Shown here piece after piece: positions 1-64,000 of a DNA stretch of 64,000 nucleotides. Source of the stretch: Pseudoalteromonas sp. Scap06 (GTDB lineage: Bacteria > Pseudomonadota > Gammaproteobacteria > Enterobacterales > Alteromonadaceae); assembly GCF_013394165.1 (NCBI RefSeq), contig NZ_CP041331.1, forward strand, positions 558,001 through 622,000, given 5' to 3'. The position numbers and the translations under genes are program-made. The notes below the pieces were generated by a model. The model was not told the origin of the DNA. It saw only the letters and a list, made by a program, of their open reading frames with translations, and searched no databases. Positions within the stretch are counted from its first letter, which is position 1; every line of letters begins with the position of its first letter.

Positions 1-1
1 G

Positions 2-997
2 TTTAAACTAGTAACCATGATTGAAAAAATGCGTGCCCGTATTATTGAACTCGGTGGCGAAATTCGTTTTAGCACCCGCGTTGACGATATCCATTTAGAC
101 AACGGCCAAGTTACTGGGCTTACACTTTCTAATGGTGAAAAGCTTGAAACTCGCCACGTGGTATTAGCAGTTGGTCACAGTGCCCGTGATACGTTTAAAA
201 TGATCCACGATAAAGGCATTTATGTTGAGGCAAAACCCTTTTCAGTAGGCTTTAGAATAGAACATAAACAATCAATGATTGATGAATGCCGCTTTGGCGA
301 TAACGCGGGTAACCCTATTTTGGGCTCTGCCGATTACAAATTGGTACACCATTGTAATAATGGCCGAACCGTATACAGTTTTTGTATGTGCCCTGGCGGC
401 ACTGTAGTTGCCGCTGCCTCTGAAGAAGGCCGCGTGGTTACTAACGGTATGAGCCAATATTCTCGTAGTGAGCGAAATGCGAACAGTGCTATTGTTGTGG
501 GTATTTCGCCAGAAAAAGATTTTCCAGGCCATCCTCTAGCTGGTATCGATTTACAGCGTAAGCTAGAAGAGCAAGCCTATGAGCTTGGTGGTAAAAATTA
601 TGATGCCCCAGCACAGCTGATTGGCGACTTTTTAAAGGGTAAATCGTCGGCTAATTTAGGGGATGTACAGCCTTCGTATACGCCAGGTATAAAACTGACT
701 GATTTAAGCAAAGTACTGCCAGCGTTTGCCATTGAAGCGCTACGTGAAGCAATTCCTGCCTTTAACAAACAAATTCGTGGCTTTTCAACCAATGATGGCT
801 TACTCACGGGTGTAGAAACACGTACGTCTTCACCTATCAGTATCAAGCGCGATAAAACCTTCCAAAGCATTAATACTAAAGGGCTTTACCCTGCAGGTGA
901 AGGTGCAGGTTATGCAGGCGGTATTTTATCAGCGGGTATTGATGGTATTAAAGCGGCCGAAGCAGTTGCATTATCGATGTTAGAAAAGCACAACTAA
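2..997 (+). CDS. NAD(P)/FAD-dependent oxidoreductase, C-terminal part (cut by window start)
   Basis: The reading frame is already open at base 2 and no start is visible, so this is the last 331 or so residues of a longer protein; the family (COG2509-like FAD-dependent dehydrogenases) is usually over 500 residues. The visible part has a beta-rich substrate/FAD domain (HVVLAVGHSARDTF near the beginning) and the typical FAD-binding end, LYPAGEGAGYAGGILSAGID, where the flavin and the last Rossmann strand meet. The TRTSSPIS segment just before it is also typical of the family. Its substrate is not known; it is probably a cytoplasmic redox enzyme. It ends 17 bases before a strong bidirectional terminator. 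Confidence 0.8.
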   Translation, partial: FKLVTMIEKMRARIIELGGEIRFSTRVDDIHLDNGQVTGLTLSNGEKLETRHVVLAVGHSARDTFKMIHDKGIYVEAKPFSVGFRIEHKQSMIDECRFGDNAGNPILGSADYKLVHHCNNGRTVYSFCMCPGGTVVAAASEEGRVVTNGMSQYSRSERNANSAIVVGISPEKDFPGHPLAGIDLQRKLEEQAYELGGKNYDAPAQLIGDFLKGKSSANLGDVQPSYTPGIKLTDLSKVLPAFAIEALREAIPAFNKQIRGFSTNDGLLTGVETRTSSPISIKRDKTFQSINTKGLYPAGEGAGYAGGILSAGIDGIKAAEAVALSMLEKHN

Positions 998-1013
998 ACT
1001 ACTCTTTCCGGCA

Positions 1014-1044
1014 CAAAAAAACCTGAGTAAACTCAGGTTTTTTT
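1014..1044. terminator. bidirectional rho-independent terminator
   Basis: An A-run, the 8-base stem ACCTGAGT, a two-base loop, the complementary ACTCAGGT and a T-run. It lies between two genes that converge (oxidoreductase on plus, helicase on minus) and can serve both strands. Confidence 0.85.
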
Positions 1045-1059
1045 AATGGCTTAGCTGTC

Positions 1060-2361
1060 TTACTTTTTAAGTGACAGCTTTTCGCCTTTTAAGCTTTTAC
1101 GTACATTAGAAATTCGCGAGCGGTTTTTCGCTCTCGCTTCACCGGTAGCCTGGCCTGATGGCTTATTAGCACGGGTGCGGCGTAAATGCGCTGGCTTTTT
1201 ACCAATTTTATCAATCAGTACTTCACGATTACTTACTTCGTAACCTTCTAAGTAAACACGTTTAATTTTTTGACCAATTAAGGTTTCAATTTCAAACAAC
1301 ATGTTTTCTTCTTCGCGACTCACAAACGAAATTGCTTGTCCTTGGTTACCAGCACGACCAGTTCGGCCAATACGGTGTACGTAATCTTCAGCAAGCCAAG
1401 GTAAATCAATATTAATAACACGCGGTAAACCGTCAATATCAATACCACGGGCCGCTACTTCTGTTGCAACTAGCACGCGTACTTTGCCTTCTTTAAATTC
1501 ACGCAACGCACGACGACGATTACCTTGCGATTTATCGCCATGACATACTGCCGCTGGAATACCGTCTAAGTTAAGTTCAGTTACTAACTCATCTGCGGTT
1601 TCTTTCATGTTTACAAACACTAGCACTTGCTGCCAGTTTTTCTTACCAATCAGCTCAGAAAGCAACTCTTGCTTACGGCGCTCCTCTACTGGGTAAACCA
1701 CGTGTTGTACTGTACTTGCGGTGCTGTTAGTTTGATCAACACGAACAATTTCAGGCTGCTTTAACACTTTAGAGGCGAACTGTTTAATTGCTGCTGGGAA
1801 GGTAGCTGAAAACAATAAAATTTGACGCTCATCTGCACAGCTTTTTATTACGCTTTGCATATCATTAATAAAGCCCATATCAAGCATACGGTCAGCTTCA
1901 TCAAGTACTAAATGTTTTACTTGAGCAAGGCTTAAGTTACCTAAACGAATATGATCAAGTAAACGTCCTGGTGTTGCTACTACAACATCAACACCTTCTT
2001 TGAGTGCAATTTCTTGTCCTGCGGTATTAACACCACCAAATAAGCTCACTACTTTTAACTGAGTGTACTTAGCAAAGTCTTTAAAGTTATTCGCTATTTG
2101 CTCTGCAAGCTCACGCGTAGGCGCAAGGACTAAGGCGCTTGGCGCATTCGTAGTGCTGCAATCTGACTCAAATAACTTTTGAATAATAGGGAGTGCAAAT
2201 GCAGCGGTTTTACCTGTACCGGTTTGTGCACTTGCTAAAACGTCTTTACCTTTACGAACAGCCGGAATAGCTGAGCGCTGAATGGGCGTAAGGGTGTGGT
2301 AATTAAGTTCGTCTAACGCCTGAATAAGTTCAGGGGCAAAACTAAAAGATTTAAAATTCAT
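1060..2361 (-). CDS. rhlE: DEAD-box ATP-dependent RNA helicase, RhlE group
   Basis: A cytoplasmic RNA helicase of 433 residues that unwinds RNA with ATP, in ribosome assembly or RNA decay. All family motifs are present in order: Q motif (TPIQRSAIP), Walker A SAQTGTGKT, PTRELAEQI, TPGRLLD, DEAD in VLDEADRMLDMGF, SAT, VFVN, ATEVAARGIDI and HRIGRTGRAG. The tail is basic, as is common for RNA-binding extensions. I chose the start MNFKSF because the Q motif then lies at the distance seen in RhlE; an in-frame ATG seven codons upstream is possible. The RhlE rather than SrmB or DbpA assignment rests on the short N-terminus and the SAQTGTGKT region and is less certain than the DEAD-box call. Confidence 0.88.
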   Translation of the reverse strand: MNFKSFSFAPELIQALDELNYHTLTPIQRSAIPAVRKGKDVLASAQTGTGKTAAFALPIIQKLFESDCSTTNAPSALVLAPTRELAEQIANNFKDFAKYTQLKVVSLFGGVNTAGQEIALKEGVDVVVATPGRLLDHIRLGNLSLAQVKHLVLDEADRMLDMGFINDMQSVIKSCADERQILLFSATFPAAIKQFASKVLKQPEIVRVDQTNSTASTVQHVVYPVEERRKQELLSELIGKKNWQQVLVFVNMKETADELVTELNLDGIPAAVCHGDKSQGNRRRALREFKEGKVRVLVATEVAARGIDIDGLPRVINIDLPWLAEDYVHRIGRTGRAGNQGQAISFVSREEENMLFEIETLIGQKIKRVYLEGYEVSNREVLIDKIGKKPAHLRRTRANKPSGQATGEARAKNRSRISNVRKSLKGEKLSLKK

Positions 2362-2678
2362 TGCTGTATAACCTGCGGCCACATTATCAAGGGTCGCAAA
2401 TTATACAGTAAAATCGCTTAAACAGTTAGTTTTAAACACCAGAAACCGCTAATTTATAAAATGCAGGATAATTAGCGATTATCAGCTGTTGTTTAAGTTA
2501 GCTAAATGGTTTTAACTCGCAAGGTTTATTCCCGTTAATTCACGCCTTTATTGCACTTTTATAAATTTTACACCGTTGTTTTACATTGTGTTACATAACT
2601 ATTTGCATTTAAATAACCAAAACAGGTAAACTTCTTCGCCCGTTTTGTGGGGTGTATATAAATTAAAGGAAATTAATA
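2362..2678. other. intergenic region between divergent genes; small inverted repeat
   Basis: About 300 bases without a gene, between the helicase (minus) and the DUF3015 gene (plus). An inverted repeat CGCTAATT / AATTAGCG with a 15-base spacer lies at 2447-2477. The rest is AT-rich and probably holds both promoters. I see no RNA gene or regulatory site that I can name. Confidence 0.4.
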
Positions 2679-3146
2679 ATGATAAAAAGATGTTTAACTG
2701 CTGCGGTATTAGTAAGCGCATTCGTTTCAATGCCGTCACAAGCAAAAAGTGGCATCAACCCATGGCAACAATGTGGTATTGGTGCAATGGTTTTCCCAGA
2801 CAATGGCGTTGCGGCAGCAATTTCTAATATTATTTGGGATTTAGGAACAACAGCGGTATCGTCTAACATTTCTTCAGTAGAGAGCTGTGAAGGCGCTAAC
2901 GTAAAAACAGCGCAGTTTATTCAACAAACTTTTCCTGTATTAGAACAAGAAATAGCACAGGGTGAAGGCGAGTATATCTCTGCAATGCTTAATGTACGTG
3001 GTTGTGATGTAACTGCTCATCAACAAATTATCAATTCGGTACGCAGCGATTACGCAAACGCACCAATAGACAATGCACAAGCATTTTATGAATTAGTTGA
3101 AGGTAAAATTACCACTAACTTTTCATCTCAATGCGCTGCAATCTAA
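2679..3146 (+). CDS. DUF3015 family secreted protein
   Basis: A 155-residue protein with a clear signal peptide (basic MIKR, hydrophobic stretch, cleavage near SQA-KS), so it is probably periplasmic. The segment NPWQQCGIGAMVFPDNG just after the cleavage site and the central cysteine (ESCEGAN) are typical of DUF3015. Other cysteines in the mature part (RGCDVT, SSQCAAI) could form disulfides. No enzymatic function is known. A good ribosome site (AAAGGA) precedes the ATG. The gene is followed at once by a terminator and then by a DUF4105 gene on the same strand; the two families often sit together, which suggests a shared envelope role. Confidence 0.85.
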   Translation: MIKRCLTAAVLVSAFVSMPSQAKSGINPWQQCGIGAMVFPDNGVAAAISNIIWDLGTTAVSSNISSVESCEGANVKTAQFIQQTFPVLEQEIAQGEGEYISAMLNVRGCDVTAHQQIINSVRSDYANAPIDNAQAFYELVEGKITTNFSSQCAAI

Positions 3147-3151
3147 TAATT

Positions 3152-3176
3152 AAAGGGCTTAACAGCCCTTTTTTTT
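3152..3176 (+). terminator. rho-independent terminator after the DUF3015 gene
   Basis: Stem AAGGGCT, loop TAAC, stem AGCCCTT, then a T-run. It ends only 9 bases before the start of the next gene on the same strand. Confidence 0.8.
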
Positions 3177-3185
3177 GGTTAAACA

Positions 3186-5003
3186 ATGAAACCTTTATTT
3201 TATTTTATTAGCGTTTTTTTATTCACCTCTTTCTCAAGTTCTGCCACGCAATCTATCTCTGTTTTAGCAAAACACCCAATATGGTTGAAATTAGGGCATT
3301 ACAAAAATCAACCAACTACTATTAGTTATATTACTAACGCATCCTTTTTTATTGCAGATAACGGACGTAATGATCCGGTTGCAGAATTAAAAGCAACAAT
3401 CCATGCTTTTAATAACCAGCCATTAACACAATGTCGCTACCCTGCTCGTTATCAATGGCTCAAAGAGCAAGGTTTAACCTTTTCAATGCCAGCTGCAGAG
3501 TGCCCAAAATTACAGCAATGGCGAGAGCAACAAGCTATTCACTCTGTTAGTTTAGTATTTGCCTCTGGTTATATGAGTAACCCCGCATCGTTATATGGTC
3601 ATTTATTACTTAAACTTAATCGCTCAACCGAATCAAAAAACAAATTATTAGATTACAGCATAAACTATGGCGCACATGTTCCAGACAATGAAAATGGCTT
3701 AGTCTATATTCTCAAGGGCTTGTTTGGTGGTTATAAAGCCGGTTTTTCAGATCAATTGTTTTATCGCCACCAGCATAATTACGGCGAGATAGAATTAAGA
3801 GATTTATGGGAATATACCCTTAATCTAAACGAGCGCGACGTGGCTTTTATTGCTAACCACTTATGGGAAATTTTAGGCACTGAATTTGATTATTACTTTG
3901 CCGATGAAAACTGCGCGTTTCATCTCGCACAAATTATTGAACTTGTTATTGGCGATCAACTAACTAGCGAAAGCTCTCCTTGGGTAATACCAGCCACTAT
4001 CTTTTCAAGATTAAACACAGCCACCTACCAAGAGCAATCAGCGGTTAAAAAAGTCACATTTACACCCTCACGTGACACTGTATTTTCAAAATATGTGCAA
4101 TCTTTAAGTGAAAAAGAGCTCAGCTTTGCCAAACAAATCTTTGCAGAATCAGCAGTACTAAAAAGCAAATCATTTTTAGCTTTGCCAGTACAGTCTCAAA
4201 AAGCCATTATTGGCGCTTTATTTGAACTTGTACAAGTGAAACAAATTCAAAAACAAACCCCAGTAAAAATAAGTGAGTTAAAAAATGCGCTAATCCAAGC
4301 GCGCTTAAAGCTGCCAATGGGCGAAAACAAAGTTAAATTTCAATTTACCCAGCAGCCTCCACATAAAGGCCAAAAGCCCTCTAACAGCTCAATTTCTGCG
4401 ATGCACACGGCTGAGCAAACACAGTACACTATGGGTTTTAGGCTGAGCTATTTTGATACCCTTGCCTCTGATATTGCCCGCATTCCATTTTCTAATTTAG
4501 AAATGTTAGATACCGAGCTGATGTTTACAAATGGCGAAACTTACATAAATAAAATTCATTTATTAGATTTAGAGTCATTCAATCCAAACCAATTGTCCTG
4601 GGCTAATGAATCTAAGTGGTCGTGGAAAATCAATGTGGGATTCGACAGACAACCAGCACTGTGCAGAACCTGTAAACGCAGCTTTGTTATGGGAGGAGCC
4701 GGACAAGCTTGGCAGTTTAGCAACAACACCTTAGCCTATAGCTTAATTAATGGTTATTTGGGTGATTTAGCTAAAAACAGCCACTTTTATGATTCGTCGG
4801 TAGAGGTGGGGATCATTACTGGTACTGACTCAGGTATTAAACTCAGAGCATCCTACGAAAAATCATTCTTAAATGCTAAAAACCCTGCGCAAACCAAACT
4901 AGAACTTGCAGTGCCTATTAACCAAGATATTGATATTAGATTAGCAGTAACACATGCCAATTCAGCTATGTGGCAGCTTAAACTCAACTACTATTGGCAG
5001 TGA
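3186..5003 (+). CDS. DUF4105 (Lnb N-terminal-like) periplasmic protein
   Basis: A 605-residue exported protein with a signal peptide of about 20 residues. The DUF4105 domain spans roughly residues 115-270, with its two conserved landmarks: His139 in SLYGHLLLKL and Cys243 in ADENCAFHL, the arrangement of a papain/NlpC-like cysteine enzyme fold. The C-terminal half (from about 400) is beta-rich and ends in an aromatic residue plus Gln (NYYWQ), like many envelope beta-domains. Proteins with this domain have been linked to lipoprotein N-acylation in Bacteroides; whether this one does so is unknown. No clear Shine-Dalgarno sequence is visible, and the terminator of the preceding gene ends just before the start, so expression may depend on read-through or a hidden promoter. 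Confidence 0.8.
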   Translation: MKPLFYFISVFLFTSFSSSATQSISVLAKHPIWLKLGHYKNQPTTISYITNASFFIADNGRNDPVAELKATIHAFNNQPLTQCRYPARYQWLKEQGLTFSMPAAECPKLQQWREQQAIHSVSLVFASGYMSNPASLYGHLLLKLNRSTESKNKLLDYSINYGAHVPDNENGLVYILKGLFGGYKAGFSDQLFYRHQHNYGEIELRDLWEYTLNLNERDVAFIANHLWEILGTEFDYYFADENCAFHLAQIIELVIGDQLTSESSPWVIPATIFSRLNTATYQEQSAVKKVTFTPSRDTVFSKYVQSLSEKELSFAKQIFAESAVLKSKSFLALPVQSQKAIIGALFELVQVKQIQKQTPVKISELKNALIQARLKLPMGENKVKFQFTQQPPHKGQKPSNSSISAMHTAEQTQYTMGFRLSYFDTLASDIARIPFSNLEMLDTELMFTNGETYINKIHLLDLESFNPNQLSWANESKWSWKINVGFDRQPALCRTCKRSFVMGGAGQAWQFSNNTLAYSLINGYLGDLAKNSHFYDSSVEVGIITGTDSGIKLRASYEKSFLNAKNPAQTKLELAVPINQDIDIRLAVTHANSAMWQLKLNYYWQ

Positions 5004-5009
5004 TATAAA

Positions 5010-5042
5010 AAAGCAGCCTCTGTGTTTACATTAGGCTGCTTT
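5010..5042. terminator. bidirectional terminator between converging genes
   Basis: Stem AAAGCAGCCT and its complement AGGCTGCTTT around a 13-base loop, flanked by an A-run on the left. It sits between the converging DUF4105 and DapA-like genes. Confidence 0.75.
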
Positions 5043-5075
5043 GAAAATTTAGTATTTAATAAATAGTCTAACAGT

Positions 5076-5993
5076 TTAAGATAAAATCAAAACCTTACTA
5101 ATATCCACACACTGCGCTCGGCTACCGACAAAATCTTGCTCATTAAGCTGATTAATTAGCGTTACACCTTGTTGCTGTTGCTCATCGTTAAGCGGTACGT
5201 AAGGCATTCTAAACACAGGGTTCACCGCGCCGGTCATGATCATCGCGGTATTAATGGCAATTGGGTTTGGCTCGCAAAATAGCCAGTTCATTAATGGTTG
5301 TAATGAATTATTAAGCGCATCATTTTTGGTATCCATTAATTGGCGGAACAAACCTGGGATCAGGTTAGACGTAACTGAAATAACACCATGTGCTTTATGG
5401 ATATGGCGTGCATCGTGTGCTTCGTCATCATTCCCAGACCAACATGCAATACCTTGTTGTTCATAGTGCGCTATACGCTCATTGCCACCACATTCTTTAA
5501 CACCAATAAAGTGCTCATGCTGGGCCAGTGGTTCAATAATATCAGGGGTGAGGTCTTGACCTGTGCGCCCTGCTACGTTGTAAATAAACGCCGGACCAAT
5601 ATCAAGCACGCGTTTAAAGTGCTCTTTAACACCGGCAATTGATGTGCGCCCGTAGTAAGGGTTAATTTGCAATGAGGCATGCATGCCGCTGGCAAAACCA
5701 TATTTTGTTGCTTTAATTGCTTCGCGCGTATTATTACTTCCGGTGTTACCTACAATCAGTAATTTATCACCAAATTTATTGGCACTGTGCGCAATTAGCA
5801 TTAAGTGCTCTTCCCAGTTCATTAACTGGCCTTCACCGGTGGTGCCACCAACAACTATGCCGTCAACACCCGATGCAATTTGTATTTCAACGAGTTCATC
5901 ATACTTTGCAAGATCGATCTCACCATTGGCTAAGTAAGGTGTTTTAATTGCAGTAATAAGGCTTGCTTGTTTAATTTGTTCTAGGGTGCGCAT
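5076..5993 (-). CDS. DapA-like dihydrodipicolinate synthase family protein
   Basis: A 305-residue class I aldolase of the DapA/NAL family. The pyruvate-binding motif GGTTGEG, the tyrosine region YNVAGRTG and the Schiff-base lysine in FIGVKECGG are all present, so aldol condensation with pyruvate by a Lys imine is expected in the cytoplasm. The NVAGRTG and GVKECGGN signatures resemble plant-type DHDPS more than the E. coli DapA form, so this may be a second, paralogous copy with either lysine-biosynthetic or other aldolase activity. It is a single gene with its own terminator. The start MRTLEQIKQ is preceded by an AT-rich leader. The gene symbol is withheld because the substrate is uncertain. 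Confidence 0.8.
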   Translation of the reverse strand: MRTLEQIKQASLITAIKTPYLANGEIDLAKYDELVEIQIASGVDGIVVGGTTGEGQLMNWEEHLMLIAHSANKFGDKLLIVGNTGSNNTREAIKATKYGFASGMHASLQINPYYGRTSIAGVKEHFKRVLDIGPAFIYNVAGRTGQDLTPDIIEPLAQHEHFIGVKECGGNERIAHYEQQGIACWSGNDDEAHDARHIHKAHGVISVTSNLIPGLFRQLMDTKNDALNNSLQPLMNWLFCEPNPIAINTAMIMTGAVNPVFRMPYVPLNDEQQQQGVTLINQLNEQDFVGSRAQCVDISKVLILS

Positions 5994-6164
5994 AAAAAAA
6001 TCATTGTTATTAATACTTGGCCTATTTGTACCATATTTACCGCGCTATTTGCAGTGATAGCCAGTATTTAATTATAAAATGGCTTGTGTTATTGGGTTTG
6101 ATGATACAAAATAAACAACTGTATAAATAAACAGTATTTGTTTTTTACTATTAAGCGAGCCACT

Positions 6165-6818
6165 ATGCGTTTATCTGACTATTTAAGCACTCACTTTTAT
6201 CACACTGGTGAGTTATGCCAAGCACTCAACATAGACAATGAAACTCTTGAAAATTGGCAAGCTCAAAGTATTTTTCCTAAGCCAAGTTATTGCATTAAAA
6301 ACCAGATGAGTTGCAGCTCTTACTCAGGCTTATATGAGTGTGAAGAATACGACGATTATTATCCCCGTGGCTGCGTAAACTGGGGACAAGGAGTTATAAA
6401 GCAAAAAATTGAGTCATCTAATCAGGCGTTTAATTTGTTTGCTCAGCACTATACCCAATGTTTGGCTAAGCTTGCACAGCAAGGCTTTATATTTAACGAG
6501 GAACTGTTTGGCTGTGAAATAGAAGAACATTTACAGCAAGTATGGCAACAATTTTTATGCAGCAAATATGGCGTGCTCACCCAAAATGGCTTAATTGATG
6601 AAATTGTAGCTGTGGATATTGGCAGATTATTAGTAGACGATATAACCGAACTGCGCAGCAAAGCCAGTTTAGATAAAGATGAGCGCACCCGCATTCACCC
6701 TGCCATGAAACTTTTAAATAAAGCCCTTAGCCATGGCGCCGATCACGAAAAGCAGCTCACATTACGTAGCCGCTATATTGATGCCCTTATTTTAAAATAC
6801 GATTTATCGATTAAATAA
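6165..6818 (+). CDS. unknown cytoplasmic protein
   Basis: A 217-residue soluble protein without signal peptide or membrane segment. The first 40 residues (LSDYLSTHFYHTGELCQALNI) look like a small helix-turn-helix, as in MerR-type starts, followed by a short cysteine- and tyrosine-rich stretch and a mostly helical rest. I do not recognise the family with certainty. The start MRLSDYL is favoured over an upstream ATG because it begins the ordered region. Its stop lies 22 bases from the outer end of an attC-like site, so it borders the small cassette cluster but is on the opposite strand and probably belongs to the host backbone. Confidence 0.65.
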   Translation: MRLSDYLSTHFYHTGELCQALNIDNETLENWQAQSIFPKPSYCIKNQMSCSSYSGLYECEEYDDYYPRGCVNWGQGVIKQKIESSNQAFNLFAQHYTQCLAKLAQQGFIFNEELFGCEIEEHLQQVWQQFLCSKYGVLTQNGLIDEIVAVDIGRLLVDDITELRSKASLDKDERTRIHPAMKLLNKALSHGADHEKQLTLRSRYIDALILKYDLSIK

Positions 6819-6839
6819 AGAGTAGTGTTTGGCTAAGGG

Positions 6840-6950
6840 GTTTAACTATTTAAGGGTTGTTGGCTTTATTAAAAATTACCAACACTGTGTTTTGCGGCTG
6901 GTTTTTGAGTGCAACGAGAAAAATAGCCCAACAACTACACTTTGTTAATT
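6840..6950 (-). other. attC-like recombination site (orphan cluster, site a)
   Basis: Read on the minus strand it begins with AATTAAC, next to the stop of the 104-residue gene, and ends with GTTAAAC, a perfect GTTRRRY core. Inside are the paired arms GTTGTTGGGCT and AGCCAACAAC (one bulge), separated by about 59 bases. This is the architecture of an attC hairpin, and its GTTGGCT arm resembles those at the integron 20 kb away. Length 111 bases. Confidence 0.6.
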
Positions 6951-6956
6951 GCAAAT

Positions 6957-7271
6957 TTACGATTTAGATATAATTTGATTAACTGCATAAGTTACATCAT
7001 TTTTTATTACTGACTCTTCCATAATTGGTATTACCCATGAGGCACCTAGCATCTTTAAAGTGGAGCGCCAACTTTTCCATAGTTTCCCTTCAATGGTATC
7101 AAGATTATCAAGTCCAAATCTTGAAGATGCGCCCCACTGAGCAATTGAAGGCAGCTTAGGATCAGCACTTTGGGCACCTAAAATAAACGGGCGATCCATA
7201 TCGTCTGGTACGATTGCAAAATAATACTCCACTTTTTCAGTCTTATTTAGAAATCTCGAGATAATTATCAT
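6957..7271 (-). CDS. unknown protein, probable gene cassette
   Basis: A 104-residue protein without signal peptide. The beginning (FLNKTEKVEYYFAIVPDDMDRPF) is predicted to be mostly beta structure, followed by a helical end with WKSWRSTLKMLG. I do not recognise the family. The stop lies 6 bases from the attC-like site a, the usual place for a cassette gene. Base composition is more AT-rich than that of the neighbouring metabolic genes. Small unknown proteins of this kind are typical cassette contents. Confidence 0.6.
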   Translation of the reverse strand: MIIISRFLNKTEKVEYYFAIVPDDMDRPFILGAQSADPKLPSIAQWGASSRFGLDNLDTIEGKLWKSWRSTLKMLGASWVIPIMEESVIKNDVTYAVNQIISKS

Positions 7272-7280
7272 TTTTTACCA

Positions 7281-7356
7281 GGCTAATAGCGCTCAAATGT
7301 TGAATAAAGCGACATCAATTAATCCGTCTTTGTTTGATCTTATTGCCTTATTAATC
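7281..7356 (-). other. degenerate attC-like site (orphan cluster, site b)
   Basis: Between the methyltransferase stop and the next cassette gene lies an imperfect dyad (GGCTAATAGCGCTCAAA against TTTGATCTTATTGCC). The expected core triplets are mutated, so it would be a decayed site if it is one at all. Confidence 0.25.
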
Positions 7357-7935
7357 ATTTTTACCAATAGCCATTAAAACAGGCATATTTCCTTTTGAAC
7401 TATTCATTATAAAAGGGCTATTCACTTTAATGCTTACAAAGCCACTCGCCAAAAATGCTTGTTTAACTCTTTTCTCTGACAACCCCATACCCGATGAATC
7501 ATCCTCAGAAAGCCAATCCCATTGAACAAACAGACCGTCTTTTTTTAATAAAGATTTTAATAAACTTAATGTCATTTCATAATCAGGCAGAAAACCGCAA
7601 ACAGACGATGCGACTATTAGATCAAATTTATTTTCTAGCTCAGGAAAATTTTGAACCAATTCACTAGATAGGTAATCACAGATAGACGTTACATTATTTA
7701 GTGCCTTTTTATCCAATAGCTTTATCATTTCAGAAGATGGATCTATCCCTACGATACTTTCAGCCGATGGACTCATTAGCTGAGTCAAGGCGCCTGTACC
7801 ACAGCCAAAATCTAGAACGGTTAGACCATTAATATTAATGCTATCTAAGAGCTCTGAAAATGCATTTTTTGCATACTGTTCAACACTAGGATCTACATCC
7901 CAGTTTTCAGCATACTCATCCCATTCGTTACTCAA
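7351..7935 (-). CDS. class I SAM-dependent methyltransferase, probable gene cassette
   Basis: A 194-residue cytoplasmic methyltransferase. Motif I VLDFGCGTG and the acidic end of the second strand (VGIDPSSEM) bind S-adenosylmethionine; DLIVASSVCGFL is motif IV. The methyl acceptor cannot be told. I favour a TTG start at 7935 (giving an N-terminus SNEWDEYAENWD) because the ribosome site GGAGAG lies 5 bases before it, while the longer frame starts inside that site. It lies between degenerate attC-like sites on the cassette strand, which fits a captured gene. Acquisition by integron is an inference. Confidence 0.75.
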   Translation of the reverse strand: MSNEWDEYAENWDVDPSVEQYAKNAFSELLDSININGLTVLDFGCGTGALTQLMSPSAESIVGIDPSSEMIKLLDKKALNNVTSICDYLSSELVQNFPELENKFDLIVASSVCGFLPDYEMTLSLLKSLLKKDGLFVQWDWLSEDDSSGMGLSEKRVKQAFLASGFVSIKVNSPFIMNSSKGNMPVLMAIGKND

Positions 7936-7968
7936 TATTCTCTCCAAAAGTAAATATTTCGTCTAAAC

Positions 7969-8072
7969 GCCTAACGCTGAGTTAAGCGCAAAATAAAGTC
8001 AGCCTAAACTAACAGATCTCGAGCCAATTATACCTTTAATGTTTAAGTGCTTGGCTAATTACCTTGTATTAG
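7969..8072 (-). other. attC-like remnant (orphan cluster, site c)
   Basis: On the minus strand the right half is good: GCGCTTAACTCAGCGTTAGG, with the core GTTAGGC at 7975-7969, very like the end of well-known attC sites such as that of aadA. Imperfect inner arms (AGCCAAGCACTTAAACA against TGTTAGTTTAGGCT) lie further in. The left core is degenerate and overlaps the end of the broken lipoprotein gene. Confidence 0.4.
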
Positions 8073-8407
8073 GCAATTTTCTGGCTCAATCAGAGCCCTT
8101 TTTACTTTTCCAGTTTTTCTATTGATTGGAAAAGCAACAACGCAATCTCCTTTTTCTTTAAGCCTATATGCGGGAAACTCGTCATATAAGTAATAGCCAT
8201 CTGGCTCACCTAGGAGCTTTTTAATACTAGAACGATTTTGCTTTTGTACATCATATTTAGCTAAAAGTCGTTTAACATTGCCCTTCGATTCGATATATTA
8301 TTTTGCCACATAGCCTGATTGAATGATATTTCAATTAAACTGGAATCCTTTGTTGGTTCAGAGCATGCAAAGAGAATCAAAGAAAAAGCTATTAAGATGT
8401 ATTTCAT
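8055..8407 (-). pseudogene. frameshifted small lipoprotein gene
   Basis: The ATG at 8407 opens a frame with a lipoprotein signal (MKYILIAFSLILFACSEP, lipobox LFAC) that stops after about 48 codons. In the next frame the sequence goes on without interruption, from about NVKRLLAKYD through KKLLGEPDGYYLYDEF and CVVAFPINRKTGKV to a stop at 8055. A single indel near 8285-8300 would join both into a lipoprotein of about 117 residues. The start overlaps the stop of the preceding gene (ATGA), so the two were co-translated. Either a true pseudogene or a sequencing error. Confidence 0.55.
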
Positions 8408-8807
8408 TTTTTAATCACTTTTAATTTTCCAGCGCTCAACGCATCATTACACATTTTGGATAATTTAGTATTATCTGAGTTTGAAATACCAATCCTCAGA
8501 CCGTCACTATTATTATGAAAATCCATAGTCTTCTCTTCAGCTATATTTAAAGGGCTACTTTCATGAGCATTAGTCAATTCTAGCGCATTCTTATAGCCGA
8601 TATCTCGTGATAGGGTCGCTGACCAAAAGCAATGTCTAAAGGCATCACTTTTATCATTTCGTCCATTGCGCCCAAAACGCTTGGTAGTCTCTGAGTACGC
8701 TATATCACGGAACTTCATAATCGCAGTTACATGATGAGGATGTGTTTTGAAATAAGACTTCTCATCTCAGTAAGATGTTCGTATTTATCATAGAGTGAAC
8801 TTACCAT
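8404..8807 (-). pseudogene. DUF6973-like protein, frameshifted near its 5' end
   Basis: An intact 104-residue frame (start 8718) carries a recognisable core: DKSDAFRHCFWSATLSRDIG, ELTNAHESS and MDFHNNSDGLRIG. This His/Asp-rich pattern is shared by a family (DUF6973-like) found in some secreted or toxin-associated proteins. Upstream, an ATG at 8807 with a good ribosome site (AAAAGGA) encodes VSSLYDKYEHLTEM in another frame, and the core frame is open back to that region (YFKTHPHHVTAIM). One indel near 8760 would restore a protein of about 134 residues. It overlaps the downstream lipoprotein gene by ATGA, a plausible effector/immunity pair; that role is a guess. Confidence 0.5.
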
Positions 8808-9091
8808 TTTTAATTCCTTTTAGTTGATTACAATATAGTCAAAAAATATTTTTAAACAATTAGCTAGCATTGAATCTCTTTATAACGGTGCAAAATCACA
8901 GCAAAAAGAATGTGTCAGTAATATCAGGCAAGCCAGCTGTAGCTATGCAAACAGCAGTGTCTTATTAAAAATTGCTATTATGAAATCGTTTTTATTATGA
9001 AACAGCTTTGGATTTAAGAGGCAGCTTAAAAGGATGATATTTAAAAAGAGCTGTAAGTACAGCTCCAGCATTGCTATTAGCCTAGTGGCAA
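8808..9091. other. intergenic region, nothing recognised
   Basis: About 280 bases of AT-rich sequence upstream of the frameshifted pair and downstream of the monooxygenase gene. It probably holds the promoter of the pair. No terminator, attC or RNA gene could be supported. Confidence 0.4.
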
Positions 9092-9379
9092 TTAACCAAT
9101 GGTTTTGTACACATCGATATTAGTAGAAGAAATAAATGCACCTACAGCATCACCAAAGGCCTTGAAGTGTGGTGCGTTTTTATGGGCTTCGAAATGCTCA
9201 TTAGACGCCCATTGCTCACTCACTAAATAGATAGTTTGCTCAGCATCGTTTTTAACTGATAGCTCGTAACGCAGGCAGCCTACTTCTTGGCGAGAGGACT
9301 GTTGTAAGTTTTCGAGCTCAATTAAAAGGCGCTCTGCATCGCTATTTTCACTCGATAGTGTGGCAATTACCGTTAACAT
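9092..9379 (-). CDS. ABM-domain monooxygenase-like protein (YgiN type)
   Basis: A 95-residue single-domain protein of the antibiotic biosynthesis monooxygenase fold, a dimeric ferredoxin-like barrel. Visible marks are the first strand LTVIATLSS, the GCLRYELSV strand, the core helix EQWASNEHFEAHKNAPHFKAF with its conserved histidine, and the last strand DVYKTIG. Relatives oxidise quinols or act on small aromatic or reactive compounds; the substrate here is unknown. The gene lies 65 bases downstream of an aldo/keto reductase on the same strand, and the two may be co-transcribed as a small detoxification unit. Confidence 0.8.
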   Translation of the reverse strand: MLTVIATLSSENSDAERLLIELENLQQSSRQEVGCLRYELSVKNDAEQTIYLVSEQWASNEHFEAHKNAPHFKAFGDAVGAFISSTNIDVYKTIG

Positions 9380-9444
9380 GGGTGTTCCTTGTTTAAAAAT
9401 AAAGGTGCAGCTTTACTGCACCTGTTTTAGCTTTAGCTCTTTGG

Positions 9445-10260
9445 TTATTGATCCCACTGTGGTGCAAAGTCTGGCGATGCTTGGCGGTCGTTACAGTCAA
9501 GGCCATCTATACGCGCAATGTCTTCATCATCAAGTTTAACTTTGTCGTTAAAGTTATCTTCTAAGTTTTTACGCTTGGTCGATGATGGAATGGTGGTCAT
9601 GCCATTGGCATTTTCCCATGCAATAACCACTTGCGCTGGCGTTGCATCGTGCTTGTTAGCAATATCAATAATGGTTTGATCTGTTAATACCTTACCCACA
9701 ACAAATGGCATATAGGCGGTAACATGAATTTTATGTTGATCGCAAAAAGCGCGCAGTTTAGTGTTGGTTAAATATGGATGTACCTCAATTTGATTAGTGA
9801 ATATTTCGCGAGGATCTAAGGTTTGCATTGCCTCATTTAAGTTGGCAATGGTGAAGTTAGATACACCAATATGTTTAGTTAAACCCAGCTTTTTAGTTAA
9901 CAGTAGCTCGGTTAAGTATTCACTCATGGGTTCATTATTTACCGGTGCTGGCCAGTGGATTAATAATAAGTCTACATAATCAAGCTGTAGCTTCTCTAAA
10001 GATGTTTTAACACTGTCAACAAAATCAGCTTTGTTGAGCTTGTTATTCCATACTTTGGTGGTTATAAATAATTCTTCACGAGGAATATTGCTGTCTTTAA
10101 TTGCTTGGCCAACTTGCTCTTCATTGCCATATATTTGCGCGGTATCAATGTGGCGAAATCCAACTTCTAACGCCATTTTTACAGATTCATAAGCTGTTTT
10201 ACCTTCTAAACGAAAAGTACCCATACCTAAATCTGGCATTTCAATTACACGTTGTGTCAT
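9445..10260 (-). CDS. aldo/keto reductase (2,5-diketo-D-gluconate reductase-like)
   Basis: A 271-residue NADPH-dependent reductase of the AKR5 type, the usual size for DkgA/DkgB. The catalytic tetrad is visible: Asp39 (FRHIDTAQIY), Tyr44, Lys69 (ITTKVW) and His102 (LIHWP). The family signatures IGVSNF, NQIEVHPYL and the C-terminal cofactor segment TTIPSSTKRKNLEDN are present. It reduces aldehydes or ketones in the cytoplasm. The neighbourhood (ABM protein downstream, MFS exporter upstream on the same strand, divergent LysR regulator) suggests a stress-inducible unit, but the 148-base gap to the exporter leaves separate promoters possible. Confidence 0.85.
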   Translation of the reverse strand: MTQRVIEMPDLGMGTFRLEGKTAYESVKMALEVGFRHIDTAQIYGNEEQVGQAIKDSNIPREELFITTKVWNNKLNKADFVDSVKTSLEKLQLDYVDLLLIHWPAPVNNEPMSEYLTELLLTKKLGLTKHIGVSNFTIANLNEAMQTLDPREIFTNQIEVHPYLTNTKLRAFCDQHKIHVTAYMPFVVGKVLTDQTIIDIANKHDATPAQVVIAWENANGMTTIPSSTKRKNLEDNFNDKVKLDDEDIARIDGLDCNDRQASPDFAPQWDQ

Positions 10261-10408
10261 AGCTTTATCCTTGTTTAATAATAGGTTTAAAATTCAAACG
10301 ACGTGTTTACTAAATACACCTATTACTTTTTTGATTTAAAATTTTGACCTCATGTGAATACTGAGGTCATTGATTTTTATTTCAAGACTAACCTATATGA
10401 GTTCGGCT

Positions 10409-11581
10409 TTATTTAACCTGAACATTATGTTTATCTAGCCTACCACTGTATCGAGTAACTATTAAAGCCAGTAATGAAACAACGGCCCCAATCCATGCGG
10501 TATCTTTTAGTTCCATATGCTCGACTACAAGCCCCCCTGTAACAGAGCCTAAGGCTATTCCAATATTAAACGCCGCGATGTTTAACCCCGATGCGACATC
10601 TACCGCATTAGGAGTGTGCTTTTTTGCCTGTTTTACTACATAAAGCTGCAATCCTGGTACATTACCAAATGCAAATGCCCCCCATATTAAAATAGTCAGC
10701 ACTGCGGCTACTTTTGATTCCATAGTAAAGGTGAAAGCCAATAAAATAATTGTTAACGCGCTAAATATAATACTCAGTGCACTAATTGGGCCTCGCTTGT
10801 CGGCTAATTTTCCGCCCCATATATTACCAACAGCTACCGACACACCATAAACCAGCATTATTAAACCAATAGCGGATGGTGCAAAGCCAGTTTGCTGCTC
10901 TAATATAGGCGCTAAATAAGTAAACGCGGTGAACGTTCCGCCGTAGCCTAATATAGTCATTAAATAAACGAGCAATAAGCGCGGCTTAACAATAACCTGT
11001 AGCTGCTCTTTAAACGTCGCCGGAATAGACTGCTTTAAGTTTTTTGGTACTAAAATAGCGCTGCCAATTAGCGCAATTAAACCTAATGCCGAAACCACTA
11101 AAAACGTTGCACGCCAGCCAAAGTGCTGGCCAATCCATGTTCCTAATGGCACACCCGTTACAAGCGCTACCGTAAGGCCGGTAAACATAATTGCAATAGC
11201 GCTCGCCTCTTTGTCTTTACTTACCAAGCTTGTTGCTATCATTGAGCCAATAGAGAAAAATACACCGTGAGCTAAGCCTGTTAGTATGCGTGCCAGTATT
11301 AGTGTTTCGTAACTCGGCGCTTGCCAAGCTAATAAATTCCCCATAACAAATAAGCCCATAAGACTTATAAGTACCACTTTTCGGTTCCAGCGACCCGTTA
11401 ATGCAGTGAGTACCGGTGCACCAATAGCTACACCAACTGCATATAAGCTCACTAGTAAGCCTGCTGATGGTAAGCTCACGCCTAAATCGTTTGCAATAGT
11501 TGGCACTAAACCCACTATAACAAACTCGGTTGTTCCAATTGCAAATGCGCTTAAGGTAAGCGCCCATAAAGCCAATGGCAT
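10409..11581 (-). CDS. MFS efflux transporter, DHA1 family (AraJ/YdhP-like)
   Basis: An inner-membrane proton-driven exporter of 390 residues with 12 expected membrane helices. The opening TLSAFAIGTTEFVIVGL, the helix 2-3 loop with GRWNRK, and GVFFSIGSMIATSLV are characteristic of the YdhP/AraJ/sugar-efflux group of DHA1 carriers. I chose the start MPLALWALT because GAGGAT lies 7 bases upstream and the longer frame would add a non-hydrophobic leader. The gene is divergent from a LysR gene and shares with it a promoter region with nested palindromes, so the regulator probably controls it. The exported compound is unknown. Confidence 0.85.
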   Translation of the reverse strand: MPLALWALTLSAFAIGTTEFVIVGLVPTIANDLGVSLPSAGLLVSLYAVGVAIGAPVLTALTGRWNRKVVLISLMGLFVMGNLLAWQAPSYETLILARILTGLAHGVFFSIGSMIATSLVSKDKEASAIAIMFTGLTVALVTGVPLGTWIGQHFGWRATFLVVSALGLIALIGSAILVPKNLKQSIPATFKEQLQVIVKPRLLLVYLMTILGYGGTFTAFTYLAPILEQQTGFAPSAIGLIMLVYGVSVAVGNIWGGKLADKRGPISALSIIFSALTIILLAFTFTMESKVAAVLTILIWGAFAFGNVPGLQLYVVKQAKKHTPNAVDVASGLNIAAFNIGIALGSVTGGLVVEHMELKDTAWIGAVVSLLALIVTRYSGRLDKHNVQVK

Positions 11582-11642
11582 AAATACATCCTCATTTTTA
11601 ATATAGATGCATAGTGTGTGTAAAAACTCCTTTGCAATAAAC

Positions 11643-11699
11643 AGCATAAATGGCAAAATACTTTTGTTTATTTTGCAAATATAAATAAGTGAATTTATG
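11643..11699. promoter_or_regulatory. nested inverted repeats in the MFS/lysR divergent promoter
   Basis: Two perfect 8-base inverted repeats nest: GCATAAAT (11643) with ATTTATGC (11692), and GCAAAATA (11652) with TATTTTGC (11668). They lie between the MFS start and the regulator start, the outer one touching the regulator's start codon. A likely operator of the LysR protein. Confidence 0.5.
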
Positions 11700-12584
11700 C
11701 CTGTTCAAGCTAAAACTGAAGATCTAGAAATGTTTATTACCATTGTTGATTGTGGCAGCTTTTCCGGTGCGGCTAGTTTACTTGATTTAAATGTAGCTAA
11801 GGTTTCAAGAGCGCTATCTCGCCTCGAAAGCAGGCTAAACTGCACATTACTAAACAGAACAACTCGGCGCTTAGAACTGACCGAGGAAGGGCATATATAC
11901 ATAGAATATGCGCGAAAGGCTTTAAACACGCTGCTCTTAGGGGAAGAAACAATAAAGCTACTTAAGCAAGCACCTAGCGGGCACTTGCGTATAGATGCAG
12001 CAAGCCCTTTTGTTTTACATCAACTAGCGCCACTTGTTAATGAATTTAAAAAGCAATACCCGCAAATCACGCTCGATATTACCTCACACGACAATATTAT
12101 TGATTTACTTGAGCGCAAAACAGATTTAGCTATTCGCATTGGAGACTTAAAAGATTCAAACCTGCACGCGCGAAAATTAGGCCAAAGTAAATTAAAATTG
12201 GTCGCAAGCGCTGATTATGTAAAAAATGCGCCACCATTACAGCAAGTTTCAGATCTTAAAAACCATAACCTAATTGGCTTCAGTGAGCCCAATACTCTTA
12301 ATCAATGGCCCTTGAAGCATGAGCAATCTCTGCACTTTGATTTAAGGGCTAGCAGCGGCGAAACCATTAGGCATTTATGTATTGCTGATCAAGGCATAGC
12401 ACTTCTCTCACAATTTATGATTGCTGAAGATTTAGCCAAAAAACGATTAATAGAAGTTTTACCCCACAGCGTGAGTAGCCCAAATAATCGAGAATCTATT
12501 TATGGCGTTTATTACAAAAATGGGGCGGTTTCCTCCCGTATCGTTGCATTTTTAGATTTTATACAACCGCGACTAAGTTTATAA
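11697..12584 (+). CDS. LysR-family transcriptional regulator
   Basis: A 295-residue regulator of normal length. The winged helix-turn-helix covers residues 5-65 (LEMFITIVDCGSFSGAASLL, then VSRALSRLESRLNCTLLNRTTRRLELTEEG), followed by the periplasmic-binding-like effector domain. The long TTRR turn and the GHLRIDAASPF start of the effector domain place it in the CrgA/DmlR-like branch. It is divergent from the MFS exporter, with only about 115 bases between the starts, the classic layout in which the regulator controls the exporter and itself. Confidence 0.88.
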   Translation: MPVQAKTEDLEMFITIVDCGSFSGAASLLDLNVAKVSRALSRLESRLNCTLLNRTTRRLELTEEGHIYIEYARKALNTLLLGEETIKLLKQAPSGHLRIDAASPFVLHQLAPLVNEFKKQYPQITLDITSHDNIIDLLERKTDLAIRIGDLKDSNLHARKLGQSKLKLVASADYVKNAPPLQQVSDLKNHNLIGFSEPNTLNQWPLKHEQSLHFDLRASSGETIRHLCIADQGIALLSQFMIAEDLAKKRLIEVLPHSVSSPNNRESIYGVYYKNGAVSSRIVAFLDFIQPRLSL

Positions 12585-12697
12585 ATCGCTTTTAAATTGA
12601 TTTTAAAGAGCAACTTAATGAAATAATTTACATTATTGACGGTTTTAAGATTAAGCTGAGTATAAACACTGCAGTTGCATTATTTGGATGAGGTAGT

Positions 12698-13738
12698 ATG
12701 GATTCTTTAACACAAGTCGCATTAGGCAGTGCCGTAGGCTACGCGGTACTAGGCAATAAAGTAGGTAGAAAAGCCGTTGCGTGGGGCGCTATTTTAGGCA
12801 CTTTACCCGATCTAGATGTATTTTTACCCTATGGCGGCAGTGTAGAGGCATTTACCTATCATCGCGGTTTTAGCCATTCTTTATTTGTCCATTTATTAAT
12901 AAGCCCGCTAATTGTATGGCTAATATTAAAAATACACACAGGCATGCAGGCTTATAAAGTTCGTTGGTTTTGGTTGGTGTTTTTGTGCTTATCAACACAT
13001 GCTTTATTAGATTCACTCACCGTTTATGGTACTCAGCTAATGTGGCCCTTAAGTGAATACCCTTTTGCGGTATCTAGCATGTTTATTATTGACCCCCTTT
13101 ACACCTTGCCGTTATTAATTGGTTTAGCTTTTACTTTATTACCTAAAATAAGTACCAGTAAAGCCTATAAAATCAATGCAATTACACTTAGCCTAAGCAC
13201 AGCGTATTTATGCCTTGCCTTTGTGTTTAAACTCAATATTGACGACAAGGTAAAAACAGCACTGAACAATCGCGATATTGACGCAACCGGCTATATTAGT
13301 ACGCCTGCCCCGCTCACCACTTTACTTTGGCGTATAGTGGTAATGTCTGACGGTCACTACTACGAGGGGTATGCCTCTGTGTTTGACTCGCCCAGTGATG
13401 TAACCTTAAATGCCTACAATACAACACCGTCTTTAATTAAGCCTATTGACAACCAATGGGGCATTCAAAGACTACAATGGTTTACAAAAGGGTTTTATTC
13501 TATTCGCCAGCAAACCGATAACGTGATTTTGTCAGATTTAAGAATGGGTATGGAATGCCAATATGTATTTAACTTTGTGGTAGGTGAGCAAACAGACTCG
13601 GGCATTAAGTTGGGTAATTTTGAACGACTCTCTCAGCGCCCTAGTTTTAGTAATGCCGGTAATATTTGGCAGCGAATTTGGCAACCTGAAGTCTCGCTGG
13701 CATCTCCATTGGCTAAAAATAACTGCTCGTTGCCATAG
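12698..13738 (+). CDS. membrane-bound metal-dependent hydrolase, YdjM/DUF457 family
   Basis: A 346-residue inner-membrane protein. The family motifs appear in order: the opening MDSLTQVALGSAVGYAVLG, TLPDLDVFLPYGG, HRGFSHSLFVH and THALLDSLTVYGTQLMWPL. The His and Asp residues in them are the presumed metal ligands. Four to five hydrophobic segments fill residues 1-190, and the rest is a soluble domain. The substrate is unknown; relatives are induced by DNA damage or act on lipids in some annotations, not shown here. The gene stands alone with its own terminator. Confidence 0.82.
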   Translation: MDSLTQVALGSAVGYAVLGNKVGRKAVAWGAILGTLPDLDVFLPYGGSVEAFTYHRGFSHSLFVHLLISPLIVWLILKIHTGMQAYKVRWFWLVFLCLSTHALLDSLTVYGTQLMWPLSEYPFAVSSMFIIDPLYTLPLLIGLAFTLLPKISTSKAYKINAITLSLSTAYLCLAFVFKLNIDDKVKTALNNRDIDATGYISTPAPLTTLLWRIVVMSDGHYYEGYASVFDSPSDVTLNAYNTTPSLIKPIDNQWGIQRLQWFTKGFYSIRQQTDNVILSDLRMGMECQYVFNFVVGEQTDSGIKLGNFERLSQRPSFSNAGNIWQRIWQPEVSLASPLAKNNCSLP

Positions 13739-13754
13739 TTAGGGGTCTTGTATT

Positions 13755-13805
13755 AAAAAAGTGTGATTTTTATTTTGCTTAGGAATAAAAACACACACTT
13801 TTTTT
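13755..13805 (+). terminator. terminator after the YdjM-like gene
   Basis: A long AT-rich hairpin (AAAAAAGTGTG with a small bulge against ACACACTTTTTT, plus an inner TTTTTATT/AATAAAAA pairing) that ends in a T-run. Confidence 0.65.
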
Positions 13806-13869
13806 AACACTAAATTACATTCAAGCAGTTTTGTGCCACCTCAAAACGTAGTTATTGCAACCAAATGAA

Positions 13870-14139
13870 TTAGTTTTGGTGCTCGTACTGTCCACGATAT
13901 ACTTCAAATACTTTTAATACGGTGTGTTGTTCTTTTGAAAGCGCGTCAAACCAGTCATCAAATAATTCATCATCTTCTTGTTCGCTTAATGCTAAATAAT
14001 GAGCAAGTAATTCAATGATGTCGTTATGAGTACACCCTAACGAATCAACTTGCTTAGCCAATATACTGTGGTCACGCTCTCTGAGAGTATCCATGACTCC
14101 TTGGTCGATTTGGTCTTGTTGTGCCTGAGCGTCACTCAT
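13870..14139 (-). CDS. small acidic protein of unknown function
   Basis: An 89-residue, strongly acidic, helical protein without signal peptide. It has a Gln/Asp-rich beginning and a central segment SEQEDDELFDDWFDAL. I do not recognise the family. Codon use and spacing look normal. It is transcribed alone, away from the L31/L36 genes, and its 230-base upstream region is shared with them. Confidence 0.6.
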   Translation of the reverse strand: MSDAQAQQDQIDQGVMDTLRERDHSILAKQVDSLGCTHNDIIELLAHYLALSEQEDDELFDDWFDALSKEQHTVLKVFEVYRGQYEHQN

Positions 14140-14337
14140 AAAACTACCTCTATTAACGTTATTAAATTCTTATTATTTTGTTCGCTGAGTCTAGTTATAG
14201 CAGCCTAAATACTAATAGCCAGTACTTTTGATCTAAGTGCTTATTTTTTGACTGTTTTGTGCAAATACACAGCAATTACACTTCGTTTAAGGCTATTTAA
14301 AATGATTTGCAAAGGGAAAATAAATACGTTAAATTAA

Positions 14338-14354
14338 ATGATATACTATCACAT
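14338..14354. promoter_or_regulatory. Zur-like operator upstream of rpmE2-rpmJ2
   Basis: ATGATATACTATCACAT matches the core of the E. coli Zur consensus (ATGTTATAATATAACAT) at 14 of 17 positions and is nearly palindromic. It lies 17 bases before the ATG of the zinc-free L31 paralogue, a known target of Zur in many gammaproteobacteria. Confidence 0.6.
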
Positions 14355-14371
14355 AACACTAAAGGCATTTT

Positions 14372-14638
14372 ATGAAGCCCAATATTCACCCTGATTACCA
14401 TGTGGTTGCTTTTCATGATACTGCAGCTGATTCTTACTTTATTATTGGTTCAACCATTAAAACCAATCGCACCATAGAAATTGAGGGTAAAACATACCCT
14501 TATGTTCCTATTGATGTCTCAAGTGACTCACATCCATTTTATACAGGCAAACAAAAAACGCTCGCTACTGATGGACGCGTTGCGCAATTTAATCGTCGGT
14601 TTAAAAACCTCTCTACTGCTAAAAAGGAAAGCAAATGA
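14372..14638 (+). CDS. rpmE2: 50S ribosomal protein L31 type B (zinc-independent)
   Basis: An 88-residue L31 paralogue, recognisable from [16 protein letters not shown], the [10 protein letters not shown] segment and the basic tail VAQFNRRF. It has no cysteine at all, unlike the zinc-binding form with CxxC, so it can replace L31 in ribosomes when zinc is scarce and thereby release zinc. A Zur-like operator sits just upstream. Its stop overlaps the start of the L36 paralogue (ATGA), so the two are translated together. Confidence 0.93.
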
Positions 14639-14769
14639 AAGTTTTAAGTTCATTAAAAAGTGCAAAACAACGACCAGGTTGTCAAATTGTAAAGCGCAAA
14701 GGGCGAGTATTCGTGATATGTAAAGATAACCCTAGATTTAAAGCCGTGCAGGGTATGAAGAAAAAGTAG
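14635..14769 (+). CDS. rpmJ2: 50S ribosomal protein L36 type B
   Basis: A 44-residue protein: [16 protein letters not shown] at the start, then [20 protein letters not shown]. It overlaps the L31B stop by ATGA. Cysteines 16 and 29 remain, but the CxxC pair and histidine of the zinc-binding form are absent, so it is the zinc-free variant (E. coli YkgO type). Together with L31B it forms the zinc-starvation ribosomal pair. A strong terminator follows 9 bases after the stop. Confidence 0.92.
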
Positions 14770-14777
14770 CAAGATAA

Positions 14778-14807
14778 AATAATGCCGAGTTTATACTCGG
14801 CATTATT
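14778..14807. terminator. bidirectional terminator
   Basis: A 13-base perfect stem AATAATGCCGAGT, loop TTAT, and complement, between the converging rpmJ2 and OsmC-family genes. Confidence 0.85.
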
Positions 14808-14815
14808 ATTAGGGT

Positions 14816-15202
14816 CTATTTAACTACAACAGAAAACTCAGGCACTGCTTGAATAACCTTTTTCACGGTACATGTATTTACCGCAGCAATCAGTGCTTTT
14901 TTATATTTAGCTGGGAAACCTTCTGGCAAGCCAATTTCGATTGAAAAAAGCTTCTTACCGTTTTCATCTACATTTTCGTTATTTTGTGTCAGTGTCATCC
15001 CTTCGGTCGAGATCTCTCTTTGCTGACAAAATTTACGCGCATAAAAACCAGCACACAACACCATGCTTACTAAAAAATAGTCAAACGGCTCTGGATGTTC
15101 TGCATCACCACCAGCGTTTATGCTTTGGTCGCTTATAACTTCATGCTCACCAAACTTAGCACTTAATTTTTGACCGTCTAACATTGAAACCGAAATTTCC
15201 AT
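14816..15202 (-). CDS. OsmC/Ohr-family protein
   Basis: A 128-residue cytoplasmic protein of the OsmC fold, which reduces organic hydroperoxides with two cysteines. The first conserved Cys is in SMVLCAGFYARKFC and the second in NTCTVKKV, with the usual distance; PFDYFLVSM is the family start of the long helix. The subgroup (OsmC, Ohr or YhfA-like) cannot be fixed by eye; YhfA-like is likely from the ISTEGM region. It ends next to the bidirectional terminator and starts 9 bases downstream of the cytochrome b562-like gene, so the two probably form an operon. Confidence 0.82.
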   Translation of the reverse strand: MEISVSMLDGQKLSAKFGEHEVISDQSINAGGDAEHPEPFDYFLVSMVLCAGFYARKFCQQREISTEGMTLTQNNENVDENGKKLFSIEIGLPEGFPAKYKKALIAAVNTCTVKKVIQAVPEFSVVVK

Positions 15203-15211
15203 TACTATTCC

Positions 15212-15601
15212 TTATTTTCCAAACAATAATTCAAAAAAGCCTGGAGGCTCATGTAATTTGTGATATTTTTTGCGTAAATTATCAATTGCTTTGAGTGGTT
15301 TTTTTGCCGCCTCAAGCCCTTGCTCGTTCGCTACTTTTTTGGCTAACTGGGCTTGAGTAAGTACCTTATCTAACCCTTGCACCGACTTTTCAGCTTCTTT
15401 ATAAAACTTGGCTTGCTTACTTTGCTCTATCAATTTAATAAATTCATCAATAGCGCCATTAAATTCTGCTAACTGGGTTGCTTCAACACTTTGTTTATAA
15501 GCAAGCCCAATGTTTTTCATGGTTTTTTCTAAGTCGCTCATTTCATTTGCGGCAACTGTTTGACTAAATATTAATACCATTAACAACAAAACTGCTTTCA
15601 T
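15212..15601 (-). CDS. cybC: cytochrome b562 family protein
   Basis: A 129-residue periplasmic protein. A signal peptide (about 18 residues, ending QTVAA) is followed by a four-helix-bundle sequence. The two haem ligands of cytochrome b562 are conserved: Met28 in DLEKTMKNIG and His114 in LRKKYHKLH, about 86 residues apart as in E. coli CybC. No CxxCH motif is present, so haem would be held non-covalently. A short tail PPGFFELLFGK is additional. Its redox partner is unknown. It is the first gene of a pair with the OsmC-like gene. Confidence 0.75.
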   Translation of the reverse strand: MKAVLLLMVLIFSQTVAANEMSDLEKTMKNIGLAYKQSVEATQLAEFNGAIDEFIKLIEQSKQAKFYKEAEKSVQGLDKVLTQAQLAKKVANEQGLEAAKKPLKAIDNLRKKYHKLHEPPGFFELLFGK

Positions 15602-15734
15602 TAATACACCCTAAAAAATAATTGTTGCATACATGCTAAACTTACTGAGGTATTATATAGCATAACGCCTAGATGTCACCACGGAGTACTTTAGCAAGGA
15701 TAAATTGAGCTTTAGAAAGTTTATAGAGAAATGT

Positions 15735-16814
15735 ATGTCCTTGTTTAAATTATACCGCCTGCTAACATTTACCTGCCTTCTGTTGGGTAGTTATAGTGCT
15801 TATGCCCTAGAAGTCATATTTATTAATCCTGGTTTTTCCGACTCTGAAAATGCACAAAACAAAACCGGAAACTTTTGGTTTGATGTTTCTAAAATAATGC
15901 AAAATGCAGCCACTGATTTAGATGTGACATTAACGGTAGAATACGCAAATCGAAATCATATTTTAATGAAAGAGCTTATTCAGCAGGCTATAAATGATAA
16001 GCCCGATTATCTGATCCTCGTAAACGAAAAAAATGTTACCAGTAAATACCTCTCTAAAATAGACAGTAAACATGTCCCTATTTACTTTTTATTAAATCGT
16101 CCCTCACCTGCATCACTTGACATGTTACGTGAAAATGGCACTAACATAGTCGGTAGTATTACCCCAAATAATCGCGTTGCAGGTAAATCATTGATGCAGC
16201 AGCTTTATAAAAAGTTTACCAATAAAACAACAACTAGCGCACATATATTGGCGTTATTAGGCGACTATGCAACGCCTGCTTCTATTATGCGCACACAAGG
16301 GTTAATGGATTTTTTAACGCAAACACCGCAAGTCACCTTAACCGCTAAAGAGGTTGCCAATTGGTCTGAACAAGAAGGGTTTACAAAAACCTTAGCGTAT
16401 ATGCAGCAAGCCCCTGAAATTAACATTATTTGGTGTGCGAATGATGCCATTGCTTTTGGCGCAAAAAGGGCATTAAAACAGCTAAACATGCAATCTCAGG
16501 TTATTGTGGGCGGTATTAACTGGGAGGTTCCACCAAGTAATAAATCAGCACTTGATGTATCTATTGGAGGTCATGTGTTACTAGGTGCTTATGCCCTAGT
16601 TAATTTGTTCGACAACCATACTCAACCAAAACTTAGTCCTTTGCTTCATCGTACAGCTGATATTTTTGACCCGCTTACTGAGGAAAACACTCCCTTATAC
16701 AAGGCGATAAATACTACTGGCCTTGCAGAAATAAACTTTATACAGTTTAGTAAAACACGCGCTGACTGGTATGAATTTACCATAGAAAATCTACTTTTAG
16801 CGCTTGAGCAATAG
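15735..16814 (+). CDS. periplasmic sugar-binding-like protein (type I fold)
   Basis: A protein of about 359 residues with a signal peptide (LLTFTCLLLGSYSAYA, cleavage before LEV) and the type I periplasmic-binding fold of the LacI/ribose-binding group: EVIFINPGF, the KPDYLILVNEKN strand, HVPIYFLLNRP, the hinge segment ANDAIAFGAKRAL. I use ATG 15735; a TTG at 15705 with an AAGGA ribosome site 6 bases upstream is an alternative that would lengthen the basic start by 10 residues. No permease or ATPase gene is next to it, so it may work with a distant transporter or as the sensor partner of a membrane signalling protein. The ligand is unknown. Confidence 0.75.
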   Translation: MSLFKLYRLLTFTCLLLGSYSAYALEVIFINPGFSDSENAQNKTGNFWFDVSKIMQNAATDLDVTLTVEYANRNHILMKELIQQAINDKPDYLILVNEKNVTSKYLSKIDSKHVPIYFLLNRPSPASLDMLRENGTNIVGSITPNNRVAGKSLMQQLYKKFTNKTTTSAHILALLGDYATPASIMRTQGLMDFLTQTPQVTLTAKEVANWSEQEGFTKTLAYMQQAPEINIIWCANDAIAFGAKRALKQLNMQSQVIVGGINWEVPPSNKSALDVSIGGHVLLGAYALVNLFDNHTQPKLSPLLHRTADIFDPLTEENTPLYKAINTTGLAEINFIQFSKTRADWYEFTIENLLLALEQ

Positions 16815-16817
16815 CAC

Positions 16818-16834
16818 TGTAAAGCCCCTTTACA
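16818..16834. terminator. hairpin between converging genes, weak terminator
   Basis: Stem TGTAAAG, loop CCC, stem CTTTACA, 4 bases after a stop codon. The following sequence is AT-rich but lacks a clean T-run. Confidence 0.4.
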
Positions 16835-16890
16835 ATGCAGTTATTTTATTTAAAACTCTGAATGTATATTGTCTATTTTATTAATGCTAT

Positions 16891-18669
16891 CTATGCCCTA
16901 TTAGATAACCAAAGCGTTTGATAGGGTGCTAACTGCATGGTTTGTAGCGCGTCATCGAGTGTTGTTTTAGAAATTAGCTCAACCCATTGCTGAGTGTTTA
17001 TTAAGTTTAAATCGGCTAAGGTTAAGCTTTGTGGCTGACTGCTAATATTATAAACACAAAAAATACTTTGTTGGCGGTCTATACTTTGTCGCCAAAAACC
17101 AAATAACCCCTCGCCTAAGTGCAAAGTAAATTGTGTGGCATTAGGATGGAATGCTGCTTGCCTTTTACGCACAGCTAATAACTGTTTTATTCCCTTGAAC
17201 ACCTGATGATGATGGCTATATTTTTCTTCAATCGCCGCTAATAATTTTGATTCTTGCCAGCGATGACGATTAATTGCACGATTGTGCTGCGAATTTTCAA
17301 AGCGCTCATAGTCATTAGTGGTGCCAAGTAAACTGTGTATATATAGCCCTGGAATTCCTTCCATTGCAAACATAATGGCATGAGCACACAAAAAACGCTC
17401 AAGGCCATATTTATCTGCGCCGTTATGCGTCCCTTGTAAGGCATCAAACAAGGCAATATTTAGCTCATAGGGGGTATGCGTACCATCGTGACTGGTACGC
17501 ATTGAAACGCGCCCACCAAACTGCATGGTCGTACTTACTAACGAAGCAACTTCACTCGGTTGTAATAAGCCTTCAATTGGTCTCAAACCAATGCCATCAT
17601 GCGAGGCTATAAAATTAAAATATGCGGTACCGTTTTGCGCTGGCGGCATGCTCATCATCCAGTGCTTAAGCGCCGTACTATCACCGCTAAGTAAGGTATG
17701 CAATAACAACGGCGGCAAGGCAAAGTTATAAATTGCATGGGCTTCGTTGGCATTACCAAAGTAAGATAGGTTTTCTTGATTAGGAATATTGGTTTCGGTA
17801 ATAATTACCACACTGGGCTCGGCATGCTCAATCAGCGTTCGCAGTAAACGCACCACTTCATGAGTTTGTGGCAAGTTTATACAACTGGTATTAAGTTGCT
17901 TCCATAAAAAGGCCACAGCATCCAGACGAAATAAGCGAATACCGTTATCTAAATAGTGGCGAATAATGCTAACAAACTCTTTTAAAACCTCAGGGTTTTC
18001 AAAATTAAAATCCACTTGATCATGACTAAATGTACACCACACATGCTTATCACCGCTTGCTGTGGCGACCGTATGTAATAATGGCGAAGTTCGTGGGCGC
18101 ACGACTTGGCTTAAATCGTCAGTTAAACTGGCTGTTTTAAAATAGTCTTTCCCTGGGTGTGTATCGGTTAAAAAGTTTTCAAACCAAAGACTTCGGCTAG
18201 AACAATGATTAATCACTAAATCCGCCATTAACTTTACATCTTTTGCAATCGCGTTAATATCTTGCCAATCGCCCAGCGCTTCATTAACTTGCGCATAGTT
18301 CATTACCGCAAACCCTTCATCTGAGCTGTACGGATAAAAAGGTAAAATATGCAGTGCATTAAGCTGGTGATCGCACTGCTCTTTTATAAAGCGATGCAAG
18401 GTTTTTAACGGCGCCTCTAGGGGAGTTCCAACTGCTAACTCACTGTCTTCATGATTTATAATAGAATCGCCATAGGCAATTAAAATAATATCTTGTTCAT
18501 CCCAGCGATTAGTGTGCGGCGTAGGATCTCGAAGTGGGTTATTACTCAATATCAAGGTGATTAATTCTTCAGCCAACTCAGCTACCGGCATAGGTAACTC
18601 AACCCCTTGATAAATAGTATGTAAATGTTGTTCGACTCGTTGAAATAACTGTTCCCTAACTATGTTCAC
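16891..18669 (-). CDS. GH13_18 phosphorylase, probable glucosylglycerate phosphorylase
   Basis: An alpha-glucan-type phosphorylase of about 592 residues in the sucrose phosphorylase group. The GH13 motifs are visible: [12 protein letters not shown], the nucleophile Asp in [12 protein letters not shown], the acid/base Glu in [11 protein letters not shown], and [11 protein letters not shown]. It cleaves an alpha-glucoside with phosphate to glucose 1-phosphate. The operon partners (GpgS and a glycerate kinase/phosphatase) make glucosylglycerate the most likely substrate, giving glucose 1-phosphate and D-glycerate, as known for E. coli YcjM. Start: GTG 18669, with GAGG upstream, does not overlap the preceding gene; a TTG at 18723 would overlap it by 29 bases. 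The substrate is inferred from context. Confidence 0.8.
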
Positions 18670-18694
18670 AGGCGCCTCGTTTAAGTATACCAAT

Positions 18695-19915
18695 TTAACT
18701 GTATTGTTCGTTATCAAGCTCAACGGCTTCTTTTAATCGATCTAGTACATCGGGCATCGCCGAAGCTACACGGTTCCAACTCGGCACAAATGGCGCTTCC
18801 ATTGGGTTTTCTAAAAAGTGTTGGCCAGCATTCATAATATTTTGTGCAAACATTTCTACCGCTTTTTCTTCTTGGTGAATATCAAGTGTTAAGCCGTTCA
18901 TTAACGCATCATTATGATAGGTTTCAATAAAGTCTAAACCAATGCGGTAATAAGTCGCTTTTAATGAGCGAATGGTTTCGCTGGTAAAGGTAACCCCCTG
19001 GGTCGCTAGCTTTCTAAATAACGCTTTGGTTATATCAATAGACATTTTAGAAAGGCCAGCGGTTTGGTCGTCCAGCGATAATTCTTGGTGTTTATGATCG
19101 TAGTTATCGGCAATATCAACTTGGCATAGGCGGTTATGGGAGTAATTACGGTACATCTCGCTTAATACGCCAATTTCTAATCCCCAGTCACTAGGAATAC
19201 GAATATCGTTTAATACATCGCGTCTAAACGAAAATTCACCGGCTAATGGGTAACGAAACGAGTCCATATACTCAAGGTAGTCTCTGCTGCCTAATATGGT
19301 TTTAAACGAGCGTAATAACGGAGTAACCAGTAAACGCGATACTCGACCATTTATTTTTCCATTGGCAGTACGCGGGTAAAAGCCTTTACAAAATTCATAG
19401 TTAAATCGAGGATGCGCAACGGGATAAATTAATCGCGCTAATAAGCCTCGGTCATAAGTTAAAATATCGCAATCATGTAGTGCTATTGACTCAACCTCCG
19501 CGGTAGCGAGTTTATAGCCCATGCAATACCACACATTACGGCCTTTACCGAGCTCACGTGGCGCCACACCTAAAGCTTGAAGCTCTTTATCGAGCGCCTG
19601 CAAACGTGGGCCATCGTTCCACAACACTTTATGGTTTTGATCGAGCGATTTAAAAAAGTTCAATGCATAGCGATACTGGCTTTCGTCGGCTCTGTCTAAG
19701 CCTATAGTTATTTGCGATAAATACGGTACTTGTTGCAGCTCTTTGACAATGTTTTGTAAAGCAGGGCCTTCTAACTCACTAAATAATGAAGGCAATATAA
19801 GCCCCATTGGTCGCTGTTTACTAAAGCCAAGCAACTCTTTTTCTAAATCGTCTACGGGTCTATTAGCAATGTTATGTAGTGTTGTAATAATGCCATTTTG
19901 ATAAAAATCAGCCAT
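18695..19915 (-). CDS. gpgS: glucosyl-3-phosphoglycerate synthase-like glycosyltransferase (GpgS)
   Basis: A 406-residue GT81-type cytoplasmic glycosyltransferase that transfers glucose from an NDP-glucose to 3-phosphoglycerate. Visible marks are the nucleotide-sugar region [27 protein letters not shown], the metal-binding DCDILTYDR and the acceptor-side [14 protein letters not shown] and [13 protein letters not shown]. Its length matches archaeal and bacterial GpgS. I chose the start MADFYQNGI, whose ATG overlaps the stop of the kinase-phosphatase gene (ATGGCTGA), which shows translational coupling. Whether it prefers glucosyl or another donor cannot be read from the sequence. Confidence 0.82.
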
Positions 19916-21647
19916 GTAAACTATACTCCTCAGAACTGGGTAAAATACTGTTAATACAAGGTAGTGCTGTAATTTCTTCAACCCACCCTAGTGGTGCCGG
20001 CAATTGAGAATAGCGCGCTTTGTTATAAGTTAATTTAACTGGCTTTTTACTCTCTGGATTGGTAATGATAATGGCGATATCAGCCTCTTCTAGCATTTGC
20101 TTATCGTTTTCACTATCCCCTAGCGCAATAATGCTCAGCGCTTTAGTAAACTGCGCGTTAAACTGCTGCACTAACCACTGCTGAGCCATGCTTTTATCGG
20201 TATTTTTTCCAATGTGAACAAAGCGCCCGCCTACTTTAACCTCGTAGCCATATACTGATATCGCATTGATAAATTCATTTAGTTGCTGCTCATCGCCATG
20301 CCAGTAGAGCGGATCTGAGTATTGACGGGTTTGTGCTTGCGTTGCTTGTAGCTGGTTTAATCCTGTCATTTTCATTACCTGCTCACTGGTCAGCTCACTA
20401 AACAAACTATATTGGTCGCCGTAGTCTTTTTTTAAGCGTTTTAAATCAGTCCATAAATTGCTAATGGGTGCAGCAAACGAGTAACACCAGTAGCCTTGGT
20501 ATTCGCTGCAGCCAATTGGCCTGAGATTAAAGTAATTTTTAGGAATATAAACAGCCGAGCCATTTTCAACAATGAAAGGCTGTGTAATATTAAGCGCTTG
20601 TTGCAGTGCCACTACTTCACTAAATGTTTTGCTGGTATTAAATACCACAGGTACACCGCTGTATTGCAGCTCTTGTAATAAGGTATCTACCGCATCGGTG
20701 TTGTAATCTCTGTGATTGAGTAATGTGCCATCTAAATCGGTAAAAATGATAGGTTGTATAATACTATCGCTTGTAAGCACCATCGCAGTTACATCTCGAT
20801 TACTATCGAGCTCTATAAGTGCATTTGCTTTAGCACTAAGGGTGTTGAGGTTTTCACGCGTGATGCGTTCAAAATGAGAAATAAACCACAATAACTGCTC
20901 ATCAGTCATAGTGCCTGCGCCCTGCCCTTGTTTGGCAATTAACTTGTGTTCTTGCTCTTGGCGCCACGCAAACACATCATCAAAACTCGGGGCTTTGAGC
21001 ATAATTGTGTAATCGATTTTATCAAAAACGGTTTTATATTCATTGGCTAAACAGCTGTTAATACAGCGACGCCATAACCCTTGTTGATCGTATGATTTTT
21101 CTAGCTCGTTAATAGGCTCAACTAAAGTAAAAGGCTGCTGTGGTTCACTGGCTACACACCACCCTTCTAAAATAACAACATCGATCGGCTGACTATTAGT
21201 TAACCATTTATTTTTTGCTACGGGTTCATCTTGTTGCTTATCAAAACGCGGCAGCGGTACATTTACTTCAGTATTTAATAAACGGCTAATGGTTTTATCC
21301 ATCAGCGCAACATCATGTGTACCCGGAACGCCTCTAGTGGCGAATAAACAATGCACATCTTGCGCTAACTGTTGGCGTTTTTGAGTTGATAAATAAAAGT
21401 CATCAATAGAAAGCGCAACACAGTTTAGGTGGGTATTTTGGCTAAACCAAGTTACTAAATAATCACCAAGTGTGGTTTTTCCTGAGCCTTGGCAGCCATT
21501 AATTGCGACAAATATAGGGGCTGTTTTTTTACTGGTTAGAATGTCCTGCGCAATAGCAGAAAAATACTGCTCGCTAATATACTGATATTTCAACGGCAGT
21601 TGGTGTTTTACTAAAAAAGCATTTATATCCACACTCTTGGTCTCCAT
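19908..21647 (-). CDS. fusion of D-glycerate 3-kinase and sugar-3-phosphoglycerate phosphatase
   Basis: A 579-residue, two-domain protein. Residues 1-290 are a P-loop kinase of the plant/cyanobacterial glycerate 3-kinase type: Walker A GCQGSGKT at 51-58, SIDDFYL near 80, RGVPGTHD near 105, and VVILEGWCV near 158. Residues 298-579 are a HAD-IIB phosphatase of the mannosyl/glucosyl-3-phosphoglycerate phosphatase type: DLDGT with nucleophile Asp304 and general acid Asp306, FNTSKTFSEV as motif II, and GDSENDKQML as motif IV. The first domain would turn glycerate into 3-phosphoglycerate and the second remove the phosphate from glucosyl-3-phosphoglycerate. It is the first gene of the operon; the ribosome site AGGGA precedes the ATG. 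Each domain is normally a separate protein. Confidence 0.85.
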   Translation of the reverse strand: METKSVDINAFLVKHQLPLKYQYISEQYFSAIAQDILTSKKTAPIFVAINGCQGSGKTTLGDYLVTWFSQNTHLNCVALSIDDFYLSTQKRQQLAQDVHCLFATRGVPGTHDVALMDKTISRLLNTEVNVPLPRFDKQQDEPVAKNKWLTNSQPIDVVILEGWCVASEPQQPFTLVEPINELEKSYDQQGLWRRCINSCLANEYKTVFDKIDYTIMLKAPSFDDVFAWRQEQEHKLIAKQGQGAGTMTDEQLLWFISHFERITRENLNTLSAKANALIELDSNRDVTAMVLTSDSIIQPIIFTDLDGTLLNHRDYNTDAVDTLLQELQYSGVPVVFNTSKTFSEVVALQQALNITQPFIVENGSAVYIPKNYFNLRPIGCSEYQGYWCYSFAAPISNLWTDLKRLKKDYGDQYSLFSELTSEQVMKMTGLNQLQATQAQTRQYSDPLYWHGDEQQLNEFINAISVYGYEVKVGGRFVHIGKNTDKSMAQQWLVQQFNAQFTKALSIIALGDSENDKQMLEEADIAIIITNPESKKPVKLTYNKARYSQLPAPLGWVEEITALPCINSILPSSEEYSLHG

Positions 21648-21734
21648 ATAACAATCCCTGAGTCAACTATAGGGTATGACTAAGGAAATGCAGTTACTAG
21701 ACCAATATTATTTATTGTTACTTTTTAGTAGGTT

Positions 21735-21766
21735 AAAAAAAAAGCGCATTTAAAATGCGCTTTTTT
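21735..21766. terminator. terminator between the glucosylglycerate operon and uraA
   Basis: A-run, stem AGCGCATT paired to AATGCGCT (loop TTAA or similar), and a T-run. Its arms are symmetric. It ends the upp-uraA transcript on the minus strand, because the next gene on the left starts only about 90 bases further on. Confidence 0.8.
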
Positions 21767-21795
21767 GGTGCAATATTTTTAACCACAGTGCAAAC

Positions 21796-23034
21796 TTAAC
21801 TCTGGTTGCTCTGTGCTTTGGGTAATACTAAGTTTAATACTATGCCTAAAATAGCACATAAGCTCACACCTTCTAGGCTGAACTCACTACTACCTATGTA
21901 CATACCACCAATACCACAAATTAAAATAAGTGCCACAATACTTAAATTACGCGGTTCACTTAAGTCATCGCCCGATTTAACTAAGGTGTTTAAACCAATA
22001 ACCGCAATAGAGCCAAATAATAAAATCATTATTCCGCCCATTACTGGCACCGGAATGGTTTGCAAACTAGCGCCCATTTTAGCAACAAATGCTAAGCAAA
22101 TTGCGATAATGGCAGTCCACATCATTACTTTAGGGTTAAAGTTTTTAGTAAGCATTACCGCACCAGTTACCTCTGAGTAAGTGGTGTTCGGTGGGCCGCC
22201 AAATAAGGATGCGGCAGAAGTAGCTAAACCATCACCAAATAAGGTGCGATGTAGTCCTGGTTTTTTCAAATAGTCTTTTTTTGTAACTTGGCTAATTGCC
22301 ATCATGTCGCCAATGTGTTCAATAGCAGGCGCAATTGCCACCGGCACCATAAATAATATGGCTTGCCATTTAAACTCTGGTAACACAAAGTTTGGCACAG
22401 CTAACCACTGTGCATTACTTACGGCTTCAAATTGCACTATACCCATAAATAACGATAGCGTGTAACCGGCAACAACACCGGCTAAAATAGGTATTAATTT
22501 AAATACCCCTTTACCCCACACGGCAAACACTAAAGTAACGAGCAATGAGAACATAGAGATAATAATAGCGCTGTCGTAGGCAATAATTTGTGTGCCACCA
22601 TCGCCACTTTTACCCATCGCCATATTAACCGCCGCAGGCGCAAGCGCTAGACCAATCACCATAATGACTGGGCCTACCACAATTGGCGGCAAAATTTTAT
22701 GCAAGGTTTTTGTGCCTTTAAACTTCACTAATAAACTTAATAGCATATAAGTAAAGCCCGCCGCCATTAACCCCCCCATAGTGGCGGGTATACCCCACAT
22801 TTGTACTGAGGCAATAATGGGCGCAATAAACGCAAATGACGAAGCTAAAAAAATAGGCACTTGGCCTTTAGTCACAAATTGAAACAACAAAGTACCTAAA
22901 CCAGCGGTAAACAAGGCTACGCTAGGATCTAGGCCAGTTAATATTGGCACTAGTACCAACGCACCAAATGCAACAAACAGCATTTGGGCACCGGTTAGAA
23001 TAGTTTTTATAGAAAATGTAGAATTATTTTGCAC
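21796..23034 (-). CDS. uraA: uracil permease (NCS2 family)
   Basis: An inner-membrane uracil/proton symporter of 412 residues with 14 expected membrane segments. NCS2 signatures include FLASSFAFIAPI, IVGPVIMVIGLALAP, the substrate and proton-site helices VAIAPAIEHIGDM and GPPNTTYSEVTGAVM, and PVPVMGGIMILLFG. GTG is the best start, 10 bases after the upp stop. It is the second gene of the uracil salvage operon. Confidence 0.92.
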   Translation of the reverse strand: MQNNSTFSIKTILTGAQMLFVAFGALVLVPILTGLDPSVALFTAGLGTLLFQFVTKGQVPIFLASSFAFIAPIIASVQMWGIPATMGGLMAAGFTYMLLSLLVKFKGTKTLHKILPPIVVGPVIMVIGLALAPAAVNMAMGKSGDGGTQIIAYDSAIIISMFSLLVTLVFAVWGKGVFKLIPILAGVVAGYTLSLFMGIVQFEAVSNAQWLAVPNFVLPEFKWQAILFMVPVAIAPAIEHIGDMMAISQVTKKDYLKKPGLHRTLFGDGLATSAASLFGGPPNTTYSEVTGAVMLTKNFNPKVMMWTAIIAICLAFVAKMGASLQTIPVPVMGGIMILLFGSIAVIGLNTLVKSGDDLSEPRNLSIVALILICGIGGMYIGSSEFSLEGVSLCAILGIVLNLVLPKAQSNQS

Positions 23035-23043
23035 TGCTAAACC

Positions 23044-23676
23044 TTAGTAAACCGTACCGAAAATTTTGTCACCTGCATCGCCAAGCCCTGGGATAATGTA
23101 ACCCTTTTCATTTAAATGGCTATCAACTGAGGCAGTAAAAATCTCAATATCAGGGTGAGCGGCTAATGTTTTTTCAACGCCCTCAGGTGCAGCAACCAGT
23201 ACGATTACTTTAATTTCTTTACAGCCCGCTTTTTTAAGCATATCAATGGTGGCGATCATAGAGCCACCAGTAGCCAGCATTGGGTCAATCACTAAGCTTA
23301 AACGCTCATCAATATTACCCACTAGTTTTTCAAAGTAGGGTACTGGCTCAAGAGTTTCTTCGTTACGCTCTAAACCCACTACACTCACTTTAGCCGCTGG
23401 GAGTAACGACATTACGCCGTCCATCATACCAAGGCCCGCACGTAAAATTGGCACCACGGTAATTTTTTTACCCTTAATGTGCTCAACTTTAAGTTTATTA
23501 CCGTCCCAGCCTGTAATTTCGTTATCTTCTAATTCTAGGTTTTTAGTGGCTTCGTAAGTTAATAATGTGCCCACTTCTGAACACAACTCGCGAAAACTTT
23601 TCGTGCTAATTCCATGCGCGCGCATTAAACCTAACTTATGTTGAACAAGGGGATGAGAAATAACGTGAATAGCCAT
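23044..23676 (-). CDS. upp: uracil phosphoribosyltransferase
   Basis: Converts uracil and PRPP into UMP in the cytoplasm, the salvage step after uptake by UraA. The protein has the usual 210 residues. It shows the beginning [12 protein letters not shown], the PRPP-binding loop [12 protein letters not shown] and the uracil-binding end [17 protein letters not shown]. It is followed by uraA after 9 bases. The 130 bases upstream hold the promoter; I see no PyrR- or PurR-like site there. Confidence 0.96.
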
Positions 23677-23810
23677 AGTAATAAACCTAGTGATAAAAAA
23701 TTTGACGTATTTTATATTAAAACAGGCCGTTTGACTGTTAATTTTAGCCTTGATTTCATAGTTCGTGCCAAAATATTTAATTTAGCCACAACTATAAAGA
23801 TTTTTTGTGT

Positions 23811-24764
23811 TTATGAGTTGTTACTCGCTAACCAATTATTTACCTGATCATGCATGTAGCTGTTAATCTTTTTGTGTTCTGGACTCCACCCAAGTAAAAA
23901 CCGATAAAAGTCTGCCCATGCCACTGGCCATAAATGAGCCCATTGTGTAACAACATCATCAGCATTAATGTGTGGTTGATAGTCACTCAGAGCTTGCTTC
24001 AATTGGCTAAAATAATAATCAAGGTAGCTCTGTGCGTGTTTATGAAGCTCAGAATCATCCATACAGCTGGTCATAAAATACATTACATCAATCACCCCAA
24101 CACCCGCACCCACATATTGAAAATCGTAACCGAGAATATGCCCTTGGCTATTAGCGGCAAAGTTAGCAAGCTTGGCATCACCATGAATTAACGTTTTATA
24201 ATCACACTGCTTTAATGCGCCGCTTAACAGTGATGCAGCCTGTTTAATATCGGACTTTTCAGGTAAGTTATTAAATTCATCAGGGCGTGTACCCAAATGC
24301 CAATAGCTTCCTTGCGCCCATAAACCATCAAACTTTGTATTTAAATGAAAGGCATGAAAATGTGCCAACCACTTTAATATGGCTTTTATATTCTCGGTGG
24401 TTGCTTGGCTGTACCCCTGCTTTGAAAAATCTTTAAACACCAAGGCAAACTCATCGCCCATGTTGATTGCTTTAATGCATTCAATAGCTGCAGCTTGCTT
24501 GGGCAGCTTATGGCTAAATTGCTGATAAAACGTATATTCAACGTGATAAGAGTCACGCTTCCTAGTCAGTGCAAAGTTGCTTTGTTTAATTTTAGGGTGA
24601 TTAATGTGATCGGGTACTTTAATCGCTTTAATCACACAGGCTTGCTCATCAAGTTGGCACTTCACAATTTGGCCACAGCCACTCCAAAGCGAGGTTAGGG
24701 TTTTGCCAATGGCTACACGCTCAAAATACGGGGTAAGTAATGGAAGATAAAAAGACATAGCCAT
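23811..24764 (-). CDS. phosphotransferase, aminoglycoside/ecdysteroid kinase-like
   Basis: A 317-residue kinase of the APH/choline kinase fold. The catalytic loop LIHGDAKLANF (HGDxxxxN) and the metal-binding GYDFQYVG (where DxQ replaces the more common DxE/DxD) are present, and the sequence between (GVIDVMYFMTSCMD) is that of the ecdysteroid-kinase-like group (DUF1679). The phosphate acceptor, probably a small molecule such as an alcohol, is unknown. It is a single gene. The first two methionines (MAMSF) leave the exact start open. Confidence 0.78.
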   Translation of the reverse strand: MAMSFYLPLLTPYFERVAIGKTLTSLWSGCGQIVKCQLDEQACVIKAIKVPDHINHPKIKQSNFALTRKRDSYHVEYTFYQQFSHKLPKQAAAIECIKAINMGDEFALVFKDFSKQGYSQATTENIKAILKWLAHFHAFHLNTKFDGLWAQGSYWHLGTRPDEFNNLPEKSDIKQAASLLSGALKQCDYKTLIHGDAKLANFAANSQGHILGYDFQYVGAGVGVIDVMYFMTSCMDDSELHKHAQSYLDYYFSQLKQALSDYQPHINADDVVTQWAHLWPVAWADFYRFLLGWSPEHKKINSYMHDQVNNWLASNNS

Positions 24765-24938
24765 ATTAGGTTGCTAAATTTTAGTTAGTTTAACATTAGA
24801 CGGTGTTTTAAATAAAAGGTCTTAAAACAAAGCTCTTAATAAATAAGTTCATATGGTTTTACACAAACCAGTATATAAAAAACGAATGCTAGTTTTTGAA
24901 TGGATGGCCAAATTAGTCATACCACAAAAAGCAGCTTG

Positions 24939-25439
24939 TCATGCGTATTTTGCACAGAACTCTATACAACTTAGTCGCCTACCATTTATAGTTATAGCGT
25001 TTACATTTGTATTTATGGCTTGAAAACCAAATTTTTTTAGTACACGCATTGATGCGGGATTATTTTCCAAGACCAACGCTTTCAGCTGAGTAATATTAAA
25101 TTTACTTTGAGCAATATTTATAAGCTGTGACAAACAAAAACTAGCAGCCCCCTTAGAAGTAAAAGCTTCAGCCACACGATAGCCAACAAACGCTTCATTA
25201 TTTGAGACGTCCTTAATATTTGCTCGTGCAACTATAATGTTATTTTGAAGTAATACCCCACTATAACCAGTGCCTTCATTCATTTGATTAATTAATAAAT
25301 CAATGTGCTCGGTAACACCTTTTATTGAATAAAACGACTTAGCTCTAGGCTCAATTAGCGTTTCAAACCATTGCTTATTTTCTAATTCAAAATCTAACAG
25401 TTGACTAGCATGATGTTTAGCCAGTTTTTCAAACACCAT
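24939..25439 (-). CDS. GNAT-family N-acetyltransferase
   Basis: A 166-residue acetyltransferase of the RimJ/RimL type. Acetyl-CoA binding is marked by VGYRVAEAFTSKGAASFCLSQL, a variant of the usual QxxGxG/A segment, and by the C-terminal LENNPASMRVLKKFGFQ. The acceptor is unknown. It lies beyond the last recognisable attC of the integron; GNAT genes are common cassettes, but no attC could be found after its stop, so it may be a cassette with a lost site or part of the backbone. Confidence 0.78.
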   Translation of the reverse strand: MVFEKLAKHHASQLLDFELENKQWFETLIEPRAKSFYSIKGVTEHIDLLINQMNEGTGYSGVLLQNNIIVARANIKDVSNNEAFVGYRVAEAFTSKGAASFCLSQLINIAQSKFNITQLKALVLENNPASMRVLKKFGFQAINTNVNAITINGRRLSCIEFCAKYA

Positions 25440-25547
25440 ATGAACCTCTAATCATTTCGCCAAACAACAGACTTAAAATTGTTAATTAAATTGATGAGGA
25501 TGTGTTCACTAGAACGGGGGAAGAGCATTGTCCGTTTAATGATCATG

Positions 25548-25862
25548 CTAAATACCGTTTGTTACCGATAAGTATTTGCTTTTACCGAAACTGACATAAT
25601 AAATAGTTAAAAAAAGCAATTTGAATATATTACTACCAAAAGAATTTTTAATAATAATTCCTTTGTCAGTAATTGAGGCTACAGGAAAAGTTTGGCTTGA
25701 ACACCAATCTATTTTCGCTTGAATAGTTTTAGTTGAATCAGGGATGTTTACTGTTTGCGTAACTCCTCTTTTTATAGTGGCAACTTCTACGTCATCCGCA
25801 AACAACTTATAGTCTCTTGCCATATCTACAAATTGTTTTGGTCTAAAAACTTGAATATTCAT
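25548..25862 (-). CDS. unknown small protein, integron cassette
   Basis: A 104-residue protein with a beta-rich first part (QFVDMARDYKLFADDVEVATIKRG, then IQAKIDWCSSQTFPV) and a hydrophobic stretch near residues 82-92 (FKLLFLTIYYV), perhaps a single membrane anchor. The DYKLFADDVEVATI and KIDWCSS pattern recurs in small proteins that I have seen in other integrons, but no function is known. It starts 17 bases from the core of attC site 6. No clean attC follows its stop. Confidence 0.62.
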   Translation of the reverse strand: MNIQVFRPKQFVDMARDYKLFADDVEVATIKRGVTQTVNIPDSTKTIQAKIDWCSSQTFPVASITDKGIIIKNSFGSNIFKLLFLTIYYVSFGKSKYLSVTNGI

Positions 25863-25879
25863 CTAAACTCCATTTAGGT

Positions 25880-25976
25880 ATTTAACACCCCATTAGAGGC
25901 AATAAAATAATTGGCAAAATTAGCGACGCAGGAACAAAAGCCAACTGTTTTATCCTGCTTAATGTGTTTGTTGTCT
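25880..25976 (-). other. attC site 6
   Basis: On the minus strand it ends with GTTAAAT, a perfect GTTRRRY core. The arms ATAAAACAGTTGGC and GCCAATTATTTTAT pair with few mismatches. The other core, AGACAAC, overlaps the stop (TAG) of the next cassette gene. Length 97 bases. Confidence 0.75.
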
Positions 25977-26364
25977 AAATAAAGCTATTAGCAAGTAACC
26001 CTACGCCAAGCCCTAAACCAAATACAGATAAGTTGCGTAATATATATACTTTTTTAGAGATATCATAAATAGTTTTACCTTTTGTTAATGACTCAACTAT
26101 ATAGTCTTGAGCAATTAAAGAGTTAAGAATTGAAAAACAAAAACAACCTAAAGGAATATAAACCTTGGAGCCAAAGGTAAGTACTTTTAATTGAATAAGT
26201 ATAACAATAGCACCTATTATTGCTGATGATAGCCATGCATACTGTTTTAACAACTCAAAATGTAGCTCTGTTGTAATAGTTTCATTTTGGATTTTATTTT
26301 TTTCTACACTTCGAGATTTCTCTGTACTATCTTCATTATTTTTGACTTGAACTGATTTTTCCAT
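25975..26364 (-). CDS. small membrane protein, integron cassette
   Basis: A 129-residue protein with a charged first 30 residues and about three hydrophobic segments (SSAIIGAIVILIQL, YIPLGCFCFSIL, FGLGLGVGLLANSFI). It is probably in the inner membrane with the charged N-terminus outside the lipid. I do not recognise the family. The TAG stop lies inside the core of attC site 6, as is usual for cassette genes. Confidence 0.62.
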   Translation of the reverse strand: MEKSVQVKNNEDSTEKSRSVEKNKIQNETITTELHFELLKQYAWLSSAIIGAIVILIQLKVLTFGSKVYIPLGCFCFSILNSLIAQDYIVESLTKGKTIYDISKKVYILRNLSVFGLGLGVGLLANSFI

Positions 26365-26395
26365 AATTAGAATAAAACTCCATATTTTGATAAAA

Positions 26396-26494
26396 ACCTA
26401 AAGCCCGCATAAAGGGCTGATAATTGTTGGCTAAAGTGTATGTAGCGAAGCTGAGTCAGCTGTTAGCAGCCCGCGCTTAAAGCGCCTGTTATGT
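26396..26494 (-). other. attC site 5, core partly mutated
   Basis: On the minus strand it starts with ACATAAC, overlapping the stop of the lipoprotein gene, contains inner arms similar to those of sites 1 and 3 (GCTGCTAACAGCTGACTC ... GCCAACAATTATCAGC) and the GCGGGC block before the end core. That core reads CTTTAGGT instead of GTTAGGC, so the crossover base is changed and the site may be weak. Length 99 bases. Confidence 0.65.
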
Positions 26495-26875
26495 GCAGTT
26501 ATTGACTGTTGCTAAACCTAAATCTATATTTGCAACAATATAGCCATACTCTTTCTTAGTTAACTTTTTAGCCTGATATCGTTGCTTAGCTAATTCGTGA
26601 CTCCAAGCCTTTTCACATGGAGCTAAGGGAATAGCTGTATCAATCATTAAAAGGTGTTCTTCCTGGATCACACCGCCTTTTTTAACAATGCTTTTAGCGC
26701 AAAGGCTTAAAGTATATTCAACAGCAAATTTATCAACACTTGGCATACCTATAAATTCTACATCACAACCAAGTTTCTCATTACCTTTAGCATCAATATA
26801 ATAAAGTTGGCCTGACCTAGTACAACCAGTTATAAATAAGATGATAACGAGTAATAAAATATGTCTGCTATTCAC
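26489..26875 (-). CDS. small lipoprotein, integron cassette
   Basis: A 128-residue protein. GTG 26875 follows a strong ribosome site (AAGGAGGC) and starts a lipoprotein signal (HILLLVIILFITGC, lipobox FITGC), so it is anchored to the membrane or outer membrane. The mature part has SVDKFAVEYTLSLCAKS, a Cys pair that could bridge, and a basic C-terminal half. The frame is open further upstream through the putative attC 4, but that part reads as recombination-site sequence and is unlikely to be used. No function is known. Confidence 0.7.
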   Translation of the reverse strand: MNSRHILLLVIILFITGCTRSGQLYYIDAKGNEKLGCDVEFIGMPSVDKFAVEYTLSLCAKSIVKKGGVIQEEHLLMIDTAIPLAPCEKAWSHELAKQRYQAKKLTKKEYGYIVANIDLGLATVNNCT

Positions 26876-26917
26876 TTTGCCTCCTTGTACACACAAACCC
26901 ACATATAGGGCACAAAA

Positions 26918-27020
26918 ACGTAACAGCAATTTGGTTAAATTATGCAGAGCACCAAACTCAATCCCCGTGTAGTTTTGATATCCTAGCAAGTTTGCGAGCA
27001 CCTTGATGTACTTGTTATTT
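26918..27020 (-). other. attC-like site 4, degenerate
   Basis: On the minus strand AAATAAC overlaps the stop of the preceding cassette gene, as at sites 1 and 5, and the end has GTTACGT about 100 bases on. Inner pairing is poor compared with the other sites. Position and stop overlap are the main support. Confidence 0.4.
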
Positions 27021-27416
27021 GCCAGACCTTGAATAGATTGATAGCAAAGGAAACTTACTTTCTCCAAAGTTGATAGTTAACGATAGTGTCTCATCTGCTT
27101 TGAATGATTGTAAAAACTCCAATGGTGCAATTCGTTGCCCATCTGCAACGATAGCCATTAGGTGTTTACTAGTTAGACTTCGTCGACCTGATGCCATATT
27201 AGTCAAAGTTACTACCGCCCAACGCTCACCAGAATCGTTACTCATTAATACAAAATTATTTACACTAAAATCACTCTGCTCTGGCTGAATGTTTGATTCG
27301 TTTGGAAAGGCCAAATCAAAACTATTAGGTACAACTCTATCAATGGAAAGTACCTCTTCACCCGAATGGGCACAAAATGTACAAACCAGCAATATCCAAG
27401 ACATCATTCTCAACAT
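27015..27416 (-). CDS. secreted protein of unknown function, integron cassette
   Basis: A 133-residue protein with a signal peptide (MSWILLVCTFCAHSG) and a mostly beta mature part (FVLMSNDSGERWAVVTLTNM, then LSLTINFG). It is probably periplasmic. I do not recognise the family. The ribosome site AGGAGAG precedes the ATG. Its promoter side is now separated from attC site 3 by the inserted IS element, which probably alters its expression. The TAA stop lies in the core of putative site 4. Confidence 0.65.
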   Translation of the reverse strand: MLRMMSWILLVCTFCAHSGEEVLSIDRVVPNSFDLAFPNESNIQPEQSDFSVNNFVLMSNDSGERWAVVTLTNMASGRRSLTSKHLMAIVADGQRIAPLEFLQSFKADETLSLTINFGESKFPLLSIYSRSGK

Positions 27417-27544
27417 AAGTTCTCTCCTAATGGCATAGACATAATGACTCCCACACGGTGTTAGCCTCCGCTTTTCGTGGGTTAGCTTAATTCAAAGCCA
27501 GAGCCATAATTAGTTTGTCAATTAACTAAACAGCAGAGGCTAAC

Positions 27545-28698
27545 ATGAACAAACATAGCATACTTTTTATTGGTCTTGATACACATAAAGAATCAATGAA
27601 GTCGCCTATATTGAAGAACATAGAGGGGCTCAACCTGTTCACCTTGGTCGATTCTCTTCTTCCAAAGTGGCCGTTCAAAAGCTTGTTCGTCAGTTTGAAT
27701 CTAAATACTCTGATGCAACGCTTCACTTTGTTTATGAAGCCGGCCCTTGTGGTTATTGGATTTATCGATTGATTACCAGCCTCGGCCATTGCTGTTATGT
27801 GGTTGCCCCGTCTCTTATTCCTAAAAAACTAGGCGAGAAGATTAAAACCGATAAACGTGATGCCCTTAAGCTCGCTAAATTACTTAAATCTGAAGATTTA
27901 ACACCTATTTATGTTCCCGAGCCTGAAGATGAAGCTGTACGTGATTTATCTCGCGCACGCGAAGTAGCCATGAAAGATTTAAAAGATGCTAAATATCAAT
28001 TAAAAGCACTGCTGCTTCGTAATAATATTAATTACAAAGGCACTGCAAATTGGTCACAAAAACATTTACGTTGGCTCACTGAGCTTGTGCTTCCACACCC
28101 AGCACAGCACATCGTTTTACAAGAGTTTTTACAAACAATTACCGAGCGAGTAAGCCGACTTGAACGATGAGATAATGAACTTACACATCACGTCCATCAA
28201 TGGCGTTATTATCTCGTTGTTAAAGCAATACAAGCTATGCGTGGTGTTCGTTTGTTGGTCGCCACCGGCGTTGTGGCTGAGCTCGGCGATTTATCGCGAT
28301 TCGACCATCCCCGCAAATTAATGAGTTACCTCGGTCTTGTACCTAGTGAACACTCGAGTGGTGGCAAACGCCATATTGGCGCCATCACAAAATGCGGAAA
28401 TGGCCGAGCAAGACGCCTTCTTGTGGAAGGTGCACATACTTATCGCTATGCAGCAAATATATCCACAGATATGCAAAAACGACAAGAAGGTTTACCAAAG
28501 GACATTATTGATATTGCGTGGAAAGCACAGCTTAGGCTCTGCAAGCGATATAAAAAAATGATAGCCAAAGGGAAACACTACAATCTGGTTGTTACCGCCA
28601 TTGCCCGAGAAATGATTGCGTACATATGGGCTATTGCAAAAGAAGTGGTGCTTACGCCAGTGAATGCAAAACTTAGATTGGCAAGAGTACCCGCATGA
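27545..28698 (+). pseudogene. IS110/IS1111 transposase, broken by a frameshift and a stop
   Basis: A DEDD-type transposase with a C-terminal transposase_20 domain. The start GLDTHKESM carries the first Asp; a one-base loss near 27600 (a G missing in ATGGAAGTC) breaks the frame, which resumes as VAYIEEHRGAQ in the next frame. FVYEAGPCGYW and KTDKRDALKLA give the acidic Glu and Asp residues. An in-frame TGA at 28168-28170 (a CGA codon changed in REDNEL context) interrupts it again; the frame then continues to SGGKRHIGAITKCGNGRARR and the end. Without the two lesions the protein would be about 384 residues, a normal length. This copy can move only if a transposase is supplied from elsewhere. Confidence 0.85.
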
Positions 28699-29008
28699 TA
28701 AACGAATTAGAGTTAATGCATGGGATCAAGCATCGGGTGTGGCACAACCACCGACGGCGTTAGGATGGCAATGCAGCTAACGCTGCATTGAACCACGAAC
28801 ATAGACTGAAGACAGGTGCCATCGGTGACCGCCACAGGACGCACTAAGTAAGGTCTGCTCTGTTACTAGAAATAGTAAAAACCAACGAATATCAGCAAGA
28901 TAACCGACGACATTACTTGCTTCATCCTATGTATTAACTCGCTCTAATTCGAGCTAAAGTAATTATGGCTTAAAAAGTTAGGCAAGGATCAGTGTGCTTA
29001 ACTTGACA
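28699..29008 (+). ncRNA. non-coding right end of the IS, candidate guide (seek/bridge) RNA
   Basis: About 310 bases without an open frame. It has a perfect hairpin CAATGCAGC-TAAC-GCTGCATTG at 28769-28790 and, just before it, GGCGTTAGG at 28756-28764, which equals the R' core of attC site 1 (GGGCGTTAGGC) and is close to the GGGCGTTGG at the insertion point. In IS1111 elements the 3' non-coding end encodes an RNA whose loops pair with target DNA, so this may be the target guide. A second GTTAGGC lies at 28977. The assignment is by position and this match only. Confidence 0.5.
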
Positions 29009-29018
29009 GTGGGAGTCA

Positions 29019-29125
29019 TACCAACGCCCATTTAAGGGGCTGATAATAGTTTGCTAAAATTGTGTAGCGAAGCGGAACCGAGCAAACTGTTAGCAGCATA
29101 GTCCTGCTTTAAATTCTTGTTATAT
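29019..29125 (-). other. attC site 3, occupied by the IS at its R' end
   Basis: On the minus strand it begins with ATATAAC (29125) near the stop of the methyltransferase gene, has the arms AACAGTTTGCT and AGCAAACTATT, and ends with GGGCGTTGGTAT, where the IS begins. Length 107 bases. Confidence 0.75.
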
Positions 29126-29132
29126 TACGGAC

Positions 29133-29693
29133 TCACTTTTTTGCTAAAATAAAAACCGAATCATTAGGCTCAAACTCTTCATATTCAATTTCTTCAAGTA
29201 TTGTAAATCTATCTCTGATTAATGACAGTAAGCGATCTTTATTGTGATATATTGCTTTCATGTCCCCGTCTTCGAAAACCGTATCTCCAATCCAAAAAGA
29301 ATGAGCAATAACCCCATTTTCATTAAGCAATTCAAATTGATTTTTTAGAGATTTTTCAATTAAATCTAATTCAAAATGTTGATAAACTTTACATGAATAA
29401 ATACCATCATATTTTTTATCTGATTTTAAACTAACAGCATCTAAAATTATAAACTCTCCCTCGGAAAACCGAGCTTTGGCTTTTTCAATAAACTCTTTTG
29501 AATAATCACTTCCTGTGACTCGATACGTATTTGATAACCACTCAAAGTCATTCCCTGGACCCATACCAACCTCAAGAAGACTAGAACCTTCTTTCAAATG
29601 ATTTAACAGTTCGTTTTGAAATTTAGAATTATCATAGCCATCACACATTCTAATATAATCTTCAACACCATCTTTCGTCTCATATGTTTTCAT
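29133..29693 (-). CDS. class I SAM-dependent methyltransferase, integron cassette
   Basis: A 186-residue methyltransferase with motif I LLEVGMGPG, the acidic VTGSDYSKEF that binds the S-adenosylmethionine ribose, and YDGIYSCKVYQHF at the motif IV/V region. The acceptor is unknown. It is the third cassette counted from the integrase and is followed by attC site 3, whose R' end carries the IS. It is not closely similar to the methyltransferase at 7.4 kb by eye. Confidence 0.75.
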   Translation of the reverse strand: MKTYETKDGVEDYIRMCDGYDNSKFQNELLNHLKEGSSLLEVGMGPGNDFEWLSNTYRVTGSDYSKEFIEKAKARFSEGEFIILDAVSLKSDKKYDGIYSCKVYQHFELDLIEKSLKNQFELLNENGVIAHSFWIGDTVFEDGDMKAIYHNKDRLLSLIRDRFTILEEIEYEEFEPNDSVFILAKK

Positions 29694-29749
29694 TTGGGAT
29701 ACTCATAAAGGTCTATTTTGAACTCAATAATTCATATAAACATTGAGTA

Positions 29750-29821
29750 ATATAACGCCTTGCTCACCGGAAAATTGGGAGCGTAGCGAGTAATTTTTCC
29801 GAGTGCAGCAAATTGTTAGGC
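29750..29821 (-). other. attC site 2
   Basis: On the minus strand GCCTAAC at the start and GTTATAT at the end, with the long arms TTGCTGCACTCGGAAAAATT and AATTTTCCGGTGAGCAA around CGCTACGC. Length 72 bases. This is one of the clearest sites. Confidence 0.8.
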
Positions 29822-29869
29822 AATATCCCGACTTACATTTTATATTTGAGCAGAATACGTAATACATAT

Positions 29870-31822
29870 TTATGAACAAGTAGCCTCAAGAGATAGCCTT
29901 GACTTCTCTGAAATTAAGTATTGTATAGTGCCATGCACAGAGATAACCCTAGGAAATTTCTTGCAATCCGTCCAAAGATAATTATCAGCAGACCAAATCC
30001 ACTCCGTGAACGGTGATACGACACAACTGTTAACATTCTTAGCCCATGAGAAATCATAATTATTGCCGACTTTGTTTTCCAATACAAAATCTTTAAGAGA
30101 GTCGGCTTGCCCAAGCTTTTCTTTTAAATCCTTTGTTCGTTTCTCGATTGTCTTGGGATTCCCGATATCAAAATTCAACGGCCTTTCTGAGGCCTTACAC
30201 TCAAACAAATATAGGTTATCTTGAATTCTAACAGCTACATCTATTTCACGCTTACTTTCTCCGGATACAATAACAAATGATTTTTTTATTACATCAAAAT
30301 CATTTTCTTCTAAAACATCAGATAAAGTGGCTTCAAACTCATGGCCCTTAATTGATTTAGGGTCGTAATGCCGGAGACCATAAAACATATTTTGAAATAG
30401 AAAGTGCCAAGATGATGAGTCACACAAATACCCCTCATCTAGAGCAATCAATACGTACTGCGGGCCTCTCGACCAAATACCTATATCCCTTTGCTTTTCC
30501 TCACTTAAGATGACGTGGTCAAAAATGGAATCTATTTGATATTCCAGTTCAGACTCTTTAATGTAATAATTATTTTTCAGGCTATCATAATATTTTAAAA
30601 TTTCATCTTTATCTCTTCTAAAGAATGATTTACTGTGCAATACCCTATTAAATTTAGAATGATAACTAAGCCCTATAGACTTATTAATAGCTTTTCTTCT
30701 AGGATCATTTGACATGATATAATTTGAAAGAAAGCCAGCAAATTGAAGAAGCTCAAGAAGCCCGAAACCAAATTTTTTCATGAACTTTTTCGATAAGTAT
30801 GAATGTGAATTATAGAAGTCATTAGAATTAATAAACCAGGGTATATAGTTTGGGGAAAACTCATCTGGCAGGTCAGTAAGGCCCAAAATTTTGGCGGTGT
30901 AATGTGACGCATTAATATATGGAATCAAAATAATTTCATGCGCGCGACTTACATCCTTTAAATTTGAAGCTGTATAAGTCCCAACATTACTAGCAATACC
31001 TAACTGAATATTATCTTCTTCGTTTCTTCTGTCGAAATCTAAAATTAAAGACTCCTGCTCTATTGTCCTTTCCTCTGTTACATCACCCAAATCAGAAATC
31101 GACAGTGCAATACCTTTTCCTAGAGATCGCATCTTAGCTGAAACATACCAATACTGGTAAGAAATTCCTTCTATATAATAAACATCAAGAACATCATCAA
31201 CTTTAAAGTCAGTTAAAACCCACTGAGGACTTCTCTTCAATTCTTTTTCATAAAAAGAAACAATTTTTCTTTCAAAATTCTTGGTGTAAGATTTCTTTAG
31301 GAGCCCCCCTAAAATCAAGCCAAAATCAGCATTAGAAGACAAGGAGAAATCATTGTTACACGATAGTTTTCCATATTTTTTAATCGCTTGCTCTGCTTGT
31401 TGCCTAACATTTACAGTTACAGATTCACTTGTATTTGCACCCAAATCTTCAGCCAAGCATGGAGCTATTCGCCTGTAAAGATGAAGCCAGAAGAATACGG
31501 AATGCCTCTTTATTACTCGCCCCATTTCTTCTTCTAGTACACACAAAATATTTTGCAGCACTTCATACTGTTGATAATGATCCTTGCCAATAATTAGGTA
31601 TTTGTATTTACAGATCGCATCACGCCTAAAAGATTGAGAATCTAAAACGTATTTTTGGTATATCTCATCTCTGTAGATGTCATGGATCTCTGAAAATACC
31701 AATTGGTAATACTCGGGAAGAGCTAACACTTTAGTGGCTTTGCCTGCATTAGAGCTTCTTGATCCACTTTTTATTTTATTAACACGTTTTTTTCGATTTA
31801 AAGATCTTCTATTTTTTTTCAC
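29870..31822 (-). CDS. large cassette protein with a PD-(D/E)XK nuclease-like C-terminus
   Basis: A 650-residue protein with a very basic start (KKNRRSLNRKKRVNKIKSGS) and a long, mostly helical middle that I do not recognise. Residues about 492-545 carry the order KGHEFEATL, REIDVAV with Asp528, and LFECKAS with Glu541-x-Lys543, which is the E ... D ... ExK active-site pattern of restriction-like endonucleases. Such proteins in integron cassettes have repeatedly turned out to be anti-phage defence genes; this is an inference here. GTG is the likely start. At nearly 2 kb it is a large cassette. Codon use is AT-rich. Confidence 0.65.
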   Translation of the reverse strand: MKKNRRSLNRKKRVNKIKSGSRSSNAGKATKVLALPEYYQLVFSEIHDIYRDEIYQKYVLDSQSFRRDAICKYKYLIIGKDHYQQYEVLQNILCVLEEEMGRVIKRHSVFFWLHLYRRIAPCLAEDLGANTSESVTVNVRQQAEQAIKKYGKLSCNNDFSLSSNADFGLILGGLLKKSYTKNFERKIVSFYEKELKRSPQWVLTDFKVDDVLDVYYIEGISYQYWYVSAKMRSLGKGIALSISDLGDVTEERTIEQESLILDFDRRNEEDNIQLGIASNVGTYTASNLKDVSRAHEIILIPYINASHYTAKILGLTDLPDEFSPNYIPWFINSNDFYNSHSYLSKKFMKKFGFGLLELLQFAGFLSNYIMSNDPRRKAINKSIGLSYHSKFNRVLHSKSFFRRDKDEILKYYDSLKNNYYIKESELEYQIDSIFDHVILSEEKQRDIGIWSRGPQYVLIALDEGYLCDSSSWHFLFQNMFYGLRHYDPKSIKGHEFEATLSDVLEENDFDVIKKSFVIVSGESKREIDVAVRIQDNLYLFECKASERPLNFDIGNPKTIEKRTKDLKEKLGQADSLKDFVLENKVGNNYDFSWAKNVNSCVVSPFTEWIWSADNYLWTDCKKFPRVISVHGTIQYLISEKSRLSLEATCS

Positions 31823-31854
31823 TTATAGACACTCTAATAAGTTCATGCAGGAAC

Positions 31855-31960
31855 GCCTAACGCCCGCATAAGGGGCTAAATAATAGTTGGCTATAATTTA
31901 GCGAGGAACGAGCGACAAGCCAACTATTATGTGTCCCATTACTTAATGCGCTTGTTATAT
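31855..31960 (-). other. attC site 1
   Basis: On the minus strand it starts with ATATAAC, overlapping the stop of the GNAT gene, has the arms AATAGTTGGCT and AGCCAACTATT, then GCGGGCGTTAGGC with the core GTTAGGC at its end. Length 106 bases. Confidence 0.85.
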
Positions 31961-32578
31961 AGCATTGTACTCATGATTAAGTAACCCTAACTTTAAATCG
32001 TTGCACCAATTGCCACCTAATTTAAAGTTATCTCGAATTGTACCTTCATGAGTAAAGCCCAAAGCTTTTAGTAAATTAAATGACGGGGAATTACCTTCAG
32101 TGACAGTTGCGATCACTTTATGGAAGTTACATTGATTAAATGCATATTCAATAACGGCTTTAGTTGACTCTTTGCCATACCCTTTGCCTTGAAATTTTGG
32201 ACTTAGCAAGAAACCAAGTTCAGCCTGTTGATATGGTTCCCACTCAGGAAAAAAACCAGTTACGCCAATTTTATTCCCAGTTGCGTGTTCAATGATTGTC
32301 AAAGTTAACCATTGATTTGAAGTCTTTTTCCATTCACCTAAGCGAGAATTAAAGCGTTCACTTATTTCAGATTCGGTAAATGGATCGCTGACATATTTGA
32401 GTACACCGCTTGATTGATGAAGTTCCTCAAAAAATTCCCAGTCATCTTTACTAATTGGTTTTAAAGTCAACCTTTGGGTTTCAATTTGCACTGACTTTCC
32501 TTTGCTATATAACAATTTTATAGTGCGCTCATCGCGCATATTTCTGCCAACGATACGCTCATGTATTTTATAAATCAT
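31955..32578 (-). CDS. GNAT-family N-acetyltransferase, first integron cassette
   Basis: A 207-residue acetyltransferase of the RimJ/RimL type: ETQRLTLKPISKDDWEFFEEL at the start of the domain, AELGFLLSPKFQGKGYGKES with the acetyl-CoA loop, and TEGNSPSFNLLKALGFTHEG at the end. The acceptor is unknown. The start at 32578 is favoured because a frame opening at 32599 would begin across the attI/cassette junction. As the cassette nearest attI it should be the best expressed. Its TAA stop is inside the core of attC site 1. Confidence 0.78.
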   Translation of the reverse strand: MIYKIHERIVGRNMRDERTIKLLYSKGKSVQIETQRLTLKPISKDDWEFFEELHQSSGVLKYVSDPFTESEISERFNSRLGEWKKTSNQWLTLTIIEHATGNKIGVTGFFPEWEPYQQAELGFLLSPKFQGKGYGKESTKAVIEYAFNQCNFHKVIATVTEGNSPSFNLLKALGFTHEGTIRDNFKLGGNWCNDLKLGLLNHEYNAI

Positions 32579-32590
32579 TTTTACCAAATA

Positions 32591-32597
32591 ACTTAAC
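32591..32597 (-). other. attI-side recombination core
   Basis: ACTTAAC on plus (GTTAAGT on minus) is a perfect RYYYAAC/GTTRRRY core at the boundary between the first cassette and the sequence leading to intI, where attI should lie. The crossover is expected between G and TT. Confidence 0.6.
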
Positions 32598-32695
32598 ACA
32601 TTGCTATATATAATTTTTTATTAGCACTCAAACTCTCAATAAAAGAGAAAATGCGCTCGCCGCTCATTTTCTTGAATATGTGTGCATCACAACTA

Positions 32696-32715
32696 TACTG
32701 TATATAAAAACAGCA
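32696..32715 (+). promoter_or_regulatory. LexA (SOS) box upstream of intI
   Basis: TACTGTATATAAAAACAGCA matches the E. coli LexA consensus TACTGTATATATATACAGTA at 17 of 20 positions, with both CTG/CAG half-sites intact. It ends 17 bases before the intI start, so LexA would block transcription of the integrase until DNA damage. Confidence 0.8.
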
Positions 32716-32732
32716 CTATTATTGGTAATAGT

Positions 32733-33701
32733 ATGAAAACACGTTCCCCATTTTTAAATTACATAGCTGAATATATGCTAGTTCGTCAATATTCATTACG
32801 CACCGTAGATACCTACCTAAGATGGATTGCATCTTATATCCATTTTCATAATAAACGCCATCCCGCCTCAATGGGGGACAATGAAGTCGAACGCTACTTA
32901 GAACATTTAGTGTTAAAGCAAAACGTTGCACCACGTACGCAAGCCACCGCACTCAATTCATTGTCATTTTTATACAAGCACATAATAAAAAAAGAACTCT
33001 CATTAAATTTAAATTTTGCCCATAGTAAAAAACAAGCAAAGCTCCCTGTAGTGATGACCCAAGAGGAAGTTAAAATGTTGATGGCTCATTTAAATAAGCG
33101 CTATTATTTAATTGCAGCCCTCATGTATGGAAGTGGCTTAAGAGTAATGGAAGCGGTGCAATTAAGAGTGAAAGATATTGATTTTGATTATAAATGCATT
33201 CAAGTATGGAATGGAAAAGGTAATAAACACCGCATTGTTACGCTGGCCACAGAGCTAATACCTATGCTAAGAAATCAAATTTTGAACGTTGATGACTATT
33301 TAAAACTGGATTTAAATAATACGGAATATGCTGGTGTATGGATGCCATATGCTTTAACAAAAAAATATCCAAGTGCCGCAAAATCGCTTGCGTGGCAGTA
33401 TTTATTTCCTTCTCATATATTAAGTTCAGATCCTCAAAGTGGTGAAATAAGACGACATCATTTTCATCACTCTTGTATTAGAAAAGAGGTTAAAAGAGCC
33501 GTCCAAAAATCAGGATTAACAAAAATAATAACACCTCATACATTAAGACACTCTTTTGCTACTCATCTACTGCAAAATGGCGCCGATATAAGAACTGTTC
33601 AAGCTCAGCTTGGCCATTCTGATGTTAAAACCACACAAATATATACCCATGTACTGCAACAAGGTGCCAACGGGGTTGTTAGCCCTTTTTCAAGATTATA
33701 A
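32733..33701 (+). CDS. intI: integron integrase IntI
   Basis: A 322-residue tyrosine recombinase of normal IntI length. It catalyses insertion and excision of cassettes at attI and attC. Catalytic residues are visible: Arg137 (GSGLRVMEA), Lys162 (NGKGNKH), His269 and Arg272 (HTLRHSFATH), His295 (LGHSD) and Tyr304 (TTQIYTHV). The IntI-specific extra segment SLAWQYLFPSHILSSDPQSG and RRHHFH is present, which distinguishes it from XerC/D. I chose the ATG at 32733 because the LexA box ends at 32715, which rules out the longer frame. It looks intact. Confidence 0.93.
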   Translation: MKTRSPFLNYIAEYMLVRQYSLRTVDTYLRWIASYIHFHNKRHPASMGDNEVERYLEHLVLKQNVAPRTQATALNSLSFLYKHIIKKELSLNLNFAHSKKQAKLPVVMTQEEVKMLMAHLNKRYYLIAALMYGSGLRVMEAVQLRVKDIDFDYKCIQVWNGKGNKHRIVTLATELIPMLRNQILNVDDYLKLDLNNTEYAGVWMPYALTKKYPSAAKSLAWQYLFPSHILSSDPQSGEIRRHHFHHSCIRKEVKRAVQKSGLTKIITPHTLRHSFATHLLQNGADIRTVQAQLGHSDVKTTQIYTHVLQQGANGVVSPFSRL

Positions 33702-33836
33702 GCGTCTCTTTTTAATCCTCTACGCATACATATTCGCTTTAAGACCAATACTGCTATCTATTTCTACTTTGAAAAACATAAAAAAGCCCCGCTTAATATT
33801 ACTCAAGCAGGACTCCACACTAATTTTGTATCAATA

Positions 33837-33861
33837 AAAGCGCCTAAACTGCAGGCGCTTT
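33837..33861. terminator. bidirectional terminator between intI and fadE
   Basis: Perfect 9-base stem AAAGCGCCT and AGGCGCTTT around the loop AAACTGC, between the converging intI and fadE genes, with T-rich sequence on the minus-strand side. Confidence 0.8.
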
Positions 33862-33874
33862 GCATTATTGAATT

Positions 33875-36130
33875 TTATTGGTTAACCACGCTTTTAAGCG
33901 GATTAACTGGCTGTGCGTTGTCGTCTAGAATGTTCATATCGAAGTCGAACTCATCAACACGAATCGCTTTTTCACGCTTTTTGTTGTAATCACTTAACTG
34001 AACAAATTCAGCGTCGTTAATTACTTTTGCAGCAAGTGCATTTTCAAGCGTGATTGAAAAACGCGTACCCGGCTTAAAGGTTTTAGCACGTAGCGCTTTT
34101 TTCACTTTAGCTAATAGCTCAAGTGACGCCATTTTAGCTTTGTAAGCTTGCTCATTGATGTGATGACCATCACCTTCAATTGGCTTAACTAAATGTGTGA
34201 TTTGCGCTTTAAATGCCGTATCAAGCTGAGCTTGTTTTGCTAATTCACGAATTAAATCATCGCTAATTTTTGGCATTTTAGTTGAGTAGTTCATAGTAAT
34301 GAAACGAATGAACTTACGAGTACCACTTGCAGGGAAGTTATCTAAGAACTTGTGCAATGCTTCTTCTGCACTTTGTAGTGCAAAACGAGTCGCATAATGG
34401 AAGTAAGGAGCCGCTTGCTCACGCTCGCTGCTTGCTACTTTTTGCTCGTAATACTTAATAGATGCCATAGCTGCATACAAGAAGCTCATTACATCGCCTA
34501 AACGTGCTGAAAGCATTTCAGCCTGCTTTAATTTACCGCCAAGTACTAGTAACGAGAAGTCAGCATATACAGCTAATTTAGCTGATAGTTTATGTACTGC
34601 TTTTTCGTAGTCACGTACTTCTGGTAATGCAGAGCTTGCGCCAGCAGTAAATGGTAGTACACCTAAACGGAATGCACGTAAGCTATTTGCTGTGCTGTAA
34701 CCAACCGTTTTACGTAAAATACCGTTAAATTCTGCATCTGCGTTTTTGTCATCGCTGTGGATAGACTCAACCATAGATTGTAAGTATGGGTGACAACGCA
34801 TAACACCTTGGCCAAAGATCATCAGGTTGCGAGTAAGAATGTTCGCGCCCTCTACCGTAATGGCAATTGGCTGCGCCACATAACCGCTAGCAAGTGTATT
34901 TTGAGGACCGTTCTGAATTGCTTTACCCGCTTGAATATCCATTGCTGAGTCAAGCACATCACGGCCAAGCTCTGTCATATGGTATTTAGCGATTGCAGTT
35001 ACTACCGATGGTTTTAAGCCCATGCCTAAACCTTCAGTTGTCAGTACTCGCATTGCTTCTTGTAGGTATGTTTTACCTGCAATGTCAGCTAGCTTTTCTT
35101 GAATACCTTCAAATTGGCCAATTGATAAACCAAACTGTTCACGCACGGCTGCATATTCAGAAGCTGACTTTAACGCCACTTGCGCTGTACTTACACCTAA
35201 CGCTGGTAATGAAATACCACGACCTGCGCCTAAACAGCTAACTAGCATTTGCCAACCGCGACCGATGTTTTTCTGACCACCGATAACAAAGTCCATTGGT
35301 ACAAATACTTTGTTACCACGCGTAGTACCGTTGTAAAAACGAATACCCATAGGATCATGACGATTACCAAGCTCTACGCCTGGGTGCTCTTTTGGAATAA
35401 GGGCACAAGTAATACCTAGGTTTTCTTTACCACCTAATAAACCATCAGGGTCAACTACTTTAAACGCTAAACCAAGTACAGTAGCAATTGGCGCGAGTGT
35501 AATGTAGCGTTTGTCCCATGTGATTTCTAGACCAAGTACTTCTTCGCCGTTGTACATGCCTTTTGTTACAGTACCTACATCAGGAATACCGCCTGCATCA
35601 GAACCTGCTTCTGGGCTGGTTAATGCAAAACATGGAATGTCTGTACCATTTGCTAAACGTGGTAAGTAATGTGCCTGTTGCTCCTCTGTACCGAAGTGAA
35701 GTAGTAACTCACCTGGGCCTAACGAGTTTGGTACCATTACAGTTACCGCAACCGCTGAACTCTTAGTCGCAATAGTACCTACAATTGTTGAGTTAGCGTA
35801 TGGACTGAACTCTAAACCGCCAAACGATTTAGGGATGATCAGCGAGAAGAAACGCTCTTTTTTCAAAAACTCTAAAATGTCGTTTGGTAAATGAATACCA
35901 TTTTGAATGACTGAATCATCAATCATGCTTAGTAATTCTTGTACTGGGCCGTCTAGAAACGCTTGTTCGTCTGCGGTTAGTTTTGCCGCAGGTACATCGC
36001 GTAGCGCGCTAAAATCTGGTTTACCTTGATAGATAGACCCTTCTAGCCATACATCGCCAGCGTCTAGCGCTTCTTGCTCAGTAACTGAAATACTTGGTAA
36101 TACTTTTTTTAATTTTGTACGTAAACTCAT
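33875..36130 (-). CDS. fadE: acyl-CoA dehydrogenase FadE type
   Basis: A 751-residue flavoprotein that catalyses the first oxidation of fatty acid beta-oxidation. The acyl-CoA dehydrogenase core runs from about 80 to 470 with FALTSPEAGSDAGGIPD (the FAD/substrate strand), WDKRYITLAPIATVLGL, and SEYAAVREQFGLSIGQFEGI; the C-terminal DUF1974 domain follows, with FPASGTRKFIRFITMNYS, as in FadE. It is 60 residues shorter than E. coli FadE but has the whole architecture, lacking mostly the N-terminal membrane leader. A FadR-like operator overlaps its ribosome site. Confidence 0.9.
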   Translation of the reverse strand: MSLRTKLKKVLPSISVTEQEALDAGDVWLEGSIYQGKPDFSALRDVPAAKLTADEQAFLDGPVQELLSMIDDSVIQNGIHLPNDILEFLKKERFFSLIIPKSFGGLEFSPYANSTIVGTIATKSSAVAVTVMVPNSLGPGELLLHFGTEEQQAHYLPRLANGTDIPCFALTSPEAGSDAGGIPDVGTVTKGMYNGEEVLGLEITWDKRYITLAPIATVLGLAFKVVDPDGLLGGKENLGITCALIPKEHPGVELGNRHDPMGIRFYNGTTRGNKVFVPMDFVIGGQKNIGRGWQMLVSCLGAGRGISLPALGVSTAQVALKSASEYAAVREQFGLSIGQFEGIQEKLADIAGKTYLQEAMRVLTTEGLGMGLKPSVVTAIAKYHMTELGRDVLDSAMDIQAGKAIQNGPQNTLASGYVAQPIAITVEGANILTRNLMIFGQGVMRCHPYLQSMVESIHSDDKNADAEFNGILRKTVGYSTANSLRAFRLGVLPFTAGASSALPEVRDYEKAVHKLSAKLAVYADFSLLVLGGKLKQAEMLSARLGDVMSFLYAAMASIKYYEQKVASSEREQAAPYFHYATRFALQSAEEALHKFLDNFPASGTRKFIRFITMNYSTKMPKISDDLIRELAKQAQLDTAFKAQITHLVKPIEGDGHHINEQAYKAKMASLELLAKVKKALRAKTFKPGTRFSITLENALAAKVINDAEFVQLSDYNKKREKAIRVDEFDFDMNILDDNAQPVNPLKSVVNQ

Positions 36131-36134
36131 AACG

Positions 36135-36151
36135 AACTCATCCGACCAGAT
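36135..36151. promoter_or_regulatory. FadR-like operator overlapping the fadE ribosome site
   Basis: On the minus strand ATCTGGTCGGATGAGTT fits the FadR consensus AACTGGTCNGACCTGTT at about 13 of 17 positions, counting the free position, and is roughly palindromic. It lies 5-21 bases before the fadE start codon, so binding would block the transcript close to the start and relieve it on acyl-CoA binding. Confidence 0.5.
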
Positions 36152-36365
36152 AAATAATACCTACATTACGTCATAAAAATCGCTTTAGATCAATTACTCT
36201 ATTCAAATAATTAACAGTTTTTGCAATTTATTTTCTTTACCTGAACGTAAACTGTTGAAATAAAAAGGCTTACAACTGTACGCTGAATTGTTATTTTTTT
36301 TGTCAAAAATTTAATAATTCAGCCTCACAACGCCGTAAATACGGATTTGGTAAGAAAGTAGAAAC

Positions 36366-36400
36366 AAAAAAGCGCAACCTAAAATTAGGCTGCGCTTTTT
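36366..36400. terminator. terminator of the RND efflux operon
   Basis: A-run, stem AGCGCA with CCTAA paired through small bulges to TTAGG and TGCGCT, then a T-run. It lies after the last gene of the efflux operon on the minus strand. Confidence 0.75.
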
Positions 36401-36422
36401 AAATATGGGAATCTGAGTAAAC

Positions 36423-37448
36423 CTAGCTTATTTTAACCACTTGTTTACCTGTAAAACCACCTGCTAACTGGTTGTTTAAGGCGCTAGATACTGCCTGCGC
36501 GTTAAAATCAACAGCTAGAATTTCAGGGTGTTTTATATCGCCATTAGAGACTGTTTCAAGCAATAAATTCCCCATAAAACTCATCCGCTGCTGCGCACAT
36601 AAGCTGTTGGCTAACCACGCACCACCTAATGACACAATACTAATATTTGGCGCACGCCTAAACATTAACTGCTGTTCAAAATTAGGCAGTGGATTTAAAC
36701 AAGCAATACGACCGCAAAAACGCATTAGCTCAATATTTTGAATGGTCGATTCCCCGCCCATAATATCAATAACGGCATCAAATCCTTGCGGCCCTAACTC
36801 TCGGCGAATTTTGTCACATAAGGTTTTGTCGTTGTAATCAAAGACGACATCTGCGCCTAGCTGCTTAACCAATTTGTGGTTACGCTTAGAAGCAGTTGTA
36901 AACACATCGGCACCACGTTGCTTAGCAAACTGAATAGCAAATTGCCCTACTGCACCTGCGCCCCCTTCAACAAAGAGGGTGTCGCCTTCACTTACAGCTA
37001 ATTTATCTAAGCTGATAAGCGCTGCCATTCCGGCACAGGGTAATGTAGCAGCCTTGTCACTGGCTAATTGCTTGGGAATGATAGACACCGCATAATTAGG
37101 CACTTTTGCGTATTCGCTCAATACCCCTTGCTCACCAATACTGGCGTGCCACATAACACGCTCACCCACGCCAGGAAACACGCCTTTACCCGCTTTAACC
37201 ACTACACCCACTGCATCTAAGCCTAAAACATGCGGATACTGCCATAAACAAAAGCCAGATTTAGCAAATTGCGCATCCACCGGATTTAAACCAACATACT
37301 CCACTTTTACTAACAGCTCATTACCTGTGCATTGAGGCACAGGTAATTGCATATCAACTAAGCTAATATCCTCATTAGGCTCCATTAAGGCAATAGCCTG
37401 CATAGATGAAGGAATAGTATTTGGGTTTGTAACTACAGTATTAGGCAT
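36423..37448 (-). CDS. zinc-type alcohol dehydrogenase/quinone oxidoreductase family protein
   Basis: A 341-residue member of the medium-chain dehydrogenase/reductase family. The catalytic-domain part VKVEYVGLNPVDAQFAKSG and HVLGLDAVGVVVKAG, and the NADPH-binding Rossmann segment VEGGAGAVGQFAIQFAKQRG followed by TASKRNH, are clear. No structural-zinc cysteine cluster is visible, so it is of the quinone-oxidoreductase type. It is the last gene of the RND operon, 11 bases after the outer-membrane component, and may remove an electrophile, as MexS does in Pseudomonas; that role is inferred. The ATG at 37448 is used instead of an upstream TTG. Confidence 0.82.
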   Translation of the reverse strand: MPNTVVTNPNTIPSSMQAIALMEPNEDISLVDMQLPVPQCTGNELLVKVEYVGLNPVDAQFAKSGFCLWQYPHVLGLDAVGVVVKAGKGVFPGVGERVMWHASIGEQGVLSEYAKVPNYAVSIIPKQLASDKAATLPCAGMAALISLDKLAVSEGDTLFVEGGAGAVGQFAIQFAKQRGADVFTTASKRNHKLVKQLGADVVFDYNDKTLCDKIRRELGPQGFDAVIDIMGGESTIQNIELMRFCGRIACLNPLPNFEQQLMFRRAPNISIVSLGGAWLANSLCAQQRMSFMGNLLLETVSNGDIKHPEILAVDFNAQAVSSALNNQLAGGFTGKQVVKIS

Positions 37449-37459
37449 CAAAAACTCTA

Positions 37460-38869
37460 CTAGTTAGTACTACTTAACGCGTAACTCCATCGTCCATTAA
37501 ATGACTGGTAAGCATTTACCTTAGCCAGTAACGATGAAATAGTTGAATCAACGGCATTTTCTTGTGCTATTAAAACATCCTGACGTGCATCTAACAACTC
37601 TAAGTAAGGAATTTGCCCTTCTTCATACATTGCTTGTGCTTGTAAAAATGCATTATTAGCAAACTGATACCGCTGCTCAGCAAAACGCGATTGCTGTGCT
37701 TGATTGACCAAGTATTGCAATGAAAGTTCACTCTCGTTAATGGCTTTTAAAACCACTTGTTGATAGTCAGTATAAGCAGCTTGACTTAAAAATTGCTGCG
37801 CATCACGCTGAGCCAGCAACGCAGGATAACTTAATAAAGACCATTGTACCTGCGGTGCAACTTGCCACTGCTGCTGGGTGTCGCTAAAACCATTACTACC
37901 CAAACTTAGCACGCCTGCAAAACCACTTAAGCTGATATCTGGCAATAAGGCTTTACTTGCTGCCACACTTAAACTATTTGCTTGGCTAAAGTCATATAAT
38001 GCTCGGCTAATATCGGGTCTTAGTGCAATCGCTTGATTAGGCTTTGCTAATGACACTTGAAATGCCTTACTCAATATAGCGCGTTCATCATCAATACTCA
38101 GTGATTGCGTTGGTTGTGCACTTAATACCGCAAGCGTAGATAAATCACGAAACTTAGCATATTCAATCGCCGGAATGAGTGCTTGTTGCTGCCTAAGTTG
38201 CGCCATGGTGCGGTTTAAATCAAGCTCATTTGCCACACCTTCATCTACTTGCGCTTGCAGCACTTGAATACTTTGTTCGAGCGCTTCAATTTGCATTTCA
38301 ATAATTTGTTGCTTTTGCAGGTTACCCTGATAGCTAGCAAATCCTTTAACCACAGATGACACAACTTCAATTTGTAATAGCCTAACTTGCTCGGCTTGGC
38401 TCATTGCTTGTGAATTTGCAGCATCAACGAGTGCAGTGATTCGGCCAAATAAGTCGAGCTGCCAATCAAGTGCTACATTCGCACTTGATTGTCGGCTATT
38501 GGTATCGCCTAATCCACTTCGCTTGGCTCCAACCGCAACACCGCCTTGCGGTAAGTATTGTGCTTGTTGTTCGCCAATACGTGCCAACGCACTTTTAAGC
38601 ACCAGCTGACTCGTTTGTAAGTCGTAGTTATTAGCCAAAGCATTACTAACAAGCTGGTTTAATTGCGCTGAGCCTAGCTTGTGCCACCAATTTTGCTCAT
38701 CTTCACCAACATACTGATCAGCCGATATTGCTTGGGCAACAAACTTGTTTACTTGTTGTTGCTCAACTGCTGTATCTATTTTGCTCGCACAGCCAGATAA
38801 CACTGCAATTGCTAACACAGAGCCTAAAAATGCCGGCATCTTAAATTGATTTAAATGTAATTTAGTCAT
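37460..38869 (-). CDS. outer-membrane efflux lipoprotein (OprN/NodT-type TolC family)
   Basis: The outer-membrane channel of the RND pump, 469 residues. A lipoprotein signal with LSGC at about residue 27 anchors it. The double outer-membrane-efflux repeat of the TolC family is present, with SVVKGFASYQGNLQKQQI and the later ELSLQYLVNQAQQSRFAEQ stretches. Its start overlaps the end of the permease gene by 8 bases, so they are translated together. Confidence 0.88.
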   Translation of the reverse strand: MTKLHLNQFKMPAFLGSVLAIAVLSGCASKIDTAVEQQQVNKFVAQAISADQYVGEDEQNWWHKLGSAQLNQLVSNALANNYDLQTSQLVLKSALARIGEQQAQYLPQGGVAVGAKRSGLGDTNSRQSSANVALDWQLDLFGRITALVDAANSQAMSQAEQVRLLQIEVVSSVVKGFASYQGNLQKQQIIEMQIEALEQSIQVLQAQVDEGVANELDLNRTMAQLRQQQALIPAIEYAKFRDLSTLAVLSAQPTQSLSIDDERAILSKAFQVSLAKPNQAIALRPDISRALYDFSQANSLSVAASKALLPDISLSGFAGVLSLGSNGFSDTQQQWQVAPQVQWSLLSYPALLAQRDAQQFLSQAAYTDYQQVVLKAINESELSLQYLVNQAQQSRFAEQRYQFANNAFLQAQAMYEEGQIPYLELLDARQDVLIAQENAVDSTISSLLAKVNAYQSFNGRWSYALSSTN

Positions 38870-41800
38870 TTAAAGACTCCTCAGCGCGCTGCTTTTTTAC
38901 CACCAGCATATAAAACACTGGTGTAAATAATAGCCCAAATACAGTCACACCAATCATACCTGAGAATACTGCGTTACCCATTGCATGACGCATTTCAGCA
39001 CCGGCACCGGTTGCCAACACTAACGGTATAACACCCGCTGTAAAGGCAATTGAGGTCATTAAAATAGGACGTAAACGCATGCGACACGCCGCCAACATAG
39101 CCTCAAGGTGCGATAATCCGGTATCGTGTTTATCTTTGGCAAATTCCACCATTAAAATGGCGTTTTTAGAGGCCAATGCCACCAGTACAATTAACGCTAT
39201 TTGAGTAAATATATTGTTGTCTGAACCTACCAACCACACCCCTAATAACGCAGAGAATATAGTCATAGGTACAATTAAAATAATGGCCAGTGGTAAACGT
39301 AGGCTTTCATACTGTGCTGCCAATACCATAAACACAAGCAATACCACCAGTGGGAACACGTACACCATGGTATTACCGGCAAGTACTTGCTGATACGTTA
39401 CCTCAGTCCACTCATATTCAATACCTGTAGGTAGCGTTTTCGCCAATACATTTTCAATCGCTGTTTGCGCTTGGTCTGAGCTATAACCTGGTGCTGGGCT
39501 GCCGTTAAGTTCAGCACTTGGGTAGCCGTTGTAGTGCATAACACGATCTGGGCCTATAGTTGGCGTTACCGTAAGCACTGAGCCTAGTGGCACCATGTTA
39601 CCTTCACGATTACGTACTTTTAGGTTTAGTATTTGCTCTGGGTCTACTCTAAATTCGGCATCTGCTTGGGCATTAACTTGGTAAGTACGACCAAACATAT
39701 TAAAGTCGTTTACATACACTGAGCCTAAATAAATCTGCAATGAGTTAAATACTTCATCAAGCGCAATACCTTGGATAAGTGCTTGCTCGCGGTCAATATC
39801 AATATCCATTTGCGGCACTTGAATTCTAAAGCTTGAATACAGCCCCATTAACGCCGGATCTTTTTGCGCCGCGGCAATCACTGATTGCAAGCTATTAAAT
39901 AATGCTTCAAAGCCTTTGTTTGCTCTATCCTCAATTTGCAGTTTAAAACCACCGGTGGTGCCTAAGCCTTGAATGGGCGGTGGCGGAAATACAGCCACAA
40001 ACGCTTCATCAATAGCTGCAAAACGTTGGTTTAACTGCGCCGCAATGGCAGATGCAGACATACTCGGATCGGTACGCTCTGCAAAGGGAGCCAGTGGTGT
40101 AAATACAATGCCGCTGTTAGGGCTATTAGTAAACCCATTTACAGATAGGCCAGGAAACGCCACGGTGTTTGCAACCCCAGGAACCTCGAGCGCTATTTGC
40201 TGCATTTGTTTTACTACCGCTTCGGTTCTGTCTAAGCTTGCTGCATCTGGTAGCTGCGCAATGGCAACTAAGTATTGCTTATCTTGCTGTGGAATAAAGC
40301 CACCAGGTACCGCGTCAAACAACTTAATCGTGCCGCCAACTAAAGCAACATAGGCAACCATTACCACCACGCTCATACGAATAAGCTTTTGTACTAGCTT
40401 TTCATACCCTGTTGCACCACGGTTAAACAGTCGGTTAAATGGCTTGAATAACCAGCGACCAAATAACTTATCTAACAAGCGGGTAAACGCATCAGGCTTT
40501 GCGTCGTGCGATTTTAACAATAAGGCTGCTAGCGCCGGTGACAATGTCAGTGAGTTAAACGCAGAAATAACCGTTGAAATAGTAATGGTTAAAGCAAATT
40601 GCTTATAAAACTGCCCAGAAAGCCCAGTAATAAAAGCCGTTGGAATAAATACCGCACACAAAACTAATGCAATCGCAATAATTGGGCCGGTTACCTCTGT
40701 CATTGCAACACGTGTTGCTTCAAGCGGCGATAAGCCGTTTTCTATATTTCGTTCTACATTTTCGACCACTACAATCGCATCATCAACCACTATACCTATA
40801 GCCAGTACTAAACCAAATAGCGATAAGGTATTAATAGAAACACCAAGCCACTGCATTACAGCAAAAGTACCAATAAGTGAAACTGGCACAGCTATAAGCG
40901 GAATAATTGACGCGCGCCACGTTTGTAAAAATACAATAACGACAATAACAACCAATGCGATTGCTTCAAGCAATGTGGCTATTACCGCATCAATAGAGCC
41001 GCGAACGAATACAGTTGGATCATAAACAATGTCGTATTCAACACCTTCAGGAAAATCTTTCGATAAACGTGCCATGGTTTCACGCACCTGATCTGAAAGC
41101 TCAATGGCATTTGAACCCGGGCGTTGAAATATTGGCATTGCCAATGCGGGTTGATTATCAAGTTCAGCACGCAGTGAGTATGAGTCTTGACCTAAGTCAA
41201 CACGCGCCACATCTGACAAACGCGTAAGTTGCCCTTGATCACCTACTTTAATAATGACCTGCTTAAATTCTTCAATGCTATTTAGGCGGCCTTTCACGTT
41301 TAATAAAATTTGAAATTGGCTATCGTTAGAGATTGGTTGCGCACCTAAGCTACCCGCTGCAACTTGCTGATTTTGCGAGCGCAAAGCAGCCACAACATCG
41401 GTTGCTGTAAGCTCACGTGCTGCTAATGCATCTGGATTTAACCACACACGCATAGCATATTTACCACCACCAAATAACTGAATATCACCCACGCCAGGTA
41501 AACGTGCTATTTCATCTTTAATGTTTAAATCGGCATAATTTGATAAATACGCCGTATCATGGCTATTTTGGGGTGAATATAAATGCACCACCATGGTTAA
41601 ATCGGGTGATGACTTTTCAGCAACTACCCCTAAACGCTGCACCTCTTGTGGCAGGCGCGGTAATGCACTATTTACTCGGTTTTGCACTTGTACTTGAGCA
41701 CGGTCTAAGTCCGTACCCAAGGCAAATGTTACCGTTAAGGTCATGCGCCCATCACTGGTTGCTTGTGAAAACATGTATAGCATGTTTTCAGTGCCGTTTA

Positions 41801-42011
41801 TTTCTTGTTCTAGCGGCGTTGCTACTGTTTGTGCAATAACCGTTGGGTTTGCGCCCGGGTAGCTGGCTGTTACTACCACTGTAGGTGGTACAACTTCTGG
41901 GTATTCACTGACTGGCAGCTGAAATAAAGAAATGCCACCAGCAATCAAGATAATCAGCGACAGCATGGCCGCAAAAATCGGTCGCTGGATAAAAAAGTGT
42001 GAAAATTTCAT
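38862..42011 (-). CDS. RND multidrug efflux permease, HAE1 family
   Basis: The inner-membrane proton-driven pump, 1049 residues, the normal size. It begins with FIQRPIFAAMLSLIILIAGG, has the proton-relay aspartates in LAIGIVVDDAIVVVENVERN (helix 4), and the helix 10-12 region ALASKNAILMVEFAKDKHD. It exports amphiphilic drugs or aromatic compounds from the membrane and periplasm through the neighbouring adaptor and channel. It is closest in look to MexF/AcrB-type pumps, but a precise ligand range cannot be told. Translation is coupled to both neighbours. Confidence 0.93.
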   Translation of the reverse strand: MKFSHFFIQRPIFAAMLSLIILIAGGISLFQLPVSEYPEVVPPTVVVTASYPGANPTVIAQTVATPLEQEINGTENMLYMFSQATSDGRMTLTVTFALGTDLDRAQVQVQNRVNSALPRLPQEVQRLGVVAEKSSPDLTMVVHLYSPQNSHDTAYLSNYADLNIKDEIARLPGVGDIQLFGGGKYAMRVWLNPDALAARELTATDVVAALRSQNQQVAAGSLGAQPISNDSQFQILLNVKGRLNSIEEFKQVIIKVGDQGQLTRLSDVARVDLGQDSYSLRAELDNQPALAMPIFQRPGSNAIELSDQVRETMARLSKDFPEGVEYDIVYDPTVFVRGSIDAVIATLLEAIALVVIVVIVFLQTWRASIIPLIAVPVSLIGTFAVMQWLGVSINTLSLFGLVLAIGIVVDDAIVVVENVERNIENGLSPLEATRVAMTEVTGPIIAIALVLCAVFIPTAFITGLSGQFYKQFALTITISTVISAFNSLTLSPALAALLLKSHDAKPDAFTRLLDKLFGRWLFKPFNRLFNRGATGYEKLVQKLIRMSVVVMVAYVALVGGTIKLFDAVPGGFIPQQDKQYLVAIAQLPDAASLDRTEAVVKQMQQIALEVPGVANTVAFPGLSVNGFTNSPNSGIVFTPLAPFAERTDPSMSASAIAAQLNQRFAAIDEAFVAVFPPPPIQGLGTTGGFKLQIEDRANKGFEALFNSLQSVIAAAQKDPALMGLYSSFRIQVPQMDIDIDREQALIQGIALDEVFNSLQIYLGSVYVNDFNMFGRTYQVNAQADAEFRVDPEQILNLKVRNREGNMVPLGSVLTVTPTIGPDRVMHYNGYPSAELNGSPAPGYSSDQAQTAIENVLAKTLPTGIEYEWTEVTYQQVLAGNTMVYVFPLVVLLVFMVLAAQYESLRLPLAIILIVPMTIFSALLGVWLVGSDNNIFTQIALIVLVALASKNAILMVEFAKDKHDTGLSHLEAMLAACRMRLRPILMTSIAFTAGVIPLVLATGAGAEMRHAMGNAVFSGMIGVTVFGLLFTPVFYMLVVKKQRAEESLND

Positions 42012-42020
42012 TTAATAACC

Positions 42021-43190
42021 TTATTGCTTAGCAACTAAATCGGCAGGGTTAGCAGTGAGTGTAAATGCCACACCTTGGGTATTAATTGTCACTTTATTAG
42101 GTGATATTGGCATGCCAGGCCCTACGCGAGCAGGGCCATTTACGGCAATCACATCACCCTGTTCAAGGCCAGAGGTAATGGCACGTAATGCGCCATAGCG
42201 CTCACCTACAGTAACCAATTTATATTGCAGTACATTATTTTCGCCTACAGTTAACACAAAGCGGTTTTTTAAGTCAGTACCAATGGCTCTATCTGGAATA
42301 ATGACGGTTTCGCGTATTGCATTGGCAGCCAATTTAATCCGTGCAAAAGAGCCTGAACGTAACTCGTTACTACGATCTTCAAATACAGCTCGAACACGTA
42401 ATGTGCCAGTAGATGCATTAATTTGATTGTCTATAAAGTTAATGTGACCATTGTAATTAAAATCACTCTGCCCTACTTTTTGCATAACAACAGGTTGTTT
42501 AGTCGCTGCAGTGACTTCATCAAATGCATTGTTCCAAGTACGTTCATCGACATCAAAGTAAGCATACATTTTGTCATTAGAAACAATTGAAGTGAGCACA
42601 CTTTGCCCGGCAAGTACGTTGTTACCTTTTGTGATGTTTGCGCGAGAGATAATTCCATCAATTGGTGAAACCACAGAGGTAAACTCTAAATCAAGCTCAG
42701 CGGCTTTAAGCTGCGCTTTTAGTGCGGCAAGTTGTGCTTCACGCTGACGTAACGTTGAGGTACGTGCTTGCGCTTGCTCAGTAGAAATTGCTTTACGCTC
42801 AGTTAGACGCACTGCACGTGATGCTTCGCTTTTTGCTTGTTCAAGAGCCGCTTGTGCACTTTTAACCTGAGCTTGTAAACTAGCTACCGTGGCTCTAAAT
42901 GAACGATCATCAAGGCGAAATAACACATCTCCTTGTTTTACAGCATCCCCTTCTTTAAATTCAATTTGCTCAATAATGCCTGATACGCGCGGCATTAATG
43001 CCACTTTTTGCGGTGACTCTAAGCGCGTTGTATAGGTATGCCAACTTTGCACAGGCTTAACCAGGACTTGGGCTACATCAATAGCTTGGTATTGTTGTGC
43101 GGGTGCTGACTGTGCTGTACTTTCCTCAGCACAACCAGTTAGAGTAATTAATGCAACAGATAAGGCTGTAGCAACTAAGTGTTTGTTCAT
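42021..43190 (-). CDS. RND efflux periplasmic adaptor (membrane fusion protein)
   Basis: A 389-residue lipoprotein adaptor (lipobox LTLTGC) linking pump and channel. The lipoyl halves VALMPRVSGIIEQIEFKEGDAVKQGDVLFRL and VVSPIDGIISRANITKGNNVL frame a long alpha-hairpin rich in Ala, Gln and Lys. It is the first gene of the efflux operon. MNKHLV is chosen as start because AGGAGCG lies just upstream, and the upstream frame has no such site. It is transcribed away from the LysR gene. Confidence 0.9.
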   Translation of the reverse strand: MNKHLVATALSVALITLTGCAEESTAQSAPAQQYQAIDVAQVLVKPVQSWHTYTTRLESPQKVALMPRVSGIIEQIEFKEGDAVKQGDVLFRLDDRSFRATVASLQAQVKSAQAALEQAKSEASRAVRLTERKAISTEQAQARTSTLRQREAQLAALKAQLKAAELDLEFTSVVSPIDGIISRANITKGNNVLAGQSVLTSIVSNDKMYAYFDVDERTWNNAFDEVTAATKQPVVMQKVGQSDFNYNGHINFIDNQINASTGTLRVRAVFEDRSNELRSGSFARIKLAANAIRETVIIPDRAIGTDLKNRFVLTVGENNVLQYKLVTVGERYGALRAITSGLEQGDVIAVNGPARVGPGMPISPNKVTINTQGVAFTLTANPADLVAKQ

Positions 43191-43270
43191 AACGACGCTC
43201 CTGTTAATTAGGTGATACATAATACGGAACATGCTTGTTGACAAAAACAATAGATTTTTAAATTCATTAG

Positions 43271-43283
43271 TGCCAAAATGGCA
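43271..43283. promoter_or_regulatory. palindromic site in the efflux operon/lysR divergent promoter
   Basis: TGCCAAAATGGCA is a perfect dyad (TGCCA-AAA-TGGCA) in the 117 bases between the adaptor gene and the LysR gene; a second imperfect dyad (GTGACACT) follows at 43290. A likely LysR operator. Confidence 0.45.
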
Positions 43284-43307
43284 TCAAAGTGACACTATGG
43301 TGCAATA

Positions 43308-44246
43308 ATGGATACAACGAGCCGACTCTTAATGCTGCTTGAAGTGGTTGAGCAGGGATCATTTGCTAAAGCTGCTGAAATACGCAACATTGATCGTTCC
43401 GTGATCTCTAAACAAATTAGTCGTTTAGAAGATGAGCTAGGGGTGAGGCTATTAAATCGAACCACTCGTTCGTTTTCACTCACCGCAGCAGGTGCTGAAA
43501 TGATAAAAAAAGCGGACGAGCTGCGAACCCTGCTCGGCGATACCCTGCGTATGGCAGAGAATTATCACTTAGAACCTCGTGGCGTATTAAAAATCACCTC
43601 ATCTACTTTAATCGGCCGGCGTTATTTACAGCCTGTTATTAACGATTTTCAAAAGCGTTTTCCGCAAGTTGAAGTAGAGTTGCGTTTAGATGATCGGCTT
43701 GTGGATATTGTCTCTGAAGGATTTGATTTGGCATTTAGAGTGGGTGAGCCAAAAGACTCCTCTTTAATTGCTCGAAAGATTGCGCGTAATCGTTTATTAC
43801 TTTTAGCTTCACCTGCATTTATTGAAACCTATGGAATGCCGAAAAACATAACCGATTTAGCACAATTACCTGCTGCTAGTTACGCAAGCAGTTCCCTGCG
43901 AGTTGAGGGAGTAAGTTACTACAACCACCTTGGTGAACAATGTGAACAAAAAATTAAAAGTGTATTTAGAGCCAATGATGCTGAAGCACTATTAATGAAA
44001 ACACTCTCTGGAACCACTTACGTTTTAGCCCCCGCGTTTATATTAGATAAAGAAGTGATTGATGGACAACTGGTGCCTTTATTGACAGACCTTAAATTAA
44101 TGGAGCACAGTGCTATGTATGCGGTATACCCACATCGTGATTTACCGGTAAGAACCCGGTTATTTTTTGATGCCGTACGCGAATATATTGGTAAAGAAAG
44201 ACCGATTTGGGAAAACAGTATTCCTGACTTTGAACAAATGTATTAG
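43308..44246 (+). CDS. LysR-family transcriptional regulator of the efflux operon
   Basis: A 312-residue LysR regulator. The helix-turn-helix covers residues 5-65 (LEVVEQGSFAKAAEIRN and VISKQISRLEDELGVRLLNRTTRSF), followed by an effector domain of the CrgA/DmlR-like kind. It is divergent from the RND operon with a palindrome between them, so it probably activates the pump on a signal such as an electrophile. That resembles MexT in Pseudomonas, which is also a LysR protein next to a pump and an oxidoreductase. Confidence 0.88.
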   Translation: MDTTSRLLMLLEVVEQGSFAKAAEIRNIDRSVISKQISRLEDELGVRLLNRTTRSFSLTAAGAEMIKKADELRTLLGDTLRMAENYHLEPRGVLKITSSTLIGRRYLQPVINDFQKRFPQVEVELRLDDRLVDIVSEGFDLAFRVGEPKDSSLIARKIARNRLLLLASPAFIETYGMPKNITDLAQLPAASYASSSLRVEGVSYYNHLGEQCEQKIKSVFRANDAEALLMKTLSGTTYVLAPAFILDKEVIDGQLVPLLTDLKLMEHSAMYAVYPHRDLPVRTRLFFDAVREYIGKERPIWENSIPDFEQMY

Positions 44247-44258
44247 CCGCTATAAAAC

Positions 44259-45272
44259 TTAAGCCAGCGCTAAAATATCAGTGCAGACCCCGTTACGGCC
44301 AGTCTCTTTGGCTTTATAAAGCTGCTTATCGGCCAAGTCTATTAGTTCGCTTAGGCTTTGTTGCTGGTATTGTACAACGCCTAAACTGGCGGTTAACTTA
44401 ATGGTTTCACCATTAGCGATTATGTGCTTATTTTGTATTGCGAGTCTTAACTTTTCTGCCATTGCTAAGGCTGCTTGCGGACTATCAAAGTTACTCATTA
44501 GTGAAAACTCTTCACCTCCGACTCTAAACACATACCCTTTTGCAAAAGTGCCGCGCAATAATGTAGCTAGCTCAACCAGCACTTTATCGCCAATATCGTG
44601 CCCATACTGATCATTAATTTGTTTAAAGTAATCTAAATCGAGTAAAAATAAGTAAAGCTGTGATTTATCTTTGATCTCTACCTCAAAAAACTGGTTCATT
44701 GATAAACGATTACCAGCCCCAGTAAGGGGATCGAGTAACGCTAAATTTTTTAAACGTTTTGAAAAATCAGCTCTATTACCTTCAAAAACATGAGATATAG
44801 CCCATATGCTTATATATACGAATAATAAGTTAAGCCCTATGTTAAAAGCTGAAAACGATGAATGTGGCAGTTTTTGAGATAACACCACCAGCTGTAAAAC
44901 AAGTAATGCCGCAGACAAAAATAACCCGTAACGTCTACCAAGTAGTAAGTAGTAAAGAATAGGTAAAATAAATGTCCACAAAAACAGGCCGTTTTTAGGG
45001 GGGGCTAAGTAGGTGCCGCATAACACAATTAAAGAGATGGTTAAGCACATGGTAATGGCATGCCAGCGCTTGGGATAATGTTTTTGTGAGTGCTTAAATA
45101 TATATAAGCATAACAAAGAAAAGCCGACTTCGAGACCACCAACAAGGGGTAAATTATTCACCAATAAGTTAAATACAGCAAATACCAACGACAAAAAACC
45201 AAAACAAATGCACATCCACTTAAGAACGTGCTTACGTAGCGTTTTTGTACTATTAAGTGCAGCTATATCCAT
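44259..45272 (-). CDS. membrane-bound diguanylate cyclase (GGDEF)
   Basis: A 337-residue protein. The first 180 residues hold about six hydrophobic segments, similar to an MHYT/MASE-like sensor but not named here. The GGDEF domain follows, with LALLDPLTGAGNR, LLDLDYFKQINDQYGHDIGD and the active-site RVGGEEFSLM, so it should make cyclic di-GMP from GTP. The allosteric RxxD site before GGEEF is absent, so feedback inhibition is unlikely. It converges with the LysR gene. Start: MDIAALN, since upstream codons add an atypical leader. Confidence 0.85.
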   Translation of the reverse strand: MDIAALNSTKTLRKHVLKWMCICFGFLSLVFAVFNLLVNNLPLVGGLEVGFSLLCLYIFKHSQKHYPKRWHAITMCLTISLIVLCGTYLAPPKNGLFLWTFILPILYYLLLGRRYGLFLSAALLVLQLVVLSQKLPHSSFSAFNIGLNLLFVYISIWAISHVFEGNRADFSKRLKNLALLDPLTGAGNRLSMNQFFEVEIKDKSQLYLFLLDLDYFKQINDQYGHDIGDKVLVELATLLRGTFAKGYVFRVGGEEFSLMSNFDSPQAALAMAEKLRLAIQNKHIIANGETIKLTASLGVVQYQQQSLSELIDLADKQLYKAKETGRNGVCTDILALA

Positions 45273-45381
45273 GGATAACTTAAAATATTTTTGATAGCTT
45301 ATGTTAACAATGAAATGCAAAAATCACAATTTTAAGCTTAAACAATTCAGAAAAAACAAGCCAAAAGAATTAGTAAAGCGT

Positions 45382-46245
45382 TTATTCCATAATCAATTCA
45401 TTAACAGTACCCACTAAATCTGCGAATTCTTCATCAACATGCGATAACTGTTTAGGGCTCAGCGTTTTGTTTAACTTGAGTAGCAATTGCGCATAAGCTT
45501 TTAAGTTTTGTTCATTAAGCTCAAGCAGCTCATTACTCATATACTGTTCACGCTCTATAATAATGATGCGTAATTGCTGAGTAAATTCAGCCTCGCTAAG
45601 TGTTTGCTGGGTAAAAAGAGCTTCAAGTGCAGCTAAACGAGCTAGTTTGTAGTCGTACCATAAATTTCTAGTACTAGTATGCGCACTATTGGCTTGTGAT
45701 ATGAGCATTTGCTGCTCAGAAGTGAGTTTGCCAAGCCACTGCTTGTAGTAATCTAGTTGTCTCTCTAAGCGTTGTTGCTGGTGCTCATCTTGAGTTAATG
45801 AGGCATGCTCTTGGATTTCATCATTAATTTGCTCGCGAATATTTTTTACCATTTCACTGCGCTGTGACGGGGTTAAGGTCAGCGCTAACTCAATTAAAGG
45901 CTCGCTGGTATGCAACAGTAAGTTTCGCCAATGCTGCTTAACTTGGGTTATTTTATCCATCAACTGCGCAGTATCAGCTTCATTGTTTAGCAATTGTCTT
46001 AGGTCGAGTAAATCGGCTTTATATTTTGGTAATTCAACTTCACGATGCCAATCCCGGGTATCGTTAATAATCGCTTTTAACTGCTTAGATTGGCTTTTAT
46101 TAAGATCAACGTAATCATCAATCCAAAATGACGATAACCAACCTAGGTTGTTATAGGCAAATGACGTTGAACAGCTGGCAATAAATAACAAACTGGTTAT
46201 AAAAATAATTTTACTTAGTTTTATATTTTTTAAATTATTTAACAT
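45382..46245 (-). CDS. DUF6279 family lipoprotein
   Basis: A 287-residue lipoprotein (signal KIIFITSLLFIASCST, lipobox FIASC) with a long helical, Gln- and Leu-rich mature part. The conserved features WFSSFWIDDYV-like segment (LGWLSSFWIDDYVDL) and HREVELPKYKADL identify it as DUF6279. It is of unknown function, probably in the periplasmic side of the envelope. It is a single gene, with MLNNLK chosen as start. Confidence 0.78.
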   Translation of the reverse strand: MLNNLKNIKLSKIIFITSLLFIASCSTSFAYNNLGWLSSFWIDDYVDLNKSQSKQLKAIINDTRDWHREVELPKYKADLLDLRQLLNNEADTAQLMDKITQVKQHWRNLLLHTSEPLIELALTLTPSQRSEMVKNIREQINDEIQEHASLTQDEHQQQRLERQLDYYKQWLGKLTSEQQMLISQANSAHTSTRNLWYDYKLARLAALEALFTQQTLSEAEFTQQLRIIIIEREQYMSNELLELNEQNLKAYAQLLLKLNKTLSPKQLSHVDEEFADLVGTVNELIME

Positions 46246-46550
46246 GAAAAGACCCCGTTGTATGATGCTTTGGTTGCCAAAAATCATCATAAGTAATTAT
46301 GTAAGCTACTGCTTGCTTTTATTTTTTTCATTTTTCTATAGAATCGCAAGCTAACGCAATTTATATCATAGCTATGTGCTTAAGTTTAGAATTTTTGAGC
46401 TATAGTTAAAACTACTTGTTAATACGTTTGTATATCTAACTTATAAACGTTGGCGTTATTGATTTAGCTCATAATTTATTACCTACTCGAGTAATAAGTA
46501 AATGATTAACCGTTATGATGCTTACCGACAACGATAACTAATTTGGAGAC
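46246..46550. other. intergenic region, nothing recognised
   Basis: About 305 bases between two divergent genes, AT-rich with TATAAT-like stretches. It probably holds both promoters. No RNA gene, terminator or regulator site can be supported. Confidence 0.4.
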
Positions 46551-47282
46551 ATGCATATGTCACAGTCTAATTTAAAAGCAATGTTCTTTGCGGGCATTAT
46601 ACTTGCTACACCTTATGCTTATGCAGGGCTTGAGGAAGGCATAATAGCTGCAAACGCAGGTCAATTTGAGGAAGCACTAAAAGAGTTTAATTATCTTGCA
46701 GACAAAGGCTATGCCCCAGGTATTTACGAACTAGGTAAGTTATACGAGGGCGGACATGGAGTTACTCGTGACTACTACAAAGCAGCTGAACTTTACCAAC
46801 AAGCAGTTAAAAAAAATCATGTAGATTCAATGTTTGCACTTGCGGTTTTGTATGATGAAGGAAACGGCGTAAAGTTAGACAAACAAATGGCTATTAGCTT
46901 ATTTGAGAAAGCAGCCAATAAAAACCTTCCTGCAGCACAGTATAATTTAGGGGTAATGTACGCCAACGGCGATGGCGTGAGCCAAGATTATAAAGCCGCC
47001 AGAACATGGTATGAAAAAGCCGCCGCAAATAATTACACGCTTGCACAATTTAATTTAGCCTTGATGTATTTTGAAGGCTTAGGAATGCCAAAAAACCTTG
47101 AAATGTCGTATGTATGGAATACCATTGCTGAGTACAACGGTAACATGCAAGCTAGCCACAGTCGTAAACTTGATGAACGCACTATGCTCCCTAAAGAAGT
47201 CGCTGAAGCTAAAGAAAAAGCCGATGCTATTTATAATAAAATTTTAGCAGGTACTTACGCCGGTGAAGGGCGAATGTTTTAA
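46551..47282 (+). CDS. Sel1-repeat (tetratricopeptide-like) secreted protein
   Basis: A 243-residue protein with a signal peptide (AMFFAGIILATPYAYA) and about four Sel1 repeats: ...ELGKLYEGGHGVTRDYYKAAELY..., ...LAVLYDEGNGVKLDKQMAISLFEKAA..., NLGVMYANGDGVSQDYKAARTWYEKAA and LALMYFEGLGMPKNLEMSYVW. Such repeats bind other proteins; the partner is unknown. The ribosome site TTGGAGAC precedes the ATG. It is a single gene with its own terminator. Confidence 0.85.
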   Translation: MHMSQSNLKAMFFAGIILATPYAYAGLEEGIIAANAGQFEEALKEFNYLADKGYAPGIYELGKLYEGGHGVTRDYYKAAELYQQAVKKNHVDSMFALAVLYDEGNGVKLDKQMAISLFEKAANKNLPAAQYNLGVMYANGDGVSQDYKAARTWYEKAAANNYTLAQFNLALMYFEGLGMPKNLEMSYVWNTIAEYNGNMQASHSRKLDERTMLPKEVAEAKEKADAIYNKILAGTYAGEGRMF

Positions 47283-47297
47283 GCAAATAAAATAACT

Positions 47298-47333
47298 AAA
47301 AAAGCTGAATGAAGTGATTCATTCAGCTTTTTT
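47298..47333. terminator. bidirectional terminator
   Basis: Stem AAAAAAGCTGAATGAA, loop GTGA, complement TTCATTCAGCTTTTTT, with A- and T-runs built into the arms, between converging genes. Confidence 0.85.
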
Positions 47334-47350
47334 GTTTAAAATACTAAAGA

Positions 47351-48769
47351 CTATTTTACATAAAGCCACTTTAGCACTTTGATCAGTAATTTATTTTGTT
47401 TGAGTAATAAACCTATACGTGGGTTAATTGAACCTGATACTAAAGTGTTTCTTGCGTGGCTAAAGGTTAAAAAGCCCTCTTTGCCATGATAATGCCCCAT
47501 ACCAGAGTGACCAACCCCACCAAACGGCACATCATCGGCAGCTACTTGAATTAGGGTGTCGTTAACTGCAACGGTCCCACTAATTGTCTGCCTCATTATG
47601 TGTGCTTGTGCTTGCTTATCTTGCCCTAGTATATAGAGCGCTAATGGATGATGGCGCAATTGAATATAATTGAGCGCATCATCTAATTTGTCATAACTCA
47701 TTATCGGTAAAATAGGCCCAAATAACTCTTCTTGCATTAATTGCATCTCATCTGTGACGTGCGTCACAATATGCAGACCCATCCGGTGTTTTTCAGCATC
47801 TTGTTGATTTTGCTCAAGCGGCTTTGTTATTTTAGCGCCTTGCTGTTGCGCTTGCTCTAAATAACCTAGCAGACGTTGATAGTGAGCAGGACTAATAATA
47901 GAGGTCAGGTTTTTACCTTCAACACCTTGTTTAAAATGCTTTTTATAAAGTGTACACAAAGCTTTAATAAACTGATGTTCTAATGCTTTAGGAACAAATA
48001 CGTAGTCAGGAGCCACACATATCTGCCCTGCATTGGCCATCTTTCCAAATAATAAAGCACTCGCGGCTTTATTTACGTCCGCATTTTCTAAAACAATGAC
48101 TGGCGATTTTCCACCCAGCTCTAAGGTTACCGGGGTTAAGTTTTTACTCGCTGCACCCATCACCAACTTACCAACCGCTGTCGAGCCAGTAAATAATAAG
48201 TGTGCAAACGGTAATGATGAGAACTCGCTCGCTACTTCACTGCCCCCTTGAATAATGCTGCAGTGTTGGCTTAATTCTCCTGCAAACAGTTTTTCAAGTA
48301 CCGCATTGGTATTAGGCGTAAACTCACTGAGCTTTAGCATCACTCTATTACCCGCGGCAAGAGCGGTAATAACAGGCACAATGGCTAATTGAATAGGATA
48401 GTTCCACGGAGCAATCACACCCACCACGCCAATAGGCTGATAGGTTACACTTACTTTTGAGGGCCATAAGCTCAAACCAGGGCTACGATGACTAGGCTTA
48501 GACCATCGAGGTAGCTTTTTAATAATATGTGCAAGCCCCTGCATAGTGGGCAAAATATCCCCCACTAAAGTATCAAACGCGGTTCGATAGCCAAAATCTT
48601 TAGATACCGCCGCAATTAAGTCTTGCTCTAGCGTTACAATGTTAGCGCGTATTTGCTTGAGTAAAGCAAGGCGTTGCTCAATGGGTAAATAAGGAGAGTC
48701 TTCAAAAGAGTGCTTTAGTTCATTAAATTGTGAACGCAAAGACCCTGTAGATAATGTGTCAGTGATCAA
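47351..48769 (-). CDS. coniferyl aldehyde dehydrogenase-like aldehyde dehydrogenase
   Basis: A 472-residue NAD(P)-dependent aldehyde dehydrogenase. Motifs: VIAPWNYPIQLAIVP, MLKLSEFTPN, VTLELGGKSPVIVLE (catalytic Glu) and NAGQICVAPDYV (catalytic Cys). The C-terminal DVPFGGVGHSGMGHYHGKEGF is that of the coniferyl aldehyde dehydrogenase (CalB) group, which oxidises lignin-type or medium-chain aldehydes; the real substrate is open. The TTG at 48769 lacks a good ribosome site; a later TTG (SLRSQF) with AGGG upstream is an alternative start. Confidence 0.83.
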   Translation of the reverse strand: MITDTLSTGSLRSQFNELKHSFEDSPYLPIEQRLALLKQIRANIVTLEQDLIAAVSKDFGYRTAFDTLVGDILPTMQGLAHIIKKLPRWSKPSHRSPGLSLWPSKVSVTYQPIGVVGVIAPWNYPIQLAIVPVITALAAGNRVMLKLSEFTPNTNAVLEKLFAGELSQHCSIIQGGSEVASEFSSLPFAHLLFTGSTAVGKLVMGAASKNLTPVTLELGGKSPVIVLENADVNKAASALLFGKMANAGQICVAPDYVFVPKALEHQFIKALCTLYKKHFKQGVEGKNLTSIISPAHYQRLLGYLEQAQQQGAKITKPLEQNQQDAEKHRMGLHIVTHVTDEMQLMQEELFGPILPIMSYDKLDDALNYIQLRHHPLALYILGQDKQAQAHIMRQTISGTVAVNDTLIQVAADDVPFGGVGHSGMGHYHGKEGFLTFSHARNTLVSGSINPRIGLLLKQNKLLIKVLKWLYVK

Positions 48770-48833
48770 AATAGGCTACTCGATTTATAACGTTTTCAAG
48801 ACTATAACCTTGTTCTGTTTCACGAGCAATAAA

Positions 48834-48875
48834 GAGTGATTTTGCAGCGCGATAAAAATCGTTGCAAAATCACTC
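48834..48875 (-). terminator. long hairpin after the DASS transporter gene
   Basis: A perfect 13-base stem GAGTGATTTTGCA / TGCAAAATCACTC with an inner CGAT-AAAA-ATCG hairpin. On the minus strand it is followed by TTTATT. It lies between the transporter stop and the aldehyde dehydrogenase start. Confidence 0.6.
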
Positions 48876-48955
48876 AAAAAGGTTGGTTGGAACTCATACC
48901 GATGCATTGCTTTCGTGTGCATCGGTTAGCTGTTTTTTAGTTAGTTGTGGGGCTG

Positions 48956-50431
48956 TTAAAAACCAAACACCTGAGCTGCAATGGTCATTGTCACTAACGT
49001 GATTAAAACAATAGCAACAATATTTAGCACAAAGCCTGCACGGATCATGTCTTTCATTTTAATTTCGCCCGATCCAAACACAATCGCATTCGGTGGCGTA
49101 GCCACTGGCATCATAAACGCACAACTACATGCAATCGCGGCTGGAATCACCCATACTAATGGACTACCAGTTACAGACTCAGCAACAGGTCCCAGTAATG
49201 GTAAAAAGCCTGCGGCTGTTGCCGTATTACTGGTAATTTCCGTTAAGAAAGTAATGAGTGCCACCACCACAAGAATGCTCATAACTAAAGGAATTGCACT
49301 CGCACCCTCAATCATATTGGCAATGTAATCGGCTAATCCTGATGATTTAATTTGCGAGGCTAGCGTCAAGCCGCCCCCAAATAAAAGCAGCACACCCCAA
49401 GGCACTTTAGCGGCACTTTCCCAATCTAAAATTCGCTCATCACTGCCTTTATTAGCAGGTAGTACAAATAAAAGTAATGCGGCTGCAATTGCAATACCCG
49501 TATCTGAAATTTTAAGACCGGTCATATCACCTAGTAATGGTCTAAATATCCAACAAACAGCCGCAAACATAAACACAAACAATACGCCCTTTTCAGCACG
49601 TTGCATGAGTCCTAACTCTTTTAGCTGCGAAGAAAATACCGCTTTAGTGTCGATTCGCTTGTTTGTCTGTACATTCGCATCAACTTTATAGGTAAATTTA
49701 GTTAACCAAATCCAGCTGATGATTAACATACCAAGCGATAATGGAACACCAACGATCATCCATTGGGCAAAGCCAATTTCGATTTGGTAACTGTCTGATA
49801 GGTATGCAGCCATTAGTGCATTCGGTGGAGTACCAATTAAAGTGGCAATCCCACCAATACTCGCGCCATAAGCAATAGAAAGTAAAAGTGCTTTACCAAA
49901 ACCTTCATTAGTTGGATCAGAGCTTTTAACTAAATGAGTGATAGATAAGGCAATAGGCAACATCATTACCGCGGTAGCAGTGTTAGACATCCACATAGAT
50001 AAAAATGCAGTCACTAACATCATAGCTAAAATTTGTAAGCTTGGTTTTTTACCTGCATAAAGCATAGTTCTTAATGCAATACGCTTGTGTAATCCCCAAC
50101 GCTCCATAGCAATTGAGATTAAAAAACCGCCTAAAAATAAAAAGATCAGCGGATGCGCATAAGGAGCTGCAACACTTTTTATAGCCGCTATATCTACAAT
50201 AGGCGAAATCACTAAAGGAAGTAATGCAGTAGCAGGAATGGGCACAACTTCACTTACCCACCACGACGCCATCCAAAATGCTAAGCCTGCAGTTTTAAAA
50301 GCAGCAACCGACATTCCTACTGGCGGCTCAGCTAAACAGGTCAGTAACATTACACACGGACCAAGTAATAATAACAGCCATTGCATAAACGGCTTTTTAT
50401 TAGCGTTATTTTCTAAAATACGTTTTGTCAT
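48956..50431 (-). CDS. DASS (SLC13) sodium/dicarboxylate transporter
   Basis: A 491-residue inner-membrane sodium-coupled carrier for succinate, malate or related dicarboxylates. It has about 12 membrane segments; the DASS signatures LFLGGFLISIAMERW, the substrate/sodium-site SNTATAVMMLPIALS, GTPPNALMAAYLS and the second-repeat SNTATAAGFLPLLG, then MPVATPPNAIVFGSG, are clear. It starts 11 bases after a porin gene on the same strand, downstream of a sigma-54 promoter and of DctBD, so C4-dicarboxylates are the best guess for substrate. Confidence 0.9.
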   Translation of the reverse strand: MTKRILENNANKKPFMQWLLLLLGPCVMLLTCLAEPPVGMSVAAFKTAGLAFWMASWWVSEVVPIPATALLPLVISPIVDIAAIKSVAAPYAHPLIFLFLGGFLISIAMERWGLHKRIALRTMLYAGKKPSLQILAMMLVTAFLSMWMSNTATAVMMLPIALSITHLVKSSDPTNEGFGKALLLSIAYGASIGGIATLIGTPPNALMAAYLSDSYQIEIGFAQWMIVGVPLSLGMLIISWIWLTKFTYKVDANVQTNKRIDTKAVFSSQLKELGLMQRAEKGVLFVFMFAAVCWIFRPLLGDMTGLKISDTGIAIAAALLLFVLPANKGSDERILDWESAAKVPWGVLLLFGGGLTLASQIKSSGLADYIANMIEGASAIPLVMSILVVVALITFLTEITSNTATAAGFLPLLGPVAESVTGSPLVWVIPAAIACSCAFMMPVATPPNAIVFGSGEIKMKDMIRAGFVLNIVAIVLITLVTMTIAAQVFGF

Positions 50432-50442
50432 ATTAACAACCT

Positions 50443-51399
50443 TTAAAATTTATATTTAAGACCAAGCGCAACACTGTTATCAGCATTTTCTTCTAGGTCG
50501 AGGTCAGTATATAAAAGGTAAGCGGTAGTTTGCTTGTCAAAAGTGTAGTCTACACCGGTAGTCCACTGCGTTGCGTCTGATGCTTGACGTAGTTTTGAAT
50601 CATCTTTTGCAAATTGTACTTTAGGAATCCATTTGTCTAGCTTGTAACTTGCGCTTAACACGTAACCATTCCCTGATTTAGTACCATCAATTGATTCTGA
50701 ATGTTGGTATAACGCACCTAATTTTAGCTTTTCAAATTTATACACGCCTGCAACACGGCTTGCTTTAATATTATTAAGCGAGTCAACATGGCTGATTGAA
50801 ATAGAGTAAGGTGCTTTATTTAAACTACGGTCACCATAAATAAGGGTTGCCGCAAATCCAGCTTCATTGTCTTTGTTGTCATCTTTTGGCGCATAGGTAA
50901 ATGAAAACTGTGCATTGTGCCAGTACTTAGAAGTATAGGTAATAGTATCGCCTAAGCGATCTTGTCCGGCAATAACTTGTGAAATATCAGCTTGGGTTTC
51001 GTTAAAGTTATCAAGCTTGCCTTCAGAGTATTTAAAACGCGTATCGTTTCGCCCTACGACTACTTCACCAAACGCCCCTTTTAGACCAAGGTAAGTATTA
51101 CGTGCTGCAAAAGGCTCATTGGTATCATCATGTTCAAAGCCTTTTACTTGAACCTCGTATTTAAATACCGCAGTAAAATACTCATTTAATTTATGGTCCC
51201 CTTTAATACCAATACGCGAGAAAGGGGCATCAATTTGTGTGCCTTCATCAGCGTAACGCATTATGCCAGTATCGGTGTTGGCAATTTGTACTTCGGCTTT
51301 ACCGTACACAGTGTAATCTGCAGCAAACGCTGTTACAGGTAGTGTGGCAGCACTGCATAACGCAGCAAGTACTGAGCCTTGGAATAAATTATTTTTCAT
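50443..51399 (-). CDS. general porin-type outer-membrane protein
   Basis: A 318-residue beta-barrel with a signal peptide (AALCSAATLPVTAFA, mature ADYTVYGKAEVQIAN). The mature protein starts and ends as classical gram-negative porins do (AEVQIAN..., and the last residues ALGLKYKF with terminal Phe). It gives passive passage across the outer membrane; the operon and its regulator suggest dicarboxylates. It is the first gene of the porin-DASS operon. Confidence 0.88.
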   Translation of the reverse strand: MKNNLFQGSVLAALCSAATLPVTAFAADYTVYGKAEVQIANTDTGIMRYADEGTQIDAPFSRIGIKGDHKLNEYFTAVFKYEVQVKGFEHDDTNEPFAARNTYLGLKGAFGEVVVGRNDTRFKYSEGKLDNFNETQADISQVIAGQDRLGDTITYTSKYWHNAQFSFTYAPKDDNKDNEAGFAATLIYGDRSLNKAPYSISISHVDSLNNIKASRVAGVYKFEKLKLGALYQHSESIDGTKSGNGYVLSASYKLDKWIPKVQFAKDDSKLRQASDATQWTTGVDYTFDKQTTAYLLYTDLDLEENADNSVALGLKYKF

Positions 51400-51444
51400 T
51401 ATGTATCCTAATTGTGTGATGTTACTTGTTGTCTACAACTGTAG

Positions 51445-51462
51445 AGCAAGAACATGACCAAC
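51445..51462 (-). promoter_or_regulatory. sigma-54 promoter of the porin-DASS operon
   Basis: On the minus strand TTGGTCATGTTCTTGCT has the GG (-24) and TTGC (-12) elements with the required 10 bases between GG and GC. The start site would be about 35 bases before the porin ATG. Confidence 0.7.
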
Positions 51463-51523
51463 TAGATAATAACAAAAAATTTCAACAGCTTAAGAAACAA
51501 AACCATAATCGAAAGCCTTAAAA

Positions 51524-51541
51524 TGTGCGGATTTCCACACA
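51524..51541. promoter_or_regulatory. DctD-type upstream activator site
   Basis: TGTGCGGATTTCCACACA is nearly a perfect inverted repeat (TGTGYGGA / TCCRCACA) and has the look of known DctD binding sites. It lies about 90-107 bases upstream of the expected transcription start, the normal distance for a sigma-54 activator. Confidence 0.65.
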
Positions 51542-51573
51542 CTTTAAATACCTACTATCACCATTTCCACCCA

Positions 51574-52941
51574 CTAATCGGTAAACATATCTCGATTAAG
51601 GTTATATTTATTCATTTTATCGTAGAGAGTCTTACGCGCTATTTGCAACGTTGCCATGGTGTCTTTAATACTGCCATGATTAAGCTCTAAGGCTTCTTCA
51701 ATTAAAGACTGCTCATAAAAGCTGACCTTTTCTACAAGGCTTAAGTCCAATGATAACGACGAGCCACTACTGCTTGAGTCACTCTGTGCAAAAGCCAGAT
51801 CGGCGCCAAGTAATACCGCGCGTTCAGCCTGGTTTCTTAATTCACGTACATTACCAGGCCAATCATGCGCAAGTAGGTGCTGTTGTAACTCAATATTAAG
51901 CGCACCTAAAGGTTTATGAAAACGAGTGGCCGCAATAGAGCTAAAGTGCTTAAACAACAAAGGAATATCGGCTTTTCTATCTCTTAATGCGGGAATACTC
52001 ACTTTAACTAAACTCAACCGATAATATAAATCGGCTCTAAACTCACCTTTTTCTACCAAGGAAAGTAAATCGACCTTGGTGGCCGCAACAATACGAATAT
52101 CAAGGTCAATGGCTTTATTTGCACCCACGGGGGTAACTTTTCGCTCTTCAAGCACCCGTAGTAATTTAACTTGTAGCGATAAGGGAGTGCTTTCAATTTC
52201 ATCTAAAAAAACGGTGCCGCCTTGTGCAAACTCAAACTTACCTTTGCGATCTTGTGTTGCGCCAGTATATGCGCCACTAACAGCACCAAACAATTCGCTT
52301 TCTATTAATTGCTCAGGCACCGCACCACAGTTAATAGCCACAAACTGACAGCTGGAACGGTTACTATGATCGTGTAAATAACGGGCAACCAATTCTTTAC
52401 CTGTACCAGTTTCACCTTCAATTAATACATCTGCAGGGGTATCAATCACCGTGTTGAGTAAGTTCATCATGTGCTGCATTTTAAGGGTCTCGCCTAAAAT
52501 ACGCACACCGGGCGCGGAGGTCTTTTCAACTGCACGCTTCAGAGCTCTATTTTCCATAACTAAAGCACGTTTGTCTAAAGCTCTGGCAATGCAATCTAAT
52601 AAATTTTCGTTCAGGGGTTTTTCAAATAAATCATACGCGCCTAATTGCATCGCTTTTACCGCTACAGACACATCGGCATAACCTGTTAAAAATATTACCG
52701 GAAGTTCACTGTCGAATGCTTTTACCTGCTCAATAAAAGTTAAACCATCCATAGTCGGCATATTTATATCACTAAGGACAACGCCATAAAAATTGCGACT
52801 CAAACGACTTAAAGCAACACTCGCATCACTAAAGCACTGCACCTCATACCCTTCGAGGGTTAAAAGCTGATTTAACGAATCACGGATCATCGCCTCATCA
52901 TCAATAACAACCACTTGCTTACAAACAACGGCTTCAATCAT
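51574..52941 (-). CDS. dctD: C4-dicarboxylate response regulator (NtrC family)
   Basis: A 455-residue sigma-54 activator. The receiver domain (residues 9-125) has the phospho-acceptor Asp in VVLSDINMPTMDG; the AAA+ domain has the Walker A GETGTGKE and the sigma-54-contact loop GAYTGA; a Fis-type helix-turn-helix ends the protein (GSIKDTMATLQIARKTLYDKM). It overlaps the kinase gene by 8 bases, so they form one operon, and it probably acts on the adjacent porin promoter. Confidence 0.9.
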   Translation of the reverse strand: MIEAVVCKQVVVIDDEAMIRDSLNQLLTLEGYEVQCFSDASVALSRLSRNFYGVVLSDINMPTMDGLTFIEQVKAFDSELPVIFLTGYADVSVAVKAMQLGAYDLFEKPLNENLLDCIARALDKRALVMENRALKRAVEKTSAPGVRILGETLKMQHMMNLLNTVIDTPADVLIEGETGTGKELVARYLHDHSNRSSCQFVAINCGAVPEQLIESELFGAVSGAYTGATQDRKGKFEFAQGGTVFLDEIESTPLSLQVKLLRVLEERKVTPVGANKAIDLDIRIVAATKVDLLSLVEKGEFRADLYYRLSLVKVSIPALRDRKADIPLLFKHFSSIAATRFHKPLGALNIELQQHLLAHDWPGNVRELRNQAERAVLLGADLAFAQSDSSSSGSSLSLDLSLVEKVSFYEQSLIEEALELNHGSIKDTMATLQIARKTLYDKMNKYNLNRDMFTD

Positions 52942-54664
52942 TTTTTGGGGCCTCTATGCTTGATAAACTAATAATAAACTGTGCACCGCCTTGAGGGCGA
53001 TTGTGCGCCGTTAAGTACCCATTAAATGAATCAATAATTTGCTTTGAAATTGATAAGCCCAGTCCTAAGCCATTACTTGATTTGGTACTGTAAAACGGTT
53101 CAAAAATAGAGCCCAGTACATGGTGTTCAATACCTGGACCACTATCTAAAATAGAAAGCTTAACGCGCTCCTCAAAACACTCAACATCGAAACTAAGCTC
53201 TCGTTTAGGCTCACCCTTCATTGCTTGTGACGCATTGGTGATCACATTAACCAGTACTTGTTCAAATTTTAATGCATCAACCCATACAGTGATCTCTTGC
53301 GAAAACTGCGGTGCACTAACGTTAACATCGTCTTGCTTAAGTTGCGGGTGGGTGATCATCAACGCATTGTTTAATAACGCCGACAGTGGATGAGGTCGAA
53401 GTTGCATGGCCGCCGGCTTACTAAAGTGTTTAAGCTGCGCCACTATTTTGTGCACCCGCTCTACTAAATTCTCAATAATAATTAAGTTTTCATTTAATGC
53501 ATTGAGTTTTCCTTTTTTAAGAAAAATTTTAGCGCTTGCCAAATAGGTGTTTATGGCGCTCAGTGGCTGGTTAATTTCATGGTTAATACCCGCACTTAAT
53601 TGCCCTATTGTGGCTAATTTTGCCGACTGTACTAGTGCAGTTTGCGCTTTTTCAAGCGCTTGAGTGCGCTCTAATACTTCAAGTTCTAAACTATGACGCG
53701 AATACAGTAACTTTTTATATCCGGCAAAGCGTGCCAATAAGCTATATCCGACAAAAATAAATACCCAATAAAACAACACCAGCCATAACAATCTGGGCAC
53801 CTGTAATGCATTTATGCTCGAGATATCAACCAATACCGTCATGGTTGCATTTAGGTATGTCAGTGGCCTTGAAGCGGCAACATATTCATCTTTATCAATT
53901 TTAAATTGCTCAATGCCCTGACTTTTGTAGCGCTGCTGCTTTATTTGTAACGGTTGATGATCTAAGTAAGCACGGCGCTGTTTAATATCGCGGCGTGTAG
54001 TAATATCAAGCTCTGTAAACGTGTTTAAACGCCATGCGGGCTCATCTGACATAGCGATAATTTTATCCGCAAGTTGCAAATAAAAATGACTGCCTTTTGA
54101 AGTATTTAATAGCGAACGATCATTTTCAAATTTAGCGACATTAATTTTAAGTGCCACTACACCAATGGCTTTGCCATCTAGATAAATAGCCTGAGAAAAG
54201 TATATTCCGCGCTCTTTTGAGCGCTGTCCGAGGGCAAAGTAAGCGACCTTTTCTCCAGCAAAAGCCTGCTTAAAATAAGGTCTAAATGCAAAGTTGCTCC
54301 CTAAAAACGTATAGTCGGTTTGCCAGTTGCTACTTGCAATAACGTCGCCAAGGGGATCTAGTATGTATACATCTGAGGCACCGCTGGCTTGTTGAATATC
54401 AGCCAAGTAATTATTAATAGCATTAAAGTGTTGTGATTCATTATTAGTAAAACGAATCAATAAATTATTTTCTGTGAGGAGCTGAGGAATAGCTGCAAAA
54501 CGTGCGAGTTCATTATCAATATAATTATTTAATTGAATGACCTGTTGGTCAGCTTGAATTTTAGCTTGGCCTAAATCATAAGCGCGGCCAAATGAAAATG
54601 TAACCACTAATAACAGCACTAACAGAATACAAGCAAAAATAATTTTTTTAGGAATGGAGAACAT
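52934..54664 (-). CDS. dctB: C4-dicarboxylate sensor histidine kinase
   Basis: A 576-residue kinase. Two membrane helices (near residues 10-25 and 290-310) enclose a periplasmic sensor domain of the double-Cache type (with VYILDPLGDVIASS and FAFRPYFKQAF). The HisKA helix carries the phospho-acceptor His in LSAGINHEINQPLSAIN; the ATPase has NVITNASQAM, DSGPGI and the G2 GLGLGLSIS. The ATG at 54664 is chosen over an upstream GTG because it directly precedes the basic-hydrophobic start. Its partner is DctD. Confidence 0.9.
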   Translation of the reverse strand: MFSIPKKIIFACILLVLLLVVTFSFGRAYDLGQAKIQADQQVIQLNNYIDNELARFAAIPQLLTENNLLIRFTNNESQHFNAINNYLADIQQASGASDVYILDPLGDVIASSNWQTDYTFLGSNFAFRPYFKQAFAGEKVAYFALGQRSKERGIYFSQAIYLDGKAIGVVALKINVAKFENDRSLLNTSKGSHFYLQLADKIIAMSDEPAWRLNTFTELDITTRRDIKQRRAYLDHQPLQIKQQRYKSQGIEQFKIDKDEYVAASRPLTYLNATMTVLVDISSINALQVPRLLWLVLFYWVFIFVGYSLLARFAGYKKLLYSRHSLELEVLERTQALEKAQTALVQSAKLATIGQLSAGINHEINQPLSAINTYLASAKIFLKKGKLNALNENLIIIENLVERVHKIVAQLKHFSKPAAMQLRPHPLSALLNNALMITHPQLKQDDVNVSAPQFSQEITVWVDALKFEQVLVNVITNASQAMKGEPKRELSFDVECFEERVKLSILDSGPGIEHHVLGSIFEPFYSTKSSNGLGLGLSISKQIIDSFNGYLTAHNRPQGGAQFIISLSSIEAPKND

Positions 54665-54770
54665 AAACGCCTGTAACACCAGGGTGCTAATAATAACTAA
54701 TAGCCACTATTGTATCGATTTATAGGCCTTTGCAGAAGAAACTTTTTGTTAACAAGTGTACTGAAACTAA

Positions 54771-54802
54771 AAAACCGTGAAACAAACAATATTTCACGGT
54801 TT
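54771..54802. terminator. bidirectional terminator
   Basis: Perfect 11-base stem AAACCGTGAAA / TTTCACGGTTT, with A/T runs at both sides. It ends the small membrane-protein gene on the minus strand. Confidence 0.75.
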
Positions 54803-54837
54803 AATTCCCTGCAAAAGGGATGCTGTTTTAGCTTAGT

Positions 54838-55119
54838 CTACGCTTTTGCTAGCGCTGGTTTGTCTTTAAAATACTTATACAAACCAATTAATGAGGCTGC
54901 GATCCAGAATATTTCAATCACAAAGCTCGCTAAGTTAAAGTTATAACAAAGACTAATAAGCAACAAAATAGCACCGCTTAGATTCATCATGTTATAGACT
55001 AAACTTTTTGGCGATACCTTATTTAGTTGCAATAAAAAAAACGAACCAACCACTAAAAAAGTGCCACTCATACCAACAATATCAAATAAAAGTGCAATCA
55101 CACGTCTATCCTTTTCCAT
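54838..55119 (-). CDS. small membrane protein, CBU_0592 family-like
   Basis: A 93-residue protein with about three hydrophobic segments (FDIVGMSGTFLVVGSFFLLQL, YNMMNLSGAILLLISLCYN, FVIEIFWIAASLIGLY). The order of Gly/Leu-rich helices with the ...NLSGAILLLISL... motif and IEIFW resembles the CBU_0592 domain of unknown function. MEKDRRV is used as start; upstream there is an ATG at 55149 (MDWASQLG). Confidence 0.7.
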   Translation of the reverse strand: MEKDRRVIALLFDIVGMSGTFLVVGSFFLLQLNKVSPKSLVYNMMNLSGAILLLISLCYNFNLASFVIEIFWIAASLIGLYKYFKDKPALAKA

Positions 55120-55262
55120 TTTAAAACCCAACTGACTGGCCCAATCCATGGGGAGGGTTTTTTTCAATCATTGAAACAGCAAAACCAGCGAAGTTTACCA
55201 GTGAAATAAAAGCACACAAGGGCATATGTCCGCCTCTTGATACTTTGGATTAAATAGCCAGT

Positions 55263-55514
55263 TTATTTAAAAGTGACTTTACCACCTATCATTTTATAAG
55301 CGGCAGTCCCTCTTATGATCGCCGGACGTGCAAAAGGTCGTTCACAGCCAGGGCATACACATTCAGTATGAGTGTGATCTTGGGTTATTCGTTCTATAAA
55401 ACATTTTACCAACGCCCCTTTGCCCCCTTTACGATATTTAAATAAAGGCGCTTTGCATGCAGAACAAAATATATCGACCGTTTTTGTAGGCCCTTTTTTA
55501 TTGGGCTTAGCCAT
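55263..55514 (-). CDS. small zinc-ribbon protein
   Basis: An 83-residue basic protein with two metal-binding knuckles, FCSACKAP (CxxC) near residue 16 and CVCPGCERP (CxxC) near residue 52, with VKCFIERI between. It probably binds zinc and perhaps nucleic acid. I do not recognise the family. It starts directly after a good spacing region and is a single gene. Confidence 0.72.
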   Translation of the reverse strand: MAKPNKKGPTKTVDIFCSACKAPLFKYRKGGKGALVKCFIERITQDHTHTECVCPGCERPFARPAIIRGTAAYKMIGGKVTFK

Positions 55515-55647
55515 ACTACCTCAATGGTTATTTTACGATTACTATGGCGTACATGCTATCACATGATAGAAAAGAAATTGATGGCAGTAAGCATTACTGA
55601 TCAGAGTGATTATTGATTAGGTAATTATGTTAAAAAATATTGTGTTA

Positions 55648-56016
55648 TTAAACTTTATTAGCTAAACGTGTTAATTGAGCCGACAGTACATTCATACAAA
55701 AGGGCTTTATAATAAACCCTGATACCTTTGCATTAATTATCTTTTTTACGGTCTCAGAGCTGTCTTCACAGGTCACCATAAGTACCGGAAGCTGAGCATG
55801 CTCAGTATCGTTTCTAATAGCATCAAGTAAGTTTAGACCATCCATTTTCGGCATATGTAAATCTGTTATAACCAAATCTATGAGCTGATTTTGCAGTATA
55901 GTTAATGCTTGCAGACCATCGGTTGCTTCAACGATGTCTTTATAATCTAACTGTCTCAACATATTAATTAATACATGACGCATTAATGGCATGTCATCAA
56001 CAACTAATACTCTCAT
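55648..56016 (-). CDS. single-domain response regulator (CheY-like)
   Basis: A 122-residue receiver domain: VLVVDDMPLMRHVL with the acidic pair, the phospho-acceptor Asp in LVITDLHMPKMDG, the Thr/Ser in LPVLMVTCEDSSE and the Lys in GFIIKPF. No output domain is present, so it acts by binding a partner, as CheY does. The start MRVLVVDD is used; the longer frame adds a leader without similarity to the fold. No kinase is next to it. Confidence 0.85.
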   Translation of the reverse strand: MRVLVVDDMPLMRHVLINMLRQLDYKDIVEATDGLQALTILQNQLIDLVITDLHMPKMDGLNLLDAIRNDTEHAQLPVLMVTCEDSSETVKKIINAKVSGFIIKPFCMNVLSAQLTRLANKV

Positions 56017-56165
56017 ATGGATGTTTAACCAAAGTAGGTGCAAACAAATTTTTATCAAAATGAATTAACAAAAACTGTTATAGATAGTATCTACATTAGT
56101 TAACTATAGCTGTTGAAGCAAATAATCAGTTTTATTGACACAATGCAAGTTTGATAATAGAGCAT

Positions 56166-56627
56166 TTAAAAACTACCAAACGAAGCTTGAATAAGCCCAG
56201 CTAAGCATGCTGGGCTGAGTGTAATTTCAAGCCCTCGCTTACCGGCACTCACATAAATAGTATCAAAGTCCAATGCGCTTGAGTGTATGTAGGTTTTTAA
56301 GCGCTTTTTTTGTCCAAGAGGGCTAACGCCTCCCAAAATATATCCTGTACTTGCCTGTACTTTTTGCGGCTCTGCCAGCATTACTTTTTTAACTGCGCAG
56401 AGCTTAGCCAATTGCTTTAGATTAATCTGCTGAGTAACGGGCGACACTGCTACAATTAGCTGTTGTTCTGACGTTTCTAACACCAAGGTTTTAAAAACTT
56501 GGGCGCTATTAAGGTTTAGCTTTTCAACTGCTTCAAGGCCATAATTAGTGTTGTTTACATCGTGCTCATAGCTAAGTACGTCAAATTTAATTCGGGATTT
56601 TTTTAGCTGTTCTATCGCTGGGGTCAT
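56166..56627 (-). CDS. ybaK: Cys-tRNA(Pro)/Cys-tRNA(Cys) deacylase
   Basis: A 153-residue editing protein that removes cysteine from mischarged tRNA-Pro. YbaK/EbsC signatures are visible: GLEAVEKLNLNSAQVFKTLV (with the catalytic Lys in FKTLV), VSPVTQQINLKQLAK, GYILGGVSPLGQKK and YVSAGKRGLEITLSP. It is a single gene with a terminator downstream of the dnaJ gene on one side. Confidence 0.92.
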   Translation of the reverse strand: MTPAIEQLKKSRIKFDVLSYEHDVNNTNYGLEAVEKLNLNSAQVFKTLVLETSEQQLIVAVSPVTQQINLKQLAKLCAVKKVMLAEPQKVQASTGYILGGVSPLGQKKRLKTYIHSSALDFDTIYVSAGKRGLEITLSPACLAGLIQASFGSF

Positions 56628-56672
56628 CTGATAATGTCCTCAATATATTTCTGATAACTTACCATACTAAAC

Positions 56673-56704
56673 AAAAAAACGGCGCTTAAAGAAGCGCCGT
56701 TTTT
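56673..56704. terminator. terminator after dnaJ
   Basis: A-run, stem ACGGCGCTT, loop AAAG, complement AAGCGCCGT, T-run. It ends dnaJ transcription on the minus strand. Confidence 0.85.
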
Positions 56705-56729
56705 ACCTAAGTTCTGTTGACCCTAATAA

Positions 56730-57869
56730 TTACTTAGTTAGGTCATCAAAAAACTTTTTAACACCATCAAAAAAGCCTTGCTCTTTTGGACGGTTCTTTG
56801 AGCTATCTTTGCCCATGCTTTCCTCAAGTTCAGTTAGCAGCTCGCGTTGACGCTCATTAAGATTAACTGGTGTCTCAATCACTACTTTACAAATTAAGTC
56901 ACCTTGAGCACCACTGCGTACAGACTTAACCCCTTTACCACGCATACGGAACATTTTACCCGTTTGTGTTTCTGACGGTATTTTAAGTTTTGCACGGCCA
57001 TCTAATGTTGGTACTTCAATTTCACCGCCAAGGCCTGCTGTAGTAAAGCTAATAGGCACTTCACAGTATAAGTTGTTCGCTTCACGAACAAATATCTTAT
57101 GCTCACGAACCGACACTTGCACATACAAATCACCTGCTGGTGCGCCGTGCATACCAGCTTCACCTTCGCCAGATAAACGAATACGGTCACCCGTATCAAC
57201 ACCTGCTGGAATTTTTACCGATAGCGTTTTGGTTTTCTCAACGCGGCCTTGACCATGACATTTGTTACAAGGATCTGAGATAATTTGACCTTGTCCATGA
57301 CAGGTTGGACATGTTTGTTGTACGGCAAAAAAACCTTGGCGCATTTGTACTTGGCCAGCACCGTGACAGGTTGTACATGTTTTTGGCTTAGAACCCGCTT
57401 TGGCACCGCTGCCGTCACACGGGTCACAACTAACCCAAGTCGGTACTTTTATTTCAACGTCTTTACCACGAACCGCTTCTTCTAAGCTTAAGTCCATGTT
57501 GTAACGTAAATCGGAACCACGTTGCTGGCGAGATTGGCGTCGGCCACCGCCGCCACCAAAAATATCACCGAATACATCACCAAAAATATCACCAAAATCA
57601 CCTTGACCGCCACCAAAGCCACCGTGACCACCGCCACCACCTTGTTCGAAGGCAGCATGGCCGTATTGGTCATACATTTGACGTTTTTGATCGTCCGTTA
57701 ATATTTCGTAGGCTTCCTTTACTTCCTTAAACTTGGTTTCAAGGTCTTTATCACCGGCGGTACGATCTGGATGATATTTCATCGCTAAGCGTTTATACGC
57801 TTTTTTTATGTCTCGCTCACTCGCATCTTTGCTTACGCCGAGGACTTCGTAATAATCGCGTTTTGACAT
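56730..57869 (-). CDS. dnaJ: chaperone DnaJ (Hsp40)
   Basis: A 379-residue co-chaperone that binds unfolded proteins and stimulates DnaK ATPase. The J domain (residues 1-70) has the HPD tripeptide in [10 protein letters not shown]; a Gly/Phe-rich linker follows ([10 protein letters not shown]); the zinc domain has four CxxCxGxG repeats ([32 protein letters not shown]); C-terminal substrate domains end the protein. Start is [11 protein letters not shown]. It lies 215 bases downstream of dnaK. Confidence 0.97.
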
Positions 57870-57983
57870 ATCTATCACACTACTCTTTTCTATATGCAGC
57901 GCTAGCTGCTGGACAAACCGATAAATCATATCGATTTATCATTGAATTTTTAAAGCACTTTACTTACATCTCTTACATGCAAA

Positions 57984-58012
57984 AGGCGCGTTAAGCTTTA
58001 GCCTACGCGCCT
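57984..58012 (-). terminator. hairpin between dnaK and dnaJ
   Basis: Stem AGGCGCGT / ACGCGCCT with a 13-base loop; on the minus strand the second arm runs into TTTTGC. It could reduce dnaJ transcription relative to dnaK, as an internal attenuating terminator. Confidence 0.55.
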
Positions 58013-58084
58013 CAGGTGTTCATCCTAACTTAAACACGCAATGTAGTCATGGTGTTTTCGGTTAGCGAGAAGCGTTAGTAACAA

Positions 58085-60004
58085 TTACTTGTCGTCTTTA
58101 ACTTCTTCGAACTCTGCATCAACAACATCGTCGTCTTGCTTAGCAGACTGTTGTTGCTCTGCACCGGCATCACCACCTGCTTGTTGTGCTTTAGCTTGGG
58201 CGATTTCCATTAGTTTTTGAGACTTTTCAGCAAGTGCTTGTGTTTTAGCTTCAATTTCTGCTTTGTCGTCGCTCTTAATTGCACCTTCAAGGTCAACAAC
58301 AGCCGCTTCAATTGCTTCTTTGTCTTCGCTTGGTAATGCATCACCCGCTTCTTCAATTTGTTTACGTGTACCGTGAACAAGTGCGTCTGCTTGGTTACGT
58401 GCAGCTACTAACTCTTCAAACTTTTTATCGTCTTCAGCATGTGCTTCTGCATCGCGAACCATTTTTTCAACTTCTTCATCACTTAAACCTGAAGACGCTT
58501 GAATGGTGATTTTTTGCTCTTTACCTGTGTCTTTATCTTTAGCAGATACATGTAAGATACCATCCGCATCCACATCGAATGTTACTTCGATTTGTGGTGT
58601 ACCACGTTGTGCAGGGCGAATACCTTCTAGGTTAAATTGACCTAGAGATTTGTTATCGCTAGAACGTTTACGCTCACCTTGTAACACATGAATGGTTACC
58701 GCAGATTGGTTATCTTCTGCTGTTGAGAACGTTTGCGATTTCTTAGTAGGAATCGTCGTGTTTTTCTCAATCAGTGCCGTCATTACTGAACCCATAGTCT
58801 CAATACCAAGAGATAATGGTGATACATCTAGTAATAATACGTCTTTCACGTCGCCTGCAAGTACACCACCTTGAATCGCTGCACCTACTGCAACTGCTTC
58901 ATCAGGGTTAACGTCTTTACGTGGCTCTTTGCCGAAGAACTCTGCTACTGTTTTTTGAACAAGTGGCATACGAGTTTGACCACCCACTAGAATGATATCG
59001 TTGATATCGTTCACAGATAGGTCTGCATCAGCAAGTGCACGCTTAAGCGGTTCAATTGACTTAGTCACTAAGTCTTCAACTAATGACTCAAGCTTAGCAC
59101 GTGTCAATTTCACGTTCATATGCTTAGGACCAGACGCATCAGCGGTTACATACGGAAGGTTTACTTCTGTAGATTGTGCTGATGAAAGCTCAATTTTTGC
59201 TTTCTCTGCTGCTTCTTTAACACGTTGCATAGCAAGTGGGTCAGTTTGTAAATCGATACCTTGATCTTTCTTAAATTCAGCTACTAGGTAGTTGATAACA
59301 CGGTTATCGAAATCTTCACCACCTAAGTGAGTGTCACCGTTAGTCGCTAGAACTTCAAATGTGTGCTCGCCTTCAACTTCATCAATTTCAATAATTGATA
59401 AATCGAAAGTACCACCACCTAAGTCATATACTGCTACAACGTTTTCACCACGGTTTTTATCCATACCGTATGCAAGTGCTGCAGCCGTTGGCTCGTTGAT
59501 AATACGTTTAACTTCAAGACCCGCAATACGGCCAGCATCTTTGGTTGCTTGACGTTGTGAATCATTAAAGTATGCCGGTACTGTGATTACCGCTTCAGTT
59601 ACTTCTTCACCTAAGAAGTCTTCAGCTGTTTTCTTCATTTTTTTCAGTACTTCAGCAGAAATTTGTGGTGCAGCGCGTTTTTCGCCGCCCGCTTCAACCC
59701 ATGCGTCGCCATTATCAGCTTTGATAATTTTGAAAGGCATGATGCCGATATCACGTTGTACTTCTTCGTCTTCAAAACGACGACCAATTAAACGCTTAAT
59801 TGCGAACAATGTGTTTGTTGGGTTAGTTACCGCTTGACGTTTTGCAGGTTGACCCACTAACGTTTCACCGTCTTGCGTGTAAGCAATAATAGACGGGGTT
59901 GTGCGATCGCCTTCCGCATTTTCAATAACACGTGCTTTGTCACCATCAAGTACTGCAACACAAGAGTTAGTAGTACCTAAATCGATTCCAATAATTCTAC
60001 CCAT
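58085..60004 (-). CDS. dnaK: chaperone DnaK (Hsp70)
   Basis: A 639-residue ATP-driven chaperone. It starts [18 protein letters not shown] (phosphate-binding), has [35 protein letters not shown] and [13 protein letters not shown] in the ATPase domain, [13 protein letters not shown] in the substrate-binding domain, and an acidic end [16 protein letters not shown]. It is the first gene of the dnaK-dnaJ unit with a sigma-32-like promoter upstream. Confidence 0.98.
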
Positions 60005-60050
60005 GAATCTTCTCCAACTTCTAAATTCGTTAATACGTTCGATGACTAGT

Positions 60051-60079
60051 TAATAGGGATGCCACAAACTTAATTCAAC
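60051..60079 (-). promoter_or_regulatory. sigma-32-like heat-shock promoter of dnaK
   Basis: On the minus strand GTTGAAT, 14 bases, then CCCTATTA; this fits the heat-shock form (CTTGAAA, 11-17 bases, CCCCATNTA) with a few changes. It ends about 46 bases before the dnaK start. Confidence 0.55.
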
Positions 60080-60243
60080 TGTAAAAATGAAAAAAAATTC
60101 ATTTTTTTTAATTTATTTACTAAATAACCCTAAAAAGAGTAAGGATTGCTCGTTTTTTGTTATTTAGGAGAGTCCTTATTGTCTGGTCTGATGAGTTTGG
60201 GTGTGATATAAATTCAGCAAATAACACTAAAAGGACATTATTT

Positions 60244-61053
60244 GTGCACTTTGAACAATTATTACAACAAGCAGCCCTAGCAAGTAAGAAAACGGACCAA
60301 GAAACCAATACTATGCAGTTTCCTGCTAATTGGTGCCAAGGTAGAACTGCTTTTGGCGGCCTCTCTGCGGCGCTTCTTTATCAAGCAATGCGCAATAAAG
60401 TTGACTCATCAAGACGACTGCTTTCTTTAAGTACAAACTTTGTCGGCCCTTTATTGGCTGAAAAGCCATTTTCTTTGTCGGTAGAAATATTACGTGAAGG
60501 AAAAAGTAGTACCCAAGTGCTAGCCAAAGCCATTCAAGATGACGCAGTATGCGTTATTGTGCAGGCCTGTTTTGCTAAAAATCGTAATTCATCAATTAAT
60601 GTACCGGTATCAAAGTCGCTAGGCTTACACCCTGTGAACGAACGCCACTGTTTAGGATTTGTACCTGGGCAAATGCCAGAATTTTTTCAACATGTTGATT
60701 TATGCCCTCAACAAGGAGCCATGCCGTTTAGCAGTGCTGAAACCTCTCATTTAGGTGGTTGGATGCGCTTCAAACATACGCCAGAAGCAATTACAGAAGC
60801 CCATGTTATTGCCCTTACTGACGCATGGCCACCAACTTTGCTGCAAATGTTTAAACAACCAGCACCGGCAAGTAGTATGTCGTGGTATTTAGAATTTGTA
60901 CAAGCGCCTAACTTAGCCCCGGGTGAATGGTTGGGCTTTGAAGCAATTACTCATCACTCAAAAGATGGTTACGGACTTGAAGATGGCTGTATTTGGTCGC
61001 AATCAGGTGAGCTTATTGCCCTAACCCGCCAAACCGTGGCTTTATTTGATTAA
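60244..61053 (+). CDS. acyl-CoA thioesterase family protein (TesB-like)
   Basis: A 269-residue double hot-dog protein. The first half has QGRTAFGGLSAALLYQAM, the start of the fold with its catalytic region; TQVLAKAIQDDAVCVIVQACFA closes it; the second half ends in GLEDGCIWSQSGELIALTRQTVALF. It hydrolyses an acyl-CoA thioester, but the acyl group is unknown. GTG 60244 is chosen because AAAAGGA lies 7 bases upstream; a longer frame from 60157 reads through the dnaK promoter region. Confidence 0.78.
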   Translation: MHFEQLLQQAALASKKTDQETNTMQFPANWCQGRTAFGGLSAALLYQAMRNKVDSSRRLLSLSTNFVGPLLAEKPFSLSVEILREGKSSTQVLAKAIQDDAVCVIVQACFAKNRNSSINVPVSKSLGLHPVNERHCLGFVPGQMPEFFQHVDLCPQQGAMPFSSAETSHLGGWMRFKHTPEAITEAHVIALTDAWPPTLLQMFKQPAPASSMSWYLEFVQAPNLAPGEWLGFEAITHHSKDGYGLEDGCIWSQSGELIALTRQTVALFD

Positions 61054-61056
61054 CAA

Positions 61057-61827
61057 TTAAAAACGAGTGAAGTCGCGCTGGGTATATTGTTTATCTATAT
61101 TAAGCATTATGGTGCGATATTCACCGCTCTGAATTATGTTGGCTAAGCCTTGGTCAAATTGCTGCCTCAGCAAATCATTTTTAAAATACGCAGGTCTTGC
61201 CGCAGGTGGAAAAATAGTATGGATAACAAAATCTTTGGTGGCATTGGTTTTTTGATATTCCTTTAAGTAGTAAAGAAATATACGCCTATCGAGAATAATG
61301 GTATCAACCCAGCCTGCCATTAAGTGGTGTATCTGCGCTTGTTGGTTGAGTACTTCTTCATAGCCTCTTAAATTCTCTAAGTTGTGGCCAAATTCTTTGG
61401 GTAAATAGGCAGGTGCATTCTGAAATGCTAAAACACTTTTAGTCGCCAGATCGTAAATAGTATCAATAGTAAAGCTACTCTTTTTAAGACTCACCACCAC
61501 ATTTTCGTAGCTGACAACAGGTTGGCTTCGATATATGCCTGTAATTAAAATACCTGAATAATTTAATGCGATATCAACATGACCTTGGTTTAATAAGGCA
61601 TCTGCACGTTGATTTGACATGTACTGTACATCGACTTCATTTATATCTTGATTACTTAGTGCTGCTTTTACAATTTCGAGCTGAATTCCTGAATCAGTTT
61701 CACTTATTACATAGGGTGCAACAGTAGGGTTAGCAGCAACAGTAACTCGTTGCTGATTATTATCTTTGATAAATGCAAAGCTATCGCTACATAAACATAC
61801 TAAGGCCAATAAAAAAACCACTTTCAC
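61057..61827 (-). CDS. periplasmic amino-acid-binding-like protein (SBP type 3)
   Basis: A 256-residue protein with a signal peptide (VFLLALVCLCSDSFA) and a type 3 solute-binding domain: RVTVAANPTVAPYVISETDSGIQLEIVKAAL, then RADALLNQGHVDIALN and the second lobe. There is no transport gene beside it, so it may work alone as a sensor or with a distant transporter. The ligand is unknown. The start is GTG at 61827. Confidence 0.77.
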   Translation of the reverse strand: MKVVFLLALVCLCSDSFAFIKDNNQQRVTVAANPTVAPYVISETDSGIQLEIVKAALSNQDINEVDVQYMSNQRADALLNQGHVDIALNYSGILITGIYRSQPVVSYENVVVSLKKSSFTIDTIYDLATKSVLAFQNAPAYLPKEFGHNLENLRGYEEVLNQQAQIHHLMAGWVDTIILDRRIFLYYLKEYQKTNATKDFVIHTIFPPAARPAYFKNDLLRQQFDQGLANIIQSGEYRTIMLNIDKQYTQRDFTRF

Positions 61828-61967
61828 ACTATCACCTAATCCGTTTTTATTTTCAGTTGTTGAGATTACTTTTCTTTTTATATTATTAGTAATTTAGTCG
61901 CAGCGTTTGTATTTAGCTATTAATTATAGCAATATTTAAATTATTGAATTAACTATAAGCTAACATT

Positions 61968-63197
61968 TTGCAAACTGCCTGTCCAAGCTGTGATCTTATC
62001 ATTGAAATTCCCGACATTAATGCCAAACAGGTTGCACTGTGTCCTCGCTGTAATCACAAAATTCGCGGTGTTAATGTTAACCATGATATCGAAATAGTCG
62101 CGTTAAGCTTCAGCGCACTGCTGATGTTGCTCAGTAGTATGTTTTATCCGTTTATTTCTTTTAGTAGCAATGGTATTACCCAAACAATTACCCTACCTGA
62201 TGCTGCTCGCATTCTATTTAATTATGATAGTGACCTGCTCGGCCTGTTTATTGATATCAGCATTATTATTCTGCCTATGAGTTTGCTCATTATTTTGATC
62301 CCTTTACATTTAGGGGTACTCAAAGCGCTGCCGCAAGCAATTGCAAAAAGGCTATTAAAGTTTACCTTGGCACTTGAACCTTGGATCATGTCAGAAATAT
62401 TTTTGATTGGTGTTTTGGTTAGTATGGTTAAAATAATGTCATTAGCTGAGGTTAGCTTTGGTACCAGCTTTTTTGCCTATGTGGGATTTGTAATTTTTTA
62501 TGTTAGTGCGTTAACACGGCTAAATCGTGCAAGGTTGTGGTCGCAGGTAAGCCCGGCAATTCGGCTTCAAAGTAGTGCAGGCGCAGAACGTGCAATAGAC
62601 GATAATATAAAAGCCTGCCATGTTTGCCACCAGTTGAGCGTTGACCTAATCTGCCCTCGTTGCCATAGTAAAACCTACTTAAGAAACCCGTACAGCGTTC
62701 AAAAAGCAGCAGCTTGGCTAGTTACCTCAGTAATTTGTTATATCCCCGCGAATTTACTGCCCATTATGTACACTATCAGCCTTGGGGATGAAACCCCTGC
62801 CACGCTTATTTCTGGTGTTATTACTTTATGGAATAGCGGCTCCTACCCTATTGCGCTGATTATCTTTTTTGCAAGTGTGGTGGTGCCATTAGCGAAAGCG
62901 CTCATTTTAAGTTTTTTATGTTTTATGGTTACAAAACCCGCCAACCTGCATACAAAAGGTTACACAAAAGTGTATCAACTTACTGAATTTATAGGAAAAT
63001 GGTCTATGATTGATGTGTTTGTTGTGGCTATATTAGTTGCATTAGTGCAGCTAGGAAATTTGATGTCGGTTATACCGGGTTTAGGCATCGTTTTTTTTAC
63101 TGTTATGGTATTATGCCAAATGATGGCAGCACACGCATTTGACCCTCGTTTACTGTGGGATTCACCTAAAAATAAAAACGCAGAGAATAAAGCATGA
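61968..63197 (+). CDS. pqiA: paraquat-inducible protein A (PqiA)
   Basis: A 409-residue inner-membrane protein with eight expected membrane segments in two halves. Each half starts with a zinc-ribbon-like pair: ACPSCDL/LCPRCNH near residues 5-28, and ACHVCHQL/ICPRCHS near 220-240. This is the PqiA/YebS arrangement, and it forms a lipid-transfer machine with the MCE protein downstream. The start is TTG (TTGCAAACT), with no strong ribosome site; an upstream ATT is a possible alternative. It overlaps pqiB by ATGA. Confidence 0.88.
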   Translation: MQTACPSCDLIIEIPDINAKQVALCPRCNHKIRGVNVNHDIEIVALSFSALLMLLSSMFYPFISFSSNGITQTITLPDAARILFNYDSDLLGLFIDISIIILPMSLLIILIPLHLGVLKALPQAIAKRLLKFTLALEPWIMSEIFLIGVLVSMVKIMSLAEVSFGTSFFAYVGFVIFYVSALTRLNRARLWSQVSPAIRLQSSAGAERAIDDNIKACHVCHQLSVDLICPRCHSKTYLRNPYSVQKAAAWLVTSVICYIPANLLPIMYTISLGDETPATLISGVITLWNSGSYPIALIIFFASVVVPLAKALILSFLCFMVTKPANLHTKGYTKVYQLTEFIGKWSMIDVFVVAILVALVQLGNLMSVIPGLGIVFFTVMVLCQMMAAHAFDPRLLWDSPKNKNAENKA

Positions 63198-64000
63198 CTA
63201 AAACAGCCAACGTAGCACAAAAAACACGTATTTCTGCGATTTGGATTATTCCCGTGGTTGCCTTATTGGTAGGTATTTGGATGCTTTATCAATACCAATT
63301 AAATAAAGGGCAAACAATCTATATTTCTATGCCGCAAGCCGAGGGCATTGTTGCCGGTAAAACAGAAATTAAAGTACGGAGTGTTAAAATAGGACAAATT
63401 GATCACATTCGCCTCTCCAACAGTCAAGACAGCGTGATAGCCAGAGCACAAATAGATAAAAACTACGATAACTTGCTTACTGAAGATGCCCGTATTTGGG
63501 TGGTAAAACCTCGCATAGATGAAACTGGCATTAGTGGCATGAGCACTTTGCTCTCAGGTGTTTATTTAGAGTTTTCGCCAGGCGAAAGTAAACAACTAAA
63601 GAAGCAGTTTAAACTTCAAGAAGAGCCTGCATTAATAGGCAAAGATGTTCAAGGTGGGCGCTTTAAGTTACTCAGTTACAATGCAGAAGTACTTGATGTG
63701 AGTACTGGCATATTTTTTAAAAACTATAAAATAGGCCAAATAGAAACCGCTACTTTTGATTGGAAAAACCAAGCAATGCAATACGGTATTTTTATTAAAG
63801 CCCCCTATGAGAACTTGATCACCTTAAATTCTATTTTTTGGGTTAACTCAGGGATAGAAATAGATCTTTCCGCAGATGGTATTAACATTAACACCGGTTC
63901 TTTGAGCAAATTATTGAAAGGGGGGATCTCTGTCGGACTACCTGAACAGCAAGCTCCTGGCGATTTAGCACAAGACGGTCATAGCTTTTCTTTAAGCCAG
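63194..64000 (+). CDS. pqiB: MCE-domain protein PqiB, N-terminal part (cut by window end)
   Basis: The first 269 residues of a longer protein (E. coli PqiB has 546). The ATG overlaps the PqiA stop (ATGA). A single membrane helix (ISAIWIIPVVALLVGIWMLY) is followed by the first MCE domain: GQTIYISMPQAEGIVAGKTEIKVRSVKIGQI, LTEDARIWVV, GISGMSTLLSGVYLEFSPG, and the start of the second domain (FFKNYKIGQIETATF). MCE proteins form tubes for lipid transport between the membranes. The frame is open to the last base. Confidence 0.9.
   Translation, partial: MTKTANVAQKTRISAIWIIPVVALLVGIWMLYQYQLNKGQTIYISMPQAEGIVAGKTEIKVRSVKIGQIDHIRLSNSQDSVIARAQIDKNYDNLLTEDARIWVVKPRIDETGISGMSTLLSGVYLEFSPGESKQLKKQFKLQEEPALIGKDVQGGRFKLLSYNAEVLDVSTGIFFKNYKIGQIETATFDWKNQAMQYGIFIKAPYENLITLNSIFWVNSGIEIDLSADGININTGSLSKLLKGGISVGLPEQQAPGDLAQDGHSFSLSQ

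Follow-up and report, generated by a model that had tools for sequence, protein, structure and literature searches.

The window, that is, the whole stretch of 64,000 nucleotides that was analysed, carries what is very probably a decayed attC-targeting IS1111-type element, of a kind whose intact relatives find the sequence T|AACGCC by means of a seekRNA and which inserts without duplicating its target. The ends of the element were fixed to within one base, the structure of the RNA region in its 3' end is conserved, and both guides in that region covary with the sequences flanking the insertions.

Extent, ends and state of the element

Comparison of copies placed the element at 27437-29022 on the + strand. 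An earlier note had proposed an IS1111-type element at the R' end of an attC site within 28699-29125; the type and the attC location were borne out, but the element is wider than that interval. Its layout is that described for IS1111 elements in PMC11187229, with subterminal inverted repeats of 11-13 bp set in from the ends by a 7-bp left and a 3-bp right extension. The left extension, AGACATA (27437-27443, +), was placed to within one base from the empty sites of relatives; it is followed by the left inverted repeat ATGACTCCCAC (27444-27454, +), which forms a perfect 11-bp repeat with GTGGGAGTCAT on the right (29009-29019, +), and the element closes with the right extension ACC (29020-29022, +), identified by copy comparison and from the relatives' empty sites. 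A total of 156 raw copies was reduced to 108 unique insertions by removing 23 without acceptable inverted repeats and 25 duplicates, and among these the left extension was AGACATA in 78, AGACACA in 21, AGACATT in 8 and AAACATA in 1. The placement of the ends was chosen by the IS1111 7/3 rule; moving both ends one base further to the right fits equally well, because A is the first base of the element and also of the right flank.

The transposase gene (27545-28698, +) is broken, the frame being lost near its 5' end and an in-frame stop occurring mid-gene, so that it is represented by the open reading frames 27667-28170, which matches PF01548, and 28237-28698, which matches PF02371. These two domains, which mark an IS1111 DEDD transposase, are present both in the window pieces and in an intact copy (L003). 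Downstream of the gene lies the long non-coding region expected of an IS1111 element (28699-29022, +, 324 nt), which contains the guide-RNA region. In alignments, roughly 15 bases of the window copy, in the 3' arm of the RNA's closing stem (28822-28836, approximate limits, +), are missing from the 9 other copies aligned; a different insert was present at the equivalent place in 1 of 34 RNA representatives (L153). The predicted fold of the window RNA region also differed from those of 3 relatives folded alongside it. Given the broken transposase gene and the altered closing stem, the copy in the window is probably an immobile, decayed relic. The source genome consists of 2 contigs, and the other contig (C1) holds 2 further copies with open frames of 402 aa that are 99% identical to the window element over the C-terminal part; judged by their sequences, these two copies are intact.

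The attC site and the insertion boundary

The occupied attC site extends from R' to R'' at 29023-29094 on the - strand, with the last bases of R' sitting across the element, before 27437. It was recognised from its sequence and from a near-identical attC without an insertion that another genome of the genus carries (L170); the right flank, AACGCCCATTTAAGGGGC...GCAAACTGTTAG, differs from this attC by one base. The window element is therefore inserted at one end of an attC, as are the attC-targeting IS1111 elements. Because 29020-29022 (ACC) is the element's own right extension, the occupied R' reads GGGCGTT^A once these bases are removed, and not GGGCGTTGG; the "GTTGG" that had been taken for the attC R' owes its last two bases to the right end of the element. 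The cassettes of the array run leftwards from an integron integrase-like tyrosine recombinase gene (32682-33701, +; PF00589 and PF13495). A 650-aa open reading frame in the same array (29870-31822) had no Pfam match at E 0.001.

The boundary itself was read from natural empty sites of relatives. The copy on a Klebsiella pneumoniae plasmid (L013) lies between GCATCT and AACGCC, and both of the two plasmids examined that lack the copy read GCATCTAACGCC. The site of L051, CACAATCAT|AATGCT, was uninterrupted in 5/5 relatives (AATG in 4, AATACT in 1), and that of L052, GGTAATTT|AATGTC (ATAATTT|AATGTC), in 2/5; of the remaining relatives, one had diverged (GATGTC, with 8 mismatches) and two had no match to the search pattern. 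For these three relatives' insertions the empty sites join the two flanks directly, with no target duplication. On the basis of these empty sites, the element inserts, to within one base, between T and AACGCC, inside the R' end of attC.

A conserved RNA structure in the 3' end

The RNA region of the window copy (28737-28827, +) was recognised by our covariance model R1 with a score of 101.7 bits (E 1.6e-24) and by folding, and has a seekRNA-like structure. The alignment behind the structure comprised 33 diverse 3' ends over 92 columns, and the structure was named from the fold of L003; it had started from 34 representatives, chosen without L026, L031, L034 and L035 (no 3' anchor), L036, L082, L094, L140 and the window copy, and L153 was then left out of the alignment (A2). 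The paired parts of the structure are a closing stem (7 bp), a hairpin (9 bp) and a helix (3 bp). Across its 19 pairs, 95.5% of the cells were paired and 13/19 pairs had changed on both sides, and for each of five measures 500 shuffles gave no value as high. RNAalifold agreed on the closing stem and on most of the hairpin; it also paired guide columns 22-23 with columns 16-17, where the bases are nearly invariant and the data are neutral. Rfam had no family at gathering score within the window.

The motif GGCGTTAGG, noted earlier at 28756-28764 on the + strand, which is also the transposase strand, is present and is conserved among relatives, but the match to the target is confined to GGCGTTA (28756-28762, +). 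This is the 5' guide: it lies within the 5' strand of the internal loop, is unpaired in the structure that was counted, covaries with the right flank, and is complementary to the top strand of the target's right half (AACGCC) together with the T that precedes it. The perfect 9-base hairpin reported to follow the motif, CAATGCAGC-TAAC-GCTGCATTG (28769-28790, +), is there too, 4 nt further on; it separates the two guides, and 8/9 of its pairs had changed on both sides in the 33 relatives. The 3' guide, ACAT (28799-28802, +), precedes AGACTGA; its pairing partner is the bottom strand of the target's left half, and position -2 of the left flank covaries with it. Two target matches thus lie within one structured RNA, the top-strand match first, as in a seekRNA, the second guide being weaker than the first. 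The hairpin loop TAACGC (28778-28783) was considered as a bottom-strand guide and dropped in favour of 28799-28802, since the stem is conserved and the loop is not. A donor guide was also sought, by setting the right end of the element (ACC or ATC) against ATACC or ATATC further along the RNA; no covariation was seen by eye among the 34 representatives, and no convincing donor guide was found in the RNA region.

Several copies carry rearrangements in or near this region. In L036, L082 and L094 about 45 extra bases, starting with a GCCTACATGGATG-type hairpin, interrupt the 5' guide loop midway and split off GGGCRTT, and the length of the match and the motif suggest a similar insertion of about 45 bases in L215. 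Five Pseudoalteromonas genomes (L026, L031, L032, L034 and L035) share a 64-bp insert at one position of the 3' non-coding end, about 135 bp before the right end. In L208 (1501-1600) the 5' half of the RNA is followed directly by sequence resembling the middle of an attC.

Covariation of guides and targets

The guide was compared with its target in 98 of the 108 insertions at first, and loci added later brought the set to 130, of which 119 had both a guide and a 6-nt right flank. Left out of the counts were L197 and L208 (motif missed), L203 (no right end), L140 (bad right end), and L036, L082, L094 and L215 (guide split by extra bases, or none found). The base before the element was T in all 125 copies with a left flank, and the right flank began with AAC in 116 of the 119 insertions, with AAT in 2 and with AGC in 1. 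The 5' guide paired with its own right flank at 676/714 positions, compared with a mean of 658.9 and a maximum of 669-670 in 20,000 shuffles, and all six bases paired in 91/119 insertions. When L051, L052 and L120 were removed, 660/696 positions paired, against a shuffle maximum of 659 (0/20,000 as high). Changes in the guide of related elements thus tend to go with changes in the insertion site, as the earlier note had proposed should be looked for. The covariation rests on few variants, most copies sharing one guide, and the figures overstate independence, because related copies share ancestry.

The cleanest evidence comes from a comparison within one genome. L051 and L052, with the guide GGCATT, share a Pseudoalteromonas genome with four sisters that have GGCGTT and sit at AACGCC or AACACT; they differ from these sisters at few positions, one of which is in the guide. 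AATG sites were occupied by both copies with GGCATT (2/2) and by none of the other 117 counted insertions. L051 and L052 pair at 5/6 guide positions, where GGCGTT would pair at 4; the genes that contain their sites in sister species encode a UvrD-helicase domain and a FadL-type porin domain, and neither right flank is hairpin-like. On balance, we favour the view that in this group an element specialised for attC is diverted from integrons to ordinary chromosomal genes by one natural base change in its guide. Our confidence in this is held down because L082, whose guide is split by extra bases and which was not counted, reads GGGCATT yet sits at AACGCC, and because the AATG sites pair at only 5/6 positions.

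The match between guide and target in relatives need not be perfect, as there are copies with GGTGTTA and sites matched at only 3-4/6 positions, among them those of L012, L112 and L153, which sit at AACTTT or AACTTC with unmatched guides. L120 has the guide AAAAAGTT at the site AACTTTTC, a kind of site also hit by relatives with unmatched guides, and it hints that an element may first land at a site in error and its guide adapt to that site afterwards.

For the second guide, a C before TAGAC went with a C at position -2 of the left flank in 9/12 insertions, against 19/110 otherwise (Fisher p 7.6e-5), but 5 of the 9 matches are copies in one Alteromonas gracilis genome and so are non-independent. 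This association is weak, in that A-type guides have an A at -2 in only 77/109 cases. A 72-bp mini-element on a P. xiamenensis plasmid (L016:1502-1573) consists only of the two IS ends, without a guide, at T|AATGCC, and was probably moved in trans.

Distribution of relatives

A match to the last 436 bp of the element was found in 32/99 genomes of the genus, its own included and some of the matches partial, and a strict search of the order with the RNA model gave hits in 18/394 genomes and 11/114 genera. The relatives found were mostly from marine Gammaproteobacteria, together with the one K. pneumoniae plasmid. The guide analysis covered the closer relatives; of the more distant ones on plasmids, about 41-51% identical, four (L181-L184) were searched with the RNA model, which had no match in them. 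Two plasmids of Pseudoalteromonas sp. CuT4-3 (L009 and L010) have copies with the same right flank and different left flanks, as if the plasmids had recombined at the element. Full-length transposase matches also occur on contigs classed as viral in IMG/VR (L167 and L168).

attC hairpin or linear sequence

The preference for attC could in principle reside in the transposase, which would recognise the folded attC hairpin or a protein bound to attC, leaving GGCGTTA incidental or a relic. Hairpin-like right flanks were indeed far more frequent than chance would give, being found at p<=0.01 in at least 49/96 testable sites and in 5/200 control pieces; the first figure is a lower bound, as some sites that look attC-like by eye were missed, and 11 further flanks were too short for the test. 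The control pieces, cut from the collected loci and from the window itself, had not been filtered for attC. (A first attC classifier, which gave 46/97 at p<=0.05, was discarded as too weak when the window's own attC failed it, p 0.455.) However, such enrichment would be expected simply from the presence of AACGCC in attC sites, and the covariation of flank and guide speaks against an incidental motif. Other copies sit at linear sites that share little beyond T|AACG or T|AATG, and the insertions inside the UvrD-helicase and FadL-type porin genes largely refute recognition of the folded site, which we regard as very unlikely. As only about half of the testable sites are hairpin-like, and some relatives' sites look linear by eye, the element seems to read a short linear sequence that attC carries, rather than attC as such. 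The earlier suggestion that the guide reads the conserved integron core seems to hold for AACGCC as a sequence and not for attC as such.

The motif might alternatively be a piece of attC captured through integron recombination, with no role in targeting, and, as had been pointed out, GGCGTTAGG is identical to the core of R' in attC site 1 of this array. Against this, relatives from several families and genera keep it in the same position of a conserved RNA structure, and its variants go with variant targets and do not stay attC-like, which makes capture even less probable than hairpin recognition. Least credible is a chance match. Although the motif is short, and the window has 6 copies of GGCGTTA on the + strand and 9 on the - strand, the number expected by base composition on one strand of the 324-nt end is 0.0008 for the 9-mer and 0.017 for the 7-mer, and the conservation and covariation in relatives refute it.

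Discussion

The reading that we prefer, targeting by a guide RNA, can be set out as follows. In intact relatives the 3' end would be transcribed into a seekRNA, which would bind the DEDD transposase, with catalysis to follow, as published work on such elements suggests. This RNA would be built of a closing stem, an internal loop and a hairpin. GGCGTTA, on the 5' side of the loop, would pair with T|AACGCC, the right target half and R' end of attC, on the top strand, and the 3' side of the loop (ACAT or a variant, before AGACTGA) would pair with the bottom strand of the left half, so directing insertion between T and AACGCC without duplication. The proposal in the earlier note that such a guide explains how the element finds attC is supported by the position of GGCGTTA within the unpaired part of the conserved loop, not outside it, its antisense relation to the target strand and its covariation with the target.

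Elements of the IS1111-attC group, attributed to Tetu and Holmes in 2008 and Post and Hall in 2009, are said to be IS1111-type elements specific for attC, and the element described here appears to be of the same kind, a comparison that draws on citing papers. The targeting of attC by IS1111 elements is treated as known in PMC11616780, PMC9229058 and PMC11089894; in Shewanella, PMC9229058 found no IS interrupting attC. Nor is RNA-guided finding of attC a new idea, since PMC11187229 shows that ISKpn4 and ISPst6, which target one attC end, make seekRNAs, and ISPa25 is predicted there to act likewise (PMC11187229; Siddiquee et al. 2024). In the seekRNAs of ISKpn4, ISPst6, ISEc11 and ISPa11 the top-strand match lies 5' of the bottom-strand match (PMC11187229). 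Going by these published descriptions, the window element shares with ISKpn4, ISPst6 and ISPa25 the non-coding region downstream of tnp, the insertion at an attC end and the order of the RNA matches. ISEc11 is reprogrammable and has a naturally redirected relative (PMC11187229). The related elements ISEc11 and ISXne4, as presented in that source, likewise differ in their guides and, correspondingly, in their targets, but their transposases are 72% identical, whereas here one guide base separates near-identical copies in the same genome.

The same layout, an internal loop with guide strands on both sides, is seen in the IS110/IS621 bridge RNA, and PMC11208160 predicts bridge RNAs in 93% of IS1111 elements. 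The window element differs from IS110/IS621 in that no convincing donor guide was found in it. In the IS110 group the bridge RNA lies mostly at the left end and has a donor-binding loop.

A search of the literature, at the level of titles and the beginnings of abstracts, found none among the papers listed that names this marine group or a natural retargeting by one base. The mechanism as such has already been published, and the element and its relatives include a good natural example of apparent guide-directed retargeting. More than 100 natural insertions have guides that can be read, and for some the empty site is present in a sister genome; they provide a set in which the importance of each guide position can be judged and which is suited to the study of how RNA-guided elements change their targets. 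For one more bacterial group, they explain why integron arrays gather such elements.
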